Shown piece after piece: positions 1 through 64,000 of a stretch of 64,000 bases of DNA. The translations under genes and the position numbers were made by a program. Numbering within the stretch: position 1 is the stretch's first letter; each line of letters opens with the position of its first letter. The stretch comes from Nocardioides jiangsuensis (lineage in GTDB: Bacteria > Actinomycetota > Actinomycetes > Propionibacteriales > Nocardioidaceae), in the NCBI RefSeq assembly GCF_019679455.1, contig NZ_JAIEZQ010000001.1, positions 434,001 to 498,000 of the forward strand, read 5' to 3'. The notes under the pieces are model-generated. The model made no database searches. It had not been told where the DNA came from and worked only from the letters and a program-made list of their open reading frames with translations.

Positions 1-203
1 TCGGACAGCCGCGGCATCGGGGCGAAGAACCGCATGTACTTGGACTCGGCGGAGACCTGCTCGTAGAACTCGACGAGCAGCTGCTCGTCGTCGACGGAGA
101 TCGGCCGCAGGTGCGCGGTGTGGCCGTCGCGGAGGAGGACGTCGGCCTCCCAGTGCTTCGGGTAGTCGAGGCCGGGGCCCGGAGCTGTCGTCGCTTCGCT
201 CAC
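1..203 (-). CDS. GNAT-family protein, N-terminal 67 residues (cut by window edge)
   Basis: The gene reads leftward off the window from GTG at 203, so only the N-terminus is seen. The strand after residue 14 ([16 protein letters not shown]) and the later [13 protein letters not shown] resemble the N-terminal acetyltransferase domain of the actinobacterial GNAT / acetate-CoA-ligase-like proteins (Pat-like protein acetyltransferases). Whether the ligase domain follows cannot be seen. A -10-like hexamer TACATT begins 12 bases before the GTG, which suggests a leaderless transcript and supports this start. It is divergent from the topoisomerase IV A gene. An ordinary GNAT enzyme is the alternative. 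Confidence 0.7.
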
Positions 204-280
204 CCCGGAAATGTATCGCCTCCGGGCAACAGCGGCGTGCCCCCGCACGACTTCCAGGTGTCCCGGGAGAGAATGGCGCA

Positions 281-2767
281 ATGGCACGACGCACCAAGCC
301 CGCCCCGCCCCCCGACGACTTCGAGGAGCACATCCTCGACATCGACGTCGGCGACGAGATGCGGTCCAGCTTCCTCGAGTACGCCTACTCGGTGATCTAC
401 AGCCGCGCGCTCCCCGACGCCCGCGACGGGCTCAAGCCCGTGCAGCGCCGGATCCTCTACACGATGGGCGAGATGAACCTGCGCCCCGACCGCGGCCACG
501 TGAAGAGCGCCCGCGTCGTGGGTGAGGTCATGGGCCGGCTGCACCCGCACGGCGACGGCGCGATCTACGACGCGCTGGTCCGGATGGTCCAGCCCTGGTC
601 GCTGCGGGTGCCGCTCGTCGACGGCCACGGCAACTTCGGCTCCCCCGACAACGGGCCCGCCGCGATGCGGTACACCGAGTGCCGGATGGCCCCCGCGGCG
701 ATGCCGATGACGGTCTCGATCGACGAGGAGACCGTCGACTTCAAGCCGAACTACGACAGCCGAGAGCTCGAGCCGTCGGTGCTCCCCGCGGCGATCCCGA
801 ACCTGATCGTCAACGGCGCCTCCGGCATCGCGGTCGGCATGGCCACCAACATCGCCCCGCACAACCTGGTCGAGGTGGTCCAGGCGCTGCGGCACATGAT
901 CACCCACCCGTCGGCCGGGCTCGACGACCTGATGCGGTTCATCCCCGGCCCCGACCTGCCCACCGGCGGCAAGATCGTCGGCCTCGACGGGATCCGCGAC
1001 GCCTACGAGTCCGGCCGCGGGTCGTTCCGGATGCGGGCCACCGCCCGCGTGGAGAGCGTCACCCCGCGCCGCAAGGGCATCGTGGTCACCGAGCTGCCGT
1101 ACGGCGTCGGGCCGGAGAAGGTCATCGAGCGGATCAAGACGATGGTCCAGGCCAAGAAGCTCCAGGGCATCTCCGACGTCAAGGACCTCACCGACCACAA
1201 CAACGGGCTGCGCCTCGTGATCGAGGTCAAGAACGGCTTCCACCCCGAGGCGCTGCTCGAACAGCTCTACAAGCTCACCCCGATGGAGGACTCCTTCGGT
1301 ATCAACGCGGTCTGCCTGGTCGACGGGCAGCCGCGCACGCTCGGTCTCAAGGAAATGCTCGAGGTCTACCTCGGGCACCGCTACGACGTGGTCCGCCGCC
1401 GGTCGACGTACCGCCGGGCGAAGGCCGCCGACGAGCTGCACCTCGTCGAGGGCCTGCTGGTCGCGATCCTCGACATCGACGAGGTGATCCAGCTGATCAG
1501 GGCCAGCGAGAACGCCGCCGAGGCCAAGCAGCGGCTGATCACGGTCTTCGACCTCAGCGACGTGCAGGCCACCTACATCCTCGACATGGCGCTGCGCCGC
1601 CTGACGAAGTACTCGCGGATCGAGCTGGAGAACCGCAAGTCGGAGCTGGAGAAGACGATCGCCGAGCTCGACGCGATCCTCGACGACGAGAAGCTGCTCC
1701 GGAAGGTGGTCTCCGACGAGCTCGGCGAGGTGGCCAAGACCTACGGCACCCCGCGCCGCACCGTCCTGCTGGCCTCCGCCGGGCAGACAGTGACCTCCGC
1801 GGTCCCGCTCGAGGTCGCCGACGACCCGTGCTGGGTGTACCTGTCCTCGGCCGGCCTGCTGGCACGCAGCGGCGACGCGGAGCCGCCGGGCTCCGGAGGC
1901 GGCCGCACCAAGCACGACGTGGTGGTGTCGGCGGTGCGCACCACGGCCCGCGGCCAGGTCGGCGCGGTCACCAACCGGGGCCGGCTGGTCAAGCTCGACG
2001 TGCTCGACCTGCCCACGCTCCCCTCCACCGCGAACGCCCCGCACCTGCAGGGCGGCGCGCCGGTCAGCGAGTTCCTCTCCCTCGAGACCGACGAGCGGGT
2101 GCTCACCCTGTCGTCGTTCGACACCGACTCCCCCGGCCTCGCGCTCGGCACCCGCAACGGCGTCGTCAAGCGGGTCAACCCCGAGTACCTCAGCAACAAG
2201 GACGACTGGGAGGTCATCCGGCTCGCCGAGGACGACGAGCTGGTCGGCGCCGTGGAGCTGCGGACCGGCGAGGAGCAGCTGTGCTTCCTCACCGCCGACG
2301 CCCGGCTGCTGCACTTCGCCGCGGGCGGGGTGCGCCCGCAGGGCCGGGCCGGTGGCGGTGTGGCCGGTGTCCGGGTCGGTCCCGGCGAGCAGGTGGTGGC
2401 CTTCACCGCCTTCACGCCCGGCGACGACGCGGTGGTGGTGACCGTGTCCGGCTCCAGCACCGCGCTGCCGGGCACCGAGCCCGGCGCGGTGAAGGTGACC
2501 CCGTTCTCGGAGTACCCCGCCAAGGGCCGGGCCACCGGCGGCGTCCGCTGCCACCGCTTCCTCAAGGGTGAGGACACCCTGGTGTTCGCGTGGGCCGGCC
2601 GCGGCCCCGCGCGCGCGGCCGCGGCCAGTGGCGCGGCGGTGGACCTGCCCGAGGCGCAGGGCCGGCGCGACGGCTCCGGACTGCCCGGCACCCAGCCGAT
2701 CGTGGCCTGCTCCTCGCCGGTGGAGGCCCTCCTCCCGGCCGGCTCCGCGAGCGACGTGACAGGCTGA
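281..2767 (+). CDS. parC: DNA topoisomerase IV subunit A (GyrA/ParC family)
   Basis: 828 residues, a usual length for a type IIA topoisomerase A subunit, which cuts and rejoins DNA and, with subunit B, decatenates and relaxes chromosomes. The N-terminal breakage-reunion domain shows [17 protein letters not shown] near residue 40 and the catalytic tyrosine Y131 in MRYTECRM. The C-terminal third is the DNA-wrapping beta-propeller. I see no QRRGGKG-type GyrA box; the matching place reads [12 protein letters not shown], which favours topoisomerase IV over gyrase. The subunit B gene lies 4 kb downstream on the opposite strand. A GAGAAT hexamer begins 12 bases before the ATG. The last 60 residues are Ala/Gly-rich and probably disordered. 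Confidence 0.93.
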
Positions 2768-2772
2768 GAGTT

Positions 2773-3477
2773 ATGACACGTATGTCCCCCATGTCCGGCC
2801 GGTCCCTGGCGGGCCTGACCGTCGCCTCGCTACTCGCGGTCACGGGCTGCGCCAACGGCAGCGCCGGGGCGGACCAGAGCCCGGAGGAGGTGCTCGCGGC
2901 TGCCAAGACCGAGCTCGACGAGACCTCCGGCGTGCACGTGTCCCTGGCCACCGAGAAGCTGCCCCCGGCCGTCGACGGGATCCTCTCCGCGGAGGGCGTC
3001 GGCACGCACGACCCGGCCTTCGACGGCGAGCTCGTCGTGGCCACCGGCGGGATCACCGCCGACGTCTCCGTGGTCGCGGTGGACGGCACGGTCTACGCGA
3101 AGCTGCCGTTCACCAGTGACTTCGTGGAGATCGACCCGGCCAGCTACTCCGCGCCCGACCCGGCGGCGCTGATGCGGCCCGAGGGCGGGCTCTCCTCGCT
3201 GCTCACCGCCGCGGAGGGTCTGGAGGAGGGCGACCCGGTCCGCGAGAAGGAGAAAGTGCTGACCGAGTACACCGGCACCGTGCCCGGCGACGCGGTGGCC
3301 ACGATCATCCCCAGCGCAGCCCCGACGAGCGACTTCGACGCCACCTTCACCGTGGACGACGACGACCGCCTCGCCGAGGCCGAGCTGACCGGGCCGTTCT
3401 ACCCCGAGGCCGACGACGTGACCTACACGATCTCCTTCGACGAGTACGGCACCACCCAGGACATCACCGCCCCGTGA
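2773..3477 (+). CDS. lprG: LprG/LppX-family lipoprotein
   Basis: 234 residues. A signal peptide ends in a lipobox (LLAVTGC, lipidated Cys26). The rest is the LprG/LppX fold: SPEEVLAAAKTELDETSGVH at the start of the mature protein, then a beta-rich body with VYAKLPF and a terminal TYTISFDEYG. In mycobacteria LprG carries triacylated lipids across the periplasm together with the transporter P55, encoded next to it; the same gene pair and order occur here. The ATG lies 5 bases after the topoisomerase stop, and its stop overlaps the GTG of the transporter by 4 bases, so translation is likely coupled. Lipid substrate is inferred from the family only. Confidence 0.87.
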   Translation: MTRMSPMSGRSLAGLTVASLLAVTGCANGSAGADQSPEEVLAAAKTELDETSGVHVSLATEKLPPAVDGILSAEGVGTHDPAFDGELVVATGGITADVSVVAVDGTVYAKLPFTSDFVEIDPASYSAPDPAALMRPEGGLSSLLTAAEGLEEGDPVREKEKVLTEYTGTVPGDAVATIIPSAAPTSDFDATFTVDDDDRLAEAELTGPFYPEADDVTYTISFDEYGTTQDITAP

Positions 3478-5246
3478 CGCTCGAGGCGGATGAGCGCGTC
3501 CCCGGTCGCGGCACCCGCCTGCTGCTGGGCCTGGCCGCGGTCGCGGTGGCCTTCGCGGCCGCCGACACCTACGTGGTCGTCCTCGCGCTGCCGGACATGA
3601 TGCGCGGGGTCGGGCTCGGCGTCGACGAGCTGCAGCGAGCCGCGCCGATCGTCTCCGGCTTCCTGCTCGGGTACGTCGCGATGCTCCCGCTGATCGGCCG
3701 GATCGCCGACCTCCGCGGCCGGGTGCCGGTGCTCGTGGGCTCACTGGTCGTGTTCGCGCTCGGCTCGCTCGTCACCGCGGCGTCGTACGACCTGCCGAGC
3801 ATGGTGGCGGGCCGGTTCCTCCAGGGCGTCGGCGGTGGCGGCCTGGTGCCCGCGACCCTCGCCCTGGTCGCCGACCTCTACCCGCCGGCGCGGCGCGGGG
3901 TCCCGCTTGGCGTGGTGGGCGCGGTGCAGGAGCTCGGCAGCGTCCTCGGTCCCCTGTACGGCGCCCTGGTGCTCGCGTTCGCCGGGTGGGAGGAGATCTT
4001 CTGGCTCAACCTCGCGGTCGGCCTGGTCCTGGCCGCGGCGCTGCGTGCGGCCGCCGGGGGGCGCCCGTCCACGCGGGAGGCGCCGACCCGGCCCGACCTC
4101 GTCGGCGCGGCGCTGGCCGGGCTCGGTCTCGCCGCGCTCTGCCTGGTGCTGCTGGAGCCGGAGTGGCTCACCAGCGGCGTCACGCTCGGCCTGGCGTTCC
4201 TGCCCGTCGCCGGGGAGTCGCGCTGGCTGACCCCGGTGGCGCTCGCGCTCTACCTCCTGCTCGGCGCGCTCGTCGCCCGCTGCCTGACCGCGGCCCACCC
4301 GCTGCTGGACCTGCGCCGCTGGCGCGAGGTCGCCGGCCAGGCCGACCTGCCCGGCGCGGGCCTGCTCGCCTGCTCGCTCGGCGGCGTGATCCTCGCCTTC
4401 GCCACCGCCGACCCCGAGGTGCAGGTGTTCTCCCCCGCCGGCCCCGGGTACCTGCTGGTCTCCGTGCTCGCGGCCGCCGGGTTCGTGTGGCGCACCCGGC
4501 GCGCCGCGCACCCGCTGGTGCCGCGCGGCGCGCTCACCGCGACACCGGCGTGGGGGTCGCTGACGGTGAGCTTCTTCGTGGGGGCCGCGCTGATCGCCGC
4601 ACTGGTCGACGTCCCGATCTTCGCGCGGGTCACCACGTACCCCGACTCGCAGCTGCTCGCCGCGCTGGTGCTGCTCCGGATGCTCGTCGCGCTGCCCGTG
4701 GGGGCCCTCGCCGGCGGGTACCTCAGCCGGCGCGTCCCCGCCGGGCTCCTCACCGCGGCCGGCATGGCGCTGGCGGCGGTGGGCTTCGCCTGGATGTCGG
4801 GCTGGGGGCTGACCAGCCTCGACCAGCCCGCGGCGACGGTCCCGCTGGTGCTGACCGGCCTCGGCTTCGGGCTGGCGCTGGCCCCGGTGAACGCCGCGCT
4901 GCTCGCCGCGACGGCCGACGCGGTGCACGGGGTGACGAGCGCCTTGCTGGTGGTCGCCAGAATGGTGGGCATGCTCGTCGGCATCTCCGCCCTGACCACG
5001 ATCGGCCTGCGCCGCTACTACAGCGTCCAGGTCGACCTGCCCGCGCCCGCCGAGGTCTGCGAGACCGGCACCCGCTGCGCGGCGTACACCACGCTGCTCA
5101 AGGAGGCCGGACTGGCCCAGCTGCAGACCGTGTTCGTCGGTGCCGCGGTGTGCGCCGTCGTCGCGGGCGTCCTCGCGCTGGTCACCTTCCGGGGGGCCGC
5201 CACCCGCGCCGTCCGGACCGCCGAGGCGCTGAGGCAGGCGGGGTGA
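3474..5246 (+). CDS. MFS exporter, P55 (Rv1410c)-like
   Basis: 590 residues with about 14 hydrophobic segments, the DHA2-type layout of drug/lipid exporters. GRIADLRGRVPVLVGSL after segment 2 matches the MFS motif A, and GAVQELGSVLGPLYG in segment 5 is the antiporter motif C region. A long hydrophilic stretch carrying two Cys (VCETGTRCAAY) lies just before the last segment. GTG at 3474 overlaps the lipoprotein stop (GTGA), and its own stop overlaps the next gene, so these three genes are one translation-coupled unit. By analogy with LprG-P55 it probably extrudes lipids or lipophilic compounds; this is inference from context. Confidence 0.87.
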   Translation: MTLEADERVPGRGTRLLLGLAAVAVAFAAADTYVVVLALPDMMRGVGLGVDELQRAAPIVSGFLLGYVAMLPLIGRIADLRGRVPVLVGSLVVFALGSLVTAASYDLPSMVAGRFLQGVGGGGLVPATLALVADLYPPARRGVPLGVVGAVQELGSVLGPLYGALVLAFAGWEEIFWLNLAVGLVLAAALRAAAGGRPSTREAPTRPDLVGAALAGLGLAALCLVLLEPEWLTSGVTLGLAFLPVAGESRWLTPVALALYLLLGALVARCLTAAHPLLDLRRWREVAGQADLPGAGLLACSLGGVILAFATADPEVQVFSPAGPGYLLVSVLAAAGFVWRTRRAAHPLVPRGALTATPAWGSLTVSFFVGAALIAALVDVPIFARVTTYPDSQLLAALVLLRMLVALPVGALAGGYLSRRVPAGLLTAAGMALAAVGFAWMSGWGLTSLDQPAATVPLVLTGLGFGLALAPVNAALLAATADAVHGVTSALLVVARMVGMLVGISALTTIGLRRYYSVQVDLPAPAEVCETGTRCAAYTTLLKEAGLAQLQTVFVGAAVCAVVAGVLALVTFRGAATRAVRTAEALRQAG

Positions 5247-6205
5247 GCGGGCTGACGTGCAGCGACGGCTCCGCGGCGGCCGGTGAGCAGCTGGCCGGCA
5301 GCGCGCCGGAGGCGGTCGCCTGGGTGGCCCTCGAGCAGAACGGCCCGTGGGGCGCGAAGGCGTTCACCGACAGCCACCTCGACCCCGACCTCGGCCGCCG
5401 GGTCGAGGCCGCGGCGGCGGCGTTCGGGGTACGCCCCTCGCTGGTCCGACGGCCGGGACGTCACGCCGACGCGGCCGCCCGCGCGGGAGGTCGTCTCGGA
5501 CCGGGCGCCGACCCGCGGCACGTGCTCGTCGCGTACACGCACCCCACCGGCCCCTGGCTGCTCGAGGGAACGCTCGACGACCCGGCGCGGCTGCTCGACC
5601 TGGACTGGGAGGCGCTCGCCGTCGGTGACGCCGAGGCGGTACGACGCTCACTGCCCGTGCTGGCGCGGACCGACCGGCCGCAGCTGCTCGTCTGCACCAA
5701 CGGCACCCGCGACGTCTGCTGCGCGACGAAGGGCCGCCCCGTCGCGCTCGGCGCCGCCGCCGCGCACCCCGGGCAGGTCTGGGAGGTGACCCACACCTCG
5801 GGTCACCGGTTCGCCCCCACCACCGTGCTGCTCCCGGCCGGGACGCTGCACGGCCGGCTCGACGTCGCCGCCGCATGCGAGGTGCTGCAGGCCGCGGAAC
5901 GGGGCGAGACGGTCCTCCCCGGCAGCCGCGGCCGCTCGACCTGGGCCGGACCCGCCCAGGTCGCCGAGCTCGCCGTGCGCGACGTGGCGGGTGTGCTCGG
6001 GCTGGACGCGCTGCGGGTGGTCACCCACGACGCCACCGGCGAGCGCCGCTGGAGCACCCTGGTCGCGCACGACGACGGCCGGACGTGGCGGGTGGAGACC
6101 GAGTCCCGCGACGCCGAGGTCGAGCGGGCGGAGTCCTGCGGCAAGGCGCTCAAGCCCCTCACGTACTTCACCCACCTCGTCGAGACGTCACTCGTTCGGC
6201 GTTGA
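5243..6205 (+). CDS. sucrase/ferredoxin-like family protein
   Basis: 320 residues. The region around residue 151 reads CTNGTRDVCCA followed by KGRPVA, the cysteine signature of the sucrase/ferredoxin-like family, which has a thioredoxin-like fold and probably binds an iron-sulfur cluster. A second conserved piece is VTHTSGHRFAPT about 35 residues later, where the His may be a ligand. Its role in the cell is unknown. The GTG start overlaps the exporter stop by 4 bases. The final residues (ETSLVRR) and the stop codon are encoded inside the first copy and at the start of the second copy of a 22-bp tandem repeat, so the C-terminus appears to have been rewritten by the repeat. Confidence 0.8.
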   Translation: MSGLTCSDGSAAAGEQLAGSAPEAVAWVALEQNGPWGAKAFTDSHLDPDLGRRVEAAAAAFGVRPSLVRRPGRHADAAARAGGRLGPGADPRHVLVAYTHPTGPWLLEGTLDDPARLLDLDWEALAVGDAEAVRRSLPVLARTDRPQLLVCTNGTRDVCCATKGRPVALGAAAAHPGQVWEVTHTSGHRFAPTTVLLPAGTLHGRLDVAAACEVLQAAERGETVLPGSRGRSTWAGPAQVAELAVRDVAGVLGLDALRVVTHDATGERRWSTLVAHDDGRTWRVETESRDAEVERAESCGKALKPLTYFTHLVETSLVRR

Positions 6206-6266
6206 GAGGTCACTCGTTCGGCGTTCAGGCGTCAGTCGTGAGGCTTCGAGGCGTCACTCGTTCGGC
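6179..6266. repeat. 22-bp tandem repeat, four copies (locus 1)
   Basis: Four head-to-tail 22-base units at 6179-6200, 6201-6222, 6223-6244 and 6245-6266. They share the pattern gttgaggcgtcactcgttcg followed by gc, with a few substitutions in the first and most in the third copy (cagtcgtgag). The first unit overlaps the 3' end of the upstream gene and the second supplies its TGA. The same unit recurs at 52369-52516. Confidence 0.9.
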
Positions 6267-6331
6267 GACGCGCCGTCCGCCGTACGGCCGGGGATGCGAA
6301 GTCATGCAGTGGATCCGATAACCTTCCGAAC

Positions 6332-6829
6332 GTGTCCCATGACTTCGACGACCTCCTCGAGGCCAACCGCCGTTTCGCCGAGTCCTTCGCGCTGAGCGGC
6401 TTCGACGGTGTCGCGCACGCCGGCGTCGCCCTGGTGACCTGCATGGACTCGCGCATCGACCCGCTCGGCATGCTCGGCCTCGAGCCGGGCGACGCGAAGA
6501 TCTTCCGCAACCCGGGTGGCCGCGTGACGCAGGCCGCGCTCGAGGCGCTCGTCCTCGGCGCGCACCTGCTCAACGTGAGCCGGATCCTGGTCGTCCCGCA
6601 CACGAGGTGCGCGATGACGTCGAACACCGAGCACGAGCTGCGCGAGAAGATCAGCCGGTCCAGCGGCCAGGACGCCTCCTGGCAGACCTTCCACGTCATC
6701 GAGGACCAGATCGCCGCGCTCCACGAGGACGTGCAGAAGGTGCGGGCGCACCCGCTGATCCCCGACACGGTGAAGGTCGGCGGGTTCCTGTACGACGTGG
6801 ACACCGGCCTCATCGAGCAGAAGGTCTGA
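6332..6829 (+). CDS. beta-class carbonic anhydrase
   Basis: 165 residues, at the short end for the family. The zinc ligands are visible as Cys37 (CMDSR), His90 and Cys93 (HTRC); Asp39 and Arg41 form the conserved dyad. GDAKIFRNPGGRVT is the substrate-pocket region. It interconverts CO2 and bicarbonate, probably in the cytoplasm. The GTG start is chosen because no ribosome site is present but a TAACCT hexamer begins 13 bases upstream, the pattern of leaderless genes here. It is convergent with the topoisomerase IV B gene, whose stop is only 13 bases away. Confidence 0.9.
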   Translation: MSHDFDDLLEANRRFAESFALSGFDGVAHAGVALVTCMDSRIDPLGMLGLEPGDAKIFRNPGGRVTQAALEALVLGAHLLNVSRILVVPHTRCAMTSNTEHELREKISRSSGQDASWQTFHVIEDQIAALHEDVQKVRAHPLIPDTVKVGGFLYDVDTGLIEQKV

Positions 6830-6842
6830 CCGCCGTACGGCG

Positions 6843-8933
6843 TCAGGCGTCGATCGCCTCGGCGTCCACCTCGTAGGCGCCCTGCACGATGAACTCCTTG
6901 CGCGGCGCGACCTCCGAGCCCATCAGCAGCTCGAACACGTTGGCGGCGACGTCGGCGTCGTCGAAGGTGATCCGGCGCAGCGTGCGGTGGCGCGGGTCCA
7001 TGGTGGTCTCCGCGAGCTGGTCGGCGTCCATCTCCCCGAGTCCCTTGTAGCGCTGGATCGGCTCCTTCCAGCGCACGCCCTTCTTGGTCAGCTCGGCGAG
7101 CTTCCGCTGCAGCTCGGGGTCGGAGTAGGTGTAGATGTACTTGTCCATCCCCTTCTTCGGGTTGGACAGCTCGATCCGGTGCAGCGGGGGTACGGCGGAG
7201 TAGACCCGGCCCTCGCGGATCAGGTCCGGCATGTACTTGAAGAACAGCGTGGTCAGCAGGCAGCGGATGTGCGCGCCGTCGGAGTCCGCGTCGGCCATGA
7301 AGATGATCCGGCCGTAGCGGCGGGCGTCGATGTCGAAGGTCCGCCCGGAGCCGGCACCGACCACCTGGATGATCGAGGCGCACTCGGCGTTCTTCAGCAT
7401 GTCGCCGACCGAGGCCTTCTGGACGTTGAGGATCTTGCCGCGGATCGGCAGCAGCGCCTGGAACTCGGAGTTGCGGGCAAGCTTCGCGGTGCCGAGCGCG
7501 GAGTCACCCTCGACGATGAACAGCTCGCTCTTCTCCATGTCGTTGGAGCGGCAGTCGGCCAGCTTCGCCGGGAGCGCGCTCGACTCGAGCGCGTTCTTCC
7601 GGCGCTGGGTCTCCTTGTGCTGGCGGGCGGCGATCCGCGTGCGCGAGGCCGCGACCACCTTCTCCATGACCAGCTTGGCCTGCGCCTTCTCCGCCCGCTT
7701 GGTGGAGGTGAGGAACTTCTTGAGCTCGCCGGAGACGACCTTCCGCACGATGTTCCGCGCGGCGGGCGTGCCGAGCACCTCCTTGGTCTGCCCCTCGAAC
7801 TGCGGCTCGGCCAGCCGGACGGTGACGACCGCGGTCATCCCCTCGAGCACGTCGTCCTTGATGACGTCGGTGTCGTTGACCTTGAGCTGCTTCGTGGCCC
7901 GCAGCACCTCGTTGAACGTCTTGGTGACCGCCTGCTCGAACCCGGCGACGTGGGTGCCGCCCTTGGGCGTGGAGATCACGTTGACGAACGAGCGCACCTC
8001 GGTGTCGTAGCCGGTCCCCCAGCGCAGGGCGACGTCCACGCCGAGGTCGCGCTCGACGTCCTGCGGGGTCATGTGCCCCTTCTCGTCGAGCAGCGGCACG
8101 GTCTCGGTGAACTGCTCGTGCCCCTCGAGCCGCAGGATCTCGCTCACCGGCGCGTCGGCGGAGAGGAAGTCGCAGAACTCGCTGATCCCGCCGTCGTGGC
8201 GGAACCGCTCCTCGCGCGGCTCGTCGCCGCGAAGGTCGCGGATCACCAGCTCGAGGCCGGGCACGATGAACGAGGTCTGCCGGGCCCGGGTGACCAGCTC
8301 GTCGTAGGTGAACGTGGCGTCCTTGGTGAAGATCTGCCGGTCCGGCCAGAACCGGATCCGCGTGCCGCTCACACCCTTCTTCACCCGGGCGCCCTTGCGG
8401 GTCAGACCCGACTGGGGGGTGAAGTCGGCGCCAGGCCCGTCGGCGGAGAAGACACCGGGTACGCCGCGCTGGAAGGACATGCCCTGGATCGCCGGGGAGC
8501 GCTCGACGTCCACGTCGAGCCGGGAGGACAGCGCGTTGACGACCGAGGCGCCCACGCCGTGCAGGCCACCGGTGGCCACGTAGGAGCCGCCACCGAACTT
8601 GCCGCCGGCGTGCAACTTGGTGAAGATCACCTCGACGCCGGGCAGCCCGGTCTTCGGCTCCTTGTCGACGGGGATGCCGCGGCCGTCGTCGTGGACCTCG
8701 ACCGAACCGTCGGCGTGCAGGATGACCTCGATCCGCTGCGCGGCACCGGCCAGGGCCTCGTCCACGCCGTTGTCGATGATCTCCCACACGCAGTGCATGA
8801 GCCCGCGGGTGTCGGTGGACCCGATGTACATGCCCGGCCGCTTGCGCACGGCCTCGAGCCCCTCGAGGACGAGGAGGTGGTGGGCGTTGTACGAGTTGTC
8901 GATCTTGGTCCCTCCGGCGGTGCTGGCTGGCAC
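6843..8933 (-). CDS. parE: DNA topoisomerase IV subunit B (GyrB/ParE family)
   Basis: 696 residues. GHKL ATPase motifs are present: EIIDNGVDEA (Asn55), DDGRGIP (82-88) and GGLHGVGASVVNALS. The TOPRIM domain shows EGDSALG (Glu475) and DADSDG near 549, the metal-binding residues. The C-terminus has the conserved YKGLGEM. It powers strand passage by the subunit A encoded at 281-2767. GTG 8933 is preceded by AGGAG four bases upstream. The A and B genes are convergent and separated by four other genes, so they are not co-transcribed. Confidence 0.93.
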   Translation of the reverse strand: MPASTAGGTKIDNSYNAHHLLVLEGLEAVRKRPGMYIGSTDTRGLMHCVWEIIDNGVDEALAGAAQRIEVILHADGSVEVHDDGRGIPVDKEPKTGLPGVEVIFTKLHAGGKFGGGSYVATGGLHGVGASVVNALSSRLDVDVERSPAIQGMSFQRGVPGVFSADGPGADFTPQSGLTRKGARVKKGVSGTRIRFWPDRQIFTKDATFTYDELVTRARQTSFIVPGLELVIRDLRGDEPREERFRHDGGISEFCDFLSADAPVSEILRLEGHEQFTETVPLLDEKGHMTPQDVERDLGVDVALRWGTGYDTEVRSFVNVISTPKGGTHVAGFEQAVTKTFNEVLRATKQLKVNDTDVIKDDVLEGMTAVVTVRLAEPQFEGQTKEVLGTPAARNIVRKVVSGELKKFLTSTKRAEKAQAKLVMEKVVAASRTRIAARQHKETQRRKNALESSALPAKLADCRSNDMEKSELFIVEGDSALGTAKLARNSEFQALLPIRGKILNVQKASVGDMLKNAECASIIQVVGAGSGRTFDIDARRYGRIIFMADADSDGAHIRCLLTTLFFKYMPDLIREGRVYSAVPPLHRIELSNPKKGMDKYIYTYSDPELQRKLAELTKKGVRWKEPIQRYKGLGEMDADQLAETTMDPRHRTLRRITFDDADVAANVFELLMGSEVAPRKEFIVQGAYEVDAEAIDA

Positions 8934-9192
8934 GGGGCTCCTTGCGGCTCGGGTGGTGGCTCACGGACAAATCTACCCGCGACACGCCCACCGCCCGAAA
9001 CGCCACGCCTACCGCGGATGGGGGGTGCGAGAGGCCACGATGAGGACGAGTCACGATGCGACAACGATGTGTTCTGCTCTGGGCGAAACAGGCAGCGGCG
9101 GGGCACCTCGGGGCGTCAGACTTGATGCGAGCCAGCTGTGGTCAGGGTCACCCCGGTCTCACCGGGTACACCATCGGCCAGGGGGAAGCATC

Positions 9193-9255
9193 ATGAGTGA
9201 TTGGATGTTGAGTCAGGTGAGTCGAAGCGCCCGGCCCGTGATTGACCCGAGGTAG
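9193..9255 (+). CDS. possible 20-residue small ORF
   Basis: ATG at 9193 follows AGGGGGAAG by seven bases, a strong ribosome site. The 20-residue product starts MSDWMLSQVSRSA and has no recognisable family. It ends just before the SigR-type promoter of the next gene, so it would need its own promoter, which I cannot place. It may be a real short peptide or chance. Confidence 0.2.
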   Translation: MSDWMLSQVSRSARPVIDPR

Positions 9256-9260
9256 ATCGG

Positions 9261-9286
9261 GGAATGTTGGAGTCGAGCGTTACGTT
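9261..9286 (+). promoter_or_regulatory. SigR/SigH-type promoter of the DUF7455 gene
   Basis: GGAAT (9261-9265), an 18-base spacer and GTT (9284-9286), the exact spacing of the actinobacterial thiol-stress ECF sigma consensus (SigR in Streptomyces, SigH in mycobacteria). The flanks GGGAAT and GTTGAG are the same as in the promoter at 23201-23230. A transcript would begin near 9293, leaving a 25-base leader with a good ribosome site. Confidence 0.6.
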
Positions 9287-9318
9287 GAGCAGGACATCAT
9301 GAAGGAAAGAGGCCTCAA

Positions 9319-9540
9319 GTGACCACTGCAGTTGCCCCCAGTACATCTCTGACGGCTGTGGACCGCTGCGACCGGTGCGGTGCCCAGGCCTACCTGCGCG
9401 TCGAACTCGCCGGTGGCGGCGACCTTCTCTTCTGCGCGCACCACGCGCGAGAGCACGGCGACAAGCTTCGTGAGATCGCGGTGAGCGTCCACGACGAGAC
9501 CGACAAGCTGACCGACACCCCGACCGTCGCACCCGAGTGA
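9319..9540 (+). CDS. DUF7455-type zinc-ribbon small protein
   Basis: 73 residues. CDRCGAQAYLRVEL in the N-terminal half and LLFCAHHAREH give a CxxC...CxxH pattern that should bind zinc, the hallmark of the actinobacterial DUF7455 family, often encoded near the principal sigma factor gene as it is here. The function is unknown. GTG 9319 follows GAAGGAAAGAGG. Upstream is a SigR/SigH-type promoter, which suggests induction by thiol-oxidative stress; a Cys-rich zinc protein would fit that. Confidence 0.78.
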   Translation: MTTAVAPSTSLTAVDRCDRCGAQAYLRVELAGGGDLLFCAHHAREHGDKLREIAVSVHDETDKLTDTPTVAPE

Positions 9541-9572
9541 CCGAGCACTGACCGCTCCCCTCGACAGACGTA

Positions 9573-9605
9573 CCGAAGCCCCGGGCCCCGTGCCCGGGGC
9601 TTCGG
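9573..9605 (+). terminator. hairpin terminator after the DUF7455 gene
   Basis: Perfect 14-base stem (9573-9586 pairs with 9592-9605; ccgaagccccgggc) with a 5-base loop, followed by cgttctgtct. It lies 33 bases after the stop codon. Confidence 0.75.
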
Positions 9606-9641
9606 CGTTCTGTCTGGACCACCGTGTGACAGGGTGATGCC

Positions 9642-10118
9642 GTGAACCTCACCGAGCTCCTCGTGGGCCTGGCCATCCTGGTCGGGCTCATCGGCATCCT
9701 GGTCCCGATCCTGCCCGGCTCGGTGCTGATCCTCGGTGCGGTGCTGGTCTGGGCCACGCTGGACGGCTCGGGCACCGCCTGGACCGTCTTCGCGGTCGCG
9801 ACGGCGATGCTGGTCATCGGGGCGGTCGTGAAGTACGCGATCCCGCACCGCGGGCTGCGGACCAACGGGGTGCCCACCCGCTCCATCCTGCTCGGCGGCC
9901 TGCTCGGGACCATCGGGTTCTTCGTCGTCCCGGTGGTGGGTCTGGTCCTCGGGTTCGTGCTCGGGGTGTACCTCGCCGAGGTCGCCCGGGTCGGCAAGGA
10001 CCAGGCCTGGCCCTCGACGAAGGCGGCCGTCCGCGCGGTCGGCCTCTCGATCCTCGTCGAGCTCGTCACCGGCCTGTCCGCCGCGGCCACCTGGTTCGTC
10101 GGCGCCGTACTGACCTGA
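9642..10118 (+). CDS. DUF456 family membrane protein
   Basis: 158 residues with four to five hydrophobic segments rich in Gly. GILVPILPGSVLILG in the first segment and the repeated GLLGTIGFFVVPVVG / LGFVLGVYLAE half-helices are characteristic of DUF456, a small inner-membrane family of unknown function with glycine-zipper-like segments. GTG 9642 has no ribosome site, but CAGGGT begins 12 bases before it. The EamA transporter starts 5 bases after the stop, so the two are probably an operon. Confidence 0.82.
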   Translation: MNLTELLVGLAILVGLIGILVPILPGSVLILGAVLVWATLDGSGTAWTVFAVATAMLVIGAVVKYAIPHRGLRTNGVPTRSILLGGLLGTIGFFVVPVVGLVLGFVLGVYLAEVARVGKDQAWPSTKAAVRAVGLSILVELVTGLSAAATWFVGAVLT

Positions 10119-10123
10119 GCCCC

Positions 10124-10981
10124 GTGTCCGTACTCCTCGCGCTCTTCTCCGCGCTCGCCTACGGCCTGTCCGACTTCGTCGGCGGTCTGGTCTCCCGTCG
10201 TACGGCGGCCTGGCCGGTCGCCGTGGTCGCCCAGCTCTCCTCGACGCTGTGCACCGCGCTGATCGCCCTGTTCGTCGCCGGCTCCCCCACCGGCCAGGAC
10301 TTCCTGTGGGCGCTGCTCGCCGGGGTCGCGAGCGGGACCGGGACCGGCTTTCTCTACCGAGGGCTCGCCGCCGGACGGATGAGCGTGGTCGCGCCCGTGT
10401 CCGGCGTGGGCGCCGCCCTCGTCCCGGTGCTGGCCGGGACCCTGGGCGGAGAACGGCTCTCGCTGGTGGTGTGGATCGGGATCGCGGCCGCCCTGCCCGG
10501 CATCTGGCTGGTCTCGAGCACCGCCGAGGAGCTGCCCGAGTCCGGCGACGTGCACCCGGCGCGGGCCAGCCTCGCCGAGGGGCTGCTCGACGGCGTGCTC
10601 GCCGGGCTCGGCTTCGGCGTCCTGTTCGCGGCGCTCGGCCAGATCCCGGACGGGGCCGGGCTGTGGCCGCTGACCCTCACCCAGGCGGTGTCGGTACCGA
10701 CGGTGGTCGTCCTCGCCACCCTCCTCGGCGCGTCCTGGGTGCCACGCCCCCGCGCGACGTGGTGGGCCGCTGTCGCGGGGCCCCTCGGCGCAACCGCGAC
10801 CGGGGCGTTCCTGCTGGCCTCGCAGAGCGGCTACCTGACCATCGCGGGGGTGCTGTCCTCGCTGTACCCGGCCACGACGGTGCTGCTGGCCGCGCTCGTG
10901 CTCAAGGAGCACATACACCGAGCCCAGGGCGTCGGCCTGGGGCTCTGTGCACTGGCGGTCGGCCTGGTGGCCGGGGGCTGA
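10124..10981 (+). CDS. EamA/DMT-family transporter
   Basis: 285 residues forming about ten transmembrane segments in two homologous EamA halves (roughly 1-135 and 150-285). Typical pieces are ALAYGLSDFVGGLVSRR, a GxGFLYRGLAAGRMS loop, and the end of each half with SLYPATTVLLAALVLKEHIH and QGVGLGLCALAVGLV. It moves an unknown small metabolite across the membrane, usually as an exporter. It follows the DUF456 gene after 5 bases and is convergent with sigA. Confidence 0.85.
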   Translation: MSVLLALFSALAYGLSDFVGGLVSRRTAAWPVAVVAQLSSTLCTALIALFVAGSPTGQDFLWALLAGVASGTGTGFLYRGLAAGRMSVVAPVSGVGAALVPVLAGTLGGERLSLVVWIGIAAALPGIWLVSSTAEELPESGDVHPARASLAEGLLDGVLAGLGFGVLFAALGQIPDGAGLWPLTLTQAVSVPTVVVLATLLGASWVPRPRATWWAAVAGPLGATATGAFLLASQSGYLTIAGVLSSLYPATTVLLAALVLKEHIHRAQGVGLGLCALAVGLVAGG

Positions 10982-11082
10982 CGGGTTGCGGGGTTGCGCA
11001 GGCACTCCCCCGGCCGAACCGGAAGATGCTGGCGTCCTTCTCGAACCGCCGAGGAGAACATGCCCGCGCCCGGGAACGCAGA

Positions 11083-11113
11083 ACGGCGACCGCTCCGGAA
11101 GAGCGGTCGCCGT
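11083..11113. terminator. bidirectional hairpin between the EamA transporter and sigA
   Basis: Perfect 13-base stem: acggcgaccgctc at 11083-11095 pairs with 11101-11113, loop cggaa. It lies 24 bases past the sigA stop and about 100 bases past the transporter stop. No clear T run, as usual in GC-rich actinobacteria. Confidence 0.65.
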
Positions 11114-11137
11114 GCTGGTCGCGGGAGGGGCCCCGCG

Positions 11138-12664
11138 TCAGTCGAGGTAGTCGCGCAGCACCTGCGAGCGCGACGGGTGGCGCAGCTTCGACATGGTCTT
11201 GGACTCGATCTGCCGGATCCGCTCGCGCGTGACGCCGTACACCTTGCCGATCTCGTCGAGGGTCTTCGGCTGGCCGTCGGTGAGCCCGAACCGCATGGAC
11301 ACCACGCCGGCCTCACGCTCGGAGAGGGTGTCGAGCACGGCGTGCAGCTGCTCCTGGAGCAGGGTGAACGAGACCGCGTCGGCCGGGACAATCGCCTCGG
11401 AGTCCTCGATCAGGTCGCCGAACTCGGAGTCGCCGTCCTCGCCGAGGGGAGTGTGCAGCGAGATCGGCTCGCGGCCGTACTTCTGCACCTCGATGACCTT
11501 CTCGGGGGTCATGTCGAGCTCCTTGGCGAGCTCCTCCGGGGTGGGCTCCCGGCCGAGGTCCTGGAGCATCTGCCGCTGCACGCGGGCGAGCTTGTTGATG
11601 ACCTCGACCATGTGCACCGGGATCCGGATGGTGCGGGCCTGGTCGGCCATCGCGCGGGTGATCGCCTGGCGGATCCACCACGTCGCGTAGGTGGAGAACT
11701 TGTAGCCCTTGGTGTAGTCGAACTTCTCGACCGCACGGATCAGACCGAGGTTGCCCTCCTGGATCAGGTCCAGGAAGAGCATGCCGCGGCCGGTGTAGCG
11801 CTTGGCCAGCGAGACCACGAGTCGCAGGTTCGCCTCGAGCAGGTGGTTCTTGGCGCGGCGTCCGTCCTCGGCGATCCACTCGAGCTCGTCCTGGACCTTG
11901 GCGCTGACCTTGCCGCCCTTGGCCAGCTTCTCCTCCGAGAACAGGCCGGCCTCGATCCGCTTGGCGAGCTCGACCTCCATCTCGGCGTTGAGGAGGGGGA
12001 CCTTGCCGATCTGCTTCAGGTAGTCCTTGACCGGGTCGGCGGTGGCGCCGGCCACCATGACCTGCTGCTCGGGCTCGTCGGTGTCGTCGGCCGCGGAGAT
12101 GACGAAGCCCTGCTTCTCGTCCTCCTTGAGCGTCGGGTCCTTCGCGAGGTCCTTCTCGAAGATCTCGTCGGGGATGTCCGGCAGCACCTTCTTGCCGTCG
12201 GGACCGACGACCGGGGCGGCGACGCCGTTGCCCTCGACCTCGACGGTCTCGGCGACCTTCTTCGCCGCGGTCTTGCGGGTGGTCTTCGCGGCAGGCTTCG
12301 CGGGAGCGGCCTCGGGCGCCTCGTCGGGCTCGGCGGTCTTGGCCGCGGCCTTCTTCGCCGGCGCCTTCTTGGCGGCTGCCTTCTTCGCGGTGCTGGCCTT
12401 CACGGTGGTGCGGCTGCTCGCGGCCGCCGCGACCTTCTTGCGGCCGGCGGCGTCGTCGCCCGACAGGACCACGGTGACCCCCTCCTCGCTCAGGAACCTG
12501 AGCAGTGCCTTCAGGTGCTGGGGTGAGATAGCCGCGGCCTCACTCGTGTCGCGCACCGCGCCGGCGCTGACCTGCCCGGTGGCCTTGCCCAGCTCGACCA
12601 AGGCGACGACCTCGGGATGGGCGAGAACCTCTGCGGGGAGCTTGCGGGACGTGCTCGTCGACAC
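11138..12664 (-). CDS. sigA: principal RNA polymerase sigma factor (RpoD/HrdB/SigA)
   Basis: 508 residues. A poorly conserved N-terminus is followed by an Ala/Lys-rich linker with repeated [16 protein letters not shown]-like blocks (about 75-130), then region 1.2 ([16 protein letters not shown]), region 2 with [17 protein letters not shown], region 3, and region 4 with the helix-turn-helix [20 protein letters not shown] at the end. This is the layout of HrdB. It directs most housekeeping transcription, including recognition of the TAnnnT -10 motifs seen across the window. GTG 12664 follows an AGAGG site. A possible own promoter is TTGTCG (12753-12748) - 16 bases - TAGAAA. Confidence 0.95.
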
Positions 12665-12815
12665 GAACTACCTCTCGTAAACGGTTGCGGGACGCGGCGA
12701 AGCCCGGAGACGTCAAGAGCCGCGCTTTCTATTGTGACACGGGGTGCCGACAATCCAAGGCAGACCCCGACGTTCGCACCGTGATCCTGGCCGGGTCCCA
12801 CCGCGACACGCCGTG

Positions 12816-13379
12816 TCACGTGGCGGCCTGAGCCTTCTTCTCCTTCTTGAAGGCGCGCACCTTCTCCAGCGAGGTGGCGTCCACCACGTCGGCCACGGAG
12901 CGGAACGACCCGGTCTCGGCGTAGTCGCCGGCCGCCTCCTCCCACCCCTCGGGGCGTACGTCGAGCTGCTTGCCGACGAGCGCGACGAAGATCTGGGCCT
13001 TCTGCTTGCCGAACCCGGGGAGCGCCTGGAGCCGCCGGAGCAGGTCGCGCCCGCTGGTGGCCTCCTGCCAGAGCCGCTCGGTGTGCCCGTCGTACTCGGC
13101 CACGACGTGCGCCGCGAGCGCCTGCACCCGGGCGGCCATCGATCCCGGGAACCTGTGGATGGCCGGCGGGACCGCGCACAGGGCGGCGAACCGCTCGGGG
13201 TCGGCCACCGCGATCTCCGCGGGGTCGAGGGTCCCGAACCGCTCGAGGATCTTCGCCGGGCCCGCGAAGGCGCGCTCCATCGGGAACTGCTGGTCGAGGA
13301 GCATGCCGGCGAGCAGGGCGAACGGGCTCTCGGAGAGGACCTGGTCGGCTCGGGGGTCCTGGGCGATCTGGATGGCCAT
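12816..13379 (-). CDS. HhH-GPD family base-excision DNA repair protein
   Basis: 187 residues. The start of the HhH-GPD fold reads LLAGMLLDQQFPMERAF, and the helix-hairpin-helix is ALPGFGKQKAQIFVALVG. There are no iron-sulfur cysteines, and it is shorter than EndoIII/MutY, so it belongs to the compact actinobacterial group; the damaged base it removes is unknown. The ATG at 13379 is preferred over ATG 13445 because CAGGAT begins 12 bases before it and because an upstream hairpin occupies 13434-13472. The C-terminus is Lys-rich (FKKEKKAQ). Confidence 0.82.
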   Translation of the reverse strand: MAIQIAQDPRADQVLSESPFALLAGMLLDQQFPMERAFAGPAKILERFGTLDPAEIAVADPERFAALCAVPPAIHRFPGSMAARVQALAAHVVAEYDGHTERLWQEATSGRDLLRRLQALPGFGKQKAQIFVALVGKQLDVRPEGWEEAAGDYAETGSFRSVADVVDATSLEKVRAFKKEKKAQAAT

Positions 13380-13433
13380 GGGCCCATCCTGACGCATCGG
13401 CGTGCCCTCGCGGGAGGGCGCAGGTACGACAAC

Positions 13434-13472
13434 GGGGTCGTTCACCCGCAGCAGATGCCGGTGAACGACCCC
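13434..13472 (-). terminator. hairpin terminator after the universal stress gene
   Basis: Perfect 13-base arms ggggtcgttcacc (13434-13446) and 13460-13472 around a 13-base loop. It sits 31 bases past the stop of the stress gene and before the glycosylase gene, so it should separate the two. Confidence 0.7.
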
Positions 13473-13502
13473 GTGGTGACGTGGTCGGTGGATGCGGGAG
13501 GG

Positions 13503-13910
13503 TCAGGCCTCTCCGGCCTTCACGGCGAGCACCGGGCACGGGGCGTCGAGCAGCACCCGCTGGGCGTTGCTGCCCAGGATCAGCTTGCCGACGGGCGAGC
13601 GACGGCGCAGGCCGATCACGATGAACTCCGCGTCGACCTCGGTCGCGACGTTGACCAGGTCCTCGGCTGGGTCCATGCCCCGGACGAGCTGGCGGACCTC
13701 GTGCTCGACGCCGGCCTCGCGAAGCTCGTTCTTGACCTCCTCGAGCTGGGCCTCGGACTCGATGGCGTCCTCACGGTCGAACTCGCGGCCCCCGCGGTGG
13801 GAGTTGACGACGACGAGGCGCGAGTTGCGTAGCTTCGCCTCCTCGGCCGCGCGCCGCAGCGCTGCCTTGCCTTCCGACTTGGGCACGTACCCCACGACGA
13901 TGGTCCCCAT
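13503..13910 (-). CDS. universal stress protein (UspA family)
   Basis: 135 residues, one Usp domain. IVVGYVPKSEGKAALRRA opens the fold, VVVNSH follows strand 2, and GLRRRSPVGKLILGSNAQRV near the C-terminus contains the G-x2-G-x9-G-S-type nucleotide-binding loop, so it probably binds ATP. An acidic helix (residues 45-65) is inserted in the middle. Such proteins modulate survival in stress or dormancy. The ATG follows GAGAGGA. A 6-base-arm palindrome (13945-13960) lies 35 bases upstream. Confidence 0.88.
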   Translation of the reverse strand: MGTIVVGYVPKSEGKAALRRAAEEAKLRNSRLVVVNSHRGGREFDREDAIESEAQLEEVKNELREAGVEHEVRQLVRGMDPAEDLVNVATEVDAEFIVIGLRRRSPVGKLILGSNAQRVLLDAPCPVLAVKAGEA

Positions 13911-13944
13911 TGACCGTCCTCTCTACCGCTGGCGACTTGTCCGA

Positions 13945-13960
13945 CCTGCGGAAACGCAGG
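13945..13960. promoter_or_regulatory. palindrome upstream of the universal stress gene
   Basis: cctgcg-gaaa-cgcagg, perfect 6-base arms, ending 35 bases before the start codon of the stress gene. It could be an operator or a leader hairpin. Confidence 0.35.
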
Positions 13961-14051
13961 CATCCGGCTCGAACCGTACCGCAGGACCGGTCCCCCGGTC
14001 GCCTGTGGACGACGAGGCGCGGCGCAGCGCCGGGCGGTGCAGGCTGTCAGC

Positions 14052-14459
14052 GTGTACGACGCCGCACCCCCGCACCCGCTCCTGCGCCAGGAGGTGGCGA
14101 TGCTGCGCGCCCGGGAGAGCCGGCGGGTCTTCGACACCGCGGTGCACGTCGGGCGGCCCGCCGGCGCGCGGGACTCGTTCGTGGTGCGCGCGATGCACCT
14201 GCCGGCGATGGACCCCTCGCTGCGCACGGACGTGGTGGAGGAGCTGGTGTCCCGGACCGCGGCGGACCACACCTCGGTGTGGCTGACCCGGCCGGGCGAG
14301 CCCTACCCGCACGACCTCGACCTGGCCTGGCTCGCCGCGGCGACGCTGGCCTTCGGGGTGCACGGCCGGCCGCTGGAGGGGTTCTGGACGATCACCCGGG
14401 CCGGGTGGCTCGACGTGCGGACCGGCGAGAACCGGGTCTGGAAGCGGCTGCGGGCCTGA
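14052..14459 (+). CDS. conserved hypothetical protein, 135 residues
   Basis: No family recognised. The product is soluble, rich in Arg, Asp and Trp, without signal peptide or membrane segment; it begins VYDAAPPHPLLRQEVAMLRA and ends GENRVWKRLRA. Codon usage is normal for the window (strong GC at third positions), supporting a real gene. GTG 14052 is preferred to GTG 14037 because CAGGCT begins 12 bases before it. It stands alone between the divergent stress gene and the convergent ligase gene. Confidence 0.6.
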   Translation: MYDAAPPHPLLRQEVAMLRARESRRVFDTAVHVGRPAGARDSFVVRAMHLPAMDPSLRTDVVEELVSRTAADHTSVWLTRPGEPYPHDLDLAWLAAATLAFGVHGRPLEGFWTITRAGWLDVRTGENRVWKRLRA

Positions 14460-14519
14460 GCGCGCGGCCGGGCGCCGCAGGTCACACCCCGGGGGGCCGG
14501 GCGCCAGCCACCGGCGGGG

Positions 14520-15989
14520 TCACTCCCAGGTGTGGACGGGCTCGTTGGTGTGCATGTGCGCGCGGTACTCGTTGAGCGTGGTGCGCAGCGCGTCCATGCG
14601 GTCGTCGGTGGACTCGAGGTGCCGGTGCATCCGGTCGGCGAACCACGACGCGCCGTTCTGCCCGGTGAGGCAGCGCTGCTCGATGATCCCGAGCAGCCGG
14701 TCGCGCTCCTCGGCGTCCACGCCCCAGGCGTCGAGGCCGGCGCGCGCCATGGGGAGCAGCCGCCGTACGACCAGCTCGGTGGCCGGCACCTGACCGACGC
14801 CGGGCCAGTAGACGTTGGCCTCGATCCCCTGCCGCGCCGCGACGTGGAAGTTCTCCTCCGCGGCGCTGAACGACATCTGCGACCACAGCGGCCGCTCGTG
14901 CTCGGCGAGGGTGCGCACCAGGCCGAAGTAGAACGCCGCGTTGGCCATCGTGTCGGCCACGGTCGGTCCGGCGGGCAGCACCCGGTTCTCGACCCTCAGG
15001 TGCGGCGTGCCGTCGACGACGTCGTACACCGGCCGGTTCCAGCGGTAGATCGTGCCGTTGTGCAGCCGGAGCTCGGCCAGGTGCGGCGTCTCCCCCTTCT
15101 CGAACACCGCGACCGGGTCCTCGTCCTCGACGATCGGCAGCAGCGCCGGGAAGTAGCGGACGTTCTCCTCGAACAGGTCGAAGATCGAGTTGATCCAGCG
15201 CTCGCCGAACCACACCCGGGGTCGGACGCCCTGTGCCTTGAGCTCCTCGCTGCGGGTGTCCGTGGCCTGCTCGAACAGCGCGATCCGGGTCTCCCGCCAC
15301 AGCTCCTTGCCGAGCAGCACCGGGGAGTTCGCGCCGAGCGCGAGCTGCACGCCGGCGATCGCCTGGGAGGCGTTCCAGTAGGCCGGGAAGTTCTCGGGGC
15401 TGACCTGGACGTGGAACTGGGTGCTGGTGCAGGCGGCCTCGGGCACGATCGAGTCCGAGGTCGTCCGCAGCCGCTCCACCCCGGCGATGTCGATCACGAT
15501 GTCCTCCCCGCGGGCGGCGAGGATCTGGTCGCTGAGCAGGTGGTAGCGAGGGTTCGGGCTGATCGTCGCCGGGCTCATGTGCCCCTCGGACAGGGTCGGC
15601 AGGATGCCGATCATCACGAGGTGGGCGCCGACCGCCCGGGCGTTCTCCTCGGCCGTGTTCAGGCTGGTGCGCACTCCCTCCTCGAAGGCGGTGAAGCCGT
15701 GCATGTGGAGCTGCTTGGGCGGGACGTTGATCTCGAGGTTGAACTGTCCGAGCTCGGTCTGGAAGGACGGGTCGGCGATCGCCCCGAGCGCCTCGCTGCT
15801 CTTCAGCGACGGGTTGCCGTCGTCGTCGACGAGGTTCAGCTCGATCTCCAGCCCCGTCATCGGGTCGTCGGCGTCGAAGCGCGCGTCACGCAGCATCCTG
15901 GCGAACACGTCGAGGCACCGGCGGACCTTCTCGCGGTAGCGGGTGCGGTCCTCCCGCGAGAACTCCTGCTGTGCTACTTCTTCGCCCAT
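14520..15989 (-). CDS. glutamate-cysteine ligase family 2 (GCS2) enzyme
   Basis: 489 residues. The GCS2 core shows GLEIELNLVDDDGNP near residue 45, FNLEINVPP near 85, and an ACTSTQFHVQVSPE segment near 190, the glutamate-binding and ATP/Mg sites of the YbdK/EgtA/plant-GCL type. It ligates glutamate to cysteine or another amine. Because actinobacteria usually make mycothiol rather than glutathione, gamma-glutamylcysteine for ergothioneine or another use is possible; the true substrate is not evident. TAGGCT begins 12 bases before ATG 15989, fitting a leaderless transcript. The DUF4192 gene lies 37 bases upstream on the same strand. Confidence 0.83.
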   Translation of the reverse strand: MGEEVAQQEFSREDRTRYREKVRRCLDVFARMLRDARFDADDPMTGLEIELNLVDDDGNPSLKSSEALGAIADPSFQTELGQFNLEINVPPKQLHMHGFTAFEEGVRTSLNTAEENARAVGAHLVMIGILPTLSEGHMSPATISPNPRYHLLSDQILAARGEDIVIDIAGVERLRTTSDSIVPEAACTSTQFHVQVSPENFPAYWNASQAIAGVQLALGANSPVLLGKELWRETRIALFEQATDTRSEELKAQGVRPRVWFGERWINSIFDLFEENVRYFPALLPIVEDEDPVAVFEKGETPHLAELRLHNGTIYRWNRPVYDVVDGTPHLRVENRVLPAGPTVADTMANAAFYFGLVRTLAEHERPLWSQMSFSAAEENFHVAARQGIEANVYWPGVGQVPATELVVRRLLPMARAGLDAWGVDAEERDRLLGIIEQRCLTGQNGASWFADRMHRHLESTDDRMDALRTTLNEYRAHMHTNEPVHTWE

Positions 15990-16026
15990 GACGGCAGCCT
16001 AGAGCCATCCGTCAACGGCGCCCGCC

Positions 16027-17052
16027 TCAACCGGCGAACAGTGTGAGCAGGTGCTCGGGCACCGGCCGCCAGGACGCCGGTGAGATGGCCGCCGCGAGCG
16101 CCTCGCTGAGGAGCGCCGCGAGCCGGTAGTCGGGCTCGGACTCCTGGCACCGCTCGACCGCGCACCAGGCGAGCGCCCCGTCGCCGGAGAGCCACGCGGC
16201 GAACCCGAGCAGGGCTGCCGGTGCCGCCGCCAGGTCGCGCGGGGACCGCAGCACCAGGTCGCGCCACAGGGACACGTGGCGCGCGGCGCTCGACCGGTCC
16301 ATCAGGGACCAGGCCACGTCGCGCACCTCGATGGAGACCATCGCGACCAGCAGCCGGCCGGCGTCGTCGCTGTCGAGCGGGACCCCGTCGTCGAGGTAGC
16401 GGCGGACCCGCTTGCGCACCCACCGCCCCTCGACCACCAGGTGGGCGCGGGCACGCTCGGGTGCGGGGCCGCCCAGCGGCTGCGCCACGGTGGCCTGGAA
16501 CCGGGCCGTCGCCCGGTCGGCGGCCGCCTCCACCTCCTCGACCGCGTCGAGGTCCGTGCCGACGAGCGAGTCGGCGAGCTCGCGCCGGTTGCGCCAGGTC
16601 ACCTGCCCCTCCAACACCCCTTGGGCGGTGAGCGGGTGCACGGTGACGTCGTACGGCGTCCCGCCCGGCGGGCAGCACGGCCCGTCGCACCCGGTGAGGG
16701 AGTACCACCGCTCGCCGTCGGCGCGGACCGCCTCGACGACGGCCACCCCGCCGGCGTCGAACAGGTGGGTCAGCCGCGAGACCAGCTCGAACGCGAGGCA
16801 GTGGTCGTCGGTGTAGGTGAGCACCGCGACCCGGCGGACCCCGTTGCGGGCGAGCGCCTGGTCGATCTGGGCGAGGACCTCGGCCATCCCGGCCTGGTCG
16901 TCGGGCAGGTCCACCCGGGCGTGGAGGGGGTGCTCGGCGTCGCCGACCGTCATCACGACCAGCGAGTCCTCAGGGTGGAAGCCCAGGACGTGCGGCACCA
17001 TCGCCAGCAGGTCGGCCGGGGACTTGGCGCGGAGAGTGCGTGGTTTCGTCAT
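16027..17052 (-). CDS. DUF4192 domain-containing protein
   Basis: 341 residues. The N-terminus AKSPADLLAMVPHVLGFHPE followed by DSLVVMTV is the signature of DUF4192, a family confined mostly to actinobacteria and of unknown function. A Cys cluster GCDGPCCPPGG lies near residue 130. The C-terminal part is helical (LLGFAAWLSGDGALAWCAVE), another family hallmark. Soluble, no signal peptide. It is divergent from DNA polymerase IV, and the 225 bases between them hold a 17-base tandem repeat. Confidence 0.85.
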   Translation of the reverse strand: MTKPRTLRAKSPADLLAMVPHVLGFHPEDSLVVMTVGDAEHPLHARVDLPDDQAGMAEVLAQIDQALARNGVRRVAVLTYTDDHCLAFELVSRLTHLFDAGGVAVVEAVRADGERWYSLTGCDGPCCPPGGTPYDVTVHPLTAQGVLEGQVTWRNRRELADSLVGTDLDAVEEVEAAADRATARFQATVAQPLGGPAPERARAHLVVEGRWVRKRVRRYLDDGVPLDSDDAGRLLVAMVSIEVRDVAWSLMDRSSAARHVSLWRDLVLRSPRDLAAAPAALLGFAAWLSGDGALAWCAVERCQESEPDYRLAALLSEALAAAISPASWRPVPEHLLTLFAG

Positions 17053-17157
17053 GGCCTCACGCTCGCCGAGCGGCTCCGCGCGTGGGAGCCACCGCCGGCC
17101 GGCCGGGTACGACGGCCACCGCCCGCCGGTCTGTGGACACAACCTGGCCCCGCCGAC

Positions 17158-17208
17158 CTCACGTTCCCACCGGCCCCACGTTCCCACCGGCCTCACGTTC
17201 CCACCGGC
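17158..17208. repeat. 17-bp tandem repeat, three copies
   Basis: Units ctcacgttcccaccggc at 17158-17174, 17175-17191 and 17192-17208; the middle copy differs only in its second base. A fourth partial unit (ctcccg) follows. It lies 70 bases before the DNA polymerase IV start. Confidence 0.85.
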
Positions 17209-17277
17209 CTCCCGTGCACGGCCGCCGACCGCGCATGCCTCGCTCCCCCGCGGTCGGGCGGCAGGCATGATGGGCGG

Positions 17278-18687
17278 GTGCGCGCCGACCCGACGATCCT
17301 CCACGTCGACCTGGACGCGTTCTTCGCCGCCGTCGAGCAGCGCGACAAGCCGTCGCTGCGCGGCAAGCCCGTCGTCGTCGGAGGCGTGGGCGGCCGCGGT
17401 GTCGTCGCCACCGCGTCGTACGAGGCCCGGGCCTTCGGGGTCCGTTCCGCGATGTCGACCGCCGAGGCGCGCTCCCGCTGCCCGCACGCCGCGTTCCTCA
17501 CCGGACGGTTCGACGCCTACCGCGAGGTCAGCGGCACGGTGATGAGGCTGCTGCGCGAGCTCTCACCGCTGGTGGAGCCGCTCTCGCTCGACGAGGCGTT
17601 CGTGGACCTCGCCGCCGCCGGCCTCGACGACGTCTCGGTCGCGGGCGTGACCGAGGTGGCCCGCCGACTCAAGCGGGACCTGCACGAGGCCACCGGCGGC
17701 CTGCACGGCTCGGTCGGCATCGGCACCTCCAAGCTGGTCGCGAAGATCGCCAGCGACCTGGAGAAGCCCGACGGGCTCGTGGTCGTGCCGCCCGGCACGG
17801 AGCGGGACCTGCTGCGGCCGATGCGCGTGACGGTGATCCCCGGCGTCGGCCCGGCGACCGCCGAGCGGCTGCGCCGGGTGGGCGTCCACACCGTCGCCGA
17901 GCTGGAGCGGATCTCCGAGGACGAGCTGGTCCGCGTCGTCGGGCAGGCCCACGGGAAGGGGCTCTACCGGATGGCCCGCGCCGACGACGACCGTCCGGTG
18001 GTCGCCGAGCGGGAGGCGAAGTCGGTGAGCGTCGAGGACACCTACGACACGGACCTGGTCGACCGGCGGCTGCTGGAGGGACTGCTGGACCGGCAGGCGG
18101 CCAAGGTCACCGAGCGGCTGCGCAAGGCACGGCTGTCCGGGCGCACCGTCACCGTGAAGGTGCGGCTGCACGACTTCTCCACGCACACCCGCTCGCTCAC
18201 CCTCGCCGCCCCCACCGACAACACCCGGACGGTGGCGCGGCTGGCCCGCACCCTCATCGCCGAGGTCGACACCTCCGGCGGGGTGCGGCTGCTCGGGGTC
18301 GGTGTCTCCGGCCTCGCGGACTGGATCCAGGAGGACCTCTTCGGGGACACCGAGGAGGCCGCGGACACCGCGGACGAGCCGCTCGCCGAGGAGGCCATCG
18401 CCCGGGTGACCCGGGGCCGCCCGTGGTCGCCGGGGATGGACGTCGAGCACGCCACCCACGGACCGGGCTGGGTCTGGGGCTCCGGACGCGGCCGGGTCAC
18501 CGTGCGCTTCGAGACCGCGGAGACCCGCCCCGGCCCGGTCAAGACGTTCAGCACCGACGACCCCGACCTGGTGCCGCGCCCCCGCGGCCGGTACGACGTC
18601 CCACCGGACACCCCCGAGGCCGGAGTCCCCGAGGCCGGAGTCCCCGAGGCCGGGGTCGCCGCACCGGACGACGCGACACCGCTCTGA
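17278..18687 (+). CDS. dinB: DNA polymerase IV (Y family) with C-terminal extension
   Basis: 469 residues, about 100 more than E. coli DinB. Catalytic acids are Asp11 (HVDLDAFFAAVE) and Asp105-Glu106 (SLDEAF). The thumb has the HhH VIPGVGPATAERLRRVGV; the little-finger domain ends near 350 with RLLGVGVSGL. Near 365 there is a QEDLFGD segment, a possible beta-clamp-binding motif. A small C-terminal domain (GMDVEHATHGPGWVWGSGRG) resembles the tudor-like tail of UvrD/PcrA helicases, then three PEAGV pentapeptides follow. It performs error-prone bypass of damaged DNA. GTG 17278 is 12 bases after the start of CATGAT. I see no LexA box upstream. Confidence 0.92.
   Translation: MRADPTILHVDLDAFFAAVEQRDKPSLRGKPVVVGGVGGRGVVATASYEARAFGVRSAMSTAEARSRCPHAAFLTGRFDAYREVSGTVMRLLRELSPLVEPLSLDEAFVDLAAAGLDDVSVAGVTEVARRLKRDLHEATGGLHGSVGIGTSKLVAKIASDLEKPDGLVVVPPGTERDLLRPMRVTVIPGVGPATAERLRRVGVHTVAELERISEDELVRVVGQAHGKGLYRMARADDDRPVVAEREAKSVSVEDTYDTDLVDRRLLEGLLDRQAAKVTERLRKARLSGRTVTVKVRLHDFSTHTRSLTLAAPTDNTRTVARLARTLIAEVDTSGGVRLLGVGVSGLADWIQEDLFGDTEEAADTADEPLAEEAIARVTRGRPWSPGMDVEHATHGPGWVWGSGRGRVTVRFETAETRPGPVKTFSTDDPDLVPRPRGRYDVPPDTPEAGVPEAGVPEAGVAAPDDATPL
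18612..18656. repeat. 15-bp in-frame tandem repeat, three copies
   Basis: Units ccccgaggccggagt at 18612-18626 and 18627-18641, and a third at 18642-18656 with one base change. Read in frame they encode PEAGV three times near the end of DNA polymerase IV. Confidence 0.9.
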
Positions 18688-18717
18688 ACCCACGCACCCT
18701 CGGGCGGCGGCGCCCGC

Positions 18718-19572
18718 TCAGACCCGGAACCGGACCTCGTCACCGGGCCGCAGCTGCGCGCACAGCGGCAGGTCCTCCGGCGCCACCACGCCCACCACGG
18801 GGTAGCCGCCGGTCGTGGGGTGGTCGTTCAGGAACACCAGCGGCTCCCCCGACGCCGGCACCTGCACCGCGCCCAGGACGATCCCCTCGCTCGGCAGCTC
18901 GTCGCCGCTGCGCCGGGCCAGCCGGGCGCCGTGGAGCCGCAGCCCGATCCGGTTGGAGTCCGCGGAGACGGTGTACGCCGCCCCGCCGAGGGTGGCGAGC
19001 GCGTCGTCGGTGTACCAGTCGTGGCGCGGGCCGGCGGTGAGCCGGAGCAGGACCGCGGGGTCGTGGCGCCGTACGGCGGGCACGTCCACGCCCTGCGGCT
19101 CGCCCGGCCGCGGCCCCACCGGCAGCCGGCTCCCGGCGGCGAGCGGTCGGGGGCCGAGCCCGGAGAGGGTGTCTGTGGACCGCGAGCCGAGCACCGCGGG
19201 CACGTCCACCCCGCCCGCCACGGCGACGTAGGAGCGCAGCCCCGACCGGGCCGGTCCGACCACGACCCGCTGCCCGGCGCGCACGGTCACCGGCTCCCCG
19301 AAGGCGCGTTCGCGGCCGTCGACGCAGACCACCGCGTGGGCCCCGGTCACCGCCAGGCTCATCGCGGCGGTGACCTCGAGGTCCACCCCGCCGAGGGTGG
19401 TCTCGAGGACGGCGGCGTCGTCGGGGTTGCCGACGAGCCGGTTGGCGTACCGGGCAGCGGGGGCGTCGAGCACCCCCGAGCGCGGGACACCGAGGTGCGC
19501 CCAGCCGCGGCGGCCGAGGTCCTGCACCGTGGTGAGCGGGCCGGGGTCGAGGACGACGAGCGCGCGGCTCAT
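18718..19572 (-). CDS. pxpC: 5-oxoprolinase subunit C (biotin-dependent carboxyltransferase-like)
   Basis: 284 residues. DPGPLTTVQDLGRRGWAHLG followed by VPRSG is the family's opening, and EGIVLGAVQVPASGEPLVFL followed by NDHPTTGGYPVVG its C-terminal signature (KipA/AHS2). With PxpA and PxpB it hydrolyses 5-oxoproline (pyroglutamate) to glutamate using ATP, clearing a spontaneous glutamine product. ATG 19572 overlaps the pxpB stop by four bases. It is the last gene of pxpABC; no clear terminator follows. Confidence 0.92.
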   Translation of the reverse strand: MSRALVVLDPGPLTTVQDLGRRGWAHLGVPRSGVLDAPAARYANRLVGNPDDAAVLETTLGGVDLEVTAAMSLAVTGAHAVVCVDGRERAFGEPVTVRAGQRVVVGPARSGLRSYVAVAGGVDVPAVLGSRSTDTLSGLGPRPLAAGSRLPVGPRPGEPQGVDVPAVRRHDPAVLLRLTAGPRHDWYTDDALATLGGAAYTVSADSNRIGLRLHGARLARRSGDELPSEGIVLGAVQVPASGEPLVFLNDHPTTGGYPVVGVVAPEDLPLCAQLRPGDEVRFRV

Positions 19573-20171
19573 CGCGAGACCTCCACGAACCGGACCGGGG
19601 TGCCCGGGGTCAGCGTCGCGGGCTCGTCCCGGGTGTCGTCCCACAGCAGGAGGTCGGTGTGCCCGACGAGCTGCCAGCCGCCGGGCGAGGCGGTCGGGTA
19701 GACGCCGGTGAACGCGCCGGCCAGGCCCACGGAACCGGCCGGGACGCGGGTGCGCGGGCTCTCCAGCCGGGGCGCGGCGCGCTCCTCGGGCAGCCCGGTG
19801 CAGTAGGCGAAGCCGGGCGCGAAGCCGCAGAAGGCGACCACCATCGCGCAGGACGTGTGGGTGTCGACCACCTCGCGCGTGGACATGTCCCACAGCCGCG
19901 CGACCGCCTCGAGGTCCGGGCCGTCGTACACCGTGGGCACCTCGACCGTACGGCGGCCGGCGGCAGGTCGTGGGGTGACCGACCAGCCCGCGACCTCCCG
20001 TTCCAGGGCCGCCACGTCGTGGACGCCGGCGAACAGCACGGTCCGCGCGGCGGGCACCACGTCGACCGCCGCCACGTGACGCCGCAGCGCCTCGTCGTAC
20101 AGCGCCGTCGCCGCCGCGGTGTCGTCCACCTCGACGAGCAGCGCGTCGGCGCCGACGGGCAGGAACCTCAT
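19569..20171 (-). CDS. pxpB: 5-oxoprolinase subunit B
   Basis: 200 residues, usual for KipI/AHS1. FLPVGADALLVEVDD opens the protein; CGFAPGFAYCTGLPEE and RVPAGSVGLAGAFTGVYPTA are the conserved blocks of the family. It forms the 5-oxoprolinase complex with PxpA and PxpC. Start and stop each overlap the neighbouring gene by four bases (ATGA), so the three subunits are translation-coupled. Confidence 0.92.
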   Translation of the reverse strand: MRFLPVGADALLVEVDDTAAATALYDEALRRHVAAVDVVPAARTVLFAGVHDVAALEREVAGWSVTPRPAAGRRTVEVPTVYDGPDLEAVARLWDMSTREVVDTHTSCAMVVAFCGFAPGFAYCTGLPEERAAPRLESPRTRVPAGSVGLAGAFTGVYPTASPGGWQLVGHTDLLLWDDTRDEPATLTPGTPVRFVEVSR

Positions 20172-20866
20172 GCGAAGCTCCGCAGGGTGAGCCCCGCGGC
20201 CTCGAGCGTCCAGCGGACCTCCGTCGCGCTGCGCACCGCCGCCGGGGAGTCGCCGTGCACGCACACCGACGCGACCTGCCCCGACCGGGCCATCTGCAGC
20301 GCCCGCGCGGCGATCACGGACGGCTCGTGGTGCACCGCGCCGGGCCGGTCGCGGGGCACCAGCCGACCCTCCTCGGTGTAGGCACGGTCGGGGAAGCCCT
20401 CGGGGTGGCCGCTGCGGCCCAGCGACTCGGTGATCGCGAGCAGCACCGACCCGGGCAGCCCCAGCACGGGCAGGTCCCCGGAGCCGTCCAGCACCGCCCG
20501 GGCCTGCTCCTCGTCGTGCACGACCCGGTTGTACAGCGCGCCGTGCGGCTTCACGTAGGACACCCGCGTCCCGGCGGCCAGGGCGGCCTCCGCGAGCAGC
20601 GCGACCTGGTGGGCGACCTGCTCGACGAGCAGGTCGTAGGCGACGTCGAGGGTGACCCGGCCGAAGTTCTCCCGGTCGGCGTAGGAGACCTGGGCGCCGA
20701 CCACGACCCCGCGCCGGGCGGCCTCCTCGCACACCGCGCGCATGGTCGCCCGGTCGCCGGCGTGGTAGCCGCAGGCGACGTTGGCGCTGGTCACCACCGC
20801 GAGCAGGCCGTCGTCGTCGGTGACGCCCTCGCCCAGGTCGGCGTTGAGGTCGATGACAGGGGGCAT
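20168..20866 (-). CDS. pxpA: 5-oxoprolinase subunit A (LamB/YcsF family)
   Basis: 232 residues. DLNADLGEG at residue 5, ANVACGYHAGD near 30 and VKPHGALYN near 95 are family signatures. The subunit holds the metal-dependent hydrolase site of the complex. ATG 20866 is chosen over GTG 20872 because TACGTT (20878-20873) begins exactly 12 bases before it, the leaderless pattern found at many genes here. It is the first gene of pxpABC and is divergent from oligopeptidase B, with only 76 bases between the starts. Confidence 0.92.
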   Translation of the reverse strand: MPPVIDLNADLGEGVTDDDGLLAVVTSANVACGYHAGDRATMRAVCEEAARRGVVVGAQVSYADRENFGRVTLDVAYDLLVEQVAHQVALLAEAALAAGTRVSYVKPHGALYNRVVHDEEQARAVLDGSGDLPVLGLPGSVLLAITESLGRSGHPEGFPDRAYTEEGRLVPRDRPGAVHHEPSVIAARALQMARSGQVASVCVHGDSPAAVRSATEVRWTLEAAGLTLRSFA

Positions 20867-20942
20867 CGCCACAACGTACCCAGCCGCGGTCCGACGACTC
20901 CCCTTCCTCCGCCGTACGGCATCGCGGGGCTAGGCTCCGCGC

Positions 20943-23063
20943 ATGCCTGAACCGTCCGCCCTCACGCCCCCCGTCGCCAAGAAGGTCCCCGCCGAGCGCA
21001 CCTTCCACGGGGACACGTTCGTCGACGACTACGAGTGGATGCGCGACAAGGAGTCGCCCGACACGCTCGCCTACCTCGAGGCCGAGAACGCCTACACCGA
21101 GGCGAGGACCGCCCACCTGGCCGGGCTCCGCGACACGATCTTCGAGGAGATCCGGTCGCGGACGAAGGAGACCGACCTGTCGGTGCCCTCGCGGATCGGC
21201 TCCTGGTGGTACTACGGCCGCTCCCTGGAGGGGAAGCAGTACGGCATCAGCTGCCGCTGCCCCGCGGGCTCCCCCGACGACTGGGCCCCGCCGCGGCTCG
21301 ACGCCGACACCGAGATCCCCGGCGAGCAGGTGCTCCTCGACTCCAACGAGCTCGCCGAGGGGCACGACTTCTTCTCGCTCGGCGCCTCCAGCGTCAGCAC
21401 CGACGGCAGCCTGCTCGCGTTCAGCACCGACACCCGTGGCGACGAGCGGTTCCTGATGCGGGTCAAGGACCTGCGCACCGGCGAGCTGCTCCCCGACGAG
21501 ATCCCCGACACGGCGTACGGCGCCACCTGGGACCTCTCGGGCCGCTACCTCTTCTACACGACCGTCGACGAGGCTTGGCGCCCCGACAAGGTGTGGCGCC
21601 ACGAGCTCGGCACCGACCGCAGCGACGACGTCGTGGTCTTCCACGAGGCGGACGAGCGGTTCTGGGCATCGGTGGGCCGCACCCGCAGCGACCGGTACCT
21701 GGTCATCGGCGTGGGGTCCAAGACCACCACGGAGTACCGCGTCCTCGAGGCCGACGACCCGACCGGCGATTTCCGCGTGGTCGCGCCGCGGCGCCAGGGC
21801 GTGGAGTACGGCGTCGAGCACGCCGTGATCGCCGGCGAGGACCGGTTCCTGGTGATGCACAACGACGGCGCCGAGAACTTCATGCTCGCCCAGGCGCCGG
21901 TGGACGCCACCTCGCACGAGCAGTGGACCCCGGTGCTCGAGCACGACCCGGCCGCGCGCCTGGAGGACGTGGAGGCGTTCGCGGGCCACCTCGTGATCAG
22001 CCAGCGCAGCGACGGGCTCACCCAGCTGCGGATCATCACCCTCGACGAGGACGGCCTCGGCGACGACTTCCTGGTCGAGTTCGGCCACGCCGTGTACACC
22101 GTGGGCGCGGGCGGCAACCCGGAGTTCCACCAGCCCACGGTCCGGCTCGGCTACACCACGATGGCCACTCCCCCGGCCGTCTACGACTTCGACGTACGCA
22201 CCCGGGAGCTGACCCTGCTCAAGCAGACCCCGGTCCTCGGCGACTTCGACCCCGACGCCTACGAGCAGCACCGGGAGTGGGCGACCGCGGAGGACGGCAC
22301 CCGCGTACCGATCTCGGTCGTCTGCCCCAAGGGCACGCCGCGTGACGGGTCCACGCCGTTCCTGCTCTACGGCTACGGCTCCTACGAGACCTCGATGGAC
22401 CCGTACTTCACGATCTCCCGGCTCTCCCTGCTCGACCGCGGGGTCGGCTTCGCGATCGCGCACGTGCGCGGCGGCGGCGAGATGGGCCGGCACTGGTACG
22501 ACGACGGCAAGATGCTCGCGAAGAAGAACACCTTCAGCGACTTCGTGGCCTGCGCCCGGCATCTCGCGGACTCGGGGTGGACCGCGGCGGACCGCCTGGT
22601 CGCGGAGGGCGCCAGCGCCGGCGGGCTGCTCATGGGGGCGGTGGCGAACCTCGCGCCCGAGGCGTTCTGCGGGATCGTGGCCAACGTCGCGTTCGTCGAC
22701 GCGCTCACCACGATCCTCGACCCGTCGCTGCCGCTGACCGTCGTGGAGTGGGAGGAGTGGGGCAACCCGGTCGAGGACCCCGAGGTGTACGCGTACATGA
22801 AGTCCTACTCGCCGTACGAGAACGTCACCCCGCAGGCCTATCCGCCGATCCTGGCGGAGACCTCGCTGCACGACACCCGGGTGCTGTACGTGGAGCCGGC
22901 CAAGTGGGTGGCCCGGCTGCGCGCCCTCGGGAACGGCGCCGAGCAGGTGCTGCTGAAGACGGAGATGTCGGCCGGCCACGGCGGCGTCAGCGGGCGCTAC
23001 AACGCCTGGAAGGACCGCGCGTTCAGCTACGCGTGGGTGCTGGACCGGCTCGGCCGGGCCTGA
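20943..23063 (+). CDS. ptrB: oligopeptidase B (prolyl oligopeptidase family S9A)
   Basis: 706 residues. An N-terminal beta-propeller (to about 420) caps an alpha/beta-hydrolase domain. The catalytic triad is Ser558 (EGASAGGLLMG), Asp644 (SLHDTRVLY) and His679 (SAGHGG). VRGGGEMGRHWYDDGK and EWGNPVED are conserved in the oligopeptidase B branch, which cleaves after Lys or Arg in short peptides in the cytoplasm. No signal peptide. TAGGCT begins 12 bases before the ATG, fitting a leaderless mRNA. A strong terminator follows. Confidence 0.93.
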   Translation: MPEPSALTPPVAKKVPAERTFHGDTFVDDYEWMRDKESPDTLAYLEAENAYTEARTAHLAGLRDTIFEEIRSRTKETDLSVPSRIGSWWYYGRSLEGKQYGISCRCPAGSPDDWAPPRLDADTEIPGEQVLLDSNELAEGHDFFSLGASSVSTDGSLLAFSTDTRGDERFLMRVKDLRTGELLPDEIPDTAYGATWDLSGRYLFYTTVDEAWRPDKVWRHELGTDRSDDVVVFHEADERFWASVGRTRSDRYLVIGVGSKTTTEYRVLEADDPTGDFRVVAPRRQGVEYGVEHAVIAGEDRFLVMHNDGAENFMLAQAPVDATSHEQWTPVLEHDPAARLEDVEAFAGHLVISQRSDGLTQLRIITLDEDGLGDDFLVEFGHAVYTVGAGGNPEFHQPTVRLGYTTMATPPAVYDFDVRTRELTLLKQTPVLGDFDPDAYEQHREWATAEDGTRVPISVVCPKGTPRDGSTPFLLYGYGSYETSMDPYFTISRLSLLDRGVGFAIAHVRGGGEMGRHWYDDGKMLAKKNTFSDFVACARHLADSGWTAADRLVAEGASAGGLLMGAVANLAPEAFCGIVANVAFVDALTTILDPSLPLTVVEWEEWGNPVEDPEVYAYMKSYSPYENVTPQAYPPILAETSLHDTRVLYVEPAKWVARLRALGNGAEQVLLKTEMSAGHGGVSGRYNAWKDRAFSYAWVLDRLGRA

Positions 23064-23120
23064 CCGGGGGTCCCGTCCGGGAACTTGTGTCTGAGAACTT
23101 TCTGAGAAGTGGTGTGAAAC

Positions 23121-23166
23121 CGGCCGGGGCGGCAACTTATCGCTCGCCCCGGCCGTCCTTTTCCTT
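23121..23166 (+). terminator. rho-independent terminator after ptrB
   Basis: Stem cggccggggcg (23121-23131) pairs with 23145-23155, 13-base loop, followed by the T-rich tail tccttttcctt. It lies 58 bases after the ptrB stop and upstream of the sigma gene promoter. Confidence 0.85.
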
Positions 23167-23201
23167 GCAGAGAACGAACGCCGGGTAGAAGGCGGAGTTC
23201 G

Positions 23202-23227
23202 GGAATCTCATCGACAGGCTGGTCGTT
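23202..23227 (+). promoter_or_regulatory. SigR/SigH-type promoter of the group 2 sigma gene
   Basis: GGAAT (23202-23206), an 18-base spacer and GTT (23225-23227), inside GGGAAT...GTTGAG. This is the actinobacterial thiol-stress ECF sigma consensus with exact spacing. A start near 23235 gives a leader of about 48 bases ending in the AGGAAGGGAGC ribosome site. Confidence 0.68.
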
Positions 23228-23283
23228 GAGGTGATTACAGCGGCTACCTGTGGGTAGACCTCTGGCTTAGGAAGGGAGCGCAC

Positions 23284-24237
23284 GTGGCAACGAGTCGGAC
23301 GCACGCGCGCGAGTCGATCGAGGGACGCGACAGCGTCGGCCTGTACCTCGACGAGATCGCACGCACTCCATTGCTGGACGCGATCACCGAGGTAGAGCTC
23401 AGCAAGACCATCGAGGCCGGCCTGATGGCCCAGCACCTGCTCGACTCCGGTCGGGTGGGTCGCCGGAAGGGCGGAGCACCGAAGACCGCGACCCAGGAGG
23501 AGCTCGAGTGGCTCGCCTCCGAGGGTGAGCGGGCAATCCAGCAGTTCATCACGGCCAACCTGAGGCTCGTGGTCTCGATCGCACGCAAGTACGGTCGCAG
23601 CCAGATGCCCATGTTGGACCTGGTCCAAGAAGGCAACACCGGCCTGATCCGCGCGGTCGAGAAGTTCGACTACGCGAAGGGCTACAAGTTCTCCACCTAC
23701 GCGACCTGGTGGGTGCGGCAGGCGATCACCCGCGGCATCGCGCAGCAGGCTCGCGTGGTCCGGCTGCCCGTCCACGTCGTGGAGGAGCTGAACCAGGTCG
23801 GGTCGGCCCGGCGCACGCTCGAGCGTCAGCTCGGCCGCGAGCCGGAGCCCGAGGAGATCGCCTCCGAGCTCGGCATGGACGTCGAGCGGGTGATCGACCT
23901 GATCAGCTGGGGCCGGGAGCACGTCAGCCTGGACACCCCGGTCGACGAGGACGGCGACACCTCGCTGGGCGACCTGATCGCGCAGGAGACCTCGCCGGGC
24001 CCGGACGCCACCGTCCTGGACGTGGAGTCCCGGGACCGGCTGTCGCACCTCGTCGAGCTGCTCGACGACCGCGCCGCGGACATCATCCGGTCCCGGTACG
24101 GCCTGGTCGACGGTCGCCAGCACAAGCTGGCCGACATCGGCGCGAAGCACGGCATCTCCGCCGAGCGGGTGCGCCAGCTCGAACGGGAGGCGATCGCCAA
24201 GCTCCGCCAGCTGGCTGATCCGGACCTGGCCGCGTGA
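23284..24237 (+). CDS. sigB: group 2 (SigB/HrdA-type) RNA polymerase sigma factor
   Basis: 317 residues, without the long N-terminal extension of the principal factor. Region 1.2 is DSVGLYLDEIARTPLL; region 2 includes NLRLVVSIARKYGRSQMPML and [17 protein letters not shown]; region 4 ends with ISAERVRQLEREAIAKLRQL. Compared with sigA it has AQQARVVRLPVHVVEELNQV in region 3. Such factors read housekeeping-like promoters during stress or stationary phase. GTG 23284 follows AGGAAGGGAGC. The upstream GGAAT-N18-GTT promoter suggests control by a SigR/SigH-type ECF factor, as is known for mycobacterial sigB. Confidence 0.9.
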   Translation: MATSRTHARESIEGRDSVGLYLDEIARTPLLDAITEVELSKTIEAGLMAQHLLDSGRVGRRKGGAPKTATQEELEWLASEGERAIQQFITANLRLVVSIARKYGRSQMPMLDLVQEGNTGLIRAVEKFDYAKGYKFSTYATWWVRQAITRGIAQQARVVRLPVHVVEELNQVGSARRTLERQLGREPEPEEIASELGMDVERVIDLISWGREHVSLDTPVDEDGDTSLGDLIAQETSPGPDATVLDVESRDRLSHLVELLDDRAADIIRSRYGLVDGRQHKLADIGAKHGISAERVRQLEREAIAKLRQLADPDLAA

Positions 24238-24255
24238 CCAGGATCCACTGAGCCG

Positions 24256-24309
24256 CTCGACAGGCTCCGCCGGCGACCGGTCCTTCAGCCGACGGCCGAG
24301 CCTGTCGAG
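24256..24309. repeat. 12-bp inverted repeat around the coaE 3' end
   Basis: ctcgacaggctc (24256-24267) and gagcctgtcgag (24298-24309), perfect arms 30 bases apart, between the convergent sigma and coaE genes. The right arm is part of the coaE coding sequence. It may act as a two-way terminator; this motif looks like a dispersed element. Confidence 0.6.
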
Positions 24310-24896
24310 ACCAGCTTCTCGAAGACCTCCGTGACCCTGTCGCGGAGGTCTTCGAGCGTCCCGGTGTTGTCGATGACGTACGTCGCCACCGCCCGCCGGT
24401 CCTCCCGCGACGCCTGCGCGGCCACCCGGGCCTCGGCGTCGGCGCGGCTCATCCCCCGCTCCGCCACCATCCGCTCGATCTGGGTCTGCACGGGTACGTC
24501 GACCACCACCACGGCGTCGAACGCGCCGCCCTGCCCGGTCTCGGCCAGCAGCGGGATGTCGTGCACGACGACCGCGTCCGGCCCGGCGGCGGCCTCGAGC
24601 TCGGCGCCCCGGCGCCGTACCCGCGGATGGATGATCGCCTCCAGCCGCCGGCGGGCCGTCTCGTCGGCGAACACCACGGCCCCCATCGCCGGCCGGTCGA
24701 GCTCACCGGAGGCGGTGAGCACGCCCGGCCCGAAGGCCTCCACGATCTCCGCGAGCCCCTCGGTGCCCGGCGCGACCACCTCGCGGGCGAGCCGGTCGGC
24801 GTCGACCACCACCGCCCCGAGGTCACGCAGGATCGCCGAGACCGTGCTCTTGCCCGACGCCACACCGCCGGTGAGTCCCACTCGTACCCGTGTCAC
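24285..24896 (-). CDS. coaE: dephospho-CoA kinase
   Basis: 203 residues. The P-loop GLTGGVASGKST starts at residue 7, followed by DADRLAREVV (the Asp of the active site) and HDIPLLAETG, all typical of CoaE, which phosphorylates dephospho-CoA in the last step of coenzyme A synthesis. GTG 24896 is chosen because TACGGT begins 13 bases before it and the P-loop is at the usual distance. The last residues (EKLVSTGSAVG) are encoded within an inverted repeat and so are not conserved sequence. Confidence 0.92.
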   Translation of the reverse strand: MTRVRVGLTGGVASGKSTVSAILRDLGAVVVDADRLAREVVAPGTEGLAEIVEAFGPGVLTASGELDRPAMGAVVFADETARRRLEAIIHPRVRRRGAELEAAAGPDAVVVHDIPLLAETGQGGAFDAVVVVDVPVQTQIERMVAERGMSRADAEARVAAQASREDRRAVATYVIDNTGTLEDLRDRVTEVFEKLVSTGSAVG

Positions 24897-25133
24897 GGGC
24901 GTCACCGTACCGCAGCGGGTCAGGGCGTCCCGGCGAGCTGGGACCGGGTAACGACGATCCCCTCCGCCGCCCGGGTGCCGATGACCCTGCTCGCCCTCGC
25001 ACACGAGGCGCAGGAGGGCGGACGGCAGCTCGGCTCCCCCGCCGTACCCGTGGCCGACGCCGAGCAGCTCGCGGTCGACCTCGGGCTCGCCTGACCCCCT
25101 GCGCATGTCGCCGGTCCTTGCCATGATCGACCC

Positions 25134-25673
25134 ATGACCTCGACCGTGTACCTCACCGCCTCCAGCCTCGACGGCTACATCGCCACCGAGGACAACGACC
25201 TGAGCTGGCTGTTCCAGTTCGAGGGGGAGGACCCGACCAACCCCTACGTCGACTTCATCGACAACGTGGGCGCGCTGGCGATGGGGGCGACGACCTACGC
25301 GTGGATCCTCGAGCACGAGACCGGCGCCTGGGCGTACGGCGACCGGCCGACCTGGGTGTTCACCCACCACGACGACCTGCCCCCGAAGCAGGGCGCCGAC
25401 ATCACCTTCACCGACAGCGACGTCGCCCGGGTGCACGCGGAGATGGTCGAGGCGGCCGCCGGCCGCGACGTGTGGCTGGTCGGCGGTGGCGACCTGGTCG
25501 GCCAGTTCCTCGACCGCGACCTCCTCGACGAGATCTGGGTCAGCTTCACCCCGGTGCTGCTCGGTGGCGGGGCGCCCCTGCTCCCCCGCCGGCACACCGA
25601 GCCGATGCGGGTGGTCGACGTCCGGCACACCCCGGGCGGGCCGTTCGTGCACCTGCACTACTCGCTGCGCTGA
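25134..25673 (+). CDS. dihydrofolate reductase family protein (RibD C-terminal-like)
   Basis: 179 residues. VYLTASSLDGYIA at the N-terminus, ALAMGATTYAWIL near 48, VWLVGGGDLVGQFLDRDLLD near 115 and FTPVLLGGGAPLL near 140 match the RibD-C/DHFR-like fold, which binds NADPH. The substrate is unknown; true folate reduction is unlikely because the family is broad. CATGAT begins 12 bases before the ATG. It ends tail-to-tail with the lipoprotein gene, overlapping by 16 bases. Confidence 0.85.
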   Translation: MTSTVYLTASSLDGYIATEDNDLSWLFQFEGEDPTNPYVDFIDNVGALAMGATTYAWILEHETGAWAYGDRPTWVFTHHDDLPPKQGADITFTDSDVARVHAEMVEAAAGRDVWLVGGGDLVGQFLDRDLLDEIWVSFTPVLLGGGAPLLPRRHTEPMRVVDVRHTPGGPFVHLHYSLR

Positions 25674-26491
25674 GCGTCCTCCCAGGGCAGCCGGAACGCT
25701 TCCGCGGCCGCGCCGACCACCGAGACCGTGAGCGGGTCGACGTCGGCCGGGTCGGTCGCGGGGTCGGCGAGCGGCCCCTCGGTCGCGGTGTAGCCGACCG
25801 ACCACCACACGTCGCCCGAGCCCTCGGTGCTCTCCACGAACACCGCCCGCGCCCGGTGCCCGTCCGGGAAGGCGTAGCCGAGCTCGTCGACCCGCCACGG
25901 GAGCCTGCCGCCCGCCACGTAGCGGACCGCGGTCGGCGAGCCGTCCCCTCCCCTGACCGCGCTCGAGCCGAGCCGGAGCGCACGTGCCTCGAAGCCGCTG
26001 CCCCCGTCGGCGCCGGAGGGGACCACGGTCGTGACGGTCGTGCCGTCGTCGGCCGCGAGCACGTCGCAAACCACCGACCGGTCTCCGTTTGCCCAGAAGG
26101 AGGCCACGGCGCCGCCATCGGAGGACTGGGCGACCTCGTCGATGCCCGCGCCGCCCTCCTCGGCGACCGCCTCGGCGCAGACGGCGCTGACCTCGACGTC
26201 CCACGGCTCGCCGCCCACGGGGGTCGCACCCGGGTCGGCCGGGCCGGGGTCGATCTCGGCCTCCGGTTCCCCGGACGGCGACGCCGCGCCCGGCTGCGAG
26301 GGATCCTGGCTCACGGAGCCGGCGAGCGCGGCGCGACCGGTCCCGTCGCCGCTGCCGCCCGCCGACGCGCACGCGCCCAGTCCGGCCACGACCGCGAGGC
26401 CACCGAGCACGACGCCCGCGCGCGACAGAACCAGCCTCGTGGCACCGGAAACCCCGGCACGACCGGTCGGCCCACCCCAGATGTGACTCAC
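25658..26491 (-). CDS. putative lipoprotein of unknown function
   Basis: 277 residues. After an Arg-containing N-terminus a hydrophobic stretch ends in AVVAGLGAC, a lipobox with Cys41, then a Ser/Gly/Pro-rich linker to about residue 85. The rest is a soluble beta-rich domain with two cysteines (VSAVCAEAV and SVVCDVL) and VWWSVGYTATEGPL. No known family recognised. GTG 26491 is chosen because it lies just after a G-rich ribosome site and gives a normal signal peptide; ATG 26557 is possible but would add 22 residues. The gene is divergent from the acyl-CoA synthetase. Confidence 0.68.
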   Translation of the reverse strand: MSHIWGGPTGRAGVSGATRLVLSRAGVVLGGLAVVAGLGACASAGGSGDGTGRAALAGSVSQDPSQPGAASPSGEPEAEIDPGPADPGATPVGGEPWDVEVSAVCAEAVAEEGGAGIDEVAQSSDGGAVASFWANGDRSVVCDVLAADDGTTVTTVVPSGADGGSGFEARALRLGSSAVRGGDGSPTAVRYVAGGRLPWRVDELGYAFPDGHRARAVFVESTEGSGDVWWSVGYTATEGPLADPATDPADVDPLTVSVVGAAAEAFRLPWEDAQRSE

Positions 26492-26559
26492 GTGCCCCCC
26501 ACGGCGTGAAAAGTCCAGCGACGCCCCGGCTTCCCACGGCCGGTCGTCATGTCTCACCT

Positions 26560-26587
26560 CCCAGTGTGCCCTATGGCACCCACTGGG
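26560..26587. promoter_or_regulatory. imperfect palindrome at the acyl-CoA synthetase promoter
   Basis: cccagtg-tgcc-ctat-ggca-cc-cactggg: arms of 7 and 4 paired bases interrupted by a 2-base bulge. It ends on the GATGAT hexamer (26587-26592) that precedes GTG 26599, so a protein bound there would cover the promoter. Confidence 0.4.
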
Positions 26588-26598
26588 ATGATCGACCC

Positions 26599-27873
26599 GT
26601 GTTCCGCACGTTTCGCCCCGCCGACCGGGTCGCCCTGCTCGTCCCCGGCTCTGCGGCGTACGCCGACTTCGTCCTCCTCGCCACCCGGCAGGGCGTCGTC
26701 CCGGTCCCGATCGACCCGCAGCTGACCGACCGCGAGCGTCGCGCGGTCCTCGACGACGTGGAGCCGGTCCTCGTGGTGACCACGCCGGAGGAGCTGGCCG
26801 AGGCGGCGGAGGCGCTCGAACCTGATCCGCCGAGCCCCGTCCCGCTGGTCCGTCCGATGCACCTGACCAGCGGCACCACCGGCGCTCCGAAGGGGGTCTG
26901 GTCCGGCCTGCTGACCCCGGAGCGGGCCCAGGCCCTGGTCGCCGAGGAGCGTGACCTGTGGCGGTTCACCGGCTCCGACGCGCACCTGGTCCTCAGCCCG
27001 CTCCACCACTCGGCGCCGCTGCGCTTCTCGCTCGGGACGCTCCTCGCCGGCGGTCGGCTCGTCGTACCGGGGCCGTTCGACCCGGACGCGGTCACCCGGG
27101 CGATCGTGAGGCAGCGGCCGACCACGATGTTCTGCGTTCCCGCTCACCTGCAGCGGCTCTTCGCGCACTGGGACGAGGTCGGGGTGCCCGACCTCTCCTG
27201 CTTCCGGCTGGTCGCGCACGCGGGCGCGGCCTGCCCGCCGCCGGTCAAGCAGCGGCTGCTCGAGCTGTTCCCGCCGCGGACCACGTGGGAGTTCTACGGC
27301 TCGACGGAGGGCCAGTTCACCGCCTGCCGCAGCGAGGAGTGGGCGGCCCACCCGGGCACGGTCGGGCGGGCCAGGCCCGGCCGCAGCCTGAGCGTCGACG
27401 GCGACGGCACGATCTGGTGCGTGGTTCCCGAGCACGCCCGGTTCAGCTACTGGCGGGCGCGGGAGAAGACCGCCGCCTGCTGGCGCGACACCGACCGGGG
27501 GTCGGCGTTCACGGTCGGGGACCTCGGCCGTCTCGACGACGAGGGTTACCTGTACCTCGCCGGCCGCCGGGAGGACCTGGTCATCACCGGCGGCGTGAAC
27601 GTCTACCCCGTCGAGGTGGAGAACGTCCTCGGTGGCCACCCGGCGGTGCGGGACGTCGCGGTCTTCGGGGTCGGGGACGAGCACTGGGGGCAGCGGGTGT
27701 GCGCGGCGGTAGTGGGGGAGGCGACGGCCGAGGAGCTGGCGTCGTACGCCGCCGAGCGGCTCGCCCCGCCCAAGCGCCCGAAGTCCTACTTCCGGCTCGA
27801 CGCCCTCCCCCGGACCGCGACGGGCAAGGTCAAGCGGCTGGAGCTACCCGGCCTTCTCGGTCTCGACGACTGA
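26599..27873 (+). CDS. AMP-binding acyl-CoA synthetase (ANL family)
   Basis: 424 residues, shorter than usual because the N-terminal subdomain is reduced. Core motifs are LTSGTTGAPKGVW (A3, near 98), EFYGSTEG (A5), GDLGRLDDEGYLYLAGR (A7/A8), ITGGVNVYPVEVE and PRTATGKVKR with the catalytic Lys (A10). It activates a carboxylic acid as the acyl-adenylate and loads it on CoA or a carrier; the o-succinylbenzoate/fatty acid branch is likely, but the substrate is unknown. GATGAT begins 12 bases before the GTG. Its 3' end overlaps the regulator gene by 30 bases. Confidence 0.87.
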   Translation: MFRTFRPADRVALLVPGSAAYADFVLLATRQGVVPVPIDPQLTDRERRAVLDDVEPVLVVTTPEELAEAAEALEPDPPSPVPLVRPMHLTSGTTGAPKGVWSGLLTPERAQALVAEERDLWRFTGSDAHLVLSPLHHSAPLRFSLGTLLAGGRLVVPGPFDPDAVTRAIVRQRPTTMFCVPAHLQRLFAHWDEVGVPDLSCFRLVAHAGAACPPPVKQRLLELFPPRTTWEFYGSTEGQFTACRSEEWAAHPGTVGRARPGRSLSVDGDGTIWCVVPEHARFSYWRAREKTAACWRDTDRGSAFTVGDLGRLDDEGYLYLAGRREDLVITGGVNVYPVEVENVLGGHPAVRDVAVFGVGDEHWGQRVCAAVVGEATAEELASYAAERLAPPKRPKSYFRLDALPRTATGKVKRLELPGLLGLDD

Positions 27874-28812
27874 GCTGAACGTCCTGCGGTACTGCTGCGG
27901 GCTCACCGCTCGCGCCCGCGTGAAGTGGTGCCGCAGCGTGGCGGCGTTGCCGAAGCCCACGTCGGAGGCGATCTGCTCCACCGAGCGGTCGGAGGTCTCG
28001 AGCAGCTCCTCGGCCCGCAGCACCCGCTGGCTGGTGATCCAGGCGTGCGGGGTGGCGCCGGTCTCGGCGCGGAACCGGCGGGCGAAGGTCCGTGCGGACA
28101 GGTTGCTGCGGGCGGCGAGCTGGTCGACGCTGAGCGGCTCGGCGAGGTTCTCCACGATCCAGGTGAGCAGCGGCCCCAGGGTCTCGGCGTCGCAGTCGGG
28201 CACCGCGCTGCGGATGAACTGAGCCTGGCCGCCGTCACGCTGTGGCGGGACCACCATCCGCCGGGCGACCATGCTGGCCACGCTCGCACCGAACTCCTGG
28301 CGGTACAGGTGCAGGCAGGCGTCGAGGCCCGCCGCCGAGCCGGCGGAGGTGATCACCCGGCCGTCGTCGACGTAGAGCACCTCGGGGATGACCCGGGCCT
28401 CGGGGAACCGTGTGGCGAGCTGGTGGGTGTACATCCAGTGGGTGGTGCACTCGCGGCCGTCGAGCAGCCCCGCGGCCCCCAGCGCGAACGCGCCCGTGCA
28501 CACCGAGAGCATCCGGGCGCCCCGGTCGTACGCCGCGCGGAGCGCCTCGACCACGCACTCGGGGACCACCTGGTCCCGCGGAACCGCGGGGAGCGCGACG
28601 AGGTCGGCCTCCGCGACGCGCGCCAGGTCGTGGTCGACGTACAGCCCGAAGCCGGCGGCGGTGGTCACCGGCCCCGCCTGGGGCGCGCACACGGCGAAGT
28701 CGAAGGTGGGCAGGCCCTGGTCGGACCGGTCGGTCGCCCACGCCTCGCACAGCACGCCGAGCTCGAACGGGGCGACGCCGTCGTAGACCACCACGGCCAC
28801 GTTCTCGATCAT
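27844..28812 (-). CDS. AdpA/GlxA-type transcription regulator (DJ-1/PfpI + AraC HTH)
   Basis: 322 residues. Residues 1-170 are a DJ-1/PfpI-like domain (VAVVVYDGVAPFELGVLCEA; SVCTGAFALGAAGLLDGR with the nucleophile-elbow Cys; THWMYTHQLA). Residues 220-318 are an AraC-type double helix-turn-helix (LSARTFARRFRAETGATPHA; VGFGNAATLRHHFTRARAVS). This is the architecture of AdpA and GlxA-family regulators. ATG 28812 has CACGAT 13 bases upstream; ATG 28821 is an equal alternative. An exact TGGCSNGWWY AdpA-type site at 28874 suggests autoregulation. The 3' end overlaps the convergent synthetase gene by 30 bases. Confidence 0.9.
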   Translation of the reverse strand: MIENVAVVVYDGVAPFELGVLCEAWATDRSDQGLPTFDFAVCAPQAGPVTTAAGFGLYVDHDLARVAEADLVALPAVPRDQVVPECVVEALRAAYDRGARMLSVCTGAFALGAAGLLDGRECTTHWMYTHQLATRFPEARVIPEVLYVDDGRVITSAGSAAGLDACLHLYRQEFGASVASMVARRMVVPPQRDGGQAQFIRSAVPDCDAETLGPLLTWIVENLAEPLSVDQLAARSNLSARTFARRFRAETGATPHAWITSQRVLRAEELLETSDRSVEQIASDVGFGNAATLRHHFTRARAVSPQQYRRTFSSVVETEKAG

Positions 28813-28873
28813 GCTCACCATCGTGGCACAAAGTTGGCAGGAAATCGATGGAACATGTCACTACTGCCACTCG

Positions 28874-28883
28874 TGGCGGGATC
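28874..28883 (+). promoter_or_regulatory. AdpA-type binding site
   Basis: TGGCGGGATC fits the Streptomyces AdpA consensus TGGCSNGWWY at every position. A weaker site TGGCAGGAAA lies at 28835-28844, and further TGGC/GCCA half-sites at 28825 and 28866. All fall in the short gap between the AdpA-like gene and the small membrane protein gene. Confidence 0.45.
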
Positions 28884-28906
28884 TAGTCGAGAGCATGATT
28901 ACTGCC

Positions 28907-29071
28907 ATGACCGCAGCACTCATCCTCCTTCTCACCGCAGCCGCGGTGGTGGCCTTCGGTTACCTCACCGCGCGTGTCCTCGACGGCGATGGCTACGGCC
29001 ACCGTCCACCGCCCGCCAGCCACCCGCGCGACATCTTCGACCCGTCCAACCGGCCGACGCGTCTCGCCTGA
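28907..29071 (+). CDS. small single-span membrane protein, 54 residues
   Basis: An N-terminal hydrophobic helix (ALILLLTAAAVVAFGYLTAR) is followed by a polar, proline-rich tail ending HPRDIFDPSNRPTRLA. No family recognised. ATG 28907 is preferred to ATG 28895 because CATGAT begins 13 bases before it. It is divergent from the AdpA-like regulator across a gap carrying AdpA-type sites, so it may be one of its targets. Confidence 0.55.
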   Translation: MTAALILLLTAAAVVAFGYLTARVLDGDGYGHRPPPASHPRDIFDPSNRPTRLA

Positions 29072-29145
29072 CCTCCCCGGCCGGGTCGTCCGTACCAGCG
29101 CGGCCCCCAGCGCACGCTGATGCGGACGACCGGCCCGGAGACGCC

Positions 29146-29182
29146 GAAAGGGCGACCACCCGCAACGGGTGGTCGCCCTTTC
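29146..29182. terminator. bidirectional hairpin between the small membrane gene and rpsA
   Basis: A perfect 17-base stem (29146-29162 with 29166-29182; gaaagggcgaccacccg) and a 3-base loop. It begins 75 bases past the small gene stop on one side and ends 38 bases past the rpsA stop on the other; each strand ends in a short T run (ctttctg, ctttcgg). Confidence 0.8.
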
Positions 29183-29219
29183 TGTGCTCAGTGCGTCACT
29201 GCACCGGGTCAGCGCATGA

Positions 29220-30686
29220 CTACTGCTGGCCGCCGGTCAGCTTCTCGCGGAGAGCCTGCAGCGCCTCGTCGGACGCGAGCGAACCCGCACCCTCCTCCTC
29301 GACCACGGGCTGCTCGGAGGAGTACGAGGTGGCCTCGCCGGCCTCCGCCTCCGCCTGCTTGGCCTCGGCCTGCTGCTTGACGTGCGCCTCCCAGCGGGCG
29401 TGCGCCTTGGCGTACTGCTCTTCCCAGGTGGCGCGCTGCTCGTCGAAGCCCTCGAGCCACTCGCCGGTCTCCGGGTCGAAGCCCTCCGGGTAGATGTAGT
29501 TGCCCTGCTCGTCGTACGACGCGGTCATGCCGTACAGCGTCGGGTCGAACTCCTCGGCCTCGGTGGCCGCGGCGGTCTCGTTGGCCTGCTTCAGCGACAG
29601 CGAGATCCGGCGACGCTCGAGGTCGATGTCGATGATCTTGACCATGACGTCGTCGTTGACCTGGACGACCTGCTCGGGGATCTCGACGTGACGCTCGGCG
29701 AGCTCGGAGATGTGCACCAGACCCTCGATGCCCTCCTCCACGCGGACGAACGAACCGAACGGGACGAGCTTGGTGACCTTGCCCGGCACGATCTGGCCGA
29801 TCTGGTGGGTCCGGGCGAAGTGCTGCCACGGGTCTTCCTGGGTGGCCTTGAGCGACAGGGAGACGCGCTCGCGGTCCATGTCCACGTCGAGGACCTCGAC
29901 GGTGACCTCGTCGCCCACGGCGACGACCTCGGACGGGTGGTCGATGTGCTTCCAGGACAGCTCGGAGACGTGGACGAGACCGTCGACGCCGCCGAGGTCC
30001 ACGAACGCACCGAAGTTGACGATCGAGGAGACGACACCCTTGCGGATCTGACCCTTCTGGAGCTGGGTCAGGAAGCCCTGGCGAACCTCGGACTGGGTCT
30101 GCTCGAGCCAGGCGCGACGCGAGAGGACCACGTTGTTGCGGTTCTTGTCGAGCTCGATGATCTTCGCCTCGAGCTCCTTGCCGACGTACGGCTGGAGGTC
30201 GCGGACGCGACGCATCTCGACGAGCGAGGCGGGGAGGAAGCCGCGGAGGCCGATGTCCAGGATGAGACCACCCTTGACGACCTCGATGACGGTACCGGTG
30301 ACGACGCCGTCCTCTTCCTTGACCTGCTCGATGGTGCCCCAGGCGCGCTCGTACTGGGCGCGCTTCTTGGACAGGATCAGGCGGCCTTCCTTGTCCTCCT
30401 TCTGGAGAACGAGGGCCTCGACCTTGTCGCCGACGGCGACGACCTCGGAGGGGTCGACGTCGTGCTTGATCGAGAGCTCGCGCGAGGGGATGACACCCTC
30501 GGTCTTGTAGCCGATGTCGAGCAGGACCTCGTCCCGGTCAACCTTGACGATGGTGCCGTCGACGATGTCACCGTCGTTGAAGTACTTGATGGTCTCGTCG
30601 ATCGCGGCGAGGAAGTCCTCTTCCGAACCGATGTCGTTGACCGCAACCTGCGGAGCGTCCGAAAGAGTGGGAGTGCTGCTCGTCAT
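29220..30686 (-). CDS. rpsA: 30S ribosomal protein S1
   Basis: 488 residues with four S1 RNA-binding domains (about 38-107, 124-190, 205-277 and 290-362); the third and fourth show GAFVDLGGVDGLVHVSELSW and GSFVRVEEGIEGLVHISELA. A Glu/Ala-rich tail follows (400-488), as usual in actinobacteria, which have four rather than six repeats. It brings mRNA to the ribosome and may assist trans-translation. ATG 30686. The nearest genes, coaE and polA, are its usual company in actinobacteria although several kb away here. Confidence 0.95.
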   Translation of the reverse strand: MTSSTPTLSDAPQVAVNDIGSEEDFLAAIDETIKYFNDGDIVDGTIVKVDRDEVLLDIGYKTEGVIPSRELSIKHDVDPSEVVAVGDKVEALVLQKEDKEGRLILSKKRAQYERAWGTIEQVKEEDGVVTGTVIEVVKGGLILDIGLRGFLPASLVEMRRVRDLQPYVGKELEAKIIELDKNRNNVVLSRRAWLEQTQSEVRQGFLTQLQKGQIRKGVVSSIVNFGAFVDLGGVDGLVHVSELSWKHIDHPSEVVAVGDEVTVEVLDVDMDRERVSLSLKATQEDPWQHFARTHQIGQIVPGKVTKLVPFGSFVRVEEGIEGLVHISELAERHVEIPEQVVQVNDDVMVKIIDIDLERRRISLSLKQANETAAATEAEEFDPTLYGMTASYDEQGNYIYPEGFDPETGEWLEGFDEQRATWEEQYAKAHARWEAHVKQQAEAKQAEAEAGEATSYSSEQPVVEEEGAGSLASDEALQALREKLTGGQQ

Positions 30687-30896
30687 AAGGGAGTGGATTC
30701 CTCGGATGGATGATGTTGTGCGGGCGCGCCACAGGAGCCCGTTTCACCACGTCGATGCTTGGCGGCCGACCAGCCGATGGCCGGTAGTCGACGGTGCCGA
30801 CGAAAAGCGAGCGAGAACCTACTCTGTCTGAGACCCAGGCAGACTCCTTGCGCACCCAACAGGATACGCGCGTCCCGTCTCCCACGTCCAACCGCC

Positions 30897-31808
30897 TCAG
30901 CCGGTCGCCACCGCGTGCAGGTCGCCGGTGCGGGTGATCGCGAGCAGCTGGTCGTGTGCCCGGTCGGCCACCGGGTTGCTCCCGGCCCGGGCGGCGAGGT
31001 CGACCAGCGCCCACAGGTCCGCCGCGCGGGCCTGGTCGAGGAGGTCGGCGGGCGCGTCCACCACGTGGGTGCGGTACGCCGCCTCGACCGCCTCGGCGAA
31101 CGTCGGACGCCGGTCGAACCGCAGCAGGTTGCCGAGGTCGCTGAAGGGGCTGCCCGCGTGGGCGAACTCCCAGTCCACGAGCCCGGTGACGGCGCCGGTG
31201 TCCGGGTCGACGAGCACGTTCTTCGGGTTCAGGTCGCTGTGCACCAGGCAGGTCCGCCGCACCGAGTCGGCGAGCTGCTGGGCCCGCTCGGCCACCGCCA
31301 TCAGCTGCTCGCGGTCCTCCGCGGACCACGCCGCCAGCGCCGTGCCCTCCAGGTGCGTCGAGACCCAGGTGGGCAGGTCCCGCGCCTCGGCGGGCATCGG
31401 CACGCACCGCAGCTCGGCGTCGACGAACATCCCGGCCCGCAGCATCGGCATCTGCGCCAGCCGGGCCACCACCCGGCCGAGCCGGTCACCGACCACCGCG
31501 GCCATGTCGTCGTCGAGGTCGGGCAGCAGGGCGTCGAGCCGGGTGCCGTCGAGGTGGCTGGTGACCAGGAGGCCCGGCAGTCCGGACTCCGGGTCGGCGC
31601 GGCGTACCTCCAGCACCTCAGGCACCGGCACCAGGCCGCGCACCAGTGCCAGCACGGCTGCGTCCACCTCCGGCGCCTCCGGACCGCGGGTGGCGCCGCG
31701 GCCGGCGTAGATCCGGACCACGGTGCGCTCCCCCGCCACCTCGGCCAGGAACGTCTCGCCGCTGTGGCCGCCCGCCAGCGGCTCGAGGCCCGCCCCGATC
31801 AGATCCAT
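30897..31808 (-). CDS. APH-type phosphotransferase family protein
   Basis: 303 residues with the aminoglycoside phosphotransferase/choline kinase fold. The catalytic loop reads VHSDLNPKNVLV (HxDxxxxN) and the metal site VDWEFAHAGSPFSDLG; the N-terminal lobe has GGHSGETFLAEV and VVRIYAG with the ATP-binding Lys position replaced by Arg. The substrate is unknown; resistance is not implied. CAGCAT begins 13 bases before ATG 31808. It is divergent from the methyltransferase with 49 bases between starts, which rules out the longer upstream reading. Confidence 0.83.
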   Translation of the reverse strand: MDLIGAGLEPLAGGHSGETFLAEVAGERTVVRIYAGRGATRGPEAPEVDAAVLALVRGLVPVPEVLEVRRADPESGLPGLLVTSHLDGTRLDALLPDLDDDMAAVVGDRLGRVVARLAQMPMLRAGMFVDAELRCVPMPAEARDLPTWVSTHLEGTALAAWSAEDREQLMAVAERAQQLADSVRRTCLVHSDLNPKNVLVDPDTGAVTGLVDWEFAHAGSPFSDLGNLLRFDRRPTFAEAVEAAYRTHVVDAPADLLDQARAADLWALVDLAARAGSNPVADRAHDQLLAITRTGDLHAVATG

Positions 31809-31857
31809 GCCGGTGATGCTGTCACAGCGCCCCGACAGGCCGACTAGGGTCGCCAGC

Positions 31858-32664
31858 ATGAGCGACCCAGGCGGCGTGGAGCCGGTCCGCCGTACCGTCT
31901 CCGAGACCGAGACCCAGCGCGCCAACCGGCAGGACTGGGACGCCTACGCCGACGAGTACCAGGCCACGCACGGCACCTTCCTCCGCGACATCGGCTTCAT
32001 CTGGTCGCCCGAGGGGGTGCAGGAGGCCGACGTCCGGCTGCTCGGCGACGTGGCGGGACGCGACGTCCTGGAAGTGGGCTGCGGCGCCGGGCAGTGCGCG
32101 CGGTGGCTGACCACCCAGGGCGCCCGCGCCGTGGGCGTGGACCTGTCGGCCCGCCAGCTCCAGCACTCGCGGCGGATCGACGACGAGACCGGGGCCCGCG
32201 TCCCGGCCGTGTGCGCCACGGCGACCTCGCTCCCCTTCGCCGACGGGAGCTTCGACGTGGTGTTCTCCGCGTTCGGGGCGCTGCAGTTCGTGTACGACGC
32301 CTCGGCGGCCGTCACGGAGGCGGCCCGGGTGCTGCGGCCGGGCGGGGTCTTCGCGTTCTCGGTCACCCACCCGGTGCGGTGGAGCATGCCGGACGACCCG
32401 ACCACCGCCGGGCTGGTGGTGACCAGCTCGTACTTCGACCGGACGCCGTACGTCGAGCAGGACGCCGACGGACGCGTCACCTACGTCGAGCACCACCGCA
32501 CCGTCGGCGACTGGGTCCGGATCCTGCGCCTGGCCGGGTTCCGCCTCGACGACCTGGTCGAGCCGGAGTGGCCCGAGGGGCACGACCGGGTGTGGGGCGG
32601 CTGGGGCCCGGTCCGGGGTGCCCTGGTGCCCGGGACCGCGATCTTCCGCGCCACGCTGGCCTGA
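31858..32664 (+). CDS. class I SAM-dependent methyltransferase
   Basis: 268 residues. Motif I is VLEVGCGAGQCARWL near 70 and the acidic residue GVDLSARQL ends strand 2; LPFADGSFDVVFSAFGALQF and EAARVLRPGGVFAFSV are motifs II/III of the Methyltransf_11/UbiE type. The substrate is unknown. TAGGGT begins 13 bases before the ATG, fitting a leaderless mRNA. A two-way terminator follows. Confidence 0.88.
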   Translation: MSDPGGVEPVRRTVSETETQRANRQDWDAYADEYQATHGTFLRDIGFIWSPEGVQEADVRLLGDVAGRDVLEVGCGAGQCARWLTTQGARAVGVDLSARQLQHSRRIDDETGARVPAVCATATSLPFADGSFDVVFSAFGALQFVYDASAAVTEAARVLRPGGVFAFSVTHPVRWSMPDDPTTAGLVVTSSYFDRTPYVEQDADGRVTYVEHHRTVGDWVRILRLAGFRLDDLVEPEWPEGHDRVWGGWGPVRGALVPGTAIFRATLA

Positions 32665-32698
32665 CCCCCGGACCCCCGGCTCCCTCTGACCACGGACG

Positions 32699-32734
32699 CG
32701 AGAAGGGGCGCCGGTCGCCCGACGCCCCTTCTCG
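32699..32734. terminator. bidirectional hairpin after the methyltransferase
   Basis: Stem cgagaaggggcg (32699-32710) pairs with 32723-32734, 12-base loop. It lies between the convergent methyltransferase and stalk-protein genes, about 30 bases from each stop. Confidence 0.7.
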
Positions 32735-32762
32735 TTCGCTACTGGTACTGCGCCGTGATCCC

Positions 32763-35486
32763 TCAGATGAGCCGGCGACGGAACGCGAACGCTCCGGCTC
32801 CGGCCGCCAGCACCGCGAGGCCACCGACACCGCGAGCCAGGTTGCGGCCGCCCTCGCCGTCCTCGCCCTTGATCTCGTAGCTGTAGGCGGTCAGGCCCAT
32901 CGCACCCTCGGGGGCGCCGTACGCCATCTTCTCGGCCTGGGCGCGCTCGGCGCCGGCCGCGATGGTGGCGTACATCTCGCCGTAGTTCTGCGCGGTGGAC
33001 TCACCGGCGTCGACGAGCTTGCTGGTGCCCTCGTCGGAGAGGCGCTGCGCACCGTCGACGAGCTTCGGCGCACCGTCCGCGGCCTGGCCCAGACCGTCGG
33101 CGAGCTGGCCGGAGCCGTCCGCCGCGTCACCGAGGCCGTCGGAGAGCTTGCCCGCGCCGTCGGCGACCCGCGAGGCGCCGTCGGCGGCCTTGCCGGTTCC
33201 GTCGGCCAGCTGGCCCGCACCGTCCGCGAGACGCGAGGCGCCGTCGTTCAGCTCCTGGGCGCCCGCGTCGAGCTCGCCGGTACCGGCGCTGAGCTCGCCG
33301 GTCCCGTCCGCGAGCTGACCCGCACCGACGTCGAGCTGACCCGCGCCCTCGGAGAGCTTCGCGAGGCCCTCGAGCAGAGCGTCGCCGCCGTCCTGGAGCT
33401 GGGTGACACCGTCCTGCAGACCGTTCACGCCGCCACGGAGCGTCTTGTCAGCCGGGAGGTCCTTGCCGGTACCGATCGCGCCCTGGACGTTCGCGATCAC
33501 TGTGTCGACCAGCATGGGCACACCCGCAGCGACCTGCTCGAGGCCCTGCCGGACGCCCACCTTGCCGGGTCGCAGAACCTCGCACATGCCGCCGAGCGAG
33601 GAGCTGTCGAGACCGCACTCGATGGTGCTGAGGGCCGGGATGGCGCCGGGCGCGGCCGGGTCCTGGCTGGTCAGGCCGGCCAGCACCGCGTTGAGGCCGC
33701 CGTACAGGGTCTCGAGGTCTGCGGCGTTCGCCGGGTTGTACAGCTTGTTGCGGCCGTCACCGAGCTGCGTGATGAGCTTGGTGACCGTCACCGTCTGGAA
33801 CTCCGCCGGTGTGTCCACCGCGCCGTCGATCGCGGCCAGCGGCATCAGCGGCGGGATCAGCGCATCCGGGTTGGTGGCCGCGTCGAAGTAGCAGAGGTCC
33901 TTTCCGCCCGGGTACCGGCCGGTCGGGATGGTGCCGGCCTTGATGTCGTTGAGCACGACGAGAGCGCAGCCGAGCTTCTCGTAGGCGCCTGGCTCCGGGT
34001 TGGCCGCGGAGGGGGCGTTGTGGACGCCCGCCTGCATCTTCTGGACCCCCGGCACCGCCTTCGTGCTCAGGCCGGCACGAACCTGGTCCACCGCCCAGGT
34101 GAGGCTCCCCTGCGCGGAGGTCGACCCCACTCCGGACACCAGGTCCGTGAGGCCCTGGAGGAGCTGCTTGTACTTGGGGTTGTCGCGGACGTCGCCGACT
34201 CCCACGGAGAGCTTCTTGAGGCCACCGTCGACGAGGACCAGCCCGCCCTGAACCTGCCCGAGACCGTCGAGCAGCGCTGGCGCCTTGGCCCCGGCCTCGC
34301 CGAGACCGTCGGAGAGCCGGCCAGCGCCGTCGGCGAGCTTGTTGGCGCCGTCGTCCAGCTTCCCTGCACCGGCGTCCAGCTTGCCGGTTCCGTCCGCCAG
34401 CTTCTGCGTACCGCCCTCGAGCTGGTCGGTCCCGTCCGCGAGCTTGCCCGCGCCGTCGTCGATCTTGGTGAGGCCGTCGCTGAGCTCGCCCGCACCGTCC
34501 GCGAGCAGGTCCGCTCCGGGAGCCGCGACACCGGCGAGACCGGCCTCGAGCTTGGTCGCGCCGTCGCGCAGCTTGATCAGGCCGGCGAGCAGCTCGCCCG
34601 CGCCGTCACGCAGCTTCAGCAGGTTCGCGTCGATCTGGCTGGCACCGTCGGTGAGCTGGATGCCGGTGTCCGCGCCGCCCTGGTAGCTGTCGGCCGCGGT
34701 CTTGAAGGTCGGGCTCTCCAGCGGGTTCACCGGGAGAGCGCTGATCGAGGCGCGCGGGACGACGCCGTCGGTGATGGTCGCGGTGTAGCCGAACTCCGCC
34801 GTGTCCGAGCCGAGCGGCGGGAACAGCGTCATCGTGAACGACAGCTTGGTGCCGCCCTTGCCGTCGCCGGCCATGTTGGCCTGGCCCGACTGGACGTCGG
34901 TGAAGGTGGACGGCGCGACCGTGGTCAGCGAGCCGACCATCGGGATCGGCACGTTCACCGTCTTGGTGACGGTGCCGCCCTTGCCGTCGTCGAAGGTGAT
35001 CTCCTGGTCGGCGCCGGTGACGTTCTTGACGATGAACTTCACCTCGAGCTTGCCGTCCTCGCCGACCACGTCGCCGGGCTCGACACGCTCACCGTCGAGG
35101 TAGTACTCGACGGTGACCTCGAGGGGCAGGTCGCCGGTGTAGTCGCTGACGGACCGCACCCGCTCCTCGCCGTCGACGGTCATCGTGGCGACCTGGTTCC
35201 CGTCCACGACGTCGAAGCCGCCGAAGCCGTCGAGGTTGCGGAGCCCGTCGGTCTCGATCGGGTTCTGGAGGTCCACGGTGCCGTTGCCGGTCATCGCGAG
35301 CTGCTCGTAGACGCGCTGGGTGTCCACCGCGCCCGAGGCGTCGGTGTAGACCTGGATGGTCTCGGTGTTGGTCACCTGGACGTCACCCTCGGCGCCGGAC
35401 GCCGGCAGGGCGACCATCGCGCAGACGACGGTCGTGGTCGCGGTGACGGCCGCGAGCCGCAGGGGCACAGAAAAACGGCGGGTCAC
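32763..35486 (-). CDS. secreted, membrane-anchored heptad-repeat stalk protein
   Basis: 907 residues. A signal peptide (to about 31, ending LPASGA) leads to a beta-rich domain (32-270). Then comes a block of LxxG heptads of the kind LADGAGKLxDG (about 279-432), a non-repeat domain with four cysteines (507, 532, 624, 635), a second heptad block (about 683-819), and one transmembrane helix near 882-903 followed by Arg residues. The heptads resemble those of YhgE/Pip phage-infection-type proteins. The two arms could pack back to back as a stalk with the Cys domain at the tip. No LPxTG. GTG 35486 overlaps the upstream gene stop (GTGA). Function unknown. Confidence 0.75.
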   Translation of the reverse strand: MTRRFSVPLRLAAVTATTTVVCAMVALPASGAEGDVQVTNTETIQVYTDASGAVDTQRVYEQLAMTGNGTVDLQNPIETDGLRNLDGFGGFDVVDGNQVATMTVDGEERVRSVSDYTGDLPLEVTVEYYLDGERVEPGDVVGEDGKLEVKFIVKNVTGADQEITFDDGKGGTVTKTVNVPIPMVGSLTTVAPSTFTDVQSGQANMAGDGKGGTKLSFTMTLFPPLGSDTAEFGYTATITDGVVPRASISALPVNPLESPTFKTAADSYQGGADTGIQLTDGASQIDANLLKLRDGAGELLAGLIKLRDGATKLEAGLAGVAAPGADLLADGAGELSDGLTKIDDGAGKLADGTDQLEGGTQKLADGTGKLDAGAGKLDDGANKLADGAGRLSDGLGEAGAKAPALLDGLGQVQGGLVLVDGGLKKLSVGVGDVRDNPKYKQLLQGLTDLVSGVGSTSAQGSLTWAVDQVRAGLSTKAVPGVQKMQAGVHNAPSAANPEPGAYEKLGCALVVLNDIKAGTIPTGRYPGGKDLCYFDAATNPDALIPPLMPLAAIDGAVDTPAEFQTVTVTKLITQLGDGRNKLYNPANAADLETLYGGLNAVLAGLTSQDPAAPGAIPALSTIECGLDSSSLGGMCEVLRPGKVGVRQGLEQVAAGVPMLVDTVIANVQGAIGTGKDLPADKTLRGGVNGLQDGVTQLQDGGDALLEGLAKLSEGAGQLDVGAGQLADGTGELSAGTGELDAGAQELNDGASRLADGAGQLADGTGKAADGASRVADGAGKLSDGLGDAADGSGQLADGLGQAADGAPKLVDGAQRLSDEGTSKLVDAGESTAQNYGEMYATIAAGAERAQAEKMAYGAPEGAMGLTAYSYEIKGEDGEGGRNLARGVGGLAVLAAGAGAFAFRRRLI

Positions 35487-36058
35487 TTGGCCTTCTCCAT
35501 CATCATGTCGTCGAGCTTGTGCAGGTCACCGTCGGCGCGGCCCGGACGGCGGCGGACGCCCTCGCTCCGGGGCTCACCGGACGGGGCCATCAGGGCGGCG
35601 GCGAGGAAGCCGACGGCCACGTTGAACAGCAGCGTGGTCGCGACGCTCACGGAGGTCGAGGCGACCTCCGGCGGTGCGGCGGCGAAGGTGAACTCGTAGG
35701 CGCCGGTGAACCCGGCGGTGCCGAGAAGCGTGCTCCACAGCGCGAGGCGGCCCATGCTCACGGCGGCGATCGCCACGCACAGCACGACGACCAGGCCCAC
35801 AGCGACGGCACGCCCGCCGGCGCTGTCGGGCAGCAGCGCGGCGCGGACGATGTAGCCGATCCACGCGGCGACGAATCCCCCGGCGAACCCGGCGAGGCGC
35901 ATCATCGGCGACCGGTCGGGTACGAGGGCCACCACGGCCCCCAGAGCCGCGCCCAACAGGGCGGCAGACTCGAGCTCCAGGTCGAACACAGAGCTCACCA
36001 GGACGACCACAACGGCCGCCACGGTGAGCACGAGTCCGACCAGCACATTTTTGCGCAT
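35483..36058 (-). CDS. small polytopic membrane protein paired with the stalk protein
   Basis: 191 residues with about six hydrophobic segments (starting near 5, 32, 56, 82, 106 and 137), then a charged cytoplasmic tail (about 165-191) ending in HKLDDMMMEKAK. No family recognised. ATG 36058 follows GGAGGGA. Its stop overlaps the start of the stalk gene by four bases, so the two proteins are made together and probably work together, for example as membrane partner or exporter of the surface protein. That role is inference. The promoter should lie in the AT-rich gap upstream, shared with the divergent flippase. Confidence 0.7.
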   Translation of the reverse strand: MRKNVLVGLVLTVAAVVVVLVSSVFDLELESAALLGAALGAVVALVPDRSPMMRLAGFAGGFVAAWIGYIVRAALLPDSAGGRAVAVGLVVVLCVAIAAVSMGRLALWSTLLGTAGFTGAYEFTFAAAPPEVASTSVSVATTLLFNVAVGFLAAALMAPSGEPRSEGVRRRPGRADGDLHKLDDMMMEKAK

Positions 36059-36296
36059 GCTGGCGCGCTCCCTCCAAGATGCCGCCGGAGACTCTCCCAA
36101 GTGAAATTCCCGGCGCGCTTGTACCCTCCCTGGGCCAAGACTTCGAGGCACTATATCTACCGATAGGTAACGAAAATCTCACTACAGGGCAAAAAGACGC
36201 TACGAGTCGTCCACCGGTCTGCGCCATCGACCACAAGTCCTCCGGCGGCGCTCCGTCCGCTCCCGAGGACTTCGGCGTCCGCATAGGGTCGTCGTG

Positions 36297-37619
36297 ATGA
36301 CAGCCCCCCTCGAGACGGAGACCCACGTGCAGCGCGAGCCGGCCCGCCGACGCCTGCCGTCCTGGCTGCTCGGCAGCGGGGTCATCGCGGTCGCCATGGG
36401 CGTGATGAACGTCGCCACCTACGGGTTCACGATCCTGGCCGCGCGCCTCCTCGGGCCCAGTGAGTACGGCGCTCTCGCCGCCGTCATGGGGCTGCTGATG
36501 GTGGTCAGCGTGCTCTCGCTCGGGCTGCAGGCCACCGGCGCGCGGCGGGTCGCGGCCTCTCCCGGCGACCTCGACCGGATCGAGTCGGAGGTCCTCGCGG
36601 CGAGCTACCGCTCGGCCGTGGTGCTCGCGGTCGTCTGCCTGGCCGCCGTACCGGCCATCACCCTGACCCTGCGCCTCGACACCTGGCTGACGGCGGCGTT
36701 CCTCGCGGTCGCCGCCCTGCCGGTCACCGTGATGGGCGGGCAGGGCGGCATCCTGCAGGGCGAGCGACGCTGGCTTCCCCTGGCCGGCATCTACCTCACC
36801 ACCGGTCTGGGACGCATCGCCTTCGGTGCGGCCGGGCTGCTCCTGTGGCGGGACTCCCTCGGCGCGATGGTCGGCGTGGCGGTCGGTGCCTTCGTTCCGG
36901 TCCTGGTCGGCTGGGCGGCGCTGCGCCATCCCGACCGGACCACCGGCCGCGGTCCCGTGCCCAGGGCCCCCCGGATGCGCTCCCGCACGAGCTGGGCACG
37001 CGGCGGGGTCTTCCGCGAGGTCGCCCACAACTCGCACGCGCTGCTCGCCTTCTTCGCGCTCTCCAACGCAGACGTGCTCATCGCCCGGGGCGTGCTCGAC
37101 GACCACCAGGCCGGCCTCTACGCGGGCGGGCTCATCCTGGCCAAGGCGGTTCTCTTCCTGCCGCAGTTCGTCGTGGTGGTGGCGTTCCCGTCAATGGCCG
37201 CCGCCGGGACCCGCCGCGCGGGACACCTCAAGGCGCTCGGTCTGGTCCTCGCGATCGGGGCGGTCGCCACCGTCGGCGCCTACGTCCTGGCCGGGCTGGC
37301 GGTCACCTTCGTCGGTGGCAGCGCGTACGCCGAGCTGCACGACCTGATCTGGGCCTTCGCCGCGATCGGCACGCTGCTGTCCATGATCCAGCTGATGGTC
37401 TACGGCGTCGTCGCCCGGCAGAGCCAGCGGGCGGTCTACGTGCTCTGGGGTGCGCTGCTCGTGCTGGCGGCGTGCGCGCCGCTGCTCGACTCGCCGGTGG
37501 CCCTGCTCGCGACGGTGGCGGCGGTCGAGACGACGGTGCTCCTCGTCCTGCTGGTGTTCAGCCTGCGCCGCCGTACGCCCAGTCCCCCGGCCGACGTACC
37601 GGGAAAGACCACCGTCTAG
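36297..37619 (+). CDS. oligosaccharide flippase-like membrane protein (MOP superfamily)
   Basis: 440 residues with about 12 hydrophobic segments. GSGVIAVAMGVMNVATYGFT and ARLLGPSEYGALAAVMGLLM near the N-terminus are the usual opening of polysaccharide/lipid flippases, and NSHALLAFFALSNADVLIAR near 245 opens the second half. It may move a glycolipid or oligosaccharide precursor across the membrane. TAGGGT begins 13 bases before ATG 36297. It is divergent from the stalk-protein pair across a 238-base gap with an AT-rich core (36148-36200), so common control of a surface function is possible. Confidence 0.82.
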   Translation: MTAPLETETHVQREPARRRLPSWLLGSGVIAVAMGVMNVATYGFTILAARLLGPSEYGALAAVMGLLMVVSVLSLGLQATGARRVAASPGDLDRIESEVLAASYRSAVVLAVVCLAAVPAITLTLRLDTWLTAAFLAVAALPVTVMGGQGGILQGERRWLPLAGIYLTTGLGRIAFGAAGLLLWRDSLGAMVGVAVGAFVPVLVGWAALRHPDRTTGRGPVPRAPRMRSRTSWARGGVFREVAHNSHALLAFFALSNADVLIARGVLDDHQAGLYAGGLILAKAVLFLPQFVVVVAFPSMAAAGTRRAGHLKALGLVLAIGAVATVGAYVLAGLAVTFVGGSAYAELHDLIWAFAAIGTLLSMIQLMVYGVVARQSQRAVYVLWGALLVLAACAPLLDSPVALLATVAAVETTVLLVLLVFSLRRRTPSPPADVPGKTTV

Positions 37620-37730
37620 CCCCCGACGCCTCAGAATGTCCTGCGGCGATGACCTCCAAGGACGGCGCCGTCGAGCGTCGTAGGTGCTGAGAGGGACCCG
37701 GAACCCATCGTTTGAGCGCCGACACAACGA

Positions 37731-37762
37731 CGCCCCCTCCCCGGTGGTCCAGGGAGGGGGCG
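37731..37762. terminator. bidirectional hairpin after the flippase
   Basis: cgccccctccc (37731-37741) pairs with 37752-37762, 10-base loop. It lies 22 bases past the stop of the small secreted protein gene (minus strand) and 112 bases past the flippase stop. Confidence 0.65.
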
Positions 37763-37784
37763 CCGGTGAAGCCGTGGGGGTCGA

Positions 37785-38099
37785 TCAGCCCCACATGGCC
37801 ATCTTGGAGCTCACGCGCCAGACGCCGGCCTTCTTCTCGTAGTCGACCATGATGATGCTCCACGACGGCTTCACGCAGGCCTTGTACTCGCGGGACTGGT
37901 ATCCCGACATGAACATCGACTGCTTGCCGGCGGTGTCGAAGGTGTTGTGCACCCGCTTGATCGACCAGCCCTCGCGGACCTTCTTGAACTCGGTCTTGGT
38001 GACGCAGCCGGGGGTGTCGGCCGAGGCCGGGGCGGCGACCACCAGGACGGGGGCCGCAGCGAGGGCTGCGGTGGCGAGGATGGCTCCGAGGCGCTTCAT
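37785..38099 (-). CDS. small secreted protein, possibly BLIP-like fold
   Basis: 104 residues. A clear signal peptide (MKRLGAILATAALAAAPVLV, cleavage after APASA) leaves a 76-residue mature protein with two cysteines (PGCVTK and KACVKP) likely to form a disulfide. The pattern TKTEFKKVREGWSIKRVH followed by NTFDTAGKQ recalls one repeat of the BLIP/SmpA-type fold (helix, G-S/M, V.....G..G), which includes beta-lactamase inhibitors, but this is only a weak resemblance. ATG 38099 follows AAGGAG nine bases upstream, so expression could be strong. Single-gene unit with its own terminator. Confidence 0.65.
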   Translation of the reverse strand: MKRLGAILATAALAAAPVLVVAAPASADTPGCVTKTEFKKVREGWSIKRVHNTFDTAGKQSMFMSGYQSREYKACVKPSWSIIMVDYEKKAGVWRVSSKMAMWG

Positions 38100-38348
38100 G
38101 GGTGCTGCTCCTTGTGTGTGCGGGTGAATAAGACAATCTTTGGACAAAACGGTCGAACCGCATGGCGTTTCGGTAAAACCACCGCCTGTGTCTCAGCCGG
38201 CGGGCGACAGGGTGGCCGCCGCGGCGTGGCTATTGGCCTTGTGCGCGGTCGAGACGGTCACCTTGGTTGGCGACCGCATCAGCGTTGGCGCGGCACAGGA
38301 AGTGCAGGTGGTCGACGTCCTGGCCAGAGCCGGCCCTGACTGCCGGGC

Positions 38349-38675
38349 TCAGCGGCGCGCGGCGTCGTCGACGCAGAGCACCGCCCAGGGCAGTGCCTCC
38401 AGCCGCCCTTCACCGATCGGCTTCCCGCACACGTCGCAGGTGCCGTAGGTGCCGTCGTCCAGCTTCTCCAGCGCCCGGTTCACGTCCGCCAGGGTGACCT
38501 GGAGCTGGTCGTGCACCGCCACCTGCGAGAGCCGGTCCACCGCCATCGACGTACCCTCGCCGACCCGCTTGCCGAAGGAGATGGAGCCCTGGTCGGAAGG
38601 ACGCTGCTCCATCTGCCCCATCTGGTCGTCGAGCTCGGCCTTCTTCTCGCGGAGCCTCGCGGCGATGTCGTCCAT
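38349..38675 (-). CDS. TraR/DksA-family zinc-finger protein
   Basis: 108 residues. A helical N-terminus (AARLREKKAELDDQMGQM) leads to a C-terminal zinc finger CDVCGKPIGEGRLEALPWAV followed by LCVDDAARR. The spacing is CxxC-x17-C, but the expected fourth Cys is Asp, so the finger has three cysteines. Family members bind RNA polymerase through the secondary channel (DksA) or are of unknown target. CATGAT begins 12 bases before the ATG. It lies 96 bases downstream of polA on the same strand and could be partly co-transcribed. Confidence 0.85.
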   Translation of the reverse strand: MDDIAARLREKKAELDDQMGQMEQRPSDQGSISFGKRVGEGTSMAVDRLSQVAVHDQLQVTLADVNRALEKLDDGTYGTCDVCGKPIGEGRLEALPWAVLCVDDAARR

Positions 38676-38771
38676 CTGCCCATCATGTCCTGCCCCGCAA
38701 AGCCGGGCACCGCGCCCCCGCGGCGTCGGCCCGGCGCCGCGCGGTGCACCCTCCGTGCGGGTCGGGACGGG

Positions 38772-41471
38772 TCAGTGCGCGGCGTCGTGCCAGCTGTGGC
38801 CGGTGCCGACCGACACGTCGAGCGGCACGGTGAGCTCGGCGGCCGCAGCCATCTCGGCGCGGACCAGCTCCTCGAGCCGCTCGGCCTCGCCGGACGCCAC
38901 CTCGAGCACGAGCTCGTCGTGCACCTGGAGCAGCATCCGCGAGCGCAGCGACGACTCCTTCAGCGCCGCCTGCACCTTGAGCATCGCCACCTTGATGATG
39001 TCGGCGGCCGACCCCTGGATCGGGGCGTTGAGGGCCATCCGCTCGGCCATCTCCCGGCGCTGCCGGTTGTCGCTGGTGAGGTCGGGCAGGTAGCGACGGC
39101 GCCCCATGATCGTCTCGGTGAAGCCGCTGCGCCGCGCCTCGTCGACGATCCCGGCGAGGTAGTCGCGCACCCCGCCGAAGGTCTCGAAGTACTCGTCCAT
39201 GAGCCCCCGCGCCTCGGCCGGCTCGATCCCGAGCTGCTGGGAGAGCCCGTAGGCGGAGAGCCCGTACGCCAGGCCGTAGTTCATCGCCTTGATCTTGGCG
39301 CGCATCTCGCCGGTGACCTCGGCCGCGTCCACCTCGAACACCCGCGCCGCGGTCACCGAGTGGAAGTCACGGCCCGACCGGAACGCCTCGATCAGCAGGG
39401 CGTCCTCCGACAGGTGCGCCATGATCCGCATCTCGATCTGGCTGTAGTCGGCGGTCATCAGCGACTCGTAGCCCTCCCCGACGACGAACGCCTCGCGGAT
39501 CCGGCGGCCCTCCTCGGTGCGGATCGGGATGTTCTGCAGGTTCGGGTCGGTGCTGGAGAGCCGCCCGGTCGCCGCGATCATCTGGTTGAACGTGGTGTGG
39601 ATCCGGCCGTCGGACTGCACCGTCTTGAGCAGGCCCTCCACGGTCTGCCGCAGCCGCGAGAAGTCGCGGTGCCGCAGCAGGGCGAGCAGGAACGGGTGCT
39701 CGGTCTTCACGTAGAGCTGCTGCAGCGCGTCGGCGTCGGTGGTGTAGCCGGTCTTGGTGCGCTTGGTCTTCGGCATGTTCAGCTCGTCGAACAGCACCAC
39801 CTGCAGCTGCTTCGGGGAGCCGAGGTTGATCTCCTTGCCGATCACGTCGTACGCCTCGTCGGCCGCCTTCTTCACCTCGCCGGCGAAGTGCGCCTCGAGG
39901 CTCTGCAGGTGCTCGGTGTCGACCGCGACGCCGGTGCGCTCGAGGTCCGCGAGGACGTCGACGAGCGGCAGCTCCACCTCCGCGAGCAGGCGGGTGCCGC
40001 CGCGCGACTCGAGCTCGTCGTCGAGCGCCTCGGCCAGGTCGAGGATGGCCCGCGCCTGCAGCATCGAGGTGTCCCCCGAGGAGTCCTCGCCGAGGCTGTC
40101 GAAGCTCAGCTGGCCCTGGTCGGCGTCCTCCTGGCGCAGCTCGCGCTTGAGGTAGCGCAGGGTGAGGTCGGCGAGGTCGTAGGAGCGCTGGTCGGGTCGG
40201 GCGAGGTACGCCGACAGCGCGGTGTCCCGCTCCAGGCCCGCGAGGCTCCAGCCCCGGGCCGACAGCGCCAGCATCGGACCCTTCGCGTCGTGCAGCACCT
40301 TGCGGTACGACGGGTCGGCCAGCCAGTCCGCGAGCGCCCGGTCGTCCTCCGGGGTCAGCTGCTCGGCGTCCAGCCAGGCAGCGGAGCCGTCCCCGGTGGC
40401 GAGCGCGAGGGCGTAGACGTCACCGGTGCCGGCGCGCCACGTGCCCTGCACCTGGACCCCGACCCGGGCGTCGGCGACGCGGGCGTGCTTCTTGAGCCAA
40501 CCCTCGACCTCCCCCTGGCCGAGGCGCGTGCCGTCGAGCTCGAAGCCGCCCTCCTCGATCTCCTCCGCGGACTCCAGCGTCGCGAAGAGCCGGTCGCGCA
40601 GCACCCGGAACTCGAGACCGTCGAAGAGCTTGTGCACCTCCTGGCGGTCCCACGGCTGCATCGCCAGGTCGATCGGCCGCGCGGTCAGCTCCAGGTCGCA
40701 CACCAGCGCGTTGAGCCGCCGGTTGCGGATCACCTCGCCGAGGTGCTCCCGCAGCGAGTCGCCGGCCTTGCCCTTGATCTGGTCGGCGTGGGCGATCACG
40801 TTCTCGAGGCCGTCGTACTGGCTGATCCACTTCGCGGCCGTCTTGGGCCCCACCCCGGGCACGCCCGGGAGGTTGTCGGAGCTCTCCCCCACCAGCGCGG
40901 CGATCTCGGGGTAGCGGTGCGGTGGGACGCCGTACTTCTCCTCGACGGCTTCAGGGGTCATCCGGGCCAGGTCGGAGACCCCCTTGCGCGGGTAGAGGAT
41001 CGTGCAGCTGTCGCTCACCAGCTGCAGCGCGTCGCGGTCACCGGTGCACACCAGCACCTCGAACCCCTCCGTGACCGCCTGCGTGGTCAGCGTCGCGATC
41101 ACGTCGTCGGCTTCGTACCCGTCCTTCTCGATGGTCGGGATCCGGAGCGCGGCGAGCACCTCCTTGACTAGCGAGACCTGCCCCTTGAACTCGTCGGGCG
41201 ACGCGGACCGGTTGGCCTTGTAGTCGGCGTACTCCTCGGACCGGAAGGTCTGCCGGGACACGTCGAACGCGACCCCGAGATGGGTGGGCTGCTCGTCGCG
41301 CAGAACGTTGATGAGCATCGAGGTGAAGCCGTAGACCGCGTTGGTCGGCTGCCCCGTCGTGGTCGAGAAGTTCTCCACCGGCAGCGCGAAGAACGCGCGG
41401 TAGGCCAGCGAGTGGCCGTCGAGGAGCAGGAGGCGGGGACGCTGACCGGGCACAGTGGGCTGTTCAGACAC
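38772..41471 (-). CDS. polA: DNA polymerase I
   Basis: 899 residues. The N-terminal 5' nuclease domain starts LLLLDGHSLAYRAFFALP and contains GYEADDVIATL and GVPGVGPKTAAKW; the central 3'-5' exonuclease domain lacks the acidic catalytic residues, as in other actinobacteria; the polymerase domain has motif A DYSQIEMRIMAHLS (Asp675), the O-helix AMNYGLAYGLS (Tyr732) and motif C QVHDELVLEV (Asp852). It fills gaps in repair and removes RNA primers. GTG 41471 is preferred to GTG 41495 because TAGGGT begins 13 bases before it. Divergent from the thioesterase. Confidence 0.95.
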   Translation of the reverse strand: MSEQPTVPGQRPRLLLLDGHSLAYRAFFALPVENFSTTTGQPTNAVYGFTSMLINVLRDEQPTHLGVAFDVSRQTFRSEEYADYKANRSASPDEFKGQVSLVKEVLAALRIPTIEKDGYEADDVIATLTTQAVTEGFEVLVCTGDRDALQLVSDSCTILYPRKGVSDLARMTPEAVEEKYGVPPHRYPEIAALVGESSDNLPGVPGVGPKTAAKWISQYDGLENVIAHADQIKGKAGDSLREHLGEVIRNRRLNALVCDLELTARPIDLAMQPWDRQEVHKLFDGLEFRVLRDRLFATLESAEEIEEGGFELDGTRLGQGEVEGWLKKHARVADARVGVQVQGTWRAGTGDVYALALATGDGSAAWLDAEQLTPEDDRALADWLADPSYRKVLHDAKGPMLALSARGWSLAGLERDTALSAYLARPDQRSYDLADLTLRYLKRELRQEDADQGQLSFDSLGEDSSGDTSMLQARAILDLAEALDDELESRGGTRLLAEVELPLVDVLADLERTGVAVDTEHLQSLEAHFAGEVKKAADEAYDVIGKEINLGSPKQLQVVLFDELNMPKTKRTKTGYTTDADALQQLYVKTEHPFLLALLRHRDFSRLRQTVEGLLKTVQSDGRIHTTFNQMIAATGRLSSTDPNLQNIPIRTEEGRRIREAFVVGEGYESLMTADYSQIEMRIMAHLSEDALLIEAFRSGRDFHSVTAARVFEVDAAEVTGEMRAKIKAMNYGLAYGLSAYGLSQQLGIEPAEARGLMDEYFETFGGVRDYLAGIVDEARRSGFTETIMGRRRYLPDLTSDNRQRREMAERMALNAPIQGSAADIIKVAMLKVQAALKESSLRSRMLLQVHDELVLEVASGEAERLEELVRAEMAAAAELTVPLDVSVGTGHSWHDAAH

Positions 41472-41520
41472 GCCTCCGACCCTATCCCCCGCCACCCCCG
41501 GTTTCGGAGCCCGGACCGGG

Positions 41521-41544
41521 CGCCGTCACCCCACGGTGACGGCG
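41521..41544. promoter_or_regulatory. perfect hairpin/palindrome between polA and the thioesterase
   Basis: cgccgtcacc (41521-41530), loop ccac, ggtgacggcg (41535-41544): 10-base perfect arms. It lies 27 bases before the thioesterase ATG, just upstream of its GACAAT hexamer, so it could be an operator rather than a terminator. Confidence 0.4.
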
Positions 41545-41571
41545 CGCCGGGCAAGCGCGACAATCGGTCGC

Positions 41572-42000
41572 ATGGAACCACGAACCGACAGCGCCGAGAC
41601 CGAGCAGTTCCTCCACCAGTTCCCGATGGGCGACCTGAACGAGAAGATGGGGGTCGAGCTGCTCGAGGTCTCCGCCGAGCGCGTGGTGGGCACCATGCCG
41701 GTCAAAGGCAACACCCAGCCCTACGGCCTCCTCCACGGTGGCGCCTCGGTGGTGCTGGCCGAGAGCCTCGGCTCCGTCGGCTCCGCCGCGCACGCCTACC
41801 CCGACCGGATCGCCGTCGGCGTGGACATCAACGCCACCCACCACCGGTCCGCCCGCGAGGGCGTCGTGACCGGGGTCGCCACACCGATCCACCTCGGGCG
41901 TACGTCGGCGTGCTGGGAGGTCGTGATCACCGACGAGGACGGCAAGCGGGTCTGCACCTCGCGGATCACCTGCGCGCTGCTGCCCGCGAAGCGCGACTGA
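41572..42000 (+). CDS. PaaI/YdiI-type hotdog thioesterase
   Basis: 142 residues, one hotdog domain. GLLHGGASVVLAESLGSVGS near 50 carries the HGG motif and the acidic catalytic residue of the PaaI group; INATHHRSAREG and GRTSACWEVVITDEDGKRV follow. It hydrolyses acyl-CoA thioesters, probably aromatic or hydroxybenzoyl-type; the substrate is not known. GACAAT begins 13 bases before the ATG. Confidence 0.88.
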   Translation: MEPRTDSAETEQFLHQFPMGDLNEKMGVELLEVSAERVVGTMPVKGNTQPYGLLHGGASVVLAESLGSVGSAAHAYPDRIAVGVDINATHHRSAREGVVTGVATPIHLGRTSACWEVVITDEDGKRVCTSRITCALLPAKRD

Positions 42001-42062
42001 CCCGGTCCGACCCGCCCGCGCGGTGGGCGTGACCCGCACGGCGGCTCCCCGCCCGTACGAAC

Positions 42063-42653
42063 TCAGTCGGTCTTGGACTGCGCGCGGCGCATGGACCGCC
42101 GTGCGGCGATCACCTGGCCGACGCTGCGGTGGTTGCGGCTCGACACCATCGCACCCGGCGGCGGCTCGACCGGCAGCTTCGCGCGCAGGGAGCCGACCGT
42201 CGCGGCGCGGACCACCGCGACCTGGGCGAGCCCGAGCCGCGCCATGAACCGGTTCGCGTCGCGCGAGTGCACCGACGCGGCGGCGAGCACGTGGGTGGTG
42301 TCCTTCTCCTCCGCCCAGGTCACGGCCGCCTCGATGAGCATCCTGCCGATGCCGCGCCGGCGGTACTTCGGCAGCACGTGCAGGTGCGAGACGTGGATCG
42401 CGCTCTCGCAGTGGATCGGGGAGAGCCGCGCGCGGGTCAGGTGCGCCGCGGCGACCACCTCGTCGTCGAGGACCGCGACCAGCAGCCGCTCGTCGGGCTC
42501 GGCGGCGATCCGCGCGACGGCGCAGGAGGCCTCCTCGGCCGGGGGGCGACCGGTGTCGGTCGCCGTACGACGGGAGAAGTCCGCCCACACGGCGAGCAGC
42601 GCTTCGGCGTCCTCCGGCGCTGCGTCGCGCACGTGTACCGGGTGACGGGACAA
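42063..42653 (-). CDS. GNAT family N-acetyltransferase
   Basis: 196 residues. VRDAAPEDAEALLAVW opens the fold, HVSHLHVLPKYRRRGIGRML is the acetyl-CoA-binding motif A (R/QxxGxG/A), and AAASVHSRDANRFMARLGLA is motif B. A basic tail (residues 165-196, RRSMRRAQSKTD) extends beyond the usual domain. The acetylated substrate is unknown. The TTG at 42653 is chosen because GGAAGGGG lies just upstream; GTG 42632 is a possible shorter start. Confidence 0.8.
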   Translation of the reverse strand: MSRHPVHVRDAAPEDAEALLAVWADFSRRTATDTGRPPAEEASCAVARIAAEPDERLLVAVLDDEVVAAAHLTRARLSPIHCESAIHVSHLHVLPKYRRRGIGRMLIEAAVTWAEEKDTTHVLAAASVHSRDANRFMARLGLAQVAVVRAATVGSLRAKLPVEPPPGAMVSSRNHRSVGQVIAARRSMRRAQSKTD

Positions 42654-42809
42654 CGGACACCCCTTCCGGGCCTTGGTCGTGGCAATGCAGGTGGGACCGG
42701 ACGTACCGGTCCCAGGACTGCCCACTCGACATCGGTCCCCGTCGCCCGCGCGTAGTCGGCGAGGTGAGAGATTACGCCTGTATGCCGCGAATCGGTAGAG
42801 GAGGCCTCG

Positions 42810-43568
42810 GTGTTCCCAGGCATCGGCACGCTCGTGAACGTCGTCACCGTCCTGCTCGGCACCGTGATCGGCGTGCTGGTCGGGCACCGGCTCACCCAGC
42901 GCACCCGGGACGTGGTCACCGACGGCCTCGGTCTGGTCACCCTGCTGATCGCCGCGCTCTCCGCGGCCAGCATCACCGACGCCTCCTGGGCGGCCGCCGT
43001 CGGCGACAGCGCGCCGATGCTGATCGTGCTCGGCTCACTCCTCACCGGCGGCATCCTCGGCTCGGTGCTCCGGATCGAGGACCGGCTCGAGGGCTTCGGC
43101 AGCTGGCTCCAGGCCGGCCTGCACGCGCGGGCCGGCGGCCGGGAGGAGAGCGCGGACCGGCAGCGGTTCATCGAGGGGTTCGTCTCGAGCTCGCTGGTCT
43201 TCTGCGTGGGACCGCTGACCGTGCTCGGCTCGCTCAACGACGGCCTCGGCAACGGTCCAGACCAGCTGTTCCTCAAGGCGGCGCTCGACGGGTTCGCCGC
43301 GATCGCGTTCGCGGCGTCCCTCGGCTGGGGGGTGGCCGCGAGCGCGATCGCGGTGCTCGTCGTGCAGGGCTCGCTGACCGTGCTCGGCGCGGCGCTCGGC
43401 GACATCCTCCCCGACCCGCACCTCGCCGCGCTCACGACCACCGGGGGTCTCATGCTCGTCGGCGTCGCCCTTCGACTGCTGAGGATCAAGCAGCTCCCCG
43501 TGGGGGATCTGCTGCCGGCCCTGCTGATCGCTCCCCTGCTCACCCAGGTCGTGATCGCGCTCCGCTGA
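42810..43568 (+). CDS. DUF554 family membrane protein
   Basis: 252 residues with seven or so hydrophobic segments. GIGTLVNVVTVLLGTVIGVL followed by VGHRL, GSLLTGGILGSVLRIEDRLE and FVSSSLVFCVGPLTVLGS match the DUF554 (YdfK-like) family of putative transporters of unknown substrate. GTG 42810 follows AGAGGAGG. It is followed, after 231 bases of probable control region, by the branched-chain amino acid transporter genes. Confidence 0.87.
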   Translation: MFPGIGTLVNVVTVLLGTVIGVLVGHRLTQRTRDVVTDGLGLVTLLIAALSAASITDASWAAAVGDSAPMLIVLGSLLTGGILGSVLRIEDRLEGFGSWLQAGLHARAGGREESADRQRFIEGFVSSSLVFCVGPLTVLGSLNDGLGNGPDQLFLKAALDGFAAIAFAASLGWGVAASAIAVLVVQGSLTVLGAALGDILPDPHLAALTTTGGLMLVGVALRLLRIKQLPVGDLLPALLIAPLLTQVVIALR

Positions 43569-43726
43569 GTCGCCGTACGGCGGCCGTGAGCACGACGAAA
43601 CGCCGTCGAAACTTGCTGTTTGCAAGCGGTGCGATGCGTTGCAGCATTGTTGTCGTGTCGGGCGACCCGTACGGCGCCGTACCTCTAGGGTGAGGTCGGA
43701 TCTACGGCGACCCGTCCAGCACTTCC

Positions 43727-43761
43727 GCGTGAGGGAACTCACGCGCGACACTCGCTATAGT
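43727..43761 (+). promoter_or_regulatory. livH promoter with operator-like palindrome
   Basis: gcgtgag-ggaa-ctcacgc (43727-43744) is a perfect 7-base-arm palindrome covering the place of a -35 box; TATAGT (43756-43761) is a good -10. Transcription would start near 43768, 30 bases before ATG 43800. A regulator bound to the palindrome would block the promoter. A second small inverted repeat, cttgc-tgttt-gcaag, lies at 43613-43627. Confidence 0.5.
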
Positions 43762-43799
43762 CCCGCGAGACATTCTCGAAAGAAGGCGACAGGAGTCCC

Positions 43800-45182
43800 A
43801 TGCAGACAGGCATCAGACGCATCGCCGGACTGTTGCTCGCAGTGGTGGTGGCCGTGCTCGCGCTGTCGGGGACCGCGCAGGCAGCAGCCGCCGCGGCCCC
43901 CACCGCCGCCGACGCTCCCGCCTGCGTCCTTCCGGAGATCACCGACGACGACACGATCTCCATCCTGGGTCGGATCTGCGACACCAGGGAGACGCCCCAG
44001 ACACCTGTCGAGGGTGTCGACATTACGGTCGAGGACGAGTCCGGCAACGTGGTCGGCGAGGCCACCACGACGGCGGAGGGCACGTTCGAGATCCCGCTGC
44101 CCGGCACCACCGTGGACAACCTCGGCAAGACCTTCACGGTCAAGGTCGACGAGAAGTCGATGCCCGAGGGCGCCGCGCTGCGCAACCCCGACGACGTCAC
44201 CCGTGACGTGCAGATCAACCTCGACAACGACGTCTCGGTGAGCTTCCCGGTCGGCGAGGCGGCCGGCGGCGAGGGCATCGCCACCCAGGGCCTGCAGCTG
44301 CTCGTCGGCGGCATCGTGTTCTCCACGCTGCTGGCCATGGCCGCGCTCGGCCTCTCGATGATCTTCGGCACCACGGGCCTGACGAACTTCGCGCACGGCG
44401 AGCTGATCACCTTCGGCGCCCTGGTCGCCTACGCGGTCGACCAGCTTCCCGGAGCGATCCGGATCGGCGGCACCGACGTGACGGTCGTCGTCGCGGTGAT
44501 CGTCTCCTTCATCCTCTCCGGCGTCTTCGGCTACCTCAACGACAAGGCGCTGTGGAAGCCGCTGCGCATGCGCGGGACCGGCGTGATCGCGATGATGATC
44601 GTCAGCATCGGCCTGTCCATCTTCCTGCGCAACATCTTCCAGTACGTCGCCGGCGGGCAGAACCACAACTACTCGCAGTACGCCGCGGTCCAGCCGTGGG
44701 AGATCGGACCGATCCTCCTCACGCCGAAGGACACCGCGGTCGCGCTGCTGGGGGTGGCGGTGCTGATCGCCGTCTCGCTGCTGCTGCAGTACACCCGGAT
44801 CGGCAAGGCCACCCGCGCGGTCGCGGACAACCCGGCCCTGGCCTCCTCCTCGGGCATCAACGTGGAGCGGGTCATCGCCGTCGTCTGGACCGGCGGCGCC
44901 GCGCTGGCCGGCCTGTCCGGCGTGCTGCTCGGCCTCACCCAGGGCTTCGACTACCAGCTCGGCTTCAAGATCCTGCTCCTGGTGTTCGCCGCGGTCGTGC
45001 TCGGCGGCCTGGGCACGATCTGGGGCGCGATGCTGGGTGCGTTCATCATCGGCATCTTCATCGAGGTCTCCACGCTGTTCATCCCGAGCGAGCTGAAGTT
45101 CGTCGGCGCCCTCGTGGTGCTGATCGTCGTCCTGCTGATCCGGCCCCAGGGTCTGCTCGGCAAAGCCCAGCGGGTCGGTTAG
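43800..45182 (+). CDS. livH: branched-chain amino acid ABC transporter permease LivH with extracytoplasmic N-terminal domain
   Basis: 460 residues, about 160 longer than usual LivH. A signal-like helix (VVVAVLALSGTAQA) is followed by an extracytoplasmic domain (about 30-150) resembling a carboxypeptidase-regulatory/Ig-like beta sandwich: TPVEGVDITVEDESGNVVGE and TTAEGTFEIPLPG. Residues 160-460 are the LivH permease with FGTTGLTNFAHGELITFGAL and the terminal LLIRPQGLLG. It forms the import channel for Leu/Ile/Val or related substrates with LivM. ATG 43800 follows AGGAG. First gene of livHMGF. Confidence 0.9.
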   Translation: MQTGIRRIAGLLLAVVVAVLALSGTAQAAAAAAPTAADAPACVLPEITDDDTISILGRICDTRETPQTPVEGVDITVEDESGNVVGEATTTAEGTFEIPLPGTTVDNLGKTFTVKVDEKSMPEGAALRNPDDVTRDVQINLDNDVSVSFPVGEAAGGEGIATQGLQLLVGGIVFSTLLAMAALGLSMIFGTTGLTNFAHGELITFGALVAYAVDQLPGAIRIGGTDVTVVVAVIVSFILSGVFGYLNDKALWKPLRMRGTGVIAMMIVSIGLSIFLRNIFQYVAGGQNHNYSQYAAVQPWEIGPILLTPKDTAVALLGVAVLIAVSLLLQYTRIGKATRAVADNPALASSSGINVERVIAVVWTGGAALAGLSGVLLGLTQGFDYQLGFKILLLVFAAVVLGGLGTIWGAMLGAFIIGIFIEVSTLFIPSELKFVGALVVLIVVLLIRPQGLLGKAQRVG

Positions 45183-45196
45183 GAAGAGAGAGCTCC

Positions 45197-46189
45197 ATGG
45201 ACTGGCAGAACATCTTCAGCCTCGCCCTCCAGCAGGGCCTCGGCCCGTCGGCGGTCGTCTACTGTCTCGCGGCCATCGGCCTCAACGTGCACTTCGGCTA
45301 CACAGGCCTGCTGAACTTCGGACAGGCAGGCTTCATGGCGATCGGCGGCTACGCGATGGCCTCCGTCGTCTCCACCTGGGGTCTCCCCTTCTGGCTCGGC
45401 GTCGTCGTGGGCCTCCTGCTGGCCGTCGTGCTCGCGCTGCTGCTCGGCGTGCCAACACTGCGGCTGCGGGCGGACTACCTGGCCATCGTGACCATCGCCG
45501 CCGCGGAGATCATCCGGCAGACGGTGGGCTCGGTGAGCCTGCTCGAGTACTTCGGCGGCCAGGACGGCCTGACCGGCTTCAGCGACAGCTTCCGGTCGCT
45601 GAACCCCTTCAGCGGCTCGATCGGGATCCCCGGCGTCGTGTCCTGGCGCGCCAACGACGCGTGGGTGATGCTGGTCGGCTGGATCCTCGTCGTGATCTGC
45701 TGCCTCATCGTCTGGCTGCTCATGCGCAGCCCCTGGGGCCGCGTCCTCAAGTCGATCCGCGAGGACGAGGACGCCGTGCGCAGCCTCGGCAAGAACGTCT
45801 ACTCGTACAAGATGCAGTCGCTGATCATCGGCGGCGTCTTCGGCGCCCTGGCCGGCTTCATCACCGCGCTCAAGAGCGCCGCGATCAACCCGTCGTTCTT
45901 CGCCACCGACATCACCTTCTTCGCCTACACGGTGCTGCTCGTCGGCGGCGCCGCACGGGTGCTCGGGCCGGTCGCCGGCGCGATCATCTTCTGGTTCCTG
46001 CTGAGCTTCCTGGACCTGTTCTTCACCCAGGCCGCTGCGACGGGGCTCATCCCCGAGTCGATCATGACCTCGAACCAGGCCAGCCTGATGCGCTTCATCT
46101 TCATGGGCCTCGCACTCATGCTGCTCATGATCTTCCGACCACAGGGAATCTTCGGAGACCGAAAGGAGCTGGCCCTCGATGCCCGCTGA
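45197..46189 (+). CDS. livM: branched-chain amino acid ABC transporter permease LivM
   Basis: 330 residues, about nine hydrophobic segments. LNVHFGYTGLLNFGQAGFMA is the family signature; SPWGRVLKSIREDEDAVRSL is the cytoplasmic loop that contacts the ATPases, and MIFRPQGIFGDRKEL the terminus. Second gene of the operon, 14 bases after livH; ATG 45197 follows AGGAAGAGAG. Its last 11 bases overlap livG. Confidence 0.92.
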   Translation: MDWQNIFSLALQQGLGPSAVVYCLAAIGLNVHFGYTGLLNFGQAGFMAIGGYAMASVVSTWGLPFWLGVVVGLLLAVVLALLLGVPTLRLRADYLAIVTIAAAEIIRQTVGSVSLLEYFGGQDGLTGFSDSFRSLNPFSGSIGIPGVVSWRANDAWVMLVGWILVVICCLIVWLLMRSPWGRVLKSIREDEDAVRSLGKNVYSYKMQSLIIGGVFGALAGFITALKSAAINPSFFATDITFFAYTVLLVGGAARVLGPVAGAIIFWFLLSFLDLFFTQAAATGLIPESIMTSNQASLMRFIFMGLALMLLMIFRPQGIFGDRKELALDAR

Positions 46190-47254
46190 GACGACTGCTC
46201 CGATGGAGACCCCCGGCCGGGGCACGTCCGCGAGCGCCCTGCGCGCGCGTGAGGTGCTCGCGGACGTGGCCCACGAGCCGGGCGCGAAGAAGCCCGACCC
46301 GATCGTGGTCGCCGACCACATCACCCGCAGCTTCGGCGGCCTGACCGCGGTGGACGTGGAGCACGTGGAGGTCCAGCGCGGCGTGATCACCGCGCTGATC
46401 GGGCCGAACGGCGCCGGCAAGACCACCTTCTTCAACCTGCTCACCGGGTTCGACCGCCCCGACAGCGGCGACTGGTCGTTCAACGGCACGAGCCTGAACA
46501 AGGTCCCGGCGTACAAGGTCGCCCGGATGGGCATGGTCCGTACCTTCCAGCTGACCAAGGTGCTCTCGAAGCTCACGGTCATCGAGAACATGCGGGTCGG
46601 CGCGACCGGCCAGAAGGGCGAGACGCTCCTCGGCGCCATGTTCAAGCCGATGTGGCAACGCCAGGAGACCGACAACACCAAGCGCGCCGACTCCCTGCTC
46701 GAGCGGTTCCTGCTGATCAAGAAGCGCGAGGACTTCGCCGGGGAGCTCTCCGGCGGCCAGCGCAAGCTCCTCGAGATGGCCCGCGCGCTGATGGCCGACC
46801 CGGAGCTGGTGATGCTCGACGAGCCGATGGCCGGGGTGAACCCCGCGCTCAAGCAGTCGCTGCTCGGTCACGTGAAGTCGCTGCGGGACGACGGCCGCAC
46901 CGTGCTCTTCGTCGAGCACGACATGGACATGGTGCGCGACATCTCCGACTGGGTCATCGTGATGGCCCAGGGCAAGATCATCGCCGAGGGGCCCCCCGAG
47001 TCCGTGATGGGCGACCAGCGCGTGATCGACGCCTACCTCGGCGCGCACCACGACGAGGCGCTCACCTTCGAGGCGGAGGAGAAGATCCACGCCGAGGCGT
47101 CCTCCGAGTTCCAGGGCGGCCCCGCAGCGTCCGCTGCACCCCGCGCGTCGACGGGGACCACGGAGCGCACCGGTTCCACCGCGGCCACCGGCGAGCACGC
47201 GGCGGCCACGGAGCCCGCTTCCACCCGCACCGACGACCACGAGGACGGTCCGCG

Positions 47255-47258
<4 letters not shown>
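46179..47258 (+). CDS. livG: branched-chain amino acid ABC transporter ATPase LivG with low-complexity tails
   Basis: 359 residues, about 100 more than usual LivG. Walker A is GPNGAGKTT (near 75), the signature LSGGQRKLLEMARAL (near 190), Walker B LVMLDEPMAGVNP, and the switch His in EHDMDM. Extra pieces are a 40-residue N-terminal tail and a C-terminal Ala/Thr/Ser/Glu-rich tail (about 290-359) with no known motif, predicted disordered. It hydrolyses ATP to drive uptake through LivHM. ATG 46179 follows GAAAGGAG and overlaps livM; its stop overlaps livF by four bases. Confidence 0.92.
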
Positions 47259-48031
<773 letters not shown>

Positions 48032-48043
48032 CGCCCGCAAGAC

Positions 48044-48079
48044 GAAGCCCGGTCCCCTCCCAGGAGGGGACCGGGCTTC
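48044..48079 (+). terminator. hairpin terminator after livF
   Basis: Perfect 16-base stem (48044-48059 with 48064-48079; gaagcccggtcccctc), loop ccag, 12 bases after the livF stop. Confidence 0.8.
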
Positions 48080-48096
48080 TCGCATGTCCGGGCGGC

Positions 48097-48154
48097 GGGC
48101 GCCGTGGGCGCCGTGGGCGCCGTGCCGGGCGCCAGGGGCGCCGTGCCGGGCGCT
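48097..48154. repeat. 9-bp tandem repeats between two terminators
   Basis: gggcgccgt at 48097-48105, 48106-48114 and 48115-48123, again at 48136-48144, and a variant (gggcgccag) at 48127-48135; partial units follow. The array lies between the livF and livK terminators and encodes nothing that I recognise. Confidence 0.8.
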
Positions 48155-48202
48155 CCCGGGGAGCGTGCCTGCCCAGGTGGTACGGACGCCGTACGGGCAT
48201 GA

Positions 48203-48235
48203 AGAGGGGCCCGGCCGATGCGGCCGGGCCCCTCT
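48203..48235 (-). terminator. hairpin terminator after livK
   Basis: Perfect 15-base stem (48203-48217 with 48221-48235; agaggggcccggccg), loop atg, 22 bases past the livK stop on the minus strand. Confidence 0.8.
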
Positions 48236-48257
48236 CCTGACTCGTGTGGAGCCGGTG

Positions 48258-49547
48258 TCAGTTGATGACGCCGGAGACCGAGTCGATCTGCTTGTACTTG
48301 TTGCCCTTGTCATACTCCTGGATGCCGATCGTGGCCTTGTTCGGGCTGCCGGTGTCGTTCATGTCGCACGGACCGGAGACACCGTTGTAGTCGATGTCCT
48401 CGCCGTCCTCGATGAGCTTGGCGCAGTCCTCGAAGGTCGTGCAGGCCGTGCCGTCCTTGGAGACGTTGATCAGCTCGGACGCGATCGCCTCGCCGGAGTC
48501 GTCACCGGCCTGGAGCGCAGCGAGCGCAGCCATCATGACCGCGTCGTACGACTGGGGGCCGTAGGTGAAGTCCTTCAGCTTCGGGTCGACCTCGAGCAGG
48601 CGGTCGTAGAACGCCTCGTCGACCTCCGGCGGCGACGGGAACGTGCCCTTGACGCCGGCCAGGTCGAAGTTCTCCGCCGAGTAGTCGGCCATGTTGCCGT
48701 CCACGAAGTACAGCTGGACGTCCTGCGGGCCGACTCCCTTGGAGATCAGCTGCGGGACGATCTTCGTGGTCTCGTTGAAGGCGATGAGCAGGATCGCGTC
48801 GGGCTTCGACGCGGCGACCTTGTTGACCTCGGCGGTGAAGTTCTGCGCCTCGGCGGAGTACAGCACGTACTCGCTGACCGTCGCGCCCTTCTCCTCGAGG
48901 ACCTGCTTGGCCCGGTTGGCCAGACCCTCACCGTAGGAGTCCTGGCGAGCCATGATCGCCACGGTGTCGTGACCGTCCTCGACCGCGAGGTTGCCGAGCA
49001 CCTCGCCCTGGAGCACGTCGGACGGGGCGGTACGGAAGTACAGGCCCTTGTCGTCGTAGGTGTCGAAGGCCGGCGAGGTGTTGGCCGGCGAGAACTCGAC
49101 GACGCCGGCGCCGGTGATCTTGTCGATCACGCTGAGCGAGACGCCCGAGGCGGCCGCACCGACGATCACGTCGGCGTTGTCGTTGAGCAGGGTGTCGACC
49201 GAGGCGCCCGCGATGTCAGGGGTGCCGTCGCCCGAGTCTGCCTTCGAAGCGGCGATCGGCTTGCCGAAGATGCCACCGGCGTCGTTGATCTCCTTGATCG
49301 CGAGGTCGACTCCCGCGAACTCCGGCGGGCCGAGGTAGGCGAGGTCGCCGGTCTGCGGGAGGAGGCTACCGATGGTCAGGGTGCCATCACCGGTCTTGGC
49401 AGCTCCACCATCTTCGGTGGGGCTGGCCGTCGACGTGCCGTCGGGCTCGGCGGTGCCGGTGTCGGACTCCTGGCCGCATGCGGTGAGCACGAGGGCGGCG
49501 GTGGAGAGCACCGCAGCCGTGCGCCAAGCGCGGGTTGGGCGAATCAT
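48258..49547 (-). CDS. livK: branched-chain amino acid ABC transporter substrate-binding lipoprotein
   Basis: 429 residues. The signal peptide ends in a lipobox (ALVLTAC, Cys24), then a Thr/Ser/Glu/Gly-rich linker to about residue 55. The periplasmic-binding type 1 fold starts TLTIGSLLPQTGDLAYLGPP and includes AGASVDTLLNDNADVIVGAA, ARQDSYGEGLANRAKQVLEE and YGPQSYDAVMMAALA. It captures the ligand outside the cell and delivers it to LivHMGF. The gene converges on the livHMGF operon instead of belonging to it. ATG 49547 follows GGAGG. Its leader has a long stem-loop and two 9-base direct repeats. Confidence 0.92.
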   Translation of the reverse strand: MIRPTRAWRTAAVLSTAALVLTACGQESDTGTAEPDGTSTASPTEDGGAAKTGDGTLTIGSLLPQTGDLAYLGPPEFAGVDLAIKEINDAGGIFGKPIAASKADSGDGTPDIAGASVDTLLNDNADVIVGAAASGVSLSVIDKITGAGVVEFSPANTSPAFDTYDDKGLYFRTAPSDVLQGEVLGNLAVEDGHDTVAIMARQDSYGEGLANRAKQVLEEKGATVSEYVLYSAEAQNFTAEVNKVAASKPDAILLIAFNETTKIVPQLISKGVGPQDVQLYFVDGNMADYSAENFDLAGVKGTFPSPPEVDEAFYDRLLEVDPKLKDFTYGPQSYDAVMMAALAALQAGDDSGEAIASELINVSKDGTACTTFEDCAKLIEDGEDIDYNGVSGPCDMNDTGSPNKATIGIQEYDKGNKYKQIDSVSGVIN

Positions 49548-49572
49548 TGAGCCTCCGTCTGATGGAGTTTGC

Positions 49573-49663
49573 GGTCGCCCCCCGCCCTGGGGAGGGCGCG
49601 ACCGTGTCCTGGGTGTTGGACTGAACCTAGCGCCAAAGACGGGGCTCGTAGCGGACCTAGCGC
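49573..49663 (-). promoter_or_regulatory. livK leader hairpin and 9-base direct repeats
   Basis: In the 186 bases before livK: (a) a stem-loop on the leader, ggtcg (49573-49577) with 49599-49603 and cgccct (49583-49588) with 49593-49598, loop gggg, bulge of five C; (b) acctagcgc twice, 49625-49633 and 49655-49663, exactly 30 bases (three helical turns) apart. On the minus strand each repeat reads gcgctaggt and so also contains TAGGT(C/T), a -10-like hexamer. Confidence 0.4.
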
Positions 49664-49733
49664 ACAATAAAGACCTGGTCGTTGCCATTTCGTGACCTAC
49701 CGCAGCGGGCATGCCCGAAACGGCCGTCCACGC

Positions 49734-50360
49734 CTACTGAAGCGTGCTACCGGGCTGGTCCGCCATGCCCGGGCCGTGCGCGATGACACCCTCGGCGACC
49801 TGCTTCATCGACAGCCGCAGGTCCATCGCGGTCTTCTGGATCCAGCGGAAGGCGTCGGGCTCGCTGAGGTCGAGCTGCTTCTGCAGGACGCCCTTGGCGC
49901 GGTCGACGACCTTGCGGGTCTCGAGGCGCTCGGTCAGGTCGGCGACTTCCGCCTCGAGCATCTGCAGCTCGCCGAACCGGCTCACCGCCATCTCGATCGC
50001 GGGCACGAGGTCGGTCTTGCTGAACGGCTTGACCAGGTAGGCCATCGCGCCGGCGTCACGCGCGCGCTCGACGAGGTCGCGCTGGCTGAACGCGGTCAGG
50101 ATCACGACCGGGGCGATCCGCTGCTCGGCGATGCGCTGGGCCGCGGAGATGCCGTCGAGCTTGGGCATCTTCACGTCGAGGACCACCAGGTCGGGACGCA
50201 GCTCCTCCGCGAGCGCGACGGCCTTCTCGCCGTCCCCGGCCTGCCCCACGACGTCGTACCCCTCCTCACCGAGCATCTCGGCGAGGTCGAGGCGGATCAA
50301 CGCCTCGTCCTCGGCGATGACGACGCGGCGCGCGGACGGGCGGGGCTCTTGTTCGGTCAC
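49734..50360 (-). CDS. pdtaR: ANTAR-domain response regulator, PdtaR (Rv1626)-like
   Basis: 208 residues. The receiver domain (10-130) has the acidic pair in VIAEDEALIRLD, the phosphoryl-accepting Asp62 (VVLDVKMPKLDG) and Lys in LVKPFSKTDL. The C-terminal ANTAR domain (about 138-198) includes AKGVLQKQLDLSEPDAFRWI and binds RNA hairpins to control termination in related proteins. The partner kinase PdtaS is not in this window. GTG 50360 is chosen over TTG 50369 because TAGCCT lies 14 bases before it. The position beside liv genes and pyk is conserved in other actinobacteria. Confidence 0.9.
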   Translation of the reverse strand: MTEQEPRPSARRVVIAEDEALIRLDLAEMLGEEGYDVVGQAGDGEKAVALAEELRPDLVVLDVKMPKLDGISAAQRIAEQRIAPVVILTAFSQRDLVERARDAGAMAYLVKPFSKTDLVPAIEMAVSRFGELQMLEAEVADLTERLETRKVVDRAKGVLQKQLDLSEPDAFRWIQKTAMDLRLSMKQVAEGVIAHGPGMADQPGSTLQ

Positions 50361-50417
50361 GAGAGGCAAGGCTAGTGCGGCCCGGCCGATTCGCGCACAT
50401 CAGCCTGGTCCGGGCGG

Positions 50418-50600
50418 TCAGGCGCTGCGCTCTCCGCGCCGGCGGACGGCGAGCCGGTCGAGGAAGAGCTCGACCTCCTCCCGCTCGACCCGCCTCCGGG
50501 CGAGCTCCGTGGCGGCGCCGCGGGCGTTGTCGACCGCTCGGTCCTGGTGCCACGGCCGCCACCGCGGCGCCCTCCGTGCGGCCCACGTCGTCAGCGTCAT
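50418..50600 (-). CDS. small basic protein of unknown function, 60 residues
   Basis: MTLTTWAARRAPRWRPWHQD followed by an Arg/Glu-rich helix with RRRVEREEVELFLDRLAVRR; strongly charged, no Cys, no membrane segment. ATG 50600 follows GGGAGGGGG at a normal distance, and the minus strand above it has a promoter-like TTGCCA (50664-50659) - 16 bases - TAGACT. No family recognised. The ribosome site, promoter and third-position GC make a real gene likely. Confidence 0.6.
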   Translation of the reverse strand: MTLTTWAARRAPRWRPWHQDRAVDNARGAATELARRRVEREEVELFLDRLAVRRRGERSA

Positions 50601-50636
50601 CGCCTGCCCCCTCCCGTCTGCACTCCGATCGGTAAA

Positions 50637-50664
50637 GTCTAGTGCTTCAGTACAGTTTGGCAAG
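50637..50664 (-). promoter_or_regulatory. SigA-type promoter of the 60-residue gene
   Basis: Minus strand TTGCCA (50664-50659), 16-base spacer, TAGACT (50642-50637). It is one of the best -35/-10 pairs in the window and lies in a locally AT-rich patch. Confidence 0.55.
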
Positions 50665-50739
50665 AGGGGTGGCGCGGACTCGGGGCACGGACTCGTGGCC
50701 GGGCAGGACGGCGGATCGGGTACGGTAACCCCGCACTTC

Positions 50740-50812
50740 GCCCCGGTATCCCAACGGCAGAGGAAGCGGTCTCAAACACCGTCCAGTGTGGGTTCGAGTC
50801 CCACCCGGGGCA
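50740..50812 (+). tRNA. tRNA with anticodon CAA (Leu), short variable arm
   Basis: 73 bases fold into a cloverleaf: acceptor gccccgg (50740-50746) with ccggggc (50805-50811), discriminator A at 50812; D-stem tcc/gga; anticodon stem gcggt/accgt (one G-T pair) with loop ctcaaac, anticodon CAA at 50773-50775; variable region of only five bases (ccagt); T arm gtggg-ttcgagt-cccac. CCA is not encoded. The anticodon says leucine, but bacterial tRNA-Leu normally has a long variable arm, which is absent here. Confidence 0.88.
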
Positions 50813-50834
50813 CCCTCCCGCGGCGTGCGACGCG

Positions 50835-52286
50835 TCAGACAGTCGGGCGACGGTACGCCGGCGCCACCGCGTTGATCGCGTCGCCCATCCGGTGAACCCG
50901 CATCGCGTTGGTGGAGCCGGGGATGCCCGGCGGGCTGCCGGCGATGAGCACGACGAGGTCGCCCTCCTGGACCCGCCCGATCTTGAGCAGGTGCTCGTCG
51001 ACCTGGCGGACCATCTCGTCGGTGTGCTCCACCGGCGAGGTCAGGAACGTCTCGATGCCCCACGACAGCGCGAGCTGGGACCGGACCGAGGGGACCGGGG
51101 TGAAGGCCAGCACCGGGATGTCGCTGCGGTAGCGCGAGAGCCGCCGGGCGGAGTCGCCGCTCTGGGTGAACGCGACGAGATACTTCGCGTCGACCCGGTG
51201 CGCCACCTCGACCGCGGCCTTGGCGATCACCCCGCCCTTGGTCCTCGGCTGCCAGTCGATCGGCGCCATCCGGTGCATGCCGTGGCGCTCGGTGGACGAG
51301 ATGATGCGCGCCATCGTCTCGACGGTCTCGATCGGGTAGGACCCGACGCTGGTCTCCCCCGACAGCATCACCGCGTCGGCGCCGTCGAGCACCGCGTTCG
51401 AGACGTCGGAGGCCTCCGCCCGGGTGGGACGGGGCGCGGAGATCATCGACTCGAGCATCTGGGTGGCCACGATCACGGGCTTGGCGTTCTTCCGCGCCAG
51501 CTCGACGACCTTGGCCTGGATGACCGGGACGTCCTCGAGCGGGCACTCCACGCCGAGGTCACCGCGGGCGACCATGAACCCGTCGAACGCCTTGATCAGC
51601 TCGGGGAGGTTGTCGACGGCCTGTGGCTTCTCGATCTTCGCGATCACCGGCAGGTGCACGCCCTCCTCGTCCATGATCTTGCGGACGTCGTCGACGTCGC
51701 TGGCGTGCCGGACGAAGGACAGCGCGATGAAGTCGACGGTGAGGTGCAGCGCCCAGCGCAGGTCCTCCTTGTCCTTCTCGGACAGGGCGGGGACCGAGAC
51801 CGCGACGCCGGGCAGGTTGATGCCCTTGTGGTTGCTCACGGGACCGGGCACGACGACCCGGGTCACCACGTCGGTGTCCTCGACGGAGGTCACCTCGAGC
51901 CGGACCTTGCCGTCGTCGATGAGGATCTGGTCGCCGGGGGCCACGTCGCCGGGAAGCCCGTCGTACGTCGTGGAGCAGATCTCCTTGTCGCCGGGCACCT
52001 CCCGCGTGGTGATCGTGAAGGTCTGGCCCTCCTCGAGCTCGACGGGGCCGGAGGCCACCTTGCCGAGCCGGATCTTGGGGCCCTGGAGGTCGGCGAAGAT
52101 ACCCACGCCGTGGCCGGCCTGGTCGGCGGCCTCTCGGACGAGACGGTAGGCCTTCTCGTGGTCGGTGTAGGAGCCGTGGCTGAGGTTCAGACGTGCCACG
52201 TCCATGCCCGCGTCGACCAGCTCGCGGATCTTCTCAGGGGTGGATGTCGCGGGACCGAGGGTGCAGACGATCTTTGCTCTACGCAC
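50835..52286 (-). CDS. pyk: pyruvate kinase
   Basis: 483 residues. RRAKIVCTLGPATSTPEKIR opens the protein, RLNLSHGSYTDHEKAY follows, then FADLQGPKIRLGKV, the signature IAKIEKPQAVDNLPELIKAF with the catalytic Lys, MVARGDLGVECPLEDVPVIQ and VIVATQMLESM. It converts phosphoenolpyruvate and ADP to pyruvate and ATP. GTG 52286 is preferred to TTG 52295 because TAGGGT begins 14 bases before it and RRAKIVCT is the usual N-terminus. Between it and gltD lies the second 22-bp repeat array. Confidence 0.95.
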   Translation of the reverse strand: MRRAKIVCTLGPATSTPEKIRELVDAGMDVARLNLSHGSYTDHEKAYRLVREAADQAGHGVGIFADLQGPKIRLGKVASGPVELEEGQTFTITTREVPGDKEICSTTYDGLPGDVAPGDQILIDDGKVRLEVTSVEDTDVVTRVVVPGPVSNHKGINLPGVAVSVPALSEKDKEDLRWALHLTVDFIALSFVRHASDVDDVRKIMDEEGVHLPVIAKIEKPQAVDNLPELIKAFDGFMVARGDLGVECPLEDVPVIQAKVVELARKNAKPVIVATQMLESMISAPRPTRAEASDVSNAVLDGADAVMLSGETSVGSYPIETVETMARIISSTERHGMHRMAPIDWQPRTKGGVIAKAAVEVAHRVDAKYLVAFTQSGDSARRLSRYRSDIPVLAFTPVPSVRSQLALSWGIETFLTSPVEHTDEMVRQVDEHLLKIGRVQEGDLVVLIAGSPPGIPGSTNAMRVHRMGDAINAVAPAYRRPTV

Positions 52287-52368
52287 GTTCAGCAACCCTA
52301 CTCAGTTACCGGCCGGTCACCAGGACCGGGCACTTGAACGTTCCAAGATGTGGTCATCTCGCTCCCCC

Positions 52369-52516
52369 GTCGAGAGGTCAGTCGTGCGGGCGCGAGAGGT
52401 CACTCGTTCGGCGGACCAGGGGTACGGCGGGCGCCGTACCCCGGGCCGGGACCGAACGAGTGACGCCTCAACCCGGAACGAGTGACGCCTCAACGCCGAA
52501 CGAGTGACGCCTCAAC
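52369..52516. repeat. 22-bp repeat array in two opposing blocks around a hairpin (locus 2)
   Basis: Two 22-base units in plus orientation (52369-52390, 52391-52412), a 38-base centre, then three units in minus orientation (52451-52472, 52473-52494, 52495-52516; gaacgagtgacgcctcaac core). The unit is the one found at 6179-6266. The last block ends 7 bases before the gltD stop codon. Confidence 0.9.
52419..52442 (-). terminator. hairpin inside the 22-bp repeat array, downstream of gltD
   Basis: ggggtacggc (52419-52428), loop gggc, gccgtacccc (52433-52442). The flanking inverted units (52399-52411 with 52452-52464) can extend it into a long stem. It lies about 80 bases past the gltD stop and could terminate gltBD transcripts. 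Confidence 0.55.
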
Positions 52517-52523
52517 GCGGAGG

Positions 52524-53990
52524 TCAGACGACGAGGGGGCGGGCCGTCGGCGGGATCGGGGCCGGGAGCGTGGTGGCCCCGGTGAGGAAGGTGTCCACCC
52601 CGGCCGCGGCGGCCCGTCCCTCGGCGATCGCCCACACGATCAGCGACTGGCCGCGACCGCAGTCCCCGGCCACGAACACGCCCTCGACCGACGACATGTA
52701 GTGCTGGTCGCGCGCGACGTTGCCGCGCTCGTCGAGGTCGACACCGAGCTGGGAGACGAGCCCCTCCTTCTCGGGGCCGGTGAAGCCCATGGCGAAGAGC
52801 ACCAGGTCCGCGGGGATCTCGTACTCGCTGCCCTCGACCTCCGCGAACGTGCCGTCCCGCATCTCCACCTCGACCAGGCGGAGCGCCCGGACGTGGCCCT
52901 CGTCGTCGCCGAGGAACTCCTTGGTGGAGACCGAGTAGACCCGCTCGCCACCCTCCTCGTGCGCCGAGGAGACCCGGAACGTCATCGGGTAGGTCGGCCA
53001 CGGCTGGTTCGTCGGACGCTCGTCGCCGGGCTGCGGCATGATCTCCAGCTGCGTGACGGAGGCCGCACCCTGGCGGTGCGACGTGCCGAGGCAGTCCGCG
53101 CCGGTGTCACCGCCGCCGATGATCACGACGTGCTTGTCGGTGGCCACGATCTGGCCCTCGACCTCCTCGCCGAGCGCGACCCGGTTGGCCTGCGGCAGGA
53201 ACTCCATCGCCTGGTGGATGCCGTCGAGCTCCCGGCCGGTGGCCGGCAGGTCGCGCGCCACGGTGGAGCCCACGGCGAGCACCACGGCGTCGTACCGGTC
53301 CTTGAGCTGCTGGCCGGTCAGCTCGCCACCGACGTCCACCCCGGCCCGGAACACGGTGCCCTCGAGGGTCATCTGCTCCAGCCGGCGCTCGAGGTACTTC
53401 TTCTCCATCTTGAACTCGGGGATGCCGTAGCGCAGCAGGCCGCCGATGCGGTCGGCCCGCTCGTACACCGCGACGGTGTGCCCGGCGCGGGTGAGCTGCT
53501 GCGCCGCCGCCAGGCCCGCAGGGCCCGAGCCGATGACCGCGACGGTCTTGCCACTGAGCCACTCGGGCGGCTGCGGCGTGACGTACCCGTCGTCGAACGC
53601 GCGGTCGGCGATCGCGACCTCGACGTTCTTGATCGTCACCGGGTCCTGGTTGATGCCGAGCACGCAGGCGGTCTCGCACGGCGCGGGACACAGCCGACCG
53701 GTGAACTCCGGGAAGTTGTTCGTCGCGTGCAGGCGCTCGCTCGCGCCGGACCAGTCGTCCCGCCAGACCAGGTCGTTCCACTCGGGAATGATGTTCCCGA
53801 GCGGGCAGCCCTGGTGGCAGAACGGGATGCCGCAGTCCATGCAGCGCCCGGCCTGCTCGGTGATGATCGGCAGGAGCGTGCGGCCCATCCCCTCGGGGTA
53901 GACCTCGTTCCAGTCCTTCACACGCTCCTCGACCGGACGGCGCGAGGCGACCTCACGTCCGTGCTTGAGGAAGCCCTTCGGGTCAGCCAT
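52524..53990 (-). CDS. gltD: glutamate synthase [NADPH] small subunit
   Basis: 488 residues. The N-terminal cysteine motifs [18 protein letters not shown] (Cys50, 53, 58, 62) and [12 protein letters not shown] near 100 bind the [4Fe-4S] clusters; [17 protein letters not shown] near 150 is the FAD-binding loop and [15 protein letters not shown] the NADPH-binding loop; [18 protein letters not shown] closes the FAD site. It passes electrons from NADPH to the large subunit. ATG 53990 overlaps the gltB stop by 8 bases. Confidence 0.95.
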
Positions 53991-56900
53991 GGAGTGCCTC
54001 CATCATCGCTTCGGTGGCGGCCTTCTCGTCCAGCCCGGCGGCCTCCGCGGCAGCCTTGGCCTCGAGGACCTTGCGGAAGTCGGTCGGCATGACCTGGGTG
54101 AACCGCTCCACCGCCGCCGACCAGTCGTCGAGCAGCGCCTTCGCGACCGGCGACTCCGTCTCCTCGTGGTGACGGCGTACGGCGGCCTCCAGGTCGTCCC
54201 GGTACTCGTCGGCGACCGGGCCGAGCTCGACGAGCTGCTGGTTCACGCGACCGCGGTCGAGGTCGAGCACGTAGGCCACTCCCCCGGACATGCCGGCCGC
54301 GAAGTTGCGTCCGGTCGGGCCGAGGACGACGACCTGGCCGCCGGTCATGTACTCGCAGCCGTGGTCGCCCACGCCCTCGACGACCGCGGAGGCGCCGGAG
54401 TTGCGCACGCAGAACCGCTCGCCGACCTGGCCGCGCAGGTAGATCTCGCCCGACGTCGCGCCGTAGCCGATCACGTTGCCGGCGATGATCTGGTTCTCCG
54501 CGTCGAAGGTCGCGCCGCGGTCCGGACGGACCACGATCCGGCCACCCGAGAGGCCCTTGCCGACGTAGTCGTTCGCGTCGCCCTCGAGGCGCAGGGTCAT
54601 CCCCCGCGGCACGAACGCGCCGAACGACTGGCCGGCGGAGCCGGTGAAGGTGAGGTCGATCGTGCCGTCGGGCAGGCCCTCGCCCTTGAAGCGCTTGGTC
54701 ACCTCGTGGCCGAGGATCGTGCCGACCGTGCGGTTCACGTTGCGGATCTCCAGCTGCGCCCGCACCGGCTCCCCACGCTCGAGCGCGTCGGCCGCGAGGG
54801 CCACGAGCTCGTTGTCGAGCGCCTTGTCGAGGCCGTGGTCCTGCACGGTGGTGTTGCGCCGGGGCGTGCCCTCCGGCAGCGACGGCACGTGCAGCACCGG
54901 CGACAGGTCGAGCCCCTGCGCCTTCCAGTGCTCCACGGCCTGCTGCACGTCGAGCGCCTCGGCGTGGCCGATCGCCTCGTCGAGGCTGCGGAAGCCGAGC
55001 TCGGCGAGGAGCTCGCGCACCTCCTGGGCGACGTACTCGAAGAAGTTCACGACGTACTCGGCCTTGCCGGTGTACCGCTCGCGCAGCACCGGGTTCTGCG
55101 TGGCCACCCCCACCGGGCAGGTGTCGAGGTGGCAGACCCGCATCATGATGCAGCCCGAGACCACCAGCGGGGCGGTCGCGAAGCCGAACTCCTCGGCGCC
55201 GAGCAGCGCCGCGATCACCACGTCGCGCCCCGTCTTGAGCTGACCGTCGGTCTGGACCACGATCCGGTCGCGCAGGCCGTTGAGCAGCAGCGTCTGCTGG
55301 GTCTCGGCCAGGCCGAGCTCCCACGGACCGCCGGCGTGCTTGAGCGAGGTCAGCGGGGACGCGCCGGTGCCGCCGTCGTGGCCCGAGATCAGCACCACGT
55401 CGGCGTGCGCCTTGGAGACACCCGCCGCGACCGTGCCGACCCCGACCTCGGCGACGAGCTTGACGTGCACGCGCGCCGACGGGTTGGAGTTCTTCAGGTC
55501 GTGGATCAGCTGGGCGAGGTCCTCGATCGAGTAGATGTCGTGGTGCGGCGGCGGCGAGATCAGGCCCACGCCCGGGGTGGAGTACCGGGTCTTCGCGACC
55601 CACGGGTACACCTTGTGCCCGGGTAGCTGGCCGCCCTCGCCGGGCTTCGCGCCCTGCGCCATCTTGATCTGGATGTCGTCGGAGTTCGTGAGGTACTCCG
55701 AGGTGACACCGAACCGGCCGGACGCGACCTGCTTGATCGACGAGCGGCGCTCGGGGTCGTAGAGGCGGTCGGCGTCCTCGCCGCCCTCACCGGTGTTGGA
55801 CTTGCCGCCCAGCCGGTTCATGGCGATCGCGAGGGTCTCGTGCGCCTCCTGGCTGATCGAGCCGTACGACATCGCGCCGGTCGAGAAGCGCTTGACGATG
55901 GCGGAGACCGGCTCGACCTCCTCGATCGGCACCGGGGTCCGGTCGCCCTTGAACCGGAACAGCCCGCGCAGCGTCATCAGCCGCTCCGACTGCTCGTCCA
56001 CGCGCTGGGTGTACTGCTTGAACACGTCGTAGCGGCCGGAGCGGGTCGCGTGCTGGAGCCGGAAGACCGTCTCCGGGTCGAACAGGTGCGGCTCGCCCTC
56101 GCGGCGCCACTGGTACTCGCCCCCGATCTCCAGGGCACGGTGTGCCGACGGGAGCCCGTCGACGGGGTACGCCTTGTGGTGCCGCAGCGCTACCTCCTCG
56201 GCGACCGTGTCGATGTCGATGCCGCCGAGCTTGCTGACGGTGCCGGTGAAGTAGCGGTCCACGAGCGACTGGGACAGGCCCACCGCCTCGAAGATCTGGG
56301 CACCGGTGTACGACGCGACCGTCGAGACGCCCATCTTGCTCATCACCTTGAGCACGCCCTTGCCGAGCGAGGTGACCAGGTTCTTCACCGCACGGTCGGG
56401 GTCGACGTCGACGAAGTGCCCGTCGCGGGCGAGGTCCTCGACGGTCTCCATGGCGAGGTACGGGTTCACCGCGGCGGCGCCGTACCCGATCAGCAGGGCC
56501 ACGTGGTGGACCTCGCGCACGTCGCCGGCCTCGATGACCAGGCCGACCTGGGTGCGGGTCTTCTCCCGGACCAGGTGGTGGTGCACCGCGCCGGTCAGCA
56601 GCAGCGACGGGATCGGGGCGAGCTCCTGGGTTGAGTGCCGGTCGGAGAGCACGATGATCCGCGCGCCGTTGGCGATCGCCTCGGACACCTCGGCGCAGAT
56701 CTCGTCGATCCGGCGGGCGAGTGCCTCGCCGCCGCCCTCGACCTCGTAGAGGCCGCGGGAGACGTGGGTGATGAAACCGGGAAGGTCGCCGTCACGGTTG
56801 ATGTGCCGCAGCTTGGCGAGGTCGTCGTTGTCGATGACCGGGAAGGGCAGCACGACCTGCCGGCAGGACGCCGGGGTCGGCTCGAGCAGGTTCGCCTCGG

Positions 56901-58503
56901 GGCCGATGGTGCCGTTGAGCGAGGTCACGAGCTCTTCACGGATCGCGTCCAGCGGCGGGTTGGTGACCTGCGCGAACAGCTGGCTGAAGTAGTCGAAGAG
57001 CAGCCGCGGCCGGTCCGAGAGCGCCGCGATCGGGGTGTCCGTGCCCATCGATCCGATCGGCTCGGCGCCGCTGCGCGCCATCGGCGTGAGCAGGATCCGC
57101 TTCTCCTCCTCGGTGTACCCGAAGATCTGCTGACGGCGGGTGACCGAGGCGTGGGTGTGCACGATGTGCTCGCGCTCGGGGAGGTCCTCGAGGCGGATCA
57201 GGCCCGCGTGCAGCCACTCGTCGTACGGGTGCTCCGCGGCGAGCTCGCTCTTGACCTCCTCGTCCTCGATGATCCGGTGCTCCTCGGTGTCGACGAGGAA
57301 CATCCGGCCGGGCTGGAGGCGGCCCTTGCGGACGACCGTGGCCGGGTCGATGTCGAGCACGCCGACCTCGGAGGCGAGCACGACCAGGCCGTCCTCGGTG
57401 ACCCAGTAGCGCGAGGGGCGCAGGCCGTTGCGGTCGAGGACCGCGCCGATCTGGGTGCCGTCGGTGAACACGACGCAGGCCGGGCCGTCCCACGGCTCCA
57501 TCATCGAGGCGTGGAACTCGTAGAACGCCTTGCGCTTGGCGTCCATCTCGGCGTGGTTCTCCCAGGCCTCGGGGATCATCATCAGCACCGAGTGCGGCAG
57601 CGAGCGACCGCCCATGTGCAGCAGCTCGAGCACCTCGTCGAAGGACGCGGAGTCCGACGCCCCGGGGGTGACCACGGGGTAGAGCCGCTCGAGGTCGCCG
57701 GGGATCAGGTCGCTGGCCAGCAGTGCCTCACGGGCGCGCATCCAGTTCCGGTTGCCCATCACGGTGTTGATCTCGCCGTTGTGGGCGATGAACCGGAACG
57801 GGTGCGAGAGCGGCCAGCTCGGGAAGGTGTTGGTGGAGAACCGCGAGTGGACCACGCCCATCGCGGACTCGACCCGCTCGTCGACCAGGTCGGGGTAGAA
57901 CCGGTCGAGCTGGTCGGTGGTGAGCATCCCCTTGTAGGCGATCGTCCGCGAGGACAGCGACGGGAAGTACACGTCGGTCTCACGCTCGGAGCGCTTGCGC
58001 AGGCAGAACGCCATCCGCTCCAGCGCCATGCCCACGACGCGGCCGTTGGCGGCGCTCACGAACAGCTGGCTGAAGGTCGGCATCACGCTCAGCGCGGTGG
58101 CGCCGAGCAGGTCGGGGTCGACCGGGACGTCGCGCCAGCCGAGGACCTTGAAGCCCTCCTCGGCGGCGATCTCCTCGATCCGGCTGCGGGTCTTGGCGAC
58201 CTGCTCGTCGTCGCCGGGCAGGAACGCGGTGCCCACCGCGTAGCTGCGGGCCGCGGGGAGCTCGAAGTCGACGACGGCGCGGAAGAACCGGTCGGGGACC
58301 TGGAGGAGGATGCCGGCACCGTCGCCGGAGTCCGGCTCGGCGCCGGTGGCACCGCGGTGCTCGAGGTTGCGCAGGGCCGTGACGGCCTTGGCAACGATGT
58401 CGTGGCTGGCAACGCCGGTCAGGGTTGCAACGAAGGCCACTCCGCACGCGTCGTGCTCGTGGAGTCCGTCGTAGAGCCCCTGGGGCGGCGGGAATGCTTG
58501 CAT
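53983..58503 (-). CDS. gltB: glutamate synthase large subunit
   Basis: 1506 residues. The class II amidotransferase begins with a propeptide of 19 residues before the catalytic Cys20 ([16 protein letters not shown]); the FMN/2-oxoglutarate barrel includes [18 protein letters not shown] and [18 protein letters not shown]; the [3Fe-4S] ligands lie in [17 protein letters not shown]; the C-terminal GXGXG repeats form a beta-helix. It makes two glutamates from glutamine and 2-oxoglutarate. ATG 58503 follows GGGAGAG. A palindrome gcaac-tg-gttgc lies 66 bases upstream. Confidence 0.96.
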
Positions 58504-58568
58504 GAAGGCACTCTCCCGTCGTCGTCGTGACACCGGGTCGGCGGATGCTGAGCCGGCGTAGTCATGGT

Positions 58569-58580
58569 GCAACTGGTTGC
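58569..58580. promoter_or_regulatory. palindrome upstream of gltB
   Basis: gcaac-tg-gttgc, perfect 5-base arms, 66-77 bases before the gltB start. It may be an operator; the owner is unknown. I see no clear GlnR box (paired GTnAC / GAAAC). Confidence 0.3.
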
Positions 58581-58696
58581 GCGGGACGACATTGGCCCAT
58601 GCGGAATCAAAACTCTACAACACGGTCGCCGGGCGAAGCTCACCCAGCGAGACGCCCGGATCACATGCTGGGACGTCGGTGAGCGGCACGCGGGAA

Positions 58697-58724
58697 GCCG
58701 GCGGGGAGCCCGCGGGCCGCCGGC
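58697..58724 (-). terminator. hairpin terminator after the VIT1-type gene
   Basis: gccggcgg (58697-58704) pairs with ccgccggc (58717-58724), 12-base GC-rich loop, just past the stop at 58728 on the minus strand. Confidence 0.5.
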
Positions 58725-58727
58725 GGG

Positions 58728-59453
58728 CTAGCCCAGGTTGGCCCCGACGACCGAGCCGATCGCGTAGGTCAGGCCCGCCGCGGCGGCCCCGAGCAGCACC
58801 TGCCGGGCGCCGCCGTACGCCCAGGGCCGGGTGGTCACCGAGGTCACCACGGCACCGCAGCCGAACAGCGCCAGCAGCGTGATCAGCAGGCCCGGGAGCA
58901 GGCTGTCGGCGCCGAGGAGGTACGGCAGCAGCGGCACGAGAGCGCCGATCGCGAAGGCGAGGAACGACGACACCGCCGCAAGCGTCGGCGAGGCCAGGTC
59001 GTGCGGGTCGACGCCGAGCTCCTCGCGGGCGTGGACGATCACGGCCTTGTCGACGTCACGGTGGATCTGGCGGGCCACCTCGTGGGCCAGGTCGGTCTCG
59101 ACGCCCTTGGCGACGTACATCTTGGCGAGCTCGTGGGTCTCCCCCGCCGGGTTGGCGAGGATCTCGAGCCGCTCCTTCTCGATCTCGTGGGCGGCGGCCT
59201 CGGACTGGCTGGCGACCGAGGTGTACTCCCCCACCGCCATCGAGAACGCGCCCGCGGCCAGGCCCGCCAGGCCGGCCAGGACCACCGCCGTGGACGTGTC
59301 GGCCCCCTGGGTGCCGCCCGCGACGCCGGCGATCAGCGCGACGTTGGAGACCAGGCCGTCGCTGGCGCCGAAGACCGCCGGACGCAGCCACCCGCCGGTG
59401 ACGTCGGGGTGCTCGTGGTCGATGGCGGGAAGGTGCGGATCGTGGGGGTTCAT
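58728..59453 (-). CDS. VIT1/CCC1-family iron or manganese transporter
   Basis: 241 residues. Segment 1 has GASDGLVSNVALIAGVAGG and segment 2 AGAFSMAVGEYTSVASQSEA, both characteristic of the VIT1/CCC1 family; the acidic cytoplasmic helices (EIEKERLEILANPAGETHEL, HREELGVD-like region) form the metal-binding domain; three further segments follow. It probably exports Fe(II) or Mn(II) to protect the cell. TATTTT begins 12 bases before ATG 59453, so the mRNA is likely leaderless. An IdeR/DtxR-type box at 59490-59508 lies just upstream of the promoter. Confidence 0.87.
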   Translation of the reverse strand: MNPHDPHLPAIDHEHPDVTGGWLRPAVFGASDGLVSNVALIAGVAGGTQGADTSTAVVLAGLAGLAAGAFSMAVGEYTSVASQSEAAAHEIEKERLEILANPAGETHELAKMYVAKGVETDLAHEVARQIHRDVDKAVIVHAREELGVDPHDLASPTLAAVSSFLAFAIGALVPLLPYLLGADSLLPGLLITLLALFGCGAVVTSVTTRPWAYGGARQVLLGAAAAGLTYAIGSVVGANLG

Positions 59454-59489
59454 GACTCGAAAATATCCTGGCCCGCCGACGATTTCACC

Positions 59490-59508
59490 GAAGGAAAGCC
59501 TCACCTTT
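59490..59508 (-). promoter_or_regulatory. IdeR/DtxR-type iron box upstream of the VIT1 gene
   Basis: Minus strand AGGTGAGGCTTTCCT (core at 59506-59492) agrees with 12 of 15 bases of the iron-box core AGGTTAGGCTAACCT. It lies 37-55 bases before the start codon, upstream of the -35 region of the TATTTT promoter, and overlaps the last codons of lgt. Confidence 0.6.
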
Positions 59509-60385
59509 CCTCGGTGCGCAGGGCTTCCTCGGCGGCTTCCTCCCGGGCGAGGAAGTCGTCCCGGAGCACCTGGTCCTCGCGGCCGGGGTGGCGCCGCGCG
59601 GACAGGAGGAAGAACACCAGCGCCGCCACGAACACGACGATCGAGGTCCACACGTTGAGCCGCAGGCCGAAGACGTCGTCCATCTGAACGCTGTCGATGC
59701 GGAGGTACTCGATCCAGGCGCGGCCGAGCGTGTAGCCCATGATGTAGAGCGCGAAGACGCGGCCGTACCCGAGCCGGAGCCGTCGGTCCGCCCAGATCAC
59801 CAGCGCGGCCACCGCCAGGTTCCAGAGGAACTCGTACAGGTACGTCGGGTGGAACGTCGCGAACTGCTCGTAGCCCACCGGCCGGTGCACGGCGTCGATC
59901 TCCAGCCCCCACGGCAGCGTGGTCGGCCGGCCGAACAGCTCCTGGTTGAACCAGTTGCCCCAGCGGCCGATCGCCTGGGCGATCACGATGCCGGGTGCGA
60001 GCGCGTCGGCGAGCGGCAGGAACTTGGCCCCCGCCCTGCGGGCCCCGATGGCGGCGCCGACCGCTCCGAGCGCGATCGCGCCCCAGATGCCGAGCCCGCC
60101 CTGCCACACGTACAGTGCGGTGACCGGGTCGCGGCCCTCGCCGAAGTAGAGCTGGTAGTCGGTGGCCACGTGGTAGAGCCGGCCGCCGACGAGCCCGAAC
60201 GGGACCGCCCAGATCGCGATGTCCCCGACCTGGCCGGGCCGGCCGCCGCGGGCCACCCACCGCCGCTCCCCCAGCCACACCGCGACCACGACGCCGGCGA
60301 TGATGCACAGCGCGTAGGCCCGCAGCGGGAACGGCCCGAGGTACCAGACCCCCTGGTCGGGGCTGGGGATCGAGGCGAGGATCAC
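59501..60385 (-). CDS. lgt: phosphatidylglycerol-prolipoprotein diacylglyceryl transferase
   Basis: 294 residues, about seven transmembrane segments. IGRWGNWFNQELFGRPTTLP is the Lgt signature (GNxxNxE), with the conserved Arg; ATFHPTYLYEFLWNL carries the HPxxLYE motif, and GYTLGRAWIEYLR the last conserved Arg. It adds diacylglycerol to the Cys of lipoproteins, such as those encoded at 2773, 48258 and 60382. GTG 60385 follows CAGGAG and overlaps the SCO1 stop. It ends a trpCBA-SCO1-lgt series. Confidence 0.95.
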   Translation of the reverse strand: MILASIPSPDQGVWYLGPFPLRAYALCIIAGVVVAVWLGERRWVARGGRPGQVGDIAIWAVPFGLVGGRLYHVATDYQLYFGEGRDPVTALYVWQGGLGIWGAIALGAVGAAIGARRAGAKFLPLADALAPGIVIAQAIGRWGNWFNQELFGRPTTLPWGLEIDAVHRPVGYEQFATFHPTYLYEFLWNLAVAALVIWADRRLRLGYGRVFALYIMGYTLGRAWIEYLRIDSVQMDDVFGLRLNVWTSIVVFVAALVFFLLSARRHPGREDQVLRDDFLAREEAAEEALRTEER

Positions 60386-61083
60386 GAGGAGCTCCTGTCG
60401 GTGGGACCGGGGATCGGGCCGTCCAGGGCCCCGTCGAGCAGCCGGGTCAGGTCCTCGGCGAGGTCGCCGGCGGGCGTGCCCTCGGTCCACACCACCGGCG
60501 CGCGGTCGCGGTCGTCGACCGCCACGATCTGCGTGCCGTGCGCGACCTCGTGGCCGCCCGAGGGCAGCCGGGCGCCCTTCTCGACGGGGACGCCGAGCTC
60601 GTGGCCGACGTCGACGATCGTCTCCAGGTCACCGGTGACGCCCTCGAACCCAGGGTCGAACCGGTCGAGGTAGGCGCGCAGGGTCTCCGGGTCGTCCCGG
60701 GCGGGGTCGCTGGTGACGAACAGCATCCCGACGTCGGCCCGGTCCCGCTCGTCGAGCCGGCTGAGCGCGGAGGTGATGTCGGCCATCACGATCTGGCAGA
60801 TGTCGGGGCAGTGCGTGTAGCCGAAGAAGACCAGCGTCACCGGCTTCGTGGTGTCCTCGGTCAGGGAGTACGGCTGCCCGTCGGTGGCGGTGAGCGTGAC
60901 GTCCGGCATCTTGTACTGCTCGGTGAGGACGGCGCCGTGCATGCCGTCGGGGTTGGCCTCGGTGAAGCCGCTGACCGTGCCCGAGGGCGTCTCCTGCCCG
61001 GCGCAGCCCGCAAGGGCGAGTACGGCGGTGAGGGCGGCCGCCGCACGGAGCGGCGCGGGGCGGTTCCGGCGGGCTCTACCCAC
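60382..61083 (-). CDS. SCO1/SenC-family copper chaperone lipoprotein
   Basis: 233 residues. The signal peptide ends in LALAGC (Cys27, lipobox). The thioredoxin-like domain has HCPDIC (Cys92 and Cys96) and a His182 in HEVAHGTQ, the three copper ligands of SCO proteins, and LVFFGYTHCPDICQ as the classical start. It loads copper into the Cu-A site of cytochrome oxidase, outside the membrane. GTG 61083 overlaps the trpA stop, and the stop overlaps lgt by four bases, so it is translation-coupled to tryptophan synthesis genes. Confidence 0.92.
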   Translation of the reverse strand: MGRARRNRPAPLRAAAALTAVLALAGCAGQETPSGTVSGFTEANPDGMHGAVLTEQYKMPDVTLTATDGQPYSLTEDTTKPVTLVFFGYTHCPDICQIVMADITSALSRLDERDRADVGMLFVTSDPARDDPETLRAYLDRFDPGFEGVTGDLETIVDVGHELGVPVEKGARLPSGGHEVAHGTQIVAVDDRDRAPVVWTEGTPAGDLAEDLTRLLDGALDGPIPGPTDRSSS

Positions 61084-61866
61084 GCCGGACCCCTGTCGCG
61101 AGGTCCTCCGCGAGCGCGCGCACCGCGACGATGCCCGAGGCGGTGTCCGGGGCCTCGAGCAGCCGGCGGACGAACGCGGAGCCCACGATCACGCCGTCGG
61201 CGTACCCGGCGACCTCGGCGGCCTGGTCGCCGTTCGAGACGCCGAGCCCGACGGCGATCGGCAGGTCGGTGAGCTCCCGGGCCCGCTTCACCAGCGGGCC
61301 GGCCAGGTCGCTGGTGCTCTCCCGGGCCCCGGTCACGCCCATCACGGCGGTCGCGTAGACGAAGCCGCGGCAGGCCTCCACGGTCATCGCCAGCCGGCGG
61401 TCGGTGGAGGACGGCGCGATCAGGAAGATCTTGTCGAGGTCGTGGGCGTCGGCCGCCGCGACCCACTCGGCGGCCTCGTCGGGGACGAGATCCGGGGTGA
61501 TGAGTCCCGAGCCGCCGGCGGAGGCCAGCTCGGCGGCGAACCGCTCGACGCCGTACCGCTCGACCGGGTTCCAGTAGGTCATCACGACCACCTTCGCGCC
61601 GGTCTCCGCGACCGCCTCCACGGTGCGGAGCACGTCGGTGGTGCGCACGCCGCCCTCGAGCGCCTGCTGCGCGGCGGCCTGGATCGTGGGACCGTCCATC
61701 ACCGGATCGCTGTAGGGCAGGCCGACCTCGATCACGTCACAGCCGCCGTCGACCATGGCGCGCATCGCGTCGACCGACCCGGCCACGTCGGGGAACCCGG
61801 CGGGCAGGTAGCCGACCAGCGCGGCGCGGCCGTCGGCCCTGGCGGTATCGAAGGCGGTACGGACGC

Positions 61867-61870
<4 letters not shown>
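61076..61870 (-). CDS. trpA: tryptophan synthase alpha subunit
   Basis: 264 residues, a TIM barrel. Catalytic Glu48 and Asp59 are in [32 protein letters not shown] and [14 protein letters not shown] are the phosphate-binding loops. It splits indole-3-glycerol phosphate to indole, channelled to TrpB. ATG 61870 overlaps the trpB stop by four bases. Confidence 0.95.
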
Positions 61871-63099
<1,229 letters not shown>

Positions 63100-63110
63100 G
63101 TGGGTGGCTT

Positions 63111-63917
63111 TCAGTCGCGTCGTTTCACTGCCGGGTGCGCCCCGGCCGCCACCAGGTCGGCGACGGCGGCGCGCGGGTCCCGTCCTCGGACCAGCGTCTC
63201 GCCCACCAGTACGACGTTCGCGCCCTGCTTGGCGTACTCGAACACGTCGTGCGGGCCGCGGACACCGGACTCGGCCACCCGCACCACGTCGTCGGGGATG
63301 CGGGGCGCCAACCGCGAGAAGGTGTCGCGGTCGACGTCGAGGGTCTTGAGGTTGCGGGCGTTCACGCCGACCAGTGTCGCGCCCGCGTCCAAGGCCCGGT
63401 CGACCTCCTCCTCATCGTGCACCTCGACCAGCGGGGTGAGCCCGATGGAGTGGGCGCGCTCGATGAGGCCCTCGAGCCGGTTCTGGTCCAGGGCGGCCAC
63501 GATCAGCAGCGCGAGGTCGGCGCCGGCCGCGCGGGCCTCCCACAGCTGGTAGGAGGTGACGATGAAGTCCTTGCGCAGGACCGGGATCGAGACCGCCTTG
63601 CGGACCGCGCGCAGGTCGTCGAGGCTGCCGCCGAAGCGGCGCCGCTCGGTGAGCACGCTGATCGTGCAGGCACCCCCGGCCTCGTAGTCGGCGGCGAGGG
63701 ACGCGGGGTCGGTGATCGTGGCCAGGGCGCCCTTGCTCGGGCTGGACCGCTTGACCTCGGCGATCACGCTGACGCCGGCGGCGCGGAAGCGCGGCATCGG
63801 GTCCACCGCGTCGGGGGCGCGGTGCGCGGCGGCCTTGACCTCGTCGAGCGGCGTGAGCGCCTCGCGTTCGGCGAGATCGACGCGGACGCCGTCGATGATC
63901 TCGTCGAGAACGGACAT
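63111..63917 (-). CDS. trpC: indole-3-glycerol phosphate synthase
   Basis: 268 residues, a TIM barrel. [20 protein letters not shown] carries catalytic Glu and Lys; [50 protein letters not shown] and [15 protein letters not shown] are the other conserved blocks. It closes the indole ring. First gene of trpCBA in this window; ATG 63917 follows GAGGTCCTC. The upstream 83 bases hold no clear gene. Confidence 0.95.
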
Positions 63918-64000
63918 GAGGACCTCGCACCATTGTCTGGGTCGGCTGGGTCTCTAGACTCTCACGACACAGGGGGCACGCCCGCACAGAGGTCCGGATG
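63918..64000. other. region upstream of trpC, cut by the window edge
   Basis: No supported gene. The minus strand carries a possible -10 (TAGAGA near 63953) but no good -35; I do not see a tryptophan-rich leader peptide or attenuator in the visible part. Confidence 0.3.

Follow-up and report, generated by a model that had tools for sequence, protein, structure and literature searches.

A 907-residue LxxG-repeat protein, here called the spike, and the 191-residue membrane protein encoded immediately upstream form a linked gene pair that is widely distributed among many actinobacteria. The pair was analysed in a 64,000-nucleotide stretch of the Nocardioides jiangsuensis genome (the window). The two repeat arms of the spike have matched lengths, the cysteines of its tip are even in number, and its distant relatives exchange the upstream partner for DUF1097 proteins or MMPL exporters. 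We propose, with a probability of about one half, that the pair constitutes a single envelope complex in which a long helical hairpin acts as a wall-reaching transporter accessory for a lipid- or glycan-type substrate.

Gene layout and co-occurrence

The ATG start of the partner gene is preceded by a purine-rich stretch, and its stop codon TGA shares the tetranucleotide GTGA with the GTG start of the spike gene (Table 1). In 79 distinct loci the junction was a 4-nt overlap in 46, a 1-nt gap in 25, a 1-nt overlap in four, and a 4-nt gap and a longer overlap in one each; the spacing could not be scored in two. The partner lay immediately upstream of the spike in 70 of 72 named loci, and the remaining two begin at contig ends. 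Since the pair was found again in 72 named loci, its linkage exceeds chance. Both genes were present in the identical 12 of 58 genomes. The fixed partnership proposed in a preliminary description of this DNA, which depended on the two genes being conserved together, is thus borne out by co-occurrence, by the conserved overlap and by one candidate natural fusion. In Cellulomonas the genes around the pair look unrelated. No title on the pair was found among the matches listed for open-access literature on the heptad repeat, DUF1097, YhgE with MMPL, or prokaryotic mu-homology.

Table 1. Features of the spike/partner locus (positions in the window)
Feature	Position	Strand	Description or basis
Stalk/spike gene	32763..35486	-	907 aa, GTG start; ORF, TIGR03057 match, orthologues
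C-terminal membrane helix	32769..32855	-	residues 878-906, before basic tail; predicted model
Last base-domain strand	32865..32900	-	residues 863-874, after hairpin; predicted model, fold alignment 33..874
C arm	32934..33440	-	residues 683-851, LxxG helical heptads; predicted model, arm-length analysis
Variable tip	33441..34127	-	residues 454-682, Cys 507, 532, 624, 635; sequence comparison
N arm	34128..34712	-	residues 259-453, LxxG helical heptads; predicted model, length covaries with C arm
Beta base domain	34731..35390	-	residues 33-252, mu-homology-like fold; predicted model, fold match
Signal peptide	35391..35486	-	residues ~1-32; Ala-rich cleavage region by eye
GTGA, partner stop and spike start	35483..35486	-	overlap or near-contact conserved among loci
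Membrane partner	35483..36058	-	191 aa, six TM helices; remote DUF1097 relative
Divergent flippase-like gene	36294..37619	+	Polysacc_synt; loose neighbour only

Predicted architecture of the spike and its partner

The xxxLxxG heptad model TIGR03057 matched the spike with an E-value of 4.7e-45 (149.9 bits against a cut-off of 18.6) and 10 of 11 spike orthologues at E 0.01, and no Pfam family matched the spike at E up to 1. The LxxG density is highest in two blocks, at residues ~250-450 and ~650-800. In the AlphaFold2 model (pTM 0.57), residues 1-31 had a pLDDT below 50, the beta domain (37-252) block values of 83 to 98, the helical arms (259-431 and 683-851) of 48 to 96 with most between 70 and 85, and the terminal helix (878-906) of 55 to 84, so that the arms and the terminal helix are of middling confidence. 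The base domain is well conserved among orthologues. The predicted model shows the hairpin as an insert in a mu-homology-like beta base, ahead of its last strand. It agrees with the architecture given in the preliminary description, with a secreted beta domain in front, LxxG arms and a terminal anchor.

The predicted base aligned with a mu-homology domain over 192 of 238 residues (Z 12.0, 3.6 Å). This domain is known from the clathrin adaptors, which are eukaryotic, cytosolic cargo adaptors. Neither the spike nor 11 base domains matched the mu-homology family in Pfam, and because there was no sequence match we keep the likeness as a resemblance of fold only. Sequence searches for solved relatives listed, for the whole spike, matches that look like chance hits to coiled coils and repeats and, for the base domain, two weak matches only (best E 0.38). 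The top Foldseek match of the spike, the umbrella toxin particle 8w20_A, was taken as a shared helical stalk only, because its rmsd was 56 Å.

The partner was modelled with six long helices, in line with the six-segment protein of the preliminary description, whose stop overlaps the start of the spike gene. No Pfam family reached its cut-off in the partner; PF06496 (DUF1097), the family of E. coli YcdZ, gave no match to the window protein at its gathering score, and one of 61 partner family members matched it, with an E-value of 0.095. Profile comparison with hhalign, however, aligned all six helices of the partner with a DUF1097-type profile (probability 90, score 47), whereas reversed and unrelated membrane-protein controls gave at most a probability of 0.9 and a score of 18.8. 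One genome (G082) encodes an intermediate between the two types. Judged by the profiles and this intermediate, the partner is a remote member of the DUF1097 superfamily. Its best solved-fold match, to ALMT channels, had a Z score of 8.7, short of the value up to which the search tool advises caution with helical proteins, and we do not claim this likeness.

Paired arm lengths and the variable tip

The lengths of the N and C arms, measured between alignment anchors in 71 orthologues, were correlated with r = 0.968, or r = 0.979 by phylogenetic contrasts, in which both arms were weakly negatively related to the length of the tip (-0.31, -0.36). Modulo 7, the C-arm lengths of 67 of the 71 orthologues shared a single class; N-arm lengths were not concentrated in this way (largest class 24/71), because the N-arm stretch also contains non-repeat sequence. 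Direct pairwise alignments bore out the anchor-based figure. Seven of 22 sister pairs differed by two residues or fewer per arm, and 11 of the remaining 15 showed equal or near-equal indels in both arms, such as +70/+70, +35/+35, +21/+21 and -35/-35. The four pairs lacking a clean balance were window/L039, L069/L066, L052/L038 and L100/L099, the last, from Cellulomonas, with net arm differences of 75 against 70. The pair L074/L043 gave -36/+7 by anchors but -35/-35 by pairwise alignment.

Alignment-free tests were weaker than the anchor-based result, and one of them failed. With badly chosen motif anchors the Pearson coefficient was 0.13 and the Spearman coefficient 0.63 (n = 57); split by tip cysteines, the same anchors gave Pearson values of 0.65 for two-Cys (n = 24) and -0.29 for four-Cys spikes (n = 27). 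Better anchors raised the Pearson coefficient to 0.74 in 45 of the 71 orthologues, omitting 26 with an unmatched anchor or with no more than one tip cysteine; for in-phase LxxG runs the correlation was 0.44 (n = 70). The arms co-vary in length, mostly by whole heptads, and therefore very likely pair as a single antiparallel hairpin. The suggestion that they fold back on each other into a stalk, which hung on the pairing of the arms, thus holds up, both in the matched length changes and in the single-chain model. At 0.15 nm per residue, a straight hairpin would be ~25 nm long in the spike and ~14 to 42 nm across the family, in which Aeromicrobium orthologues are among those with short arms.

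All 212 counted cysteines sit between the arms. The window spike has four there, and one more, Cys 22, in its signal peptide. The number per tip is 0, 2, 4, 6 or 8, and always even. The preliminary description was thus right about four cysteines in the window spike, but a four-Cys domain is not a conserved unit, and we retain the evenness alone. In five close pairs (L066/L069, L079/L080, L091/L096, L102/L106 and L099/L100) the base was 91-97 percent and the C-terminus 89-99 percent identical, against 27-43 percent for the tip. Other close pairs retain the tip, with 93 percent identity in L061/L062. Among 20 pairs chosen among close relatives, the tip dN/dS was below 1 in 19, and we therefore see no clear diversifying selection on the tip; the sole value above 1, for window-L039, is unreliable at a tip identity of 20 percent.

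Exchange of partner and proposed function

In a sample of the phylum, 52 genomes had a base-domain match, and 34 of these were inspected. The gene upstream encoded a window-type partner in eight, a DUF1097 protein in seven, an MMPL protein in 12, and MMPL plus another membrane ORF in one; one more contained the candidate partner-spike fusion, four had the base-domain relative at a contig edge, and in one no partner was seen. In five of the 18 other genomes (G072, G166, G195, G259 and G275) the match coordinates adjoin DUF1097. Base-domain relatives thus swap their upstream partner for DUF1097 proteins or MMPL/RND exporters. The spike's own membrane helix was absent from all 10 MMPL-type spikes examined and present in all five of the DUF1097 type. 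No MMPL gene was seen beside the pair in the window, by Pfam matches or among the neighbours by eye. The relatives paired with such lipid-type exporters hint that the spike may help to pass something across the cell wall, and they lend support to the preliminary idea of export.

Membrane-fusion adaptors of the HlyD/AcrA type have a membrane-near beta base with an inserted helical hairpin and serve RND and other exporters. The spike resembles them in its predicted base and inserted hairpin, and its MMPL/RND-paired relatives do so in their partner; the matched arm lengths and the model agree with a hairpin of this kind. Symmetric heptad changes have been observed in the hairpins of these adaptors; no passage on them was found in the accessible part of one source (PMC8277102). 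The spike differs from them in its lack of a Pfam match to their family and in its enlarged, cysteine-bearing tip. Lipoyl and barrel domains were not seen, and the HlyD/lipoyl fold was not among the structural matches listed, though it may lie beyond these. A second parallel is MmpS5-MmpL5, with a modelled coiled-coil tube of ~13 nm that has a conserved disulphide and is required for efflux (PMC12501195). Like the predicted spike, it is an outward helical coiled coil in an actinobacterium, and distant spike relatives are encoded directly beside MMPL genes. In MmpL5, however, the coiled coil belongs to the transporter, whereas here it is encoded as a protein of its own that includes a beta base, and the window's branch has the small six-helix partner in place of MMPL.

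In the proposed complex, the spike would be exported via its signal peptide and held by its one C-terminal helix, with the beta base seated on the partner, on the outer side of the membrane. The LxxG hairpin would stand outwards, its variable tip disulphide-bonded, and, probably as an oligomer, could serve as a conduit or guide for a lipid- or glycan-type substrate that the partner, or an exporter nearby, hands over for passage across the wall, much like the coiled coil of MmpL5 or the membrane-fusion adaptors. Against transport, the window's branch has no transporter that always accompanies the pair, and no substrate or transport motif is known. Against a conduit, the fast-changing tip fits recognition at least equally well.

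The spike might instead be a recognition device, its variable tip binding other cells, surfaces or host material while the partner anchors it or relays the contact; we hold this to be possible but clearly less probable than a transport accessory. The low tip identity beside a conserved base in the five close pairs speaks for it, as does the determination of phage tropism by a variable region in enterococcal PIP (PMC4999554). The tip dN/dS values, the tip retained in L061/L062 and the MMPL-exporter partners, which point to transport, speak against it. By analogy with YhgE/Pip and EsaA/YueB, both of which serve phages as receptors, phages may also use such a spike, and to this extent phage contact, also raised in the preliminary description, is possible. 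Several YhgE relatives likewise have LxxG heptads in two clusters, PIP has a variable outer region, and EsaA has a wall-spanning length. Membership of YhgE/Pip was nevertheless rejected: the generic repeat model alone matched, TIGR03061 and TIGR03062 matched neither the spike at E up to 1 nor 11 orthologues at E 0.01, and the spike has a single C-terminal helix instead of a polytopic membrane domain, and a separate membrane partner. A YhgE-like gene lies beside MMPL elsewhere in the N. jiangsuensis genome.

We consider it unlikely that the pair places a surface polymer as a glycan-export unit together with the divergent flippase (Polysacc_synt, E 2.9e-10) and nearby glycosyltransferases. Of 78 loci, 28 had a flippase homologue near the pair; among them were all seven of Jiangella and that of G056, a genome from another family of the order. 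G017, outside this count, also has one. Five Jiangella loci run on into glycosyltransferase (GT4), methyltransferase and AftD-family genes, and the G035 locus has GT4, methyltransferase and PorA-family (PF11271) genes. However, the flippase was present in eight of 12 genomes with the pair versus 16 of 46 without it (Fisher p 0.057), the loci of Terrabacter and Cellulomonas lack it next to the pair, and a shared chromosome order near polA (38/78 loci) could lie behind much of the linkage. The flippase was accordingly dropped as an obligatory third member. That the spike is an ordinary low-complexity repeat protein paired with its neighbour by accident accords with its simple repeats and the generic nature of TIGR03057, but has next to no probability given the strict co-occurrence, conserved overlap, matched arms, even cysteines and partner swap; in our view, co-occurrence and covariation already refute it.

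More tentatively, and with the odds against it, the transport reading may extend to an undescribed, widespread actinobacterial class of trans-acting wall conduits, in which a beta-based hairpin would oligomerise into a tube, dock on an exchangeable membrane engine (an MMPL or DUF1097 protein, or a small partner like that of the window) and be tuned to the wall thickness of each species by paired gain and loss of heptads. Through the analysis an anonymous repeat protein is recognised as part of a defined module of two genes, in which paired length changes reveal which spike segments touch. Three uncharacterised or partly characterised groups, the LxxG heptad proteins, DUF1097 and the MMPL exporters, are joined in a single scheme that can be tested and that may explain how, in monoderm actinobacteria, the cargo of exporters crosses a thick wall.

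Conservation of the two-gene unit

The sequence bears out the two ORFs of the preliminary description on this high-GC actinobacterial DNA and shows them to overlap as GTGA: the spike, an LxxG heptad protein with a predicted beta base, two arms around a variable cysteine tip and a predicted terminal membrane helix, and its six-helix membrane partner directly upstream (table). The spike repeats match NCBIfam TIGR03057 (E 4.7e-45); Pfam gave no match in the spike at E up to 1 and none above cut-off in the partner. At co-occurrence thresholds of 1e-20 and 1e-3, both genes were found, adjacent, in the identical 12 of 58 genomes, the host genome counted. Searching GTDB contigs with a profile of the base domain yielded 72 named loci (Nocardioides, Terrabacter, Cellulomonas, Jiangella, Aeromicrobium, Kribbella, Enemella and others), 70 of which have the partner directly upstream on the same strand; the other two, L108 and L112, start at contig ends. 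The partner gene of the Enemella dayhoffiae locus (L107) is split over two frames, and its spike is intact. Among 79 distinct loci, spacing, measurable in all but two, is a 4-nt overlap in 46, a 1-nt overlap in four, a 1-nt gap in 25 and a 4-nt gap in one; L058 has a larger overlap. In one draft genome (G255) a single frame joins a partner-like six-helix part to the base, with a short LxxG-poor stretch where the arms would be, making it a candidate natural fusion of partner and base.

Features of the two-gene unit and related loci
Feature	Location	Strand	Basis or remark
Spike ORF, 907 aa	window 32763-35486	-	ORF call
Partner ORF, 191 aa	window 35483-36058	-	ORF call
120-aa ORF	window 37785-38147	-	apparent signal peptide; no family above its cut-off
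108-aa protein	window 38349-38675	-	resembles DksA/TraR-type zinc-finger protein (by eye)
MMPL + YhgE/Pip-like pair	host genome, L049 (G000:C1:1630000-1648000), 5308-10070	+	exporter-plus-heptad-protein pair
Partner-base frame, 634 aa	L201 (G255:C34:24000-37000), 5624-7525	+	single frame
Two DUF1097-spike pairs	L202 (G122:C47:1-16000)		in tandem

The neighbourhood was compared over 78 loci. A gene named by eye as polA is nearby in 38, the Cellulomonas loci lying elsewhere, and a homologue of the flippase gene that diverges from the pair in the window is close by in 28. At the genome level the link of flippase to pair is weak (8 of 12 genomes with the pair versus 16 of 46 without; p 0.057). Five Jiangella loci and genome G035, whose neighbourhood also has a PorA-family gene (PF11271), adjoin glycosyltransferase and methyltransferase genes. 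Downstream of the Jiangella spikes (L076, L077, L078, L082 and L084) lie genes for a membrane protein without Pfam match, a GT4 protein, a methyltransferase and an AftD-type protein (PF11847, scanned in L076).

Matched arm lengths and the variable tip

The lengths of the N and C arms are tightly correlated over 71 complete distinct spikes (r 0.968), and neither follows tip length (Spearman -0.03 and -0.12). Independent contrasts on the base-domain tree gave r 0.979 between the arms (70 contrasts), a value reached by none of 10,000 permutations, and -0.31 and -0.36 for arms against tip. Alignment-free versions of the test were weaker (0.74 and 0.44), and the earliest of them, with poor anchors, partly failed. 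One modulo 7 class of C-arm length holds 67 of the 71 spikes; N-arm length is not so concentrated (largest class 24 of 71), because the N-arm stretch also holds non-repeat sequence. The arms differ by at most two residues each in 7 of 22 sister pairs, and pairwise alignment of the other 15 revealed equal or near-equal indels in both arms in 11 (N/C: +70/+70, +59/+56, +57/+56, +56/+56, +35/+35, +21/+21, +22/+21, +14/+14, +7/+7, -35/-35 and -44/-42). Such matched indels are expected of an antiparallel hairpin in register, not of two separate repeats changing independently.

An AlphaFold2 model of the spike (59 sequences; mean pLDDT 81, pTM 0.57) places base strands at 37-252, arm helices at 259-359, 367-431, 683-738 and 743-851, a further strand at 863-872 and the terminal helix at 878-906. 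The predicted helix breaks at 359-367 and 738-743, both low-confidence spots, roughly face each other in the hairpin. In a fold comparison the modelled base and post-hairpin strand matched mu-homology domains (Z 12.0, 3.6 A, 192 residues); since the match takes in the strand after the hairpin, the hairpin in the model is an insertion into the base, with both arms leaving it together. The partner is predicted to form six long helices (mean pLDDT 87, pTM 0.77), for which fold comparison found no clear solved relative.

Cysteines were counted in 71 proteins from residue 42 up to the position 45 residues short of the C-terminus, and all 212 lie between the arms (allowing 10 residues of C-side slack), a region making up 25 percent of spike length. 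Their number is even in every protein (0 in nine, 2 in 28, 4 in 28, 6 in two and 8 in four), as expected if these cysteines form extracellular disulphides. L063 has an additional lone cysteine near its end, at residue 666 of 677. Of 20 hand-chosen pairs, 19 have a tip less conserved than the base, and in one the two are equally conserved; tip identity drops as low as 27 percent, against 96 percent for the base, in L066/L069, and is 20 against 81 percent in the distant window/L039 pair. Tip dN/dS was below 1 in 19 of the 20 pairs.

Exchange of the membrane partner

A search of 396 genomes from the phylum gave hits to the base profile in 52 and to the partner profile in nine, eight of which also have the base; in the ninth, G220, the contig stops just past the partner. 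There (L209, G220:C95) an MMPL gene precedes the window-type partner, so that both kinds of membrane protein occur together, as they do at L192 (G201:C138), where an MMPL gene and another membrane ORF precede the spike. We inspected the region upstream of the spike in 34 of the 52 genomes and found a window-type partner in eight (one, G082, recognised only by a larger profile), the fused form in one, a DUF1097-type protein in seven, an MMPL exporter in 12, MMPL with another membrane ORF in one (G201), a contig edge in four and none seen in one (G171). Five of the DUF1097-type partners were scanned against Pfam: four matched DUF1097 (E 5.8e-11 to 8.6e-4, with one match below cut-off) and the fifth gave no match; the other two were assigned by a profile built from these partners. 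MMPL was confirmed by Pfam in nine of the 12 and in G201, the remaining three being assigned by profile. Genome G122 carries two DUF1097-spike pairs, and in the host genome a YhgE/Pip-like gene (TIGR03062 over cut-off) that encodes LxxG repeats comes after an MMPL gene.

Window-type partners, as a family, can be aligned to those of the DUF1097 type across 165 columns (probability 90, score 47), against scores of at most 18.8 for controls (reversed profiles; MMPL and flippase alignment blocks). The partner in G082 is hit by the window-type profile as well as by PF06496 (E 2.1e-4, below that family's cut-off). The terminal membrane helix is absent from all ten MMPL-type spikes measured (best hydropathy window at most 0.69) and present in all five DUF1097-type spikes (at least 2.86); terminal hydropathy of window-type spikes reaches 1.6 in 44 of 71 and 1.3 in 68, with a minimum of 1.14.

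Possible function: transport accessory or recognition

Constant across these relatives is a beta base adjoining a membrane protein, and exchangeable are the membrane protein itself, the anchor, arm length and tip. The best explanation for this combination is an outward-reaching accessory docked on a transporter. The main rival is a part in recognition, by analogy with PIP and EsaA; the two readings are compatible, as recognition does not exclude transport. For the transporter-docked accessory there is a parallel in MmpL5, which contains a coiled coil modelled as a tube of ~13 nm and needed for efflux (PMC12501195). In MmpL5 the coiled coil is built into the transporter, whereas the spike is a separate protein beside its membrane protein. 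Eight of ten MMPL partners measured have 695 to 748 residues, stop to stop. MmpL5 has about 960 residues. As these eight partners are shorter, we infer that their tube might be furnished in trans by the spike.
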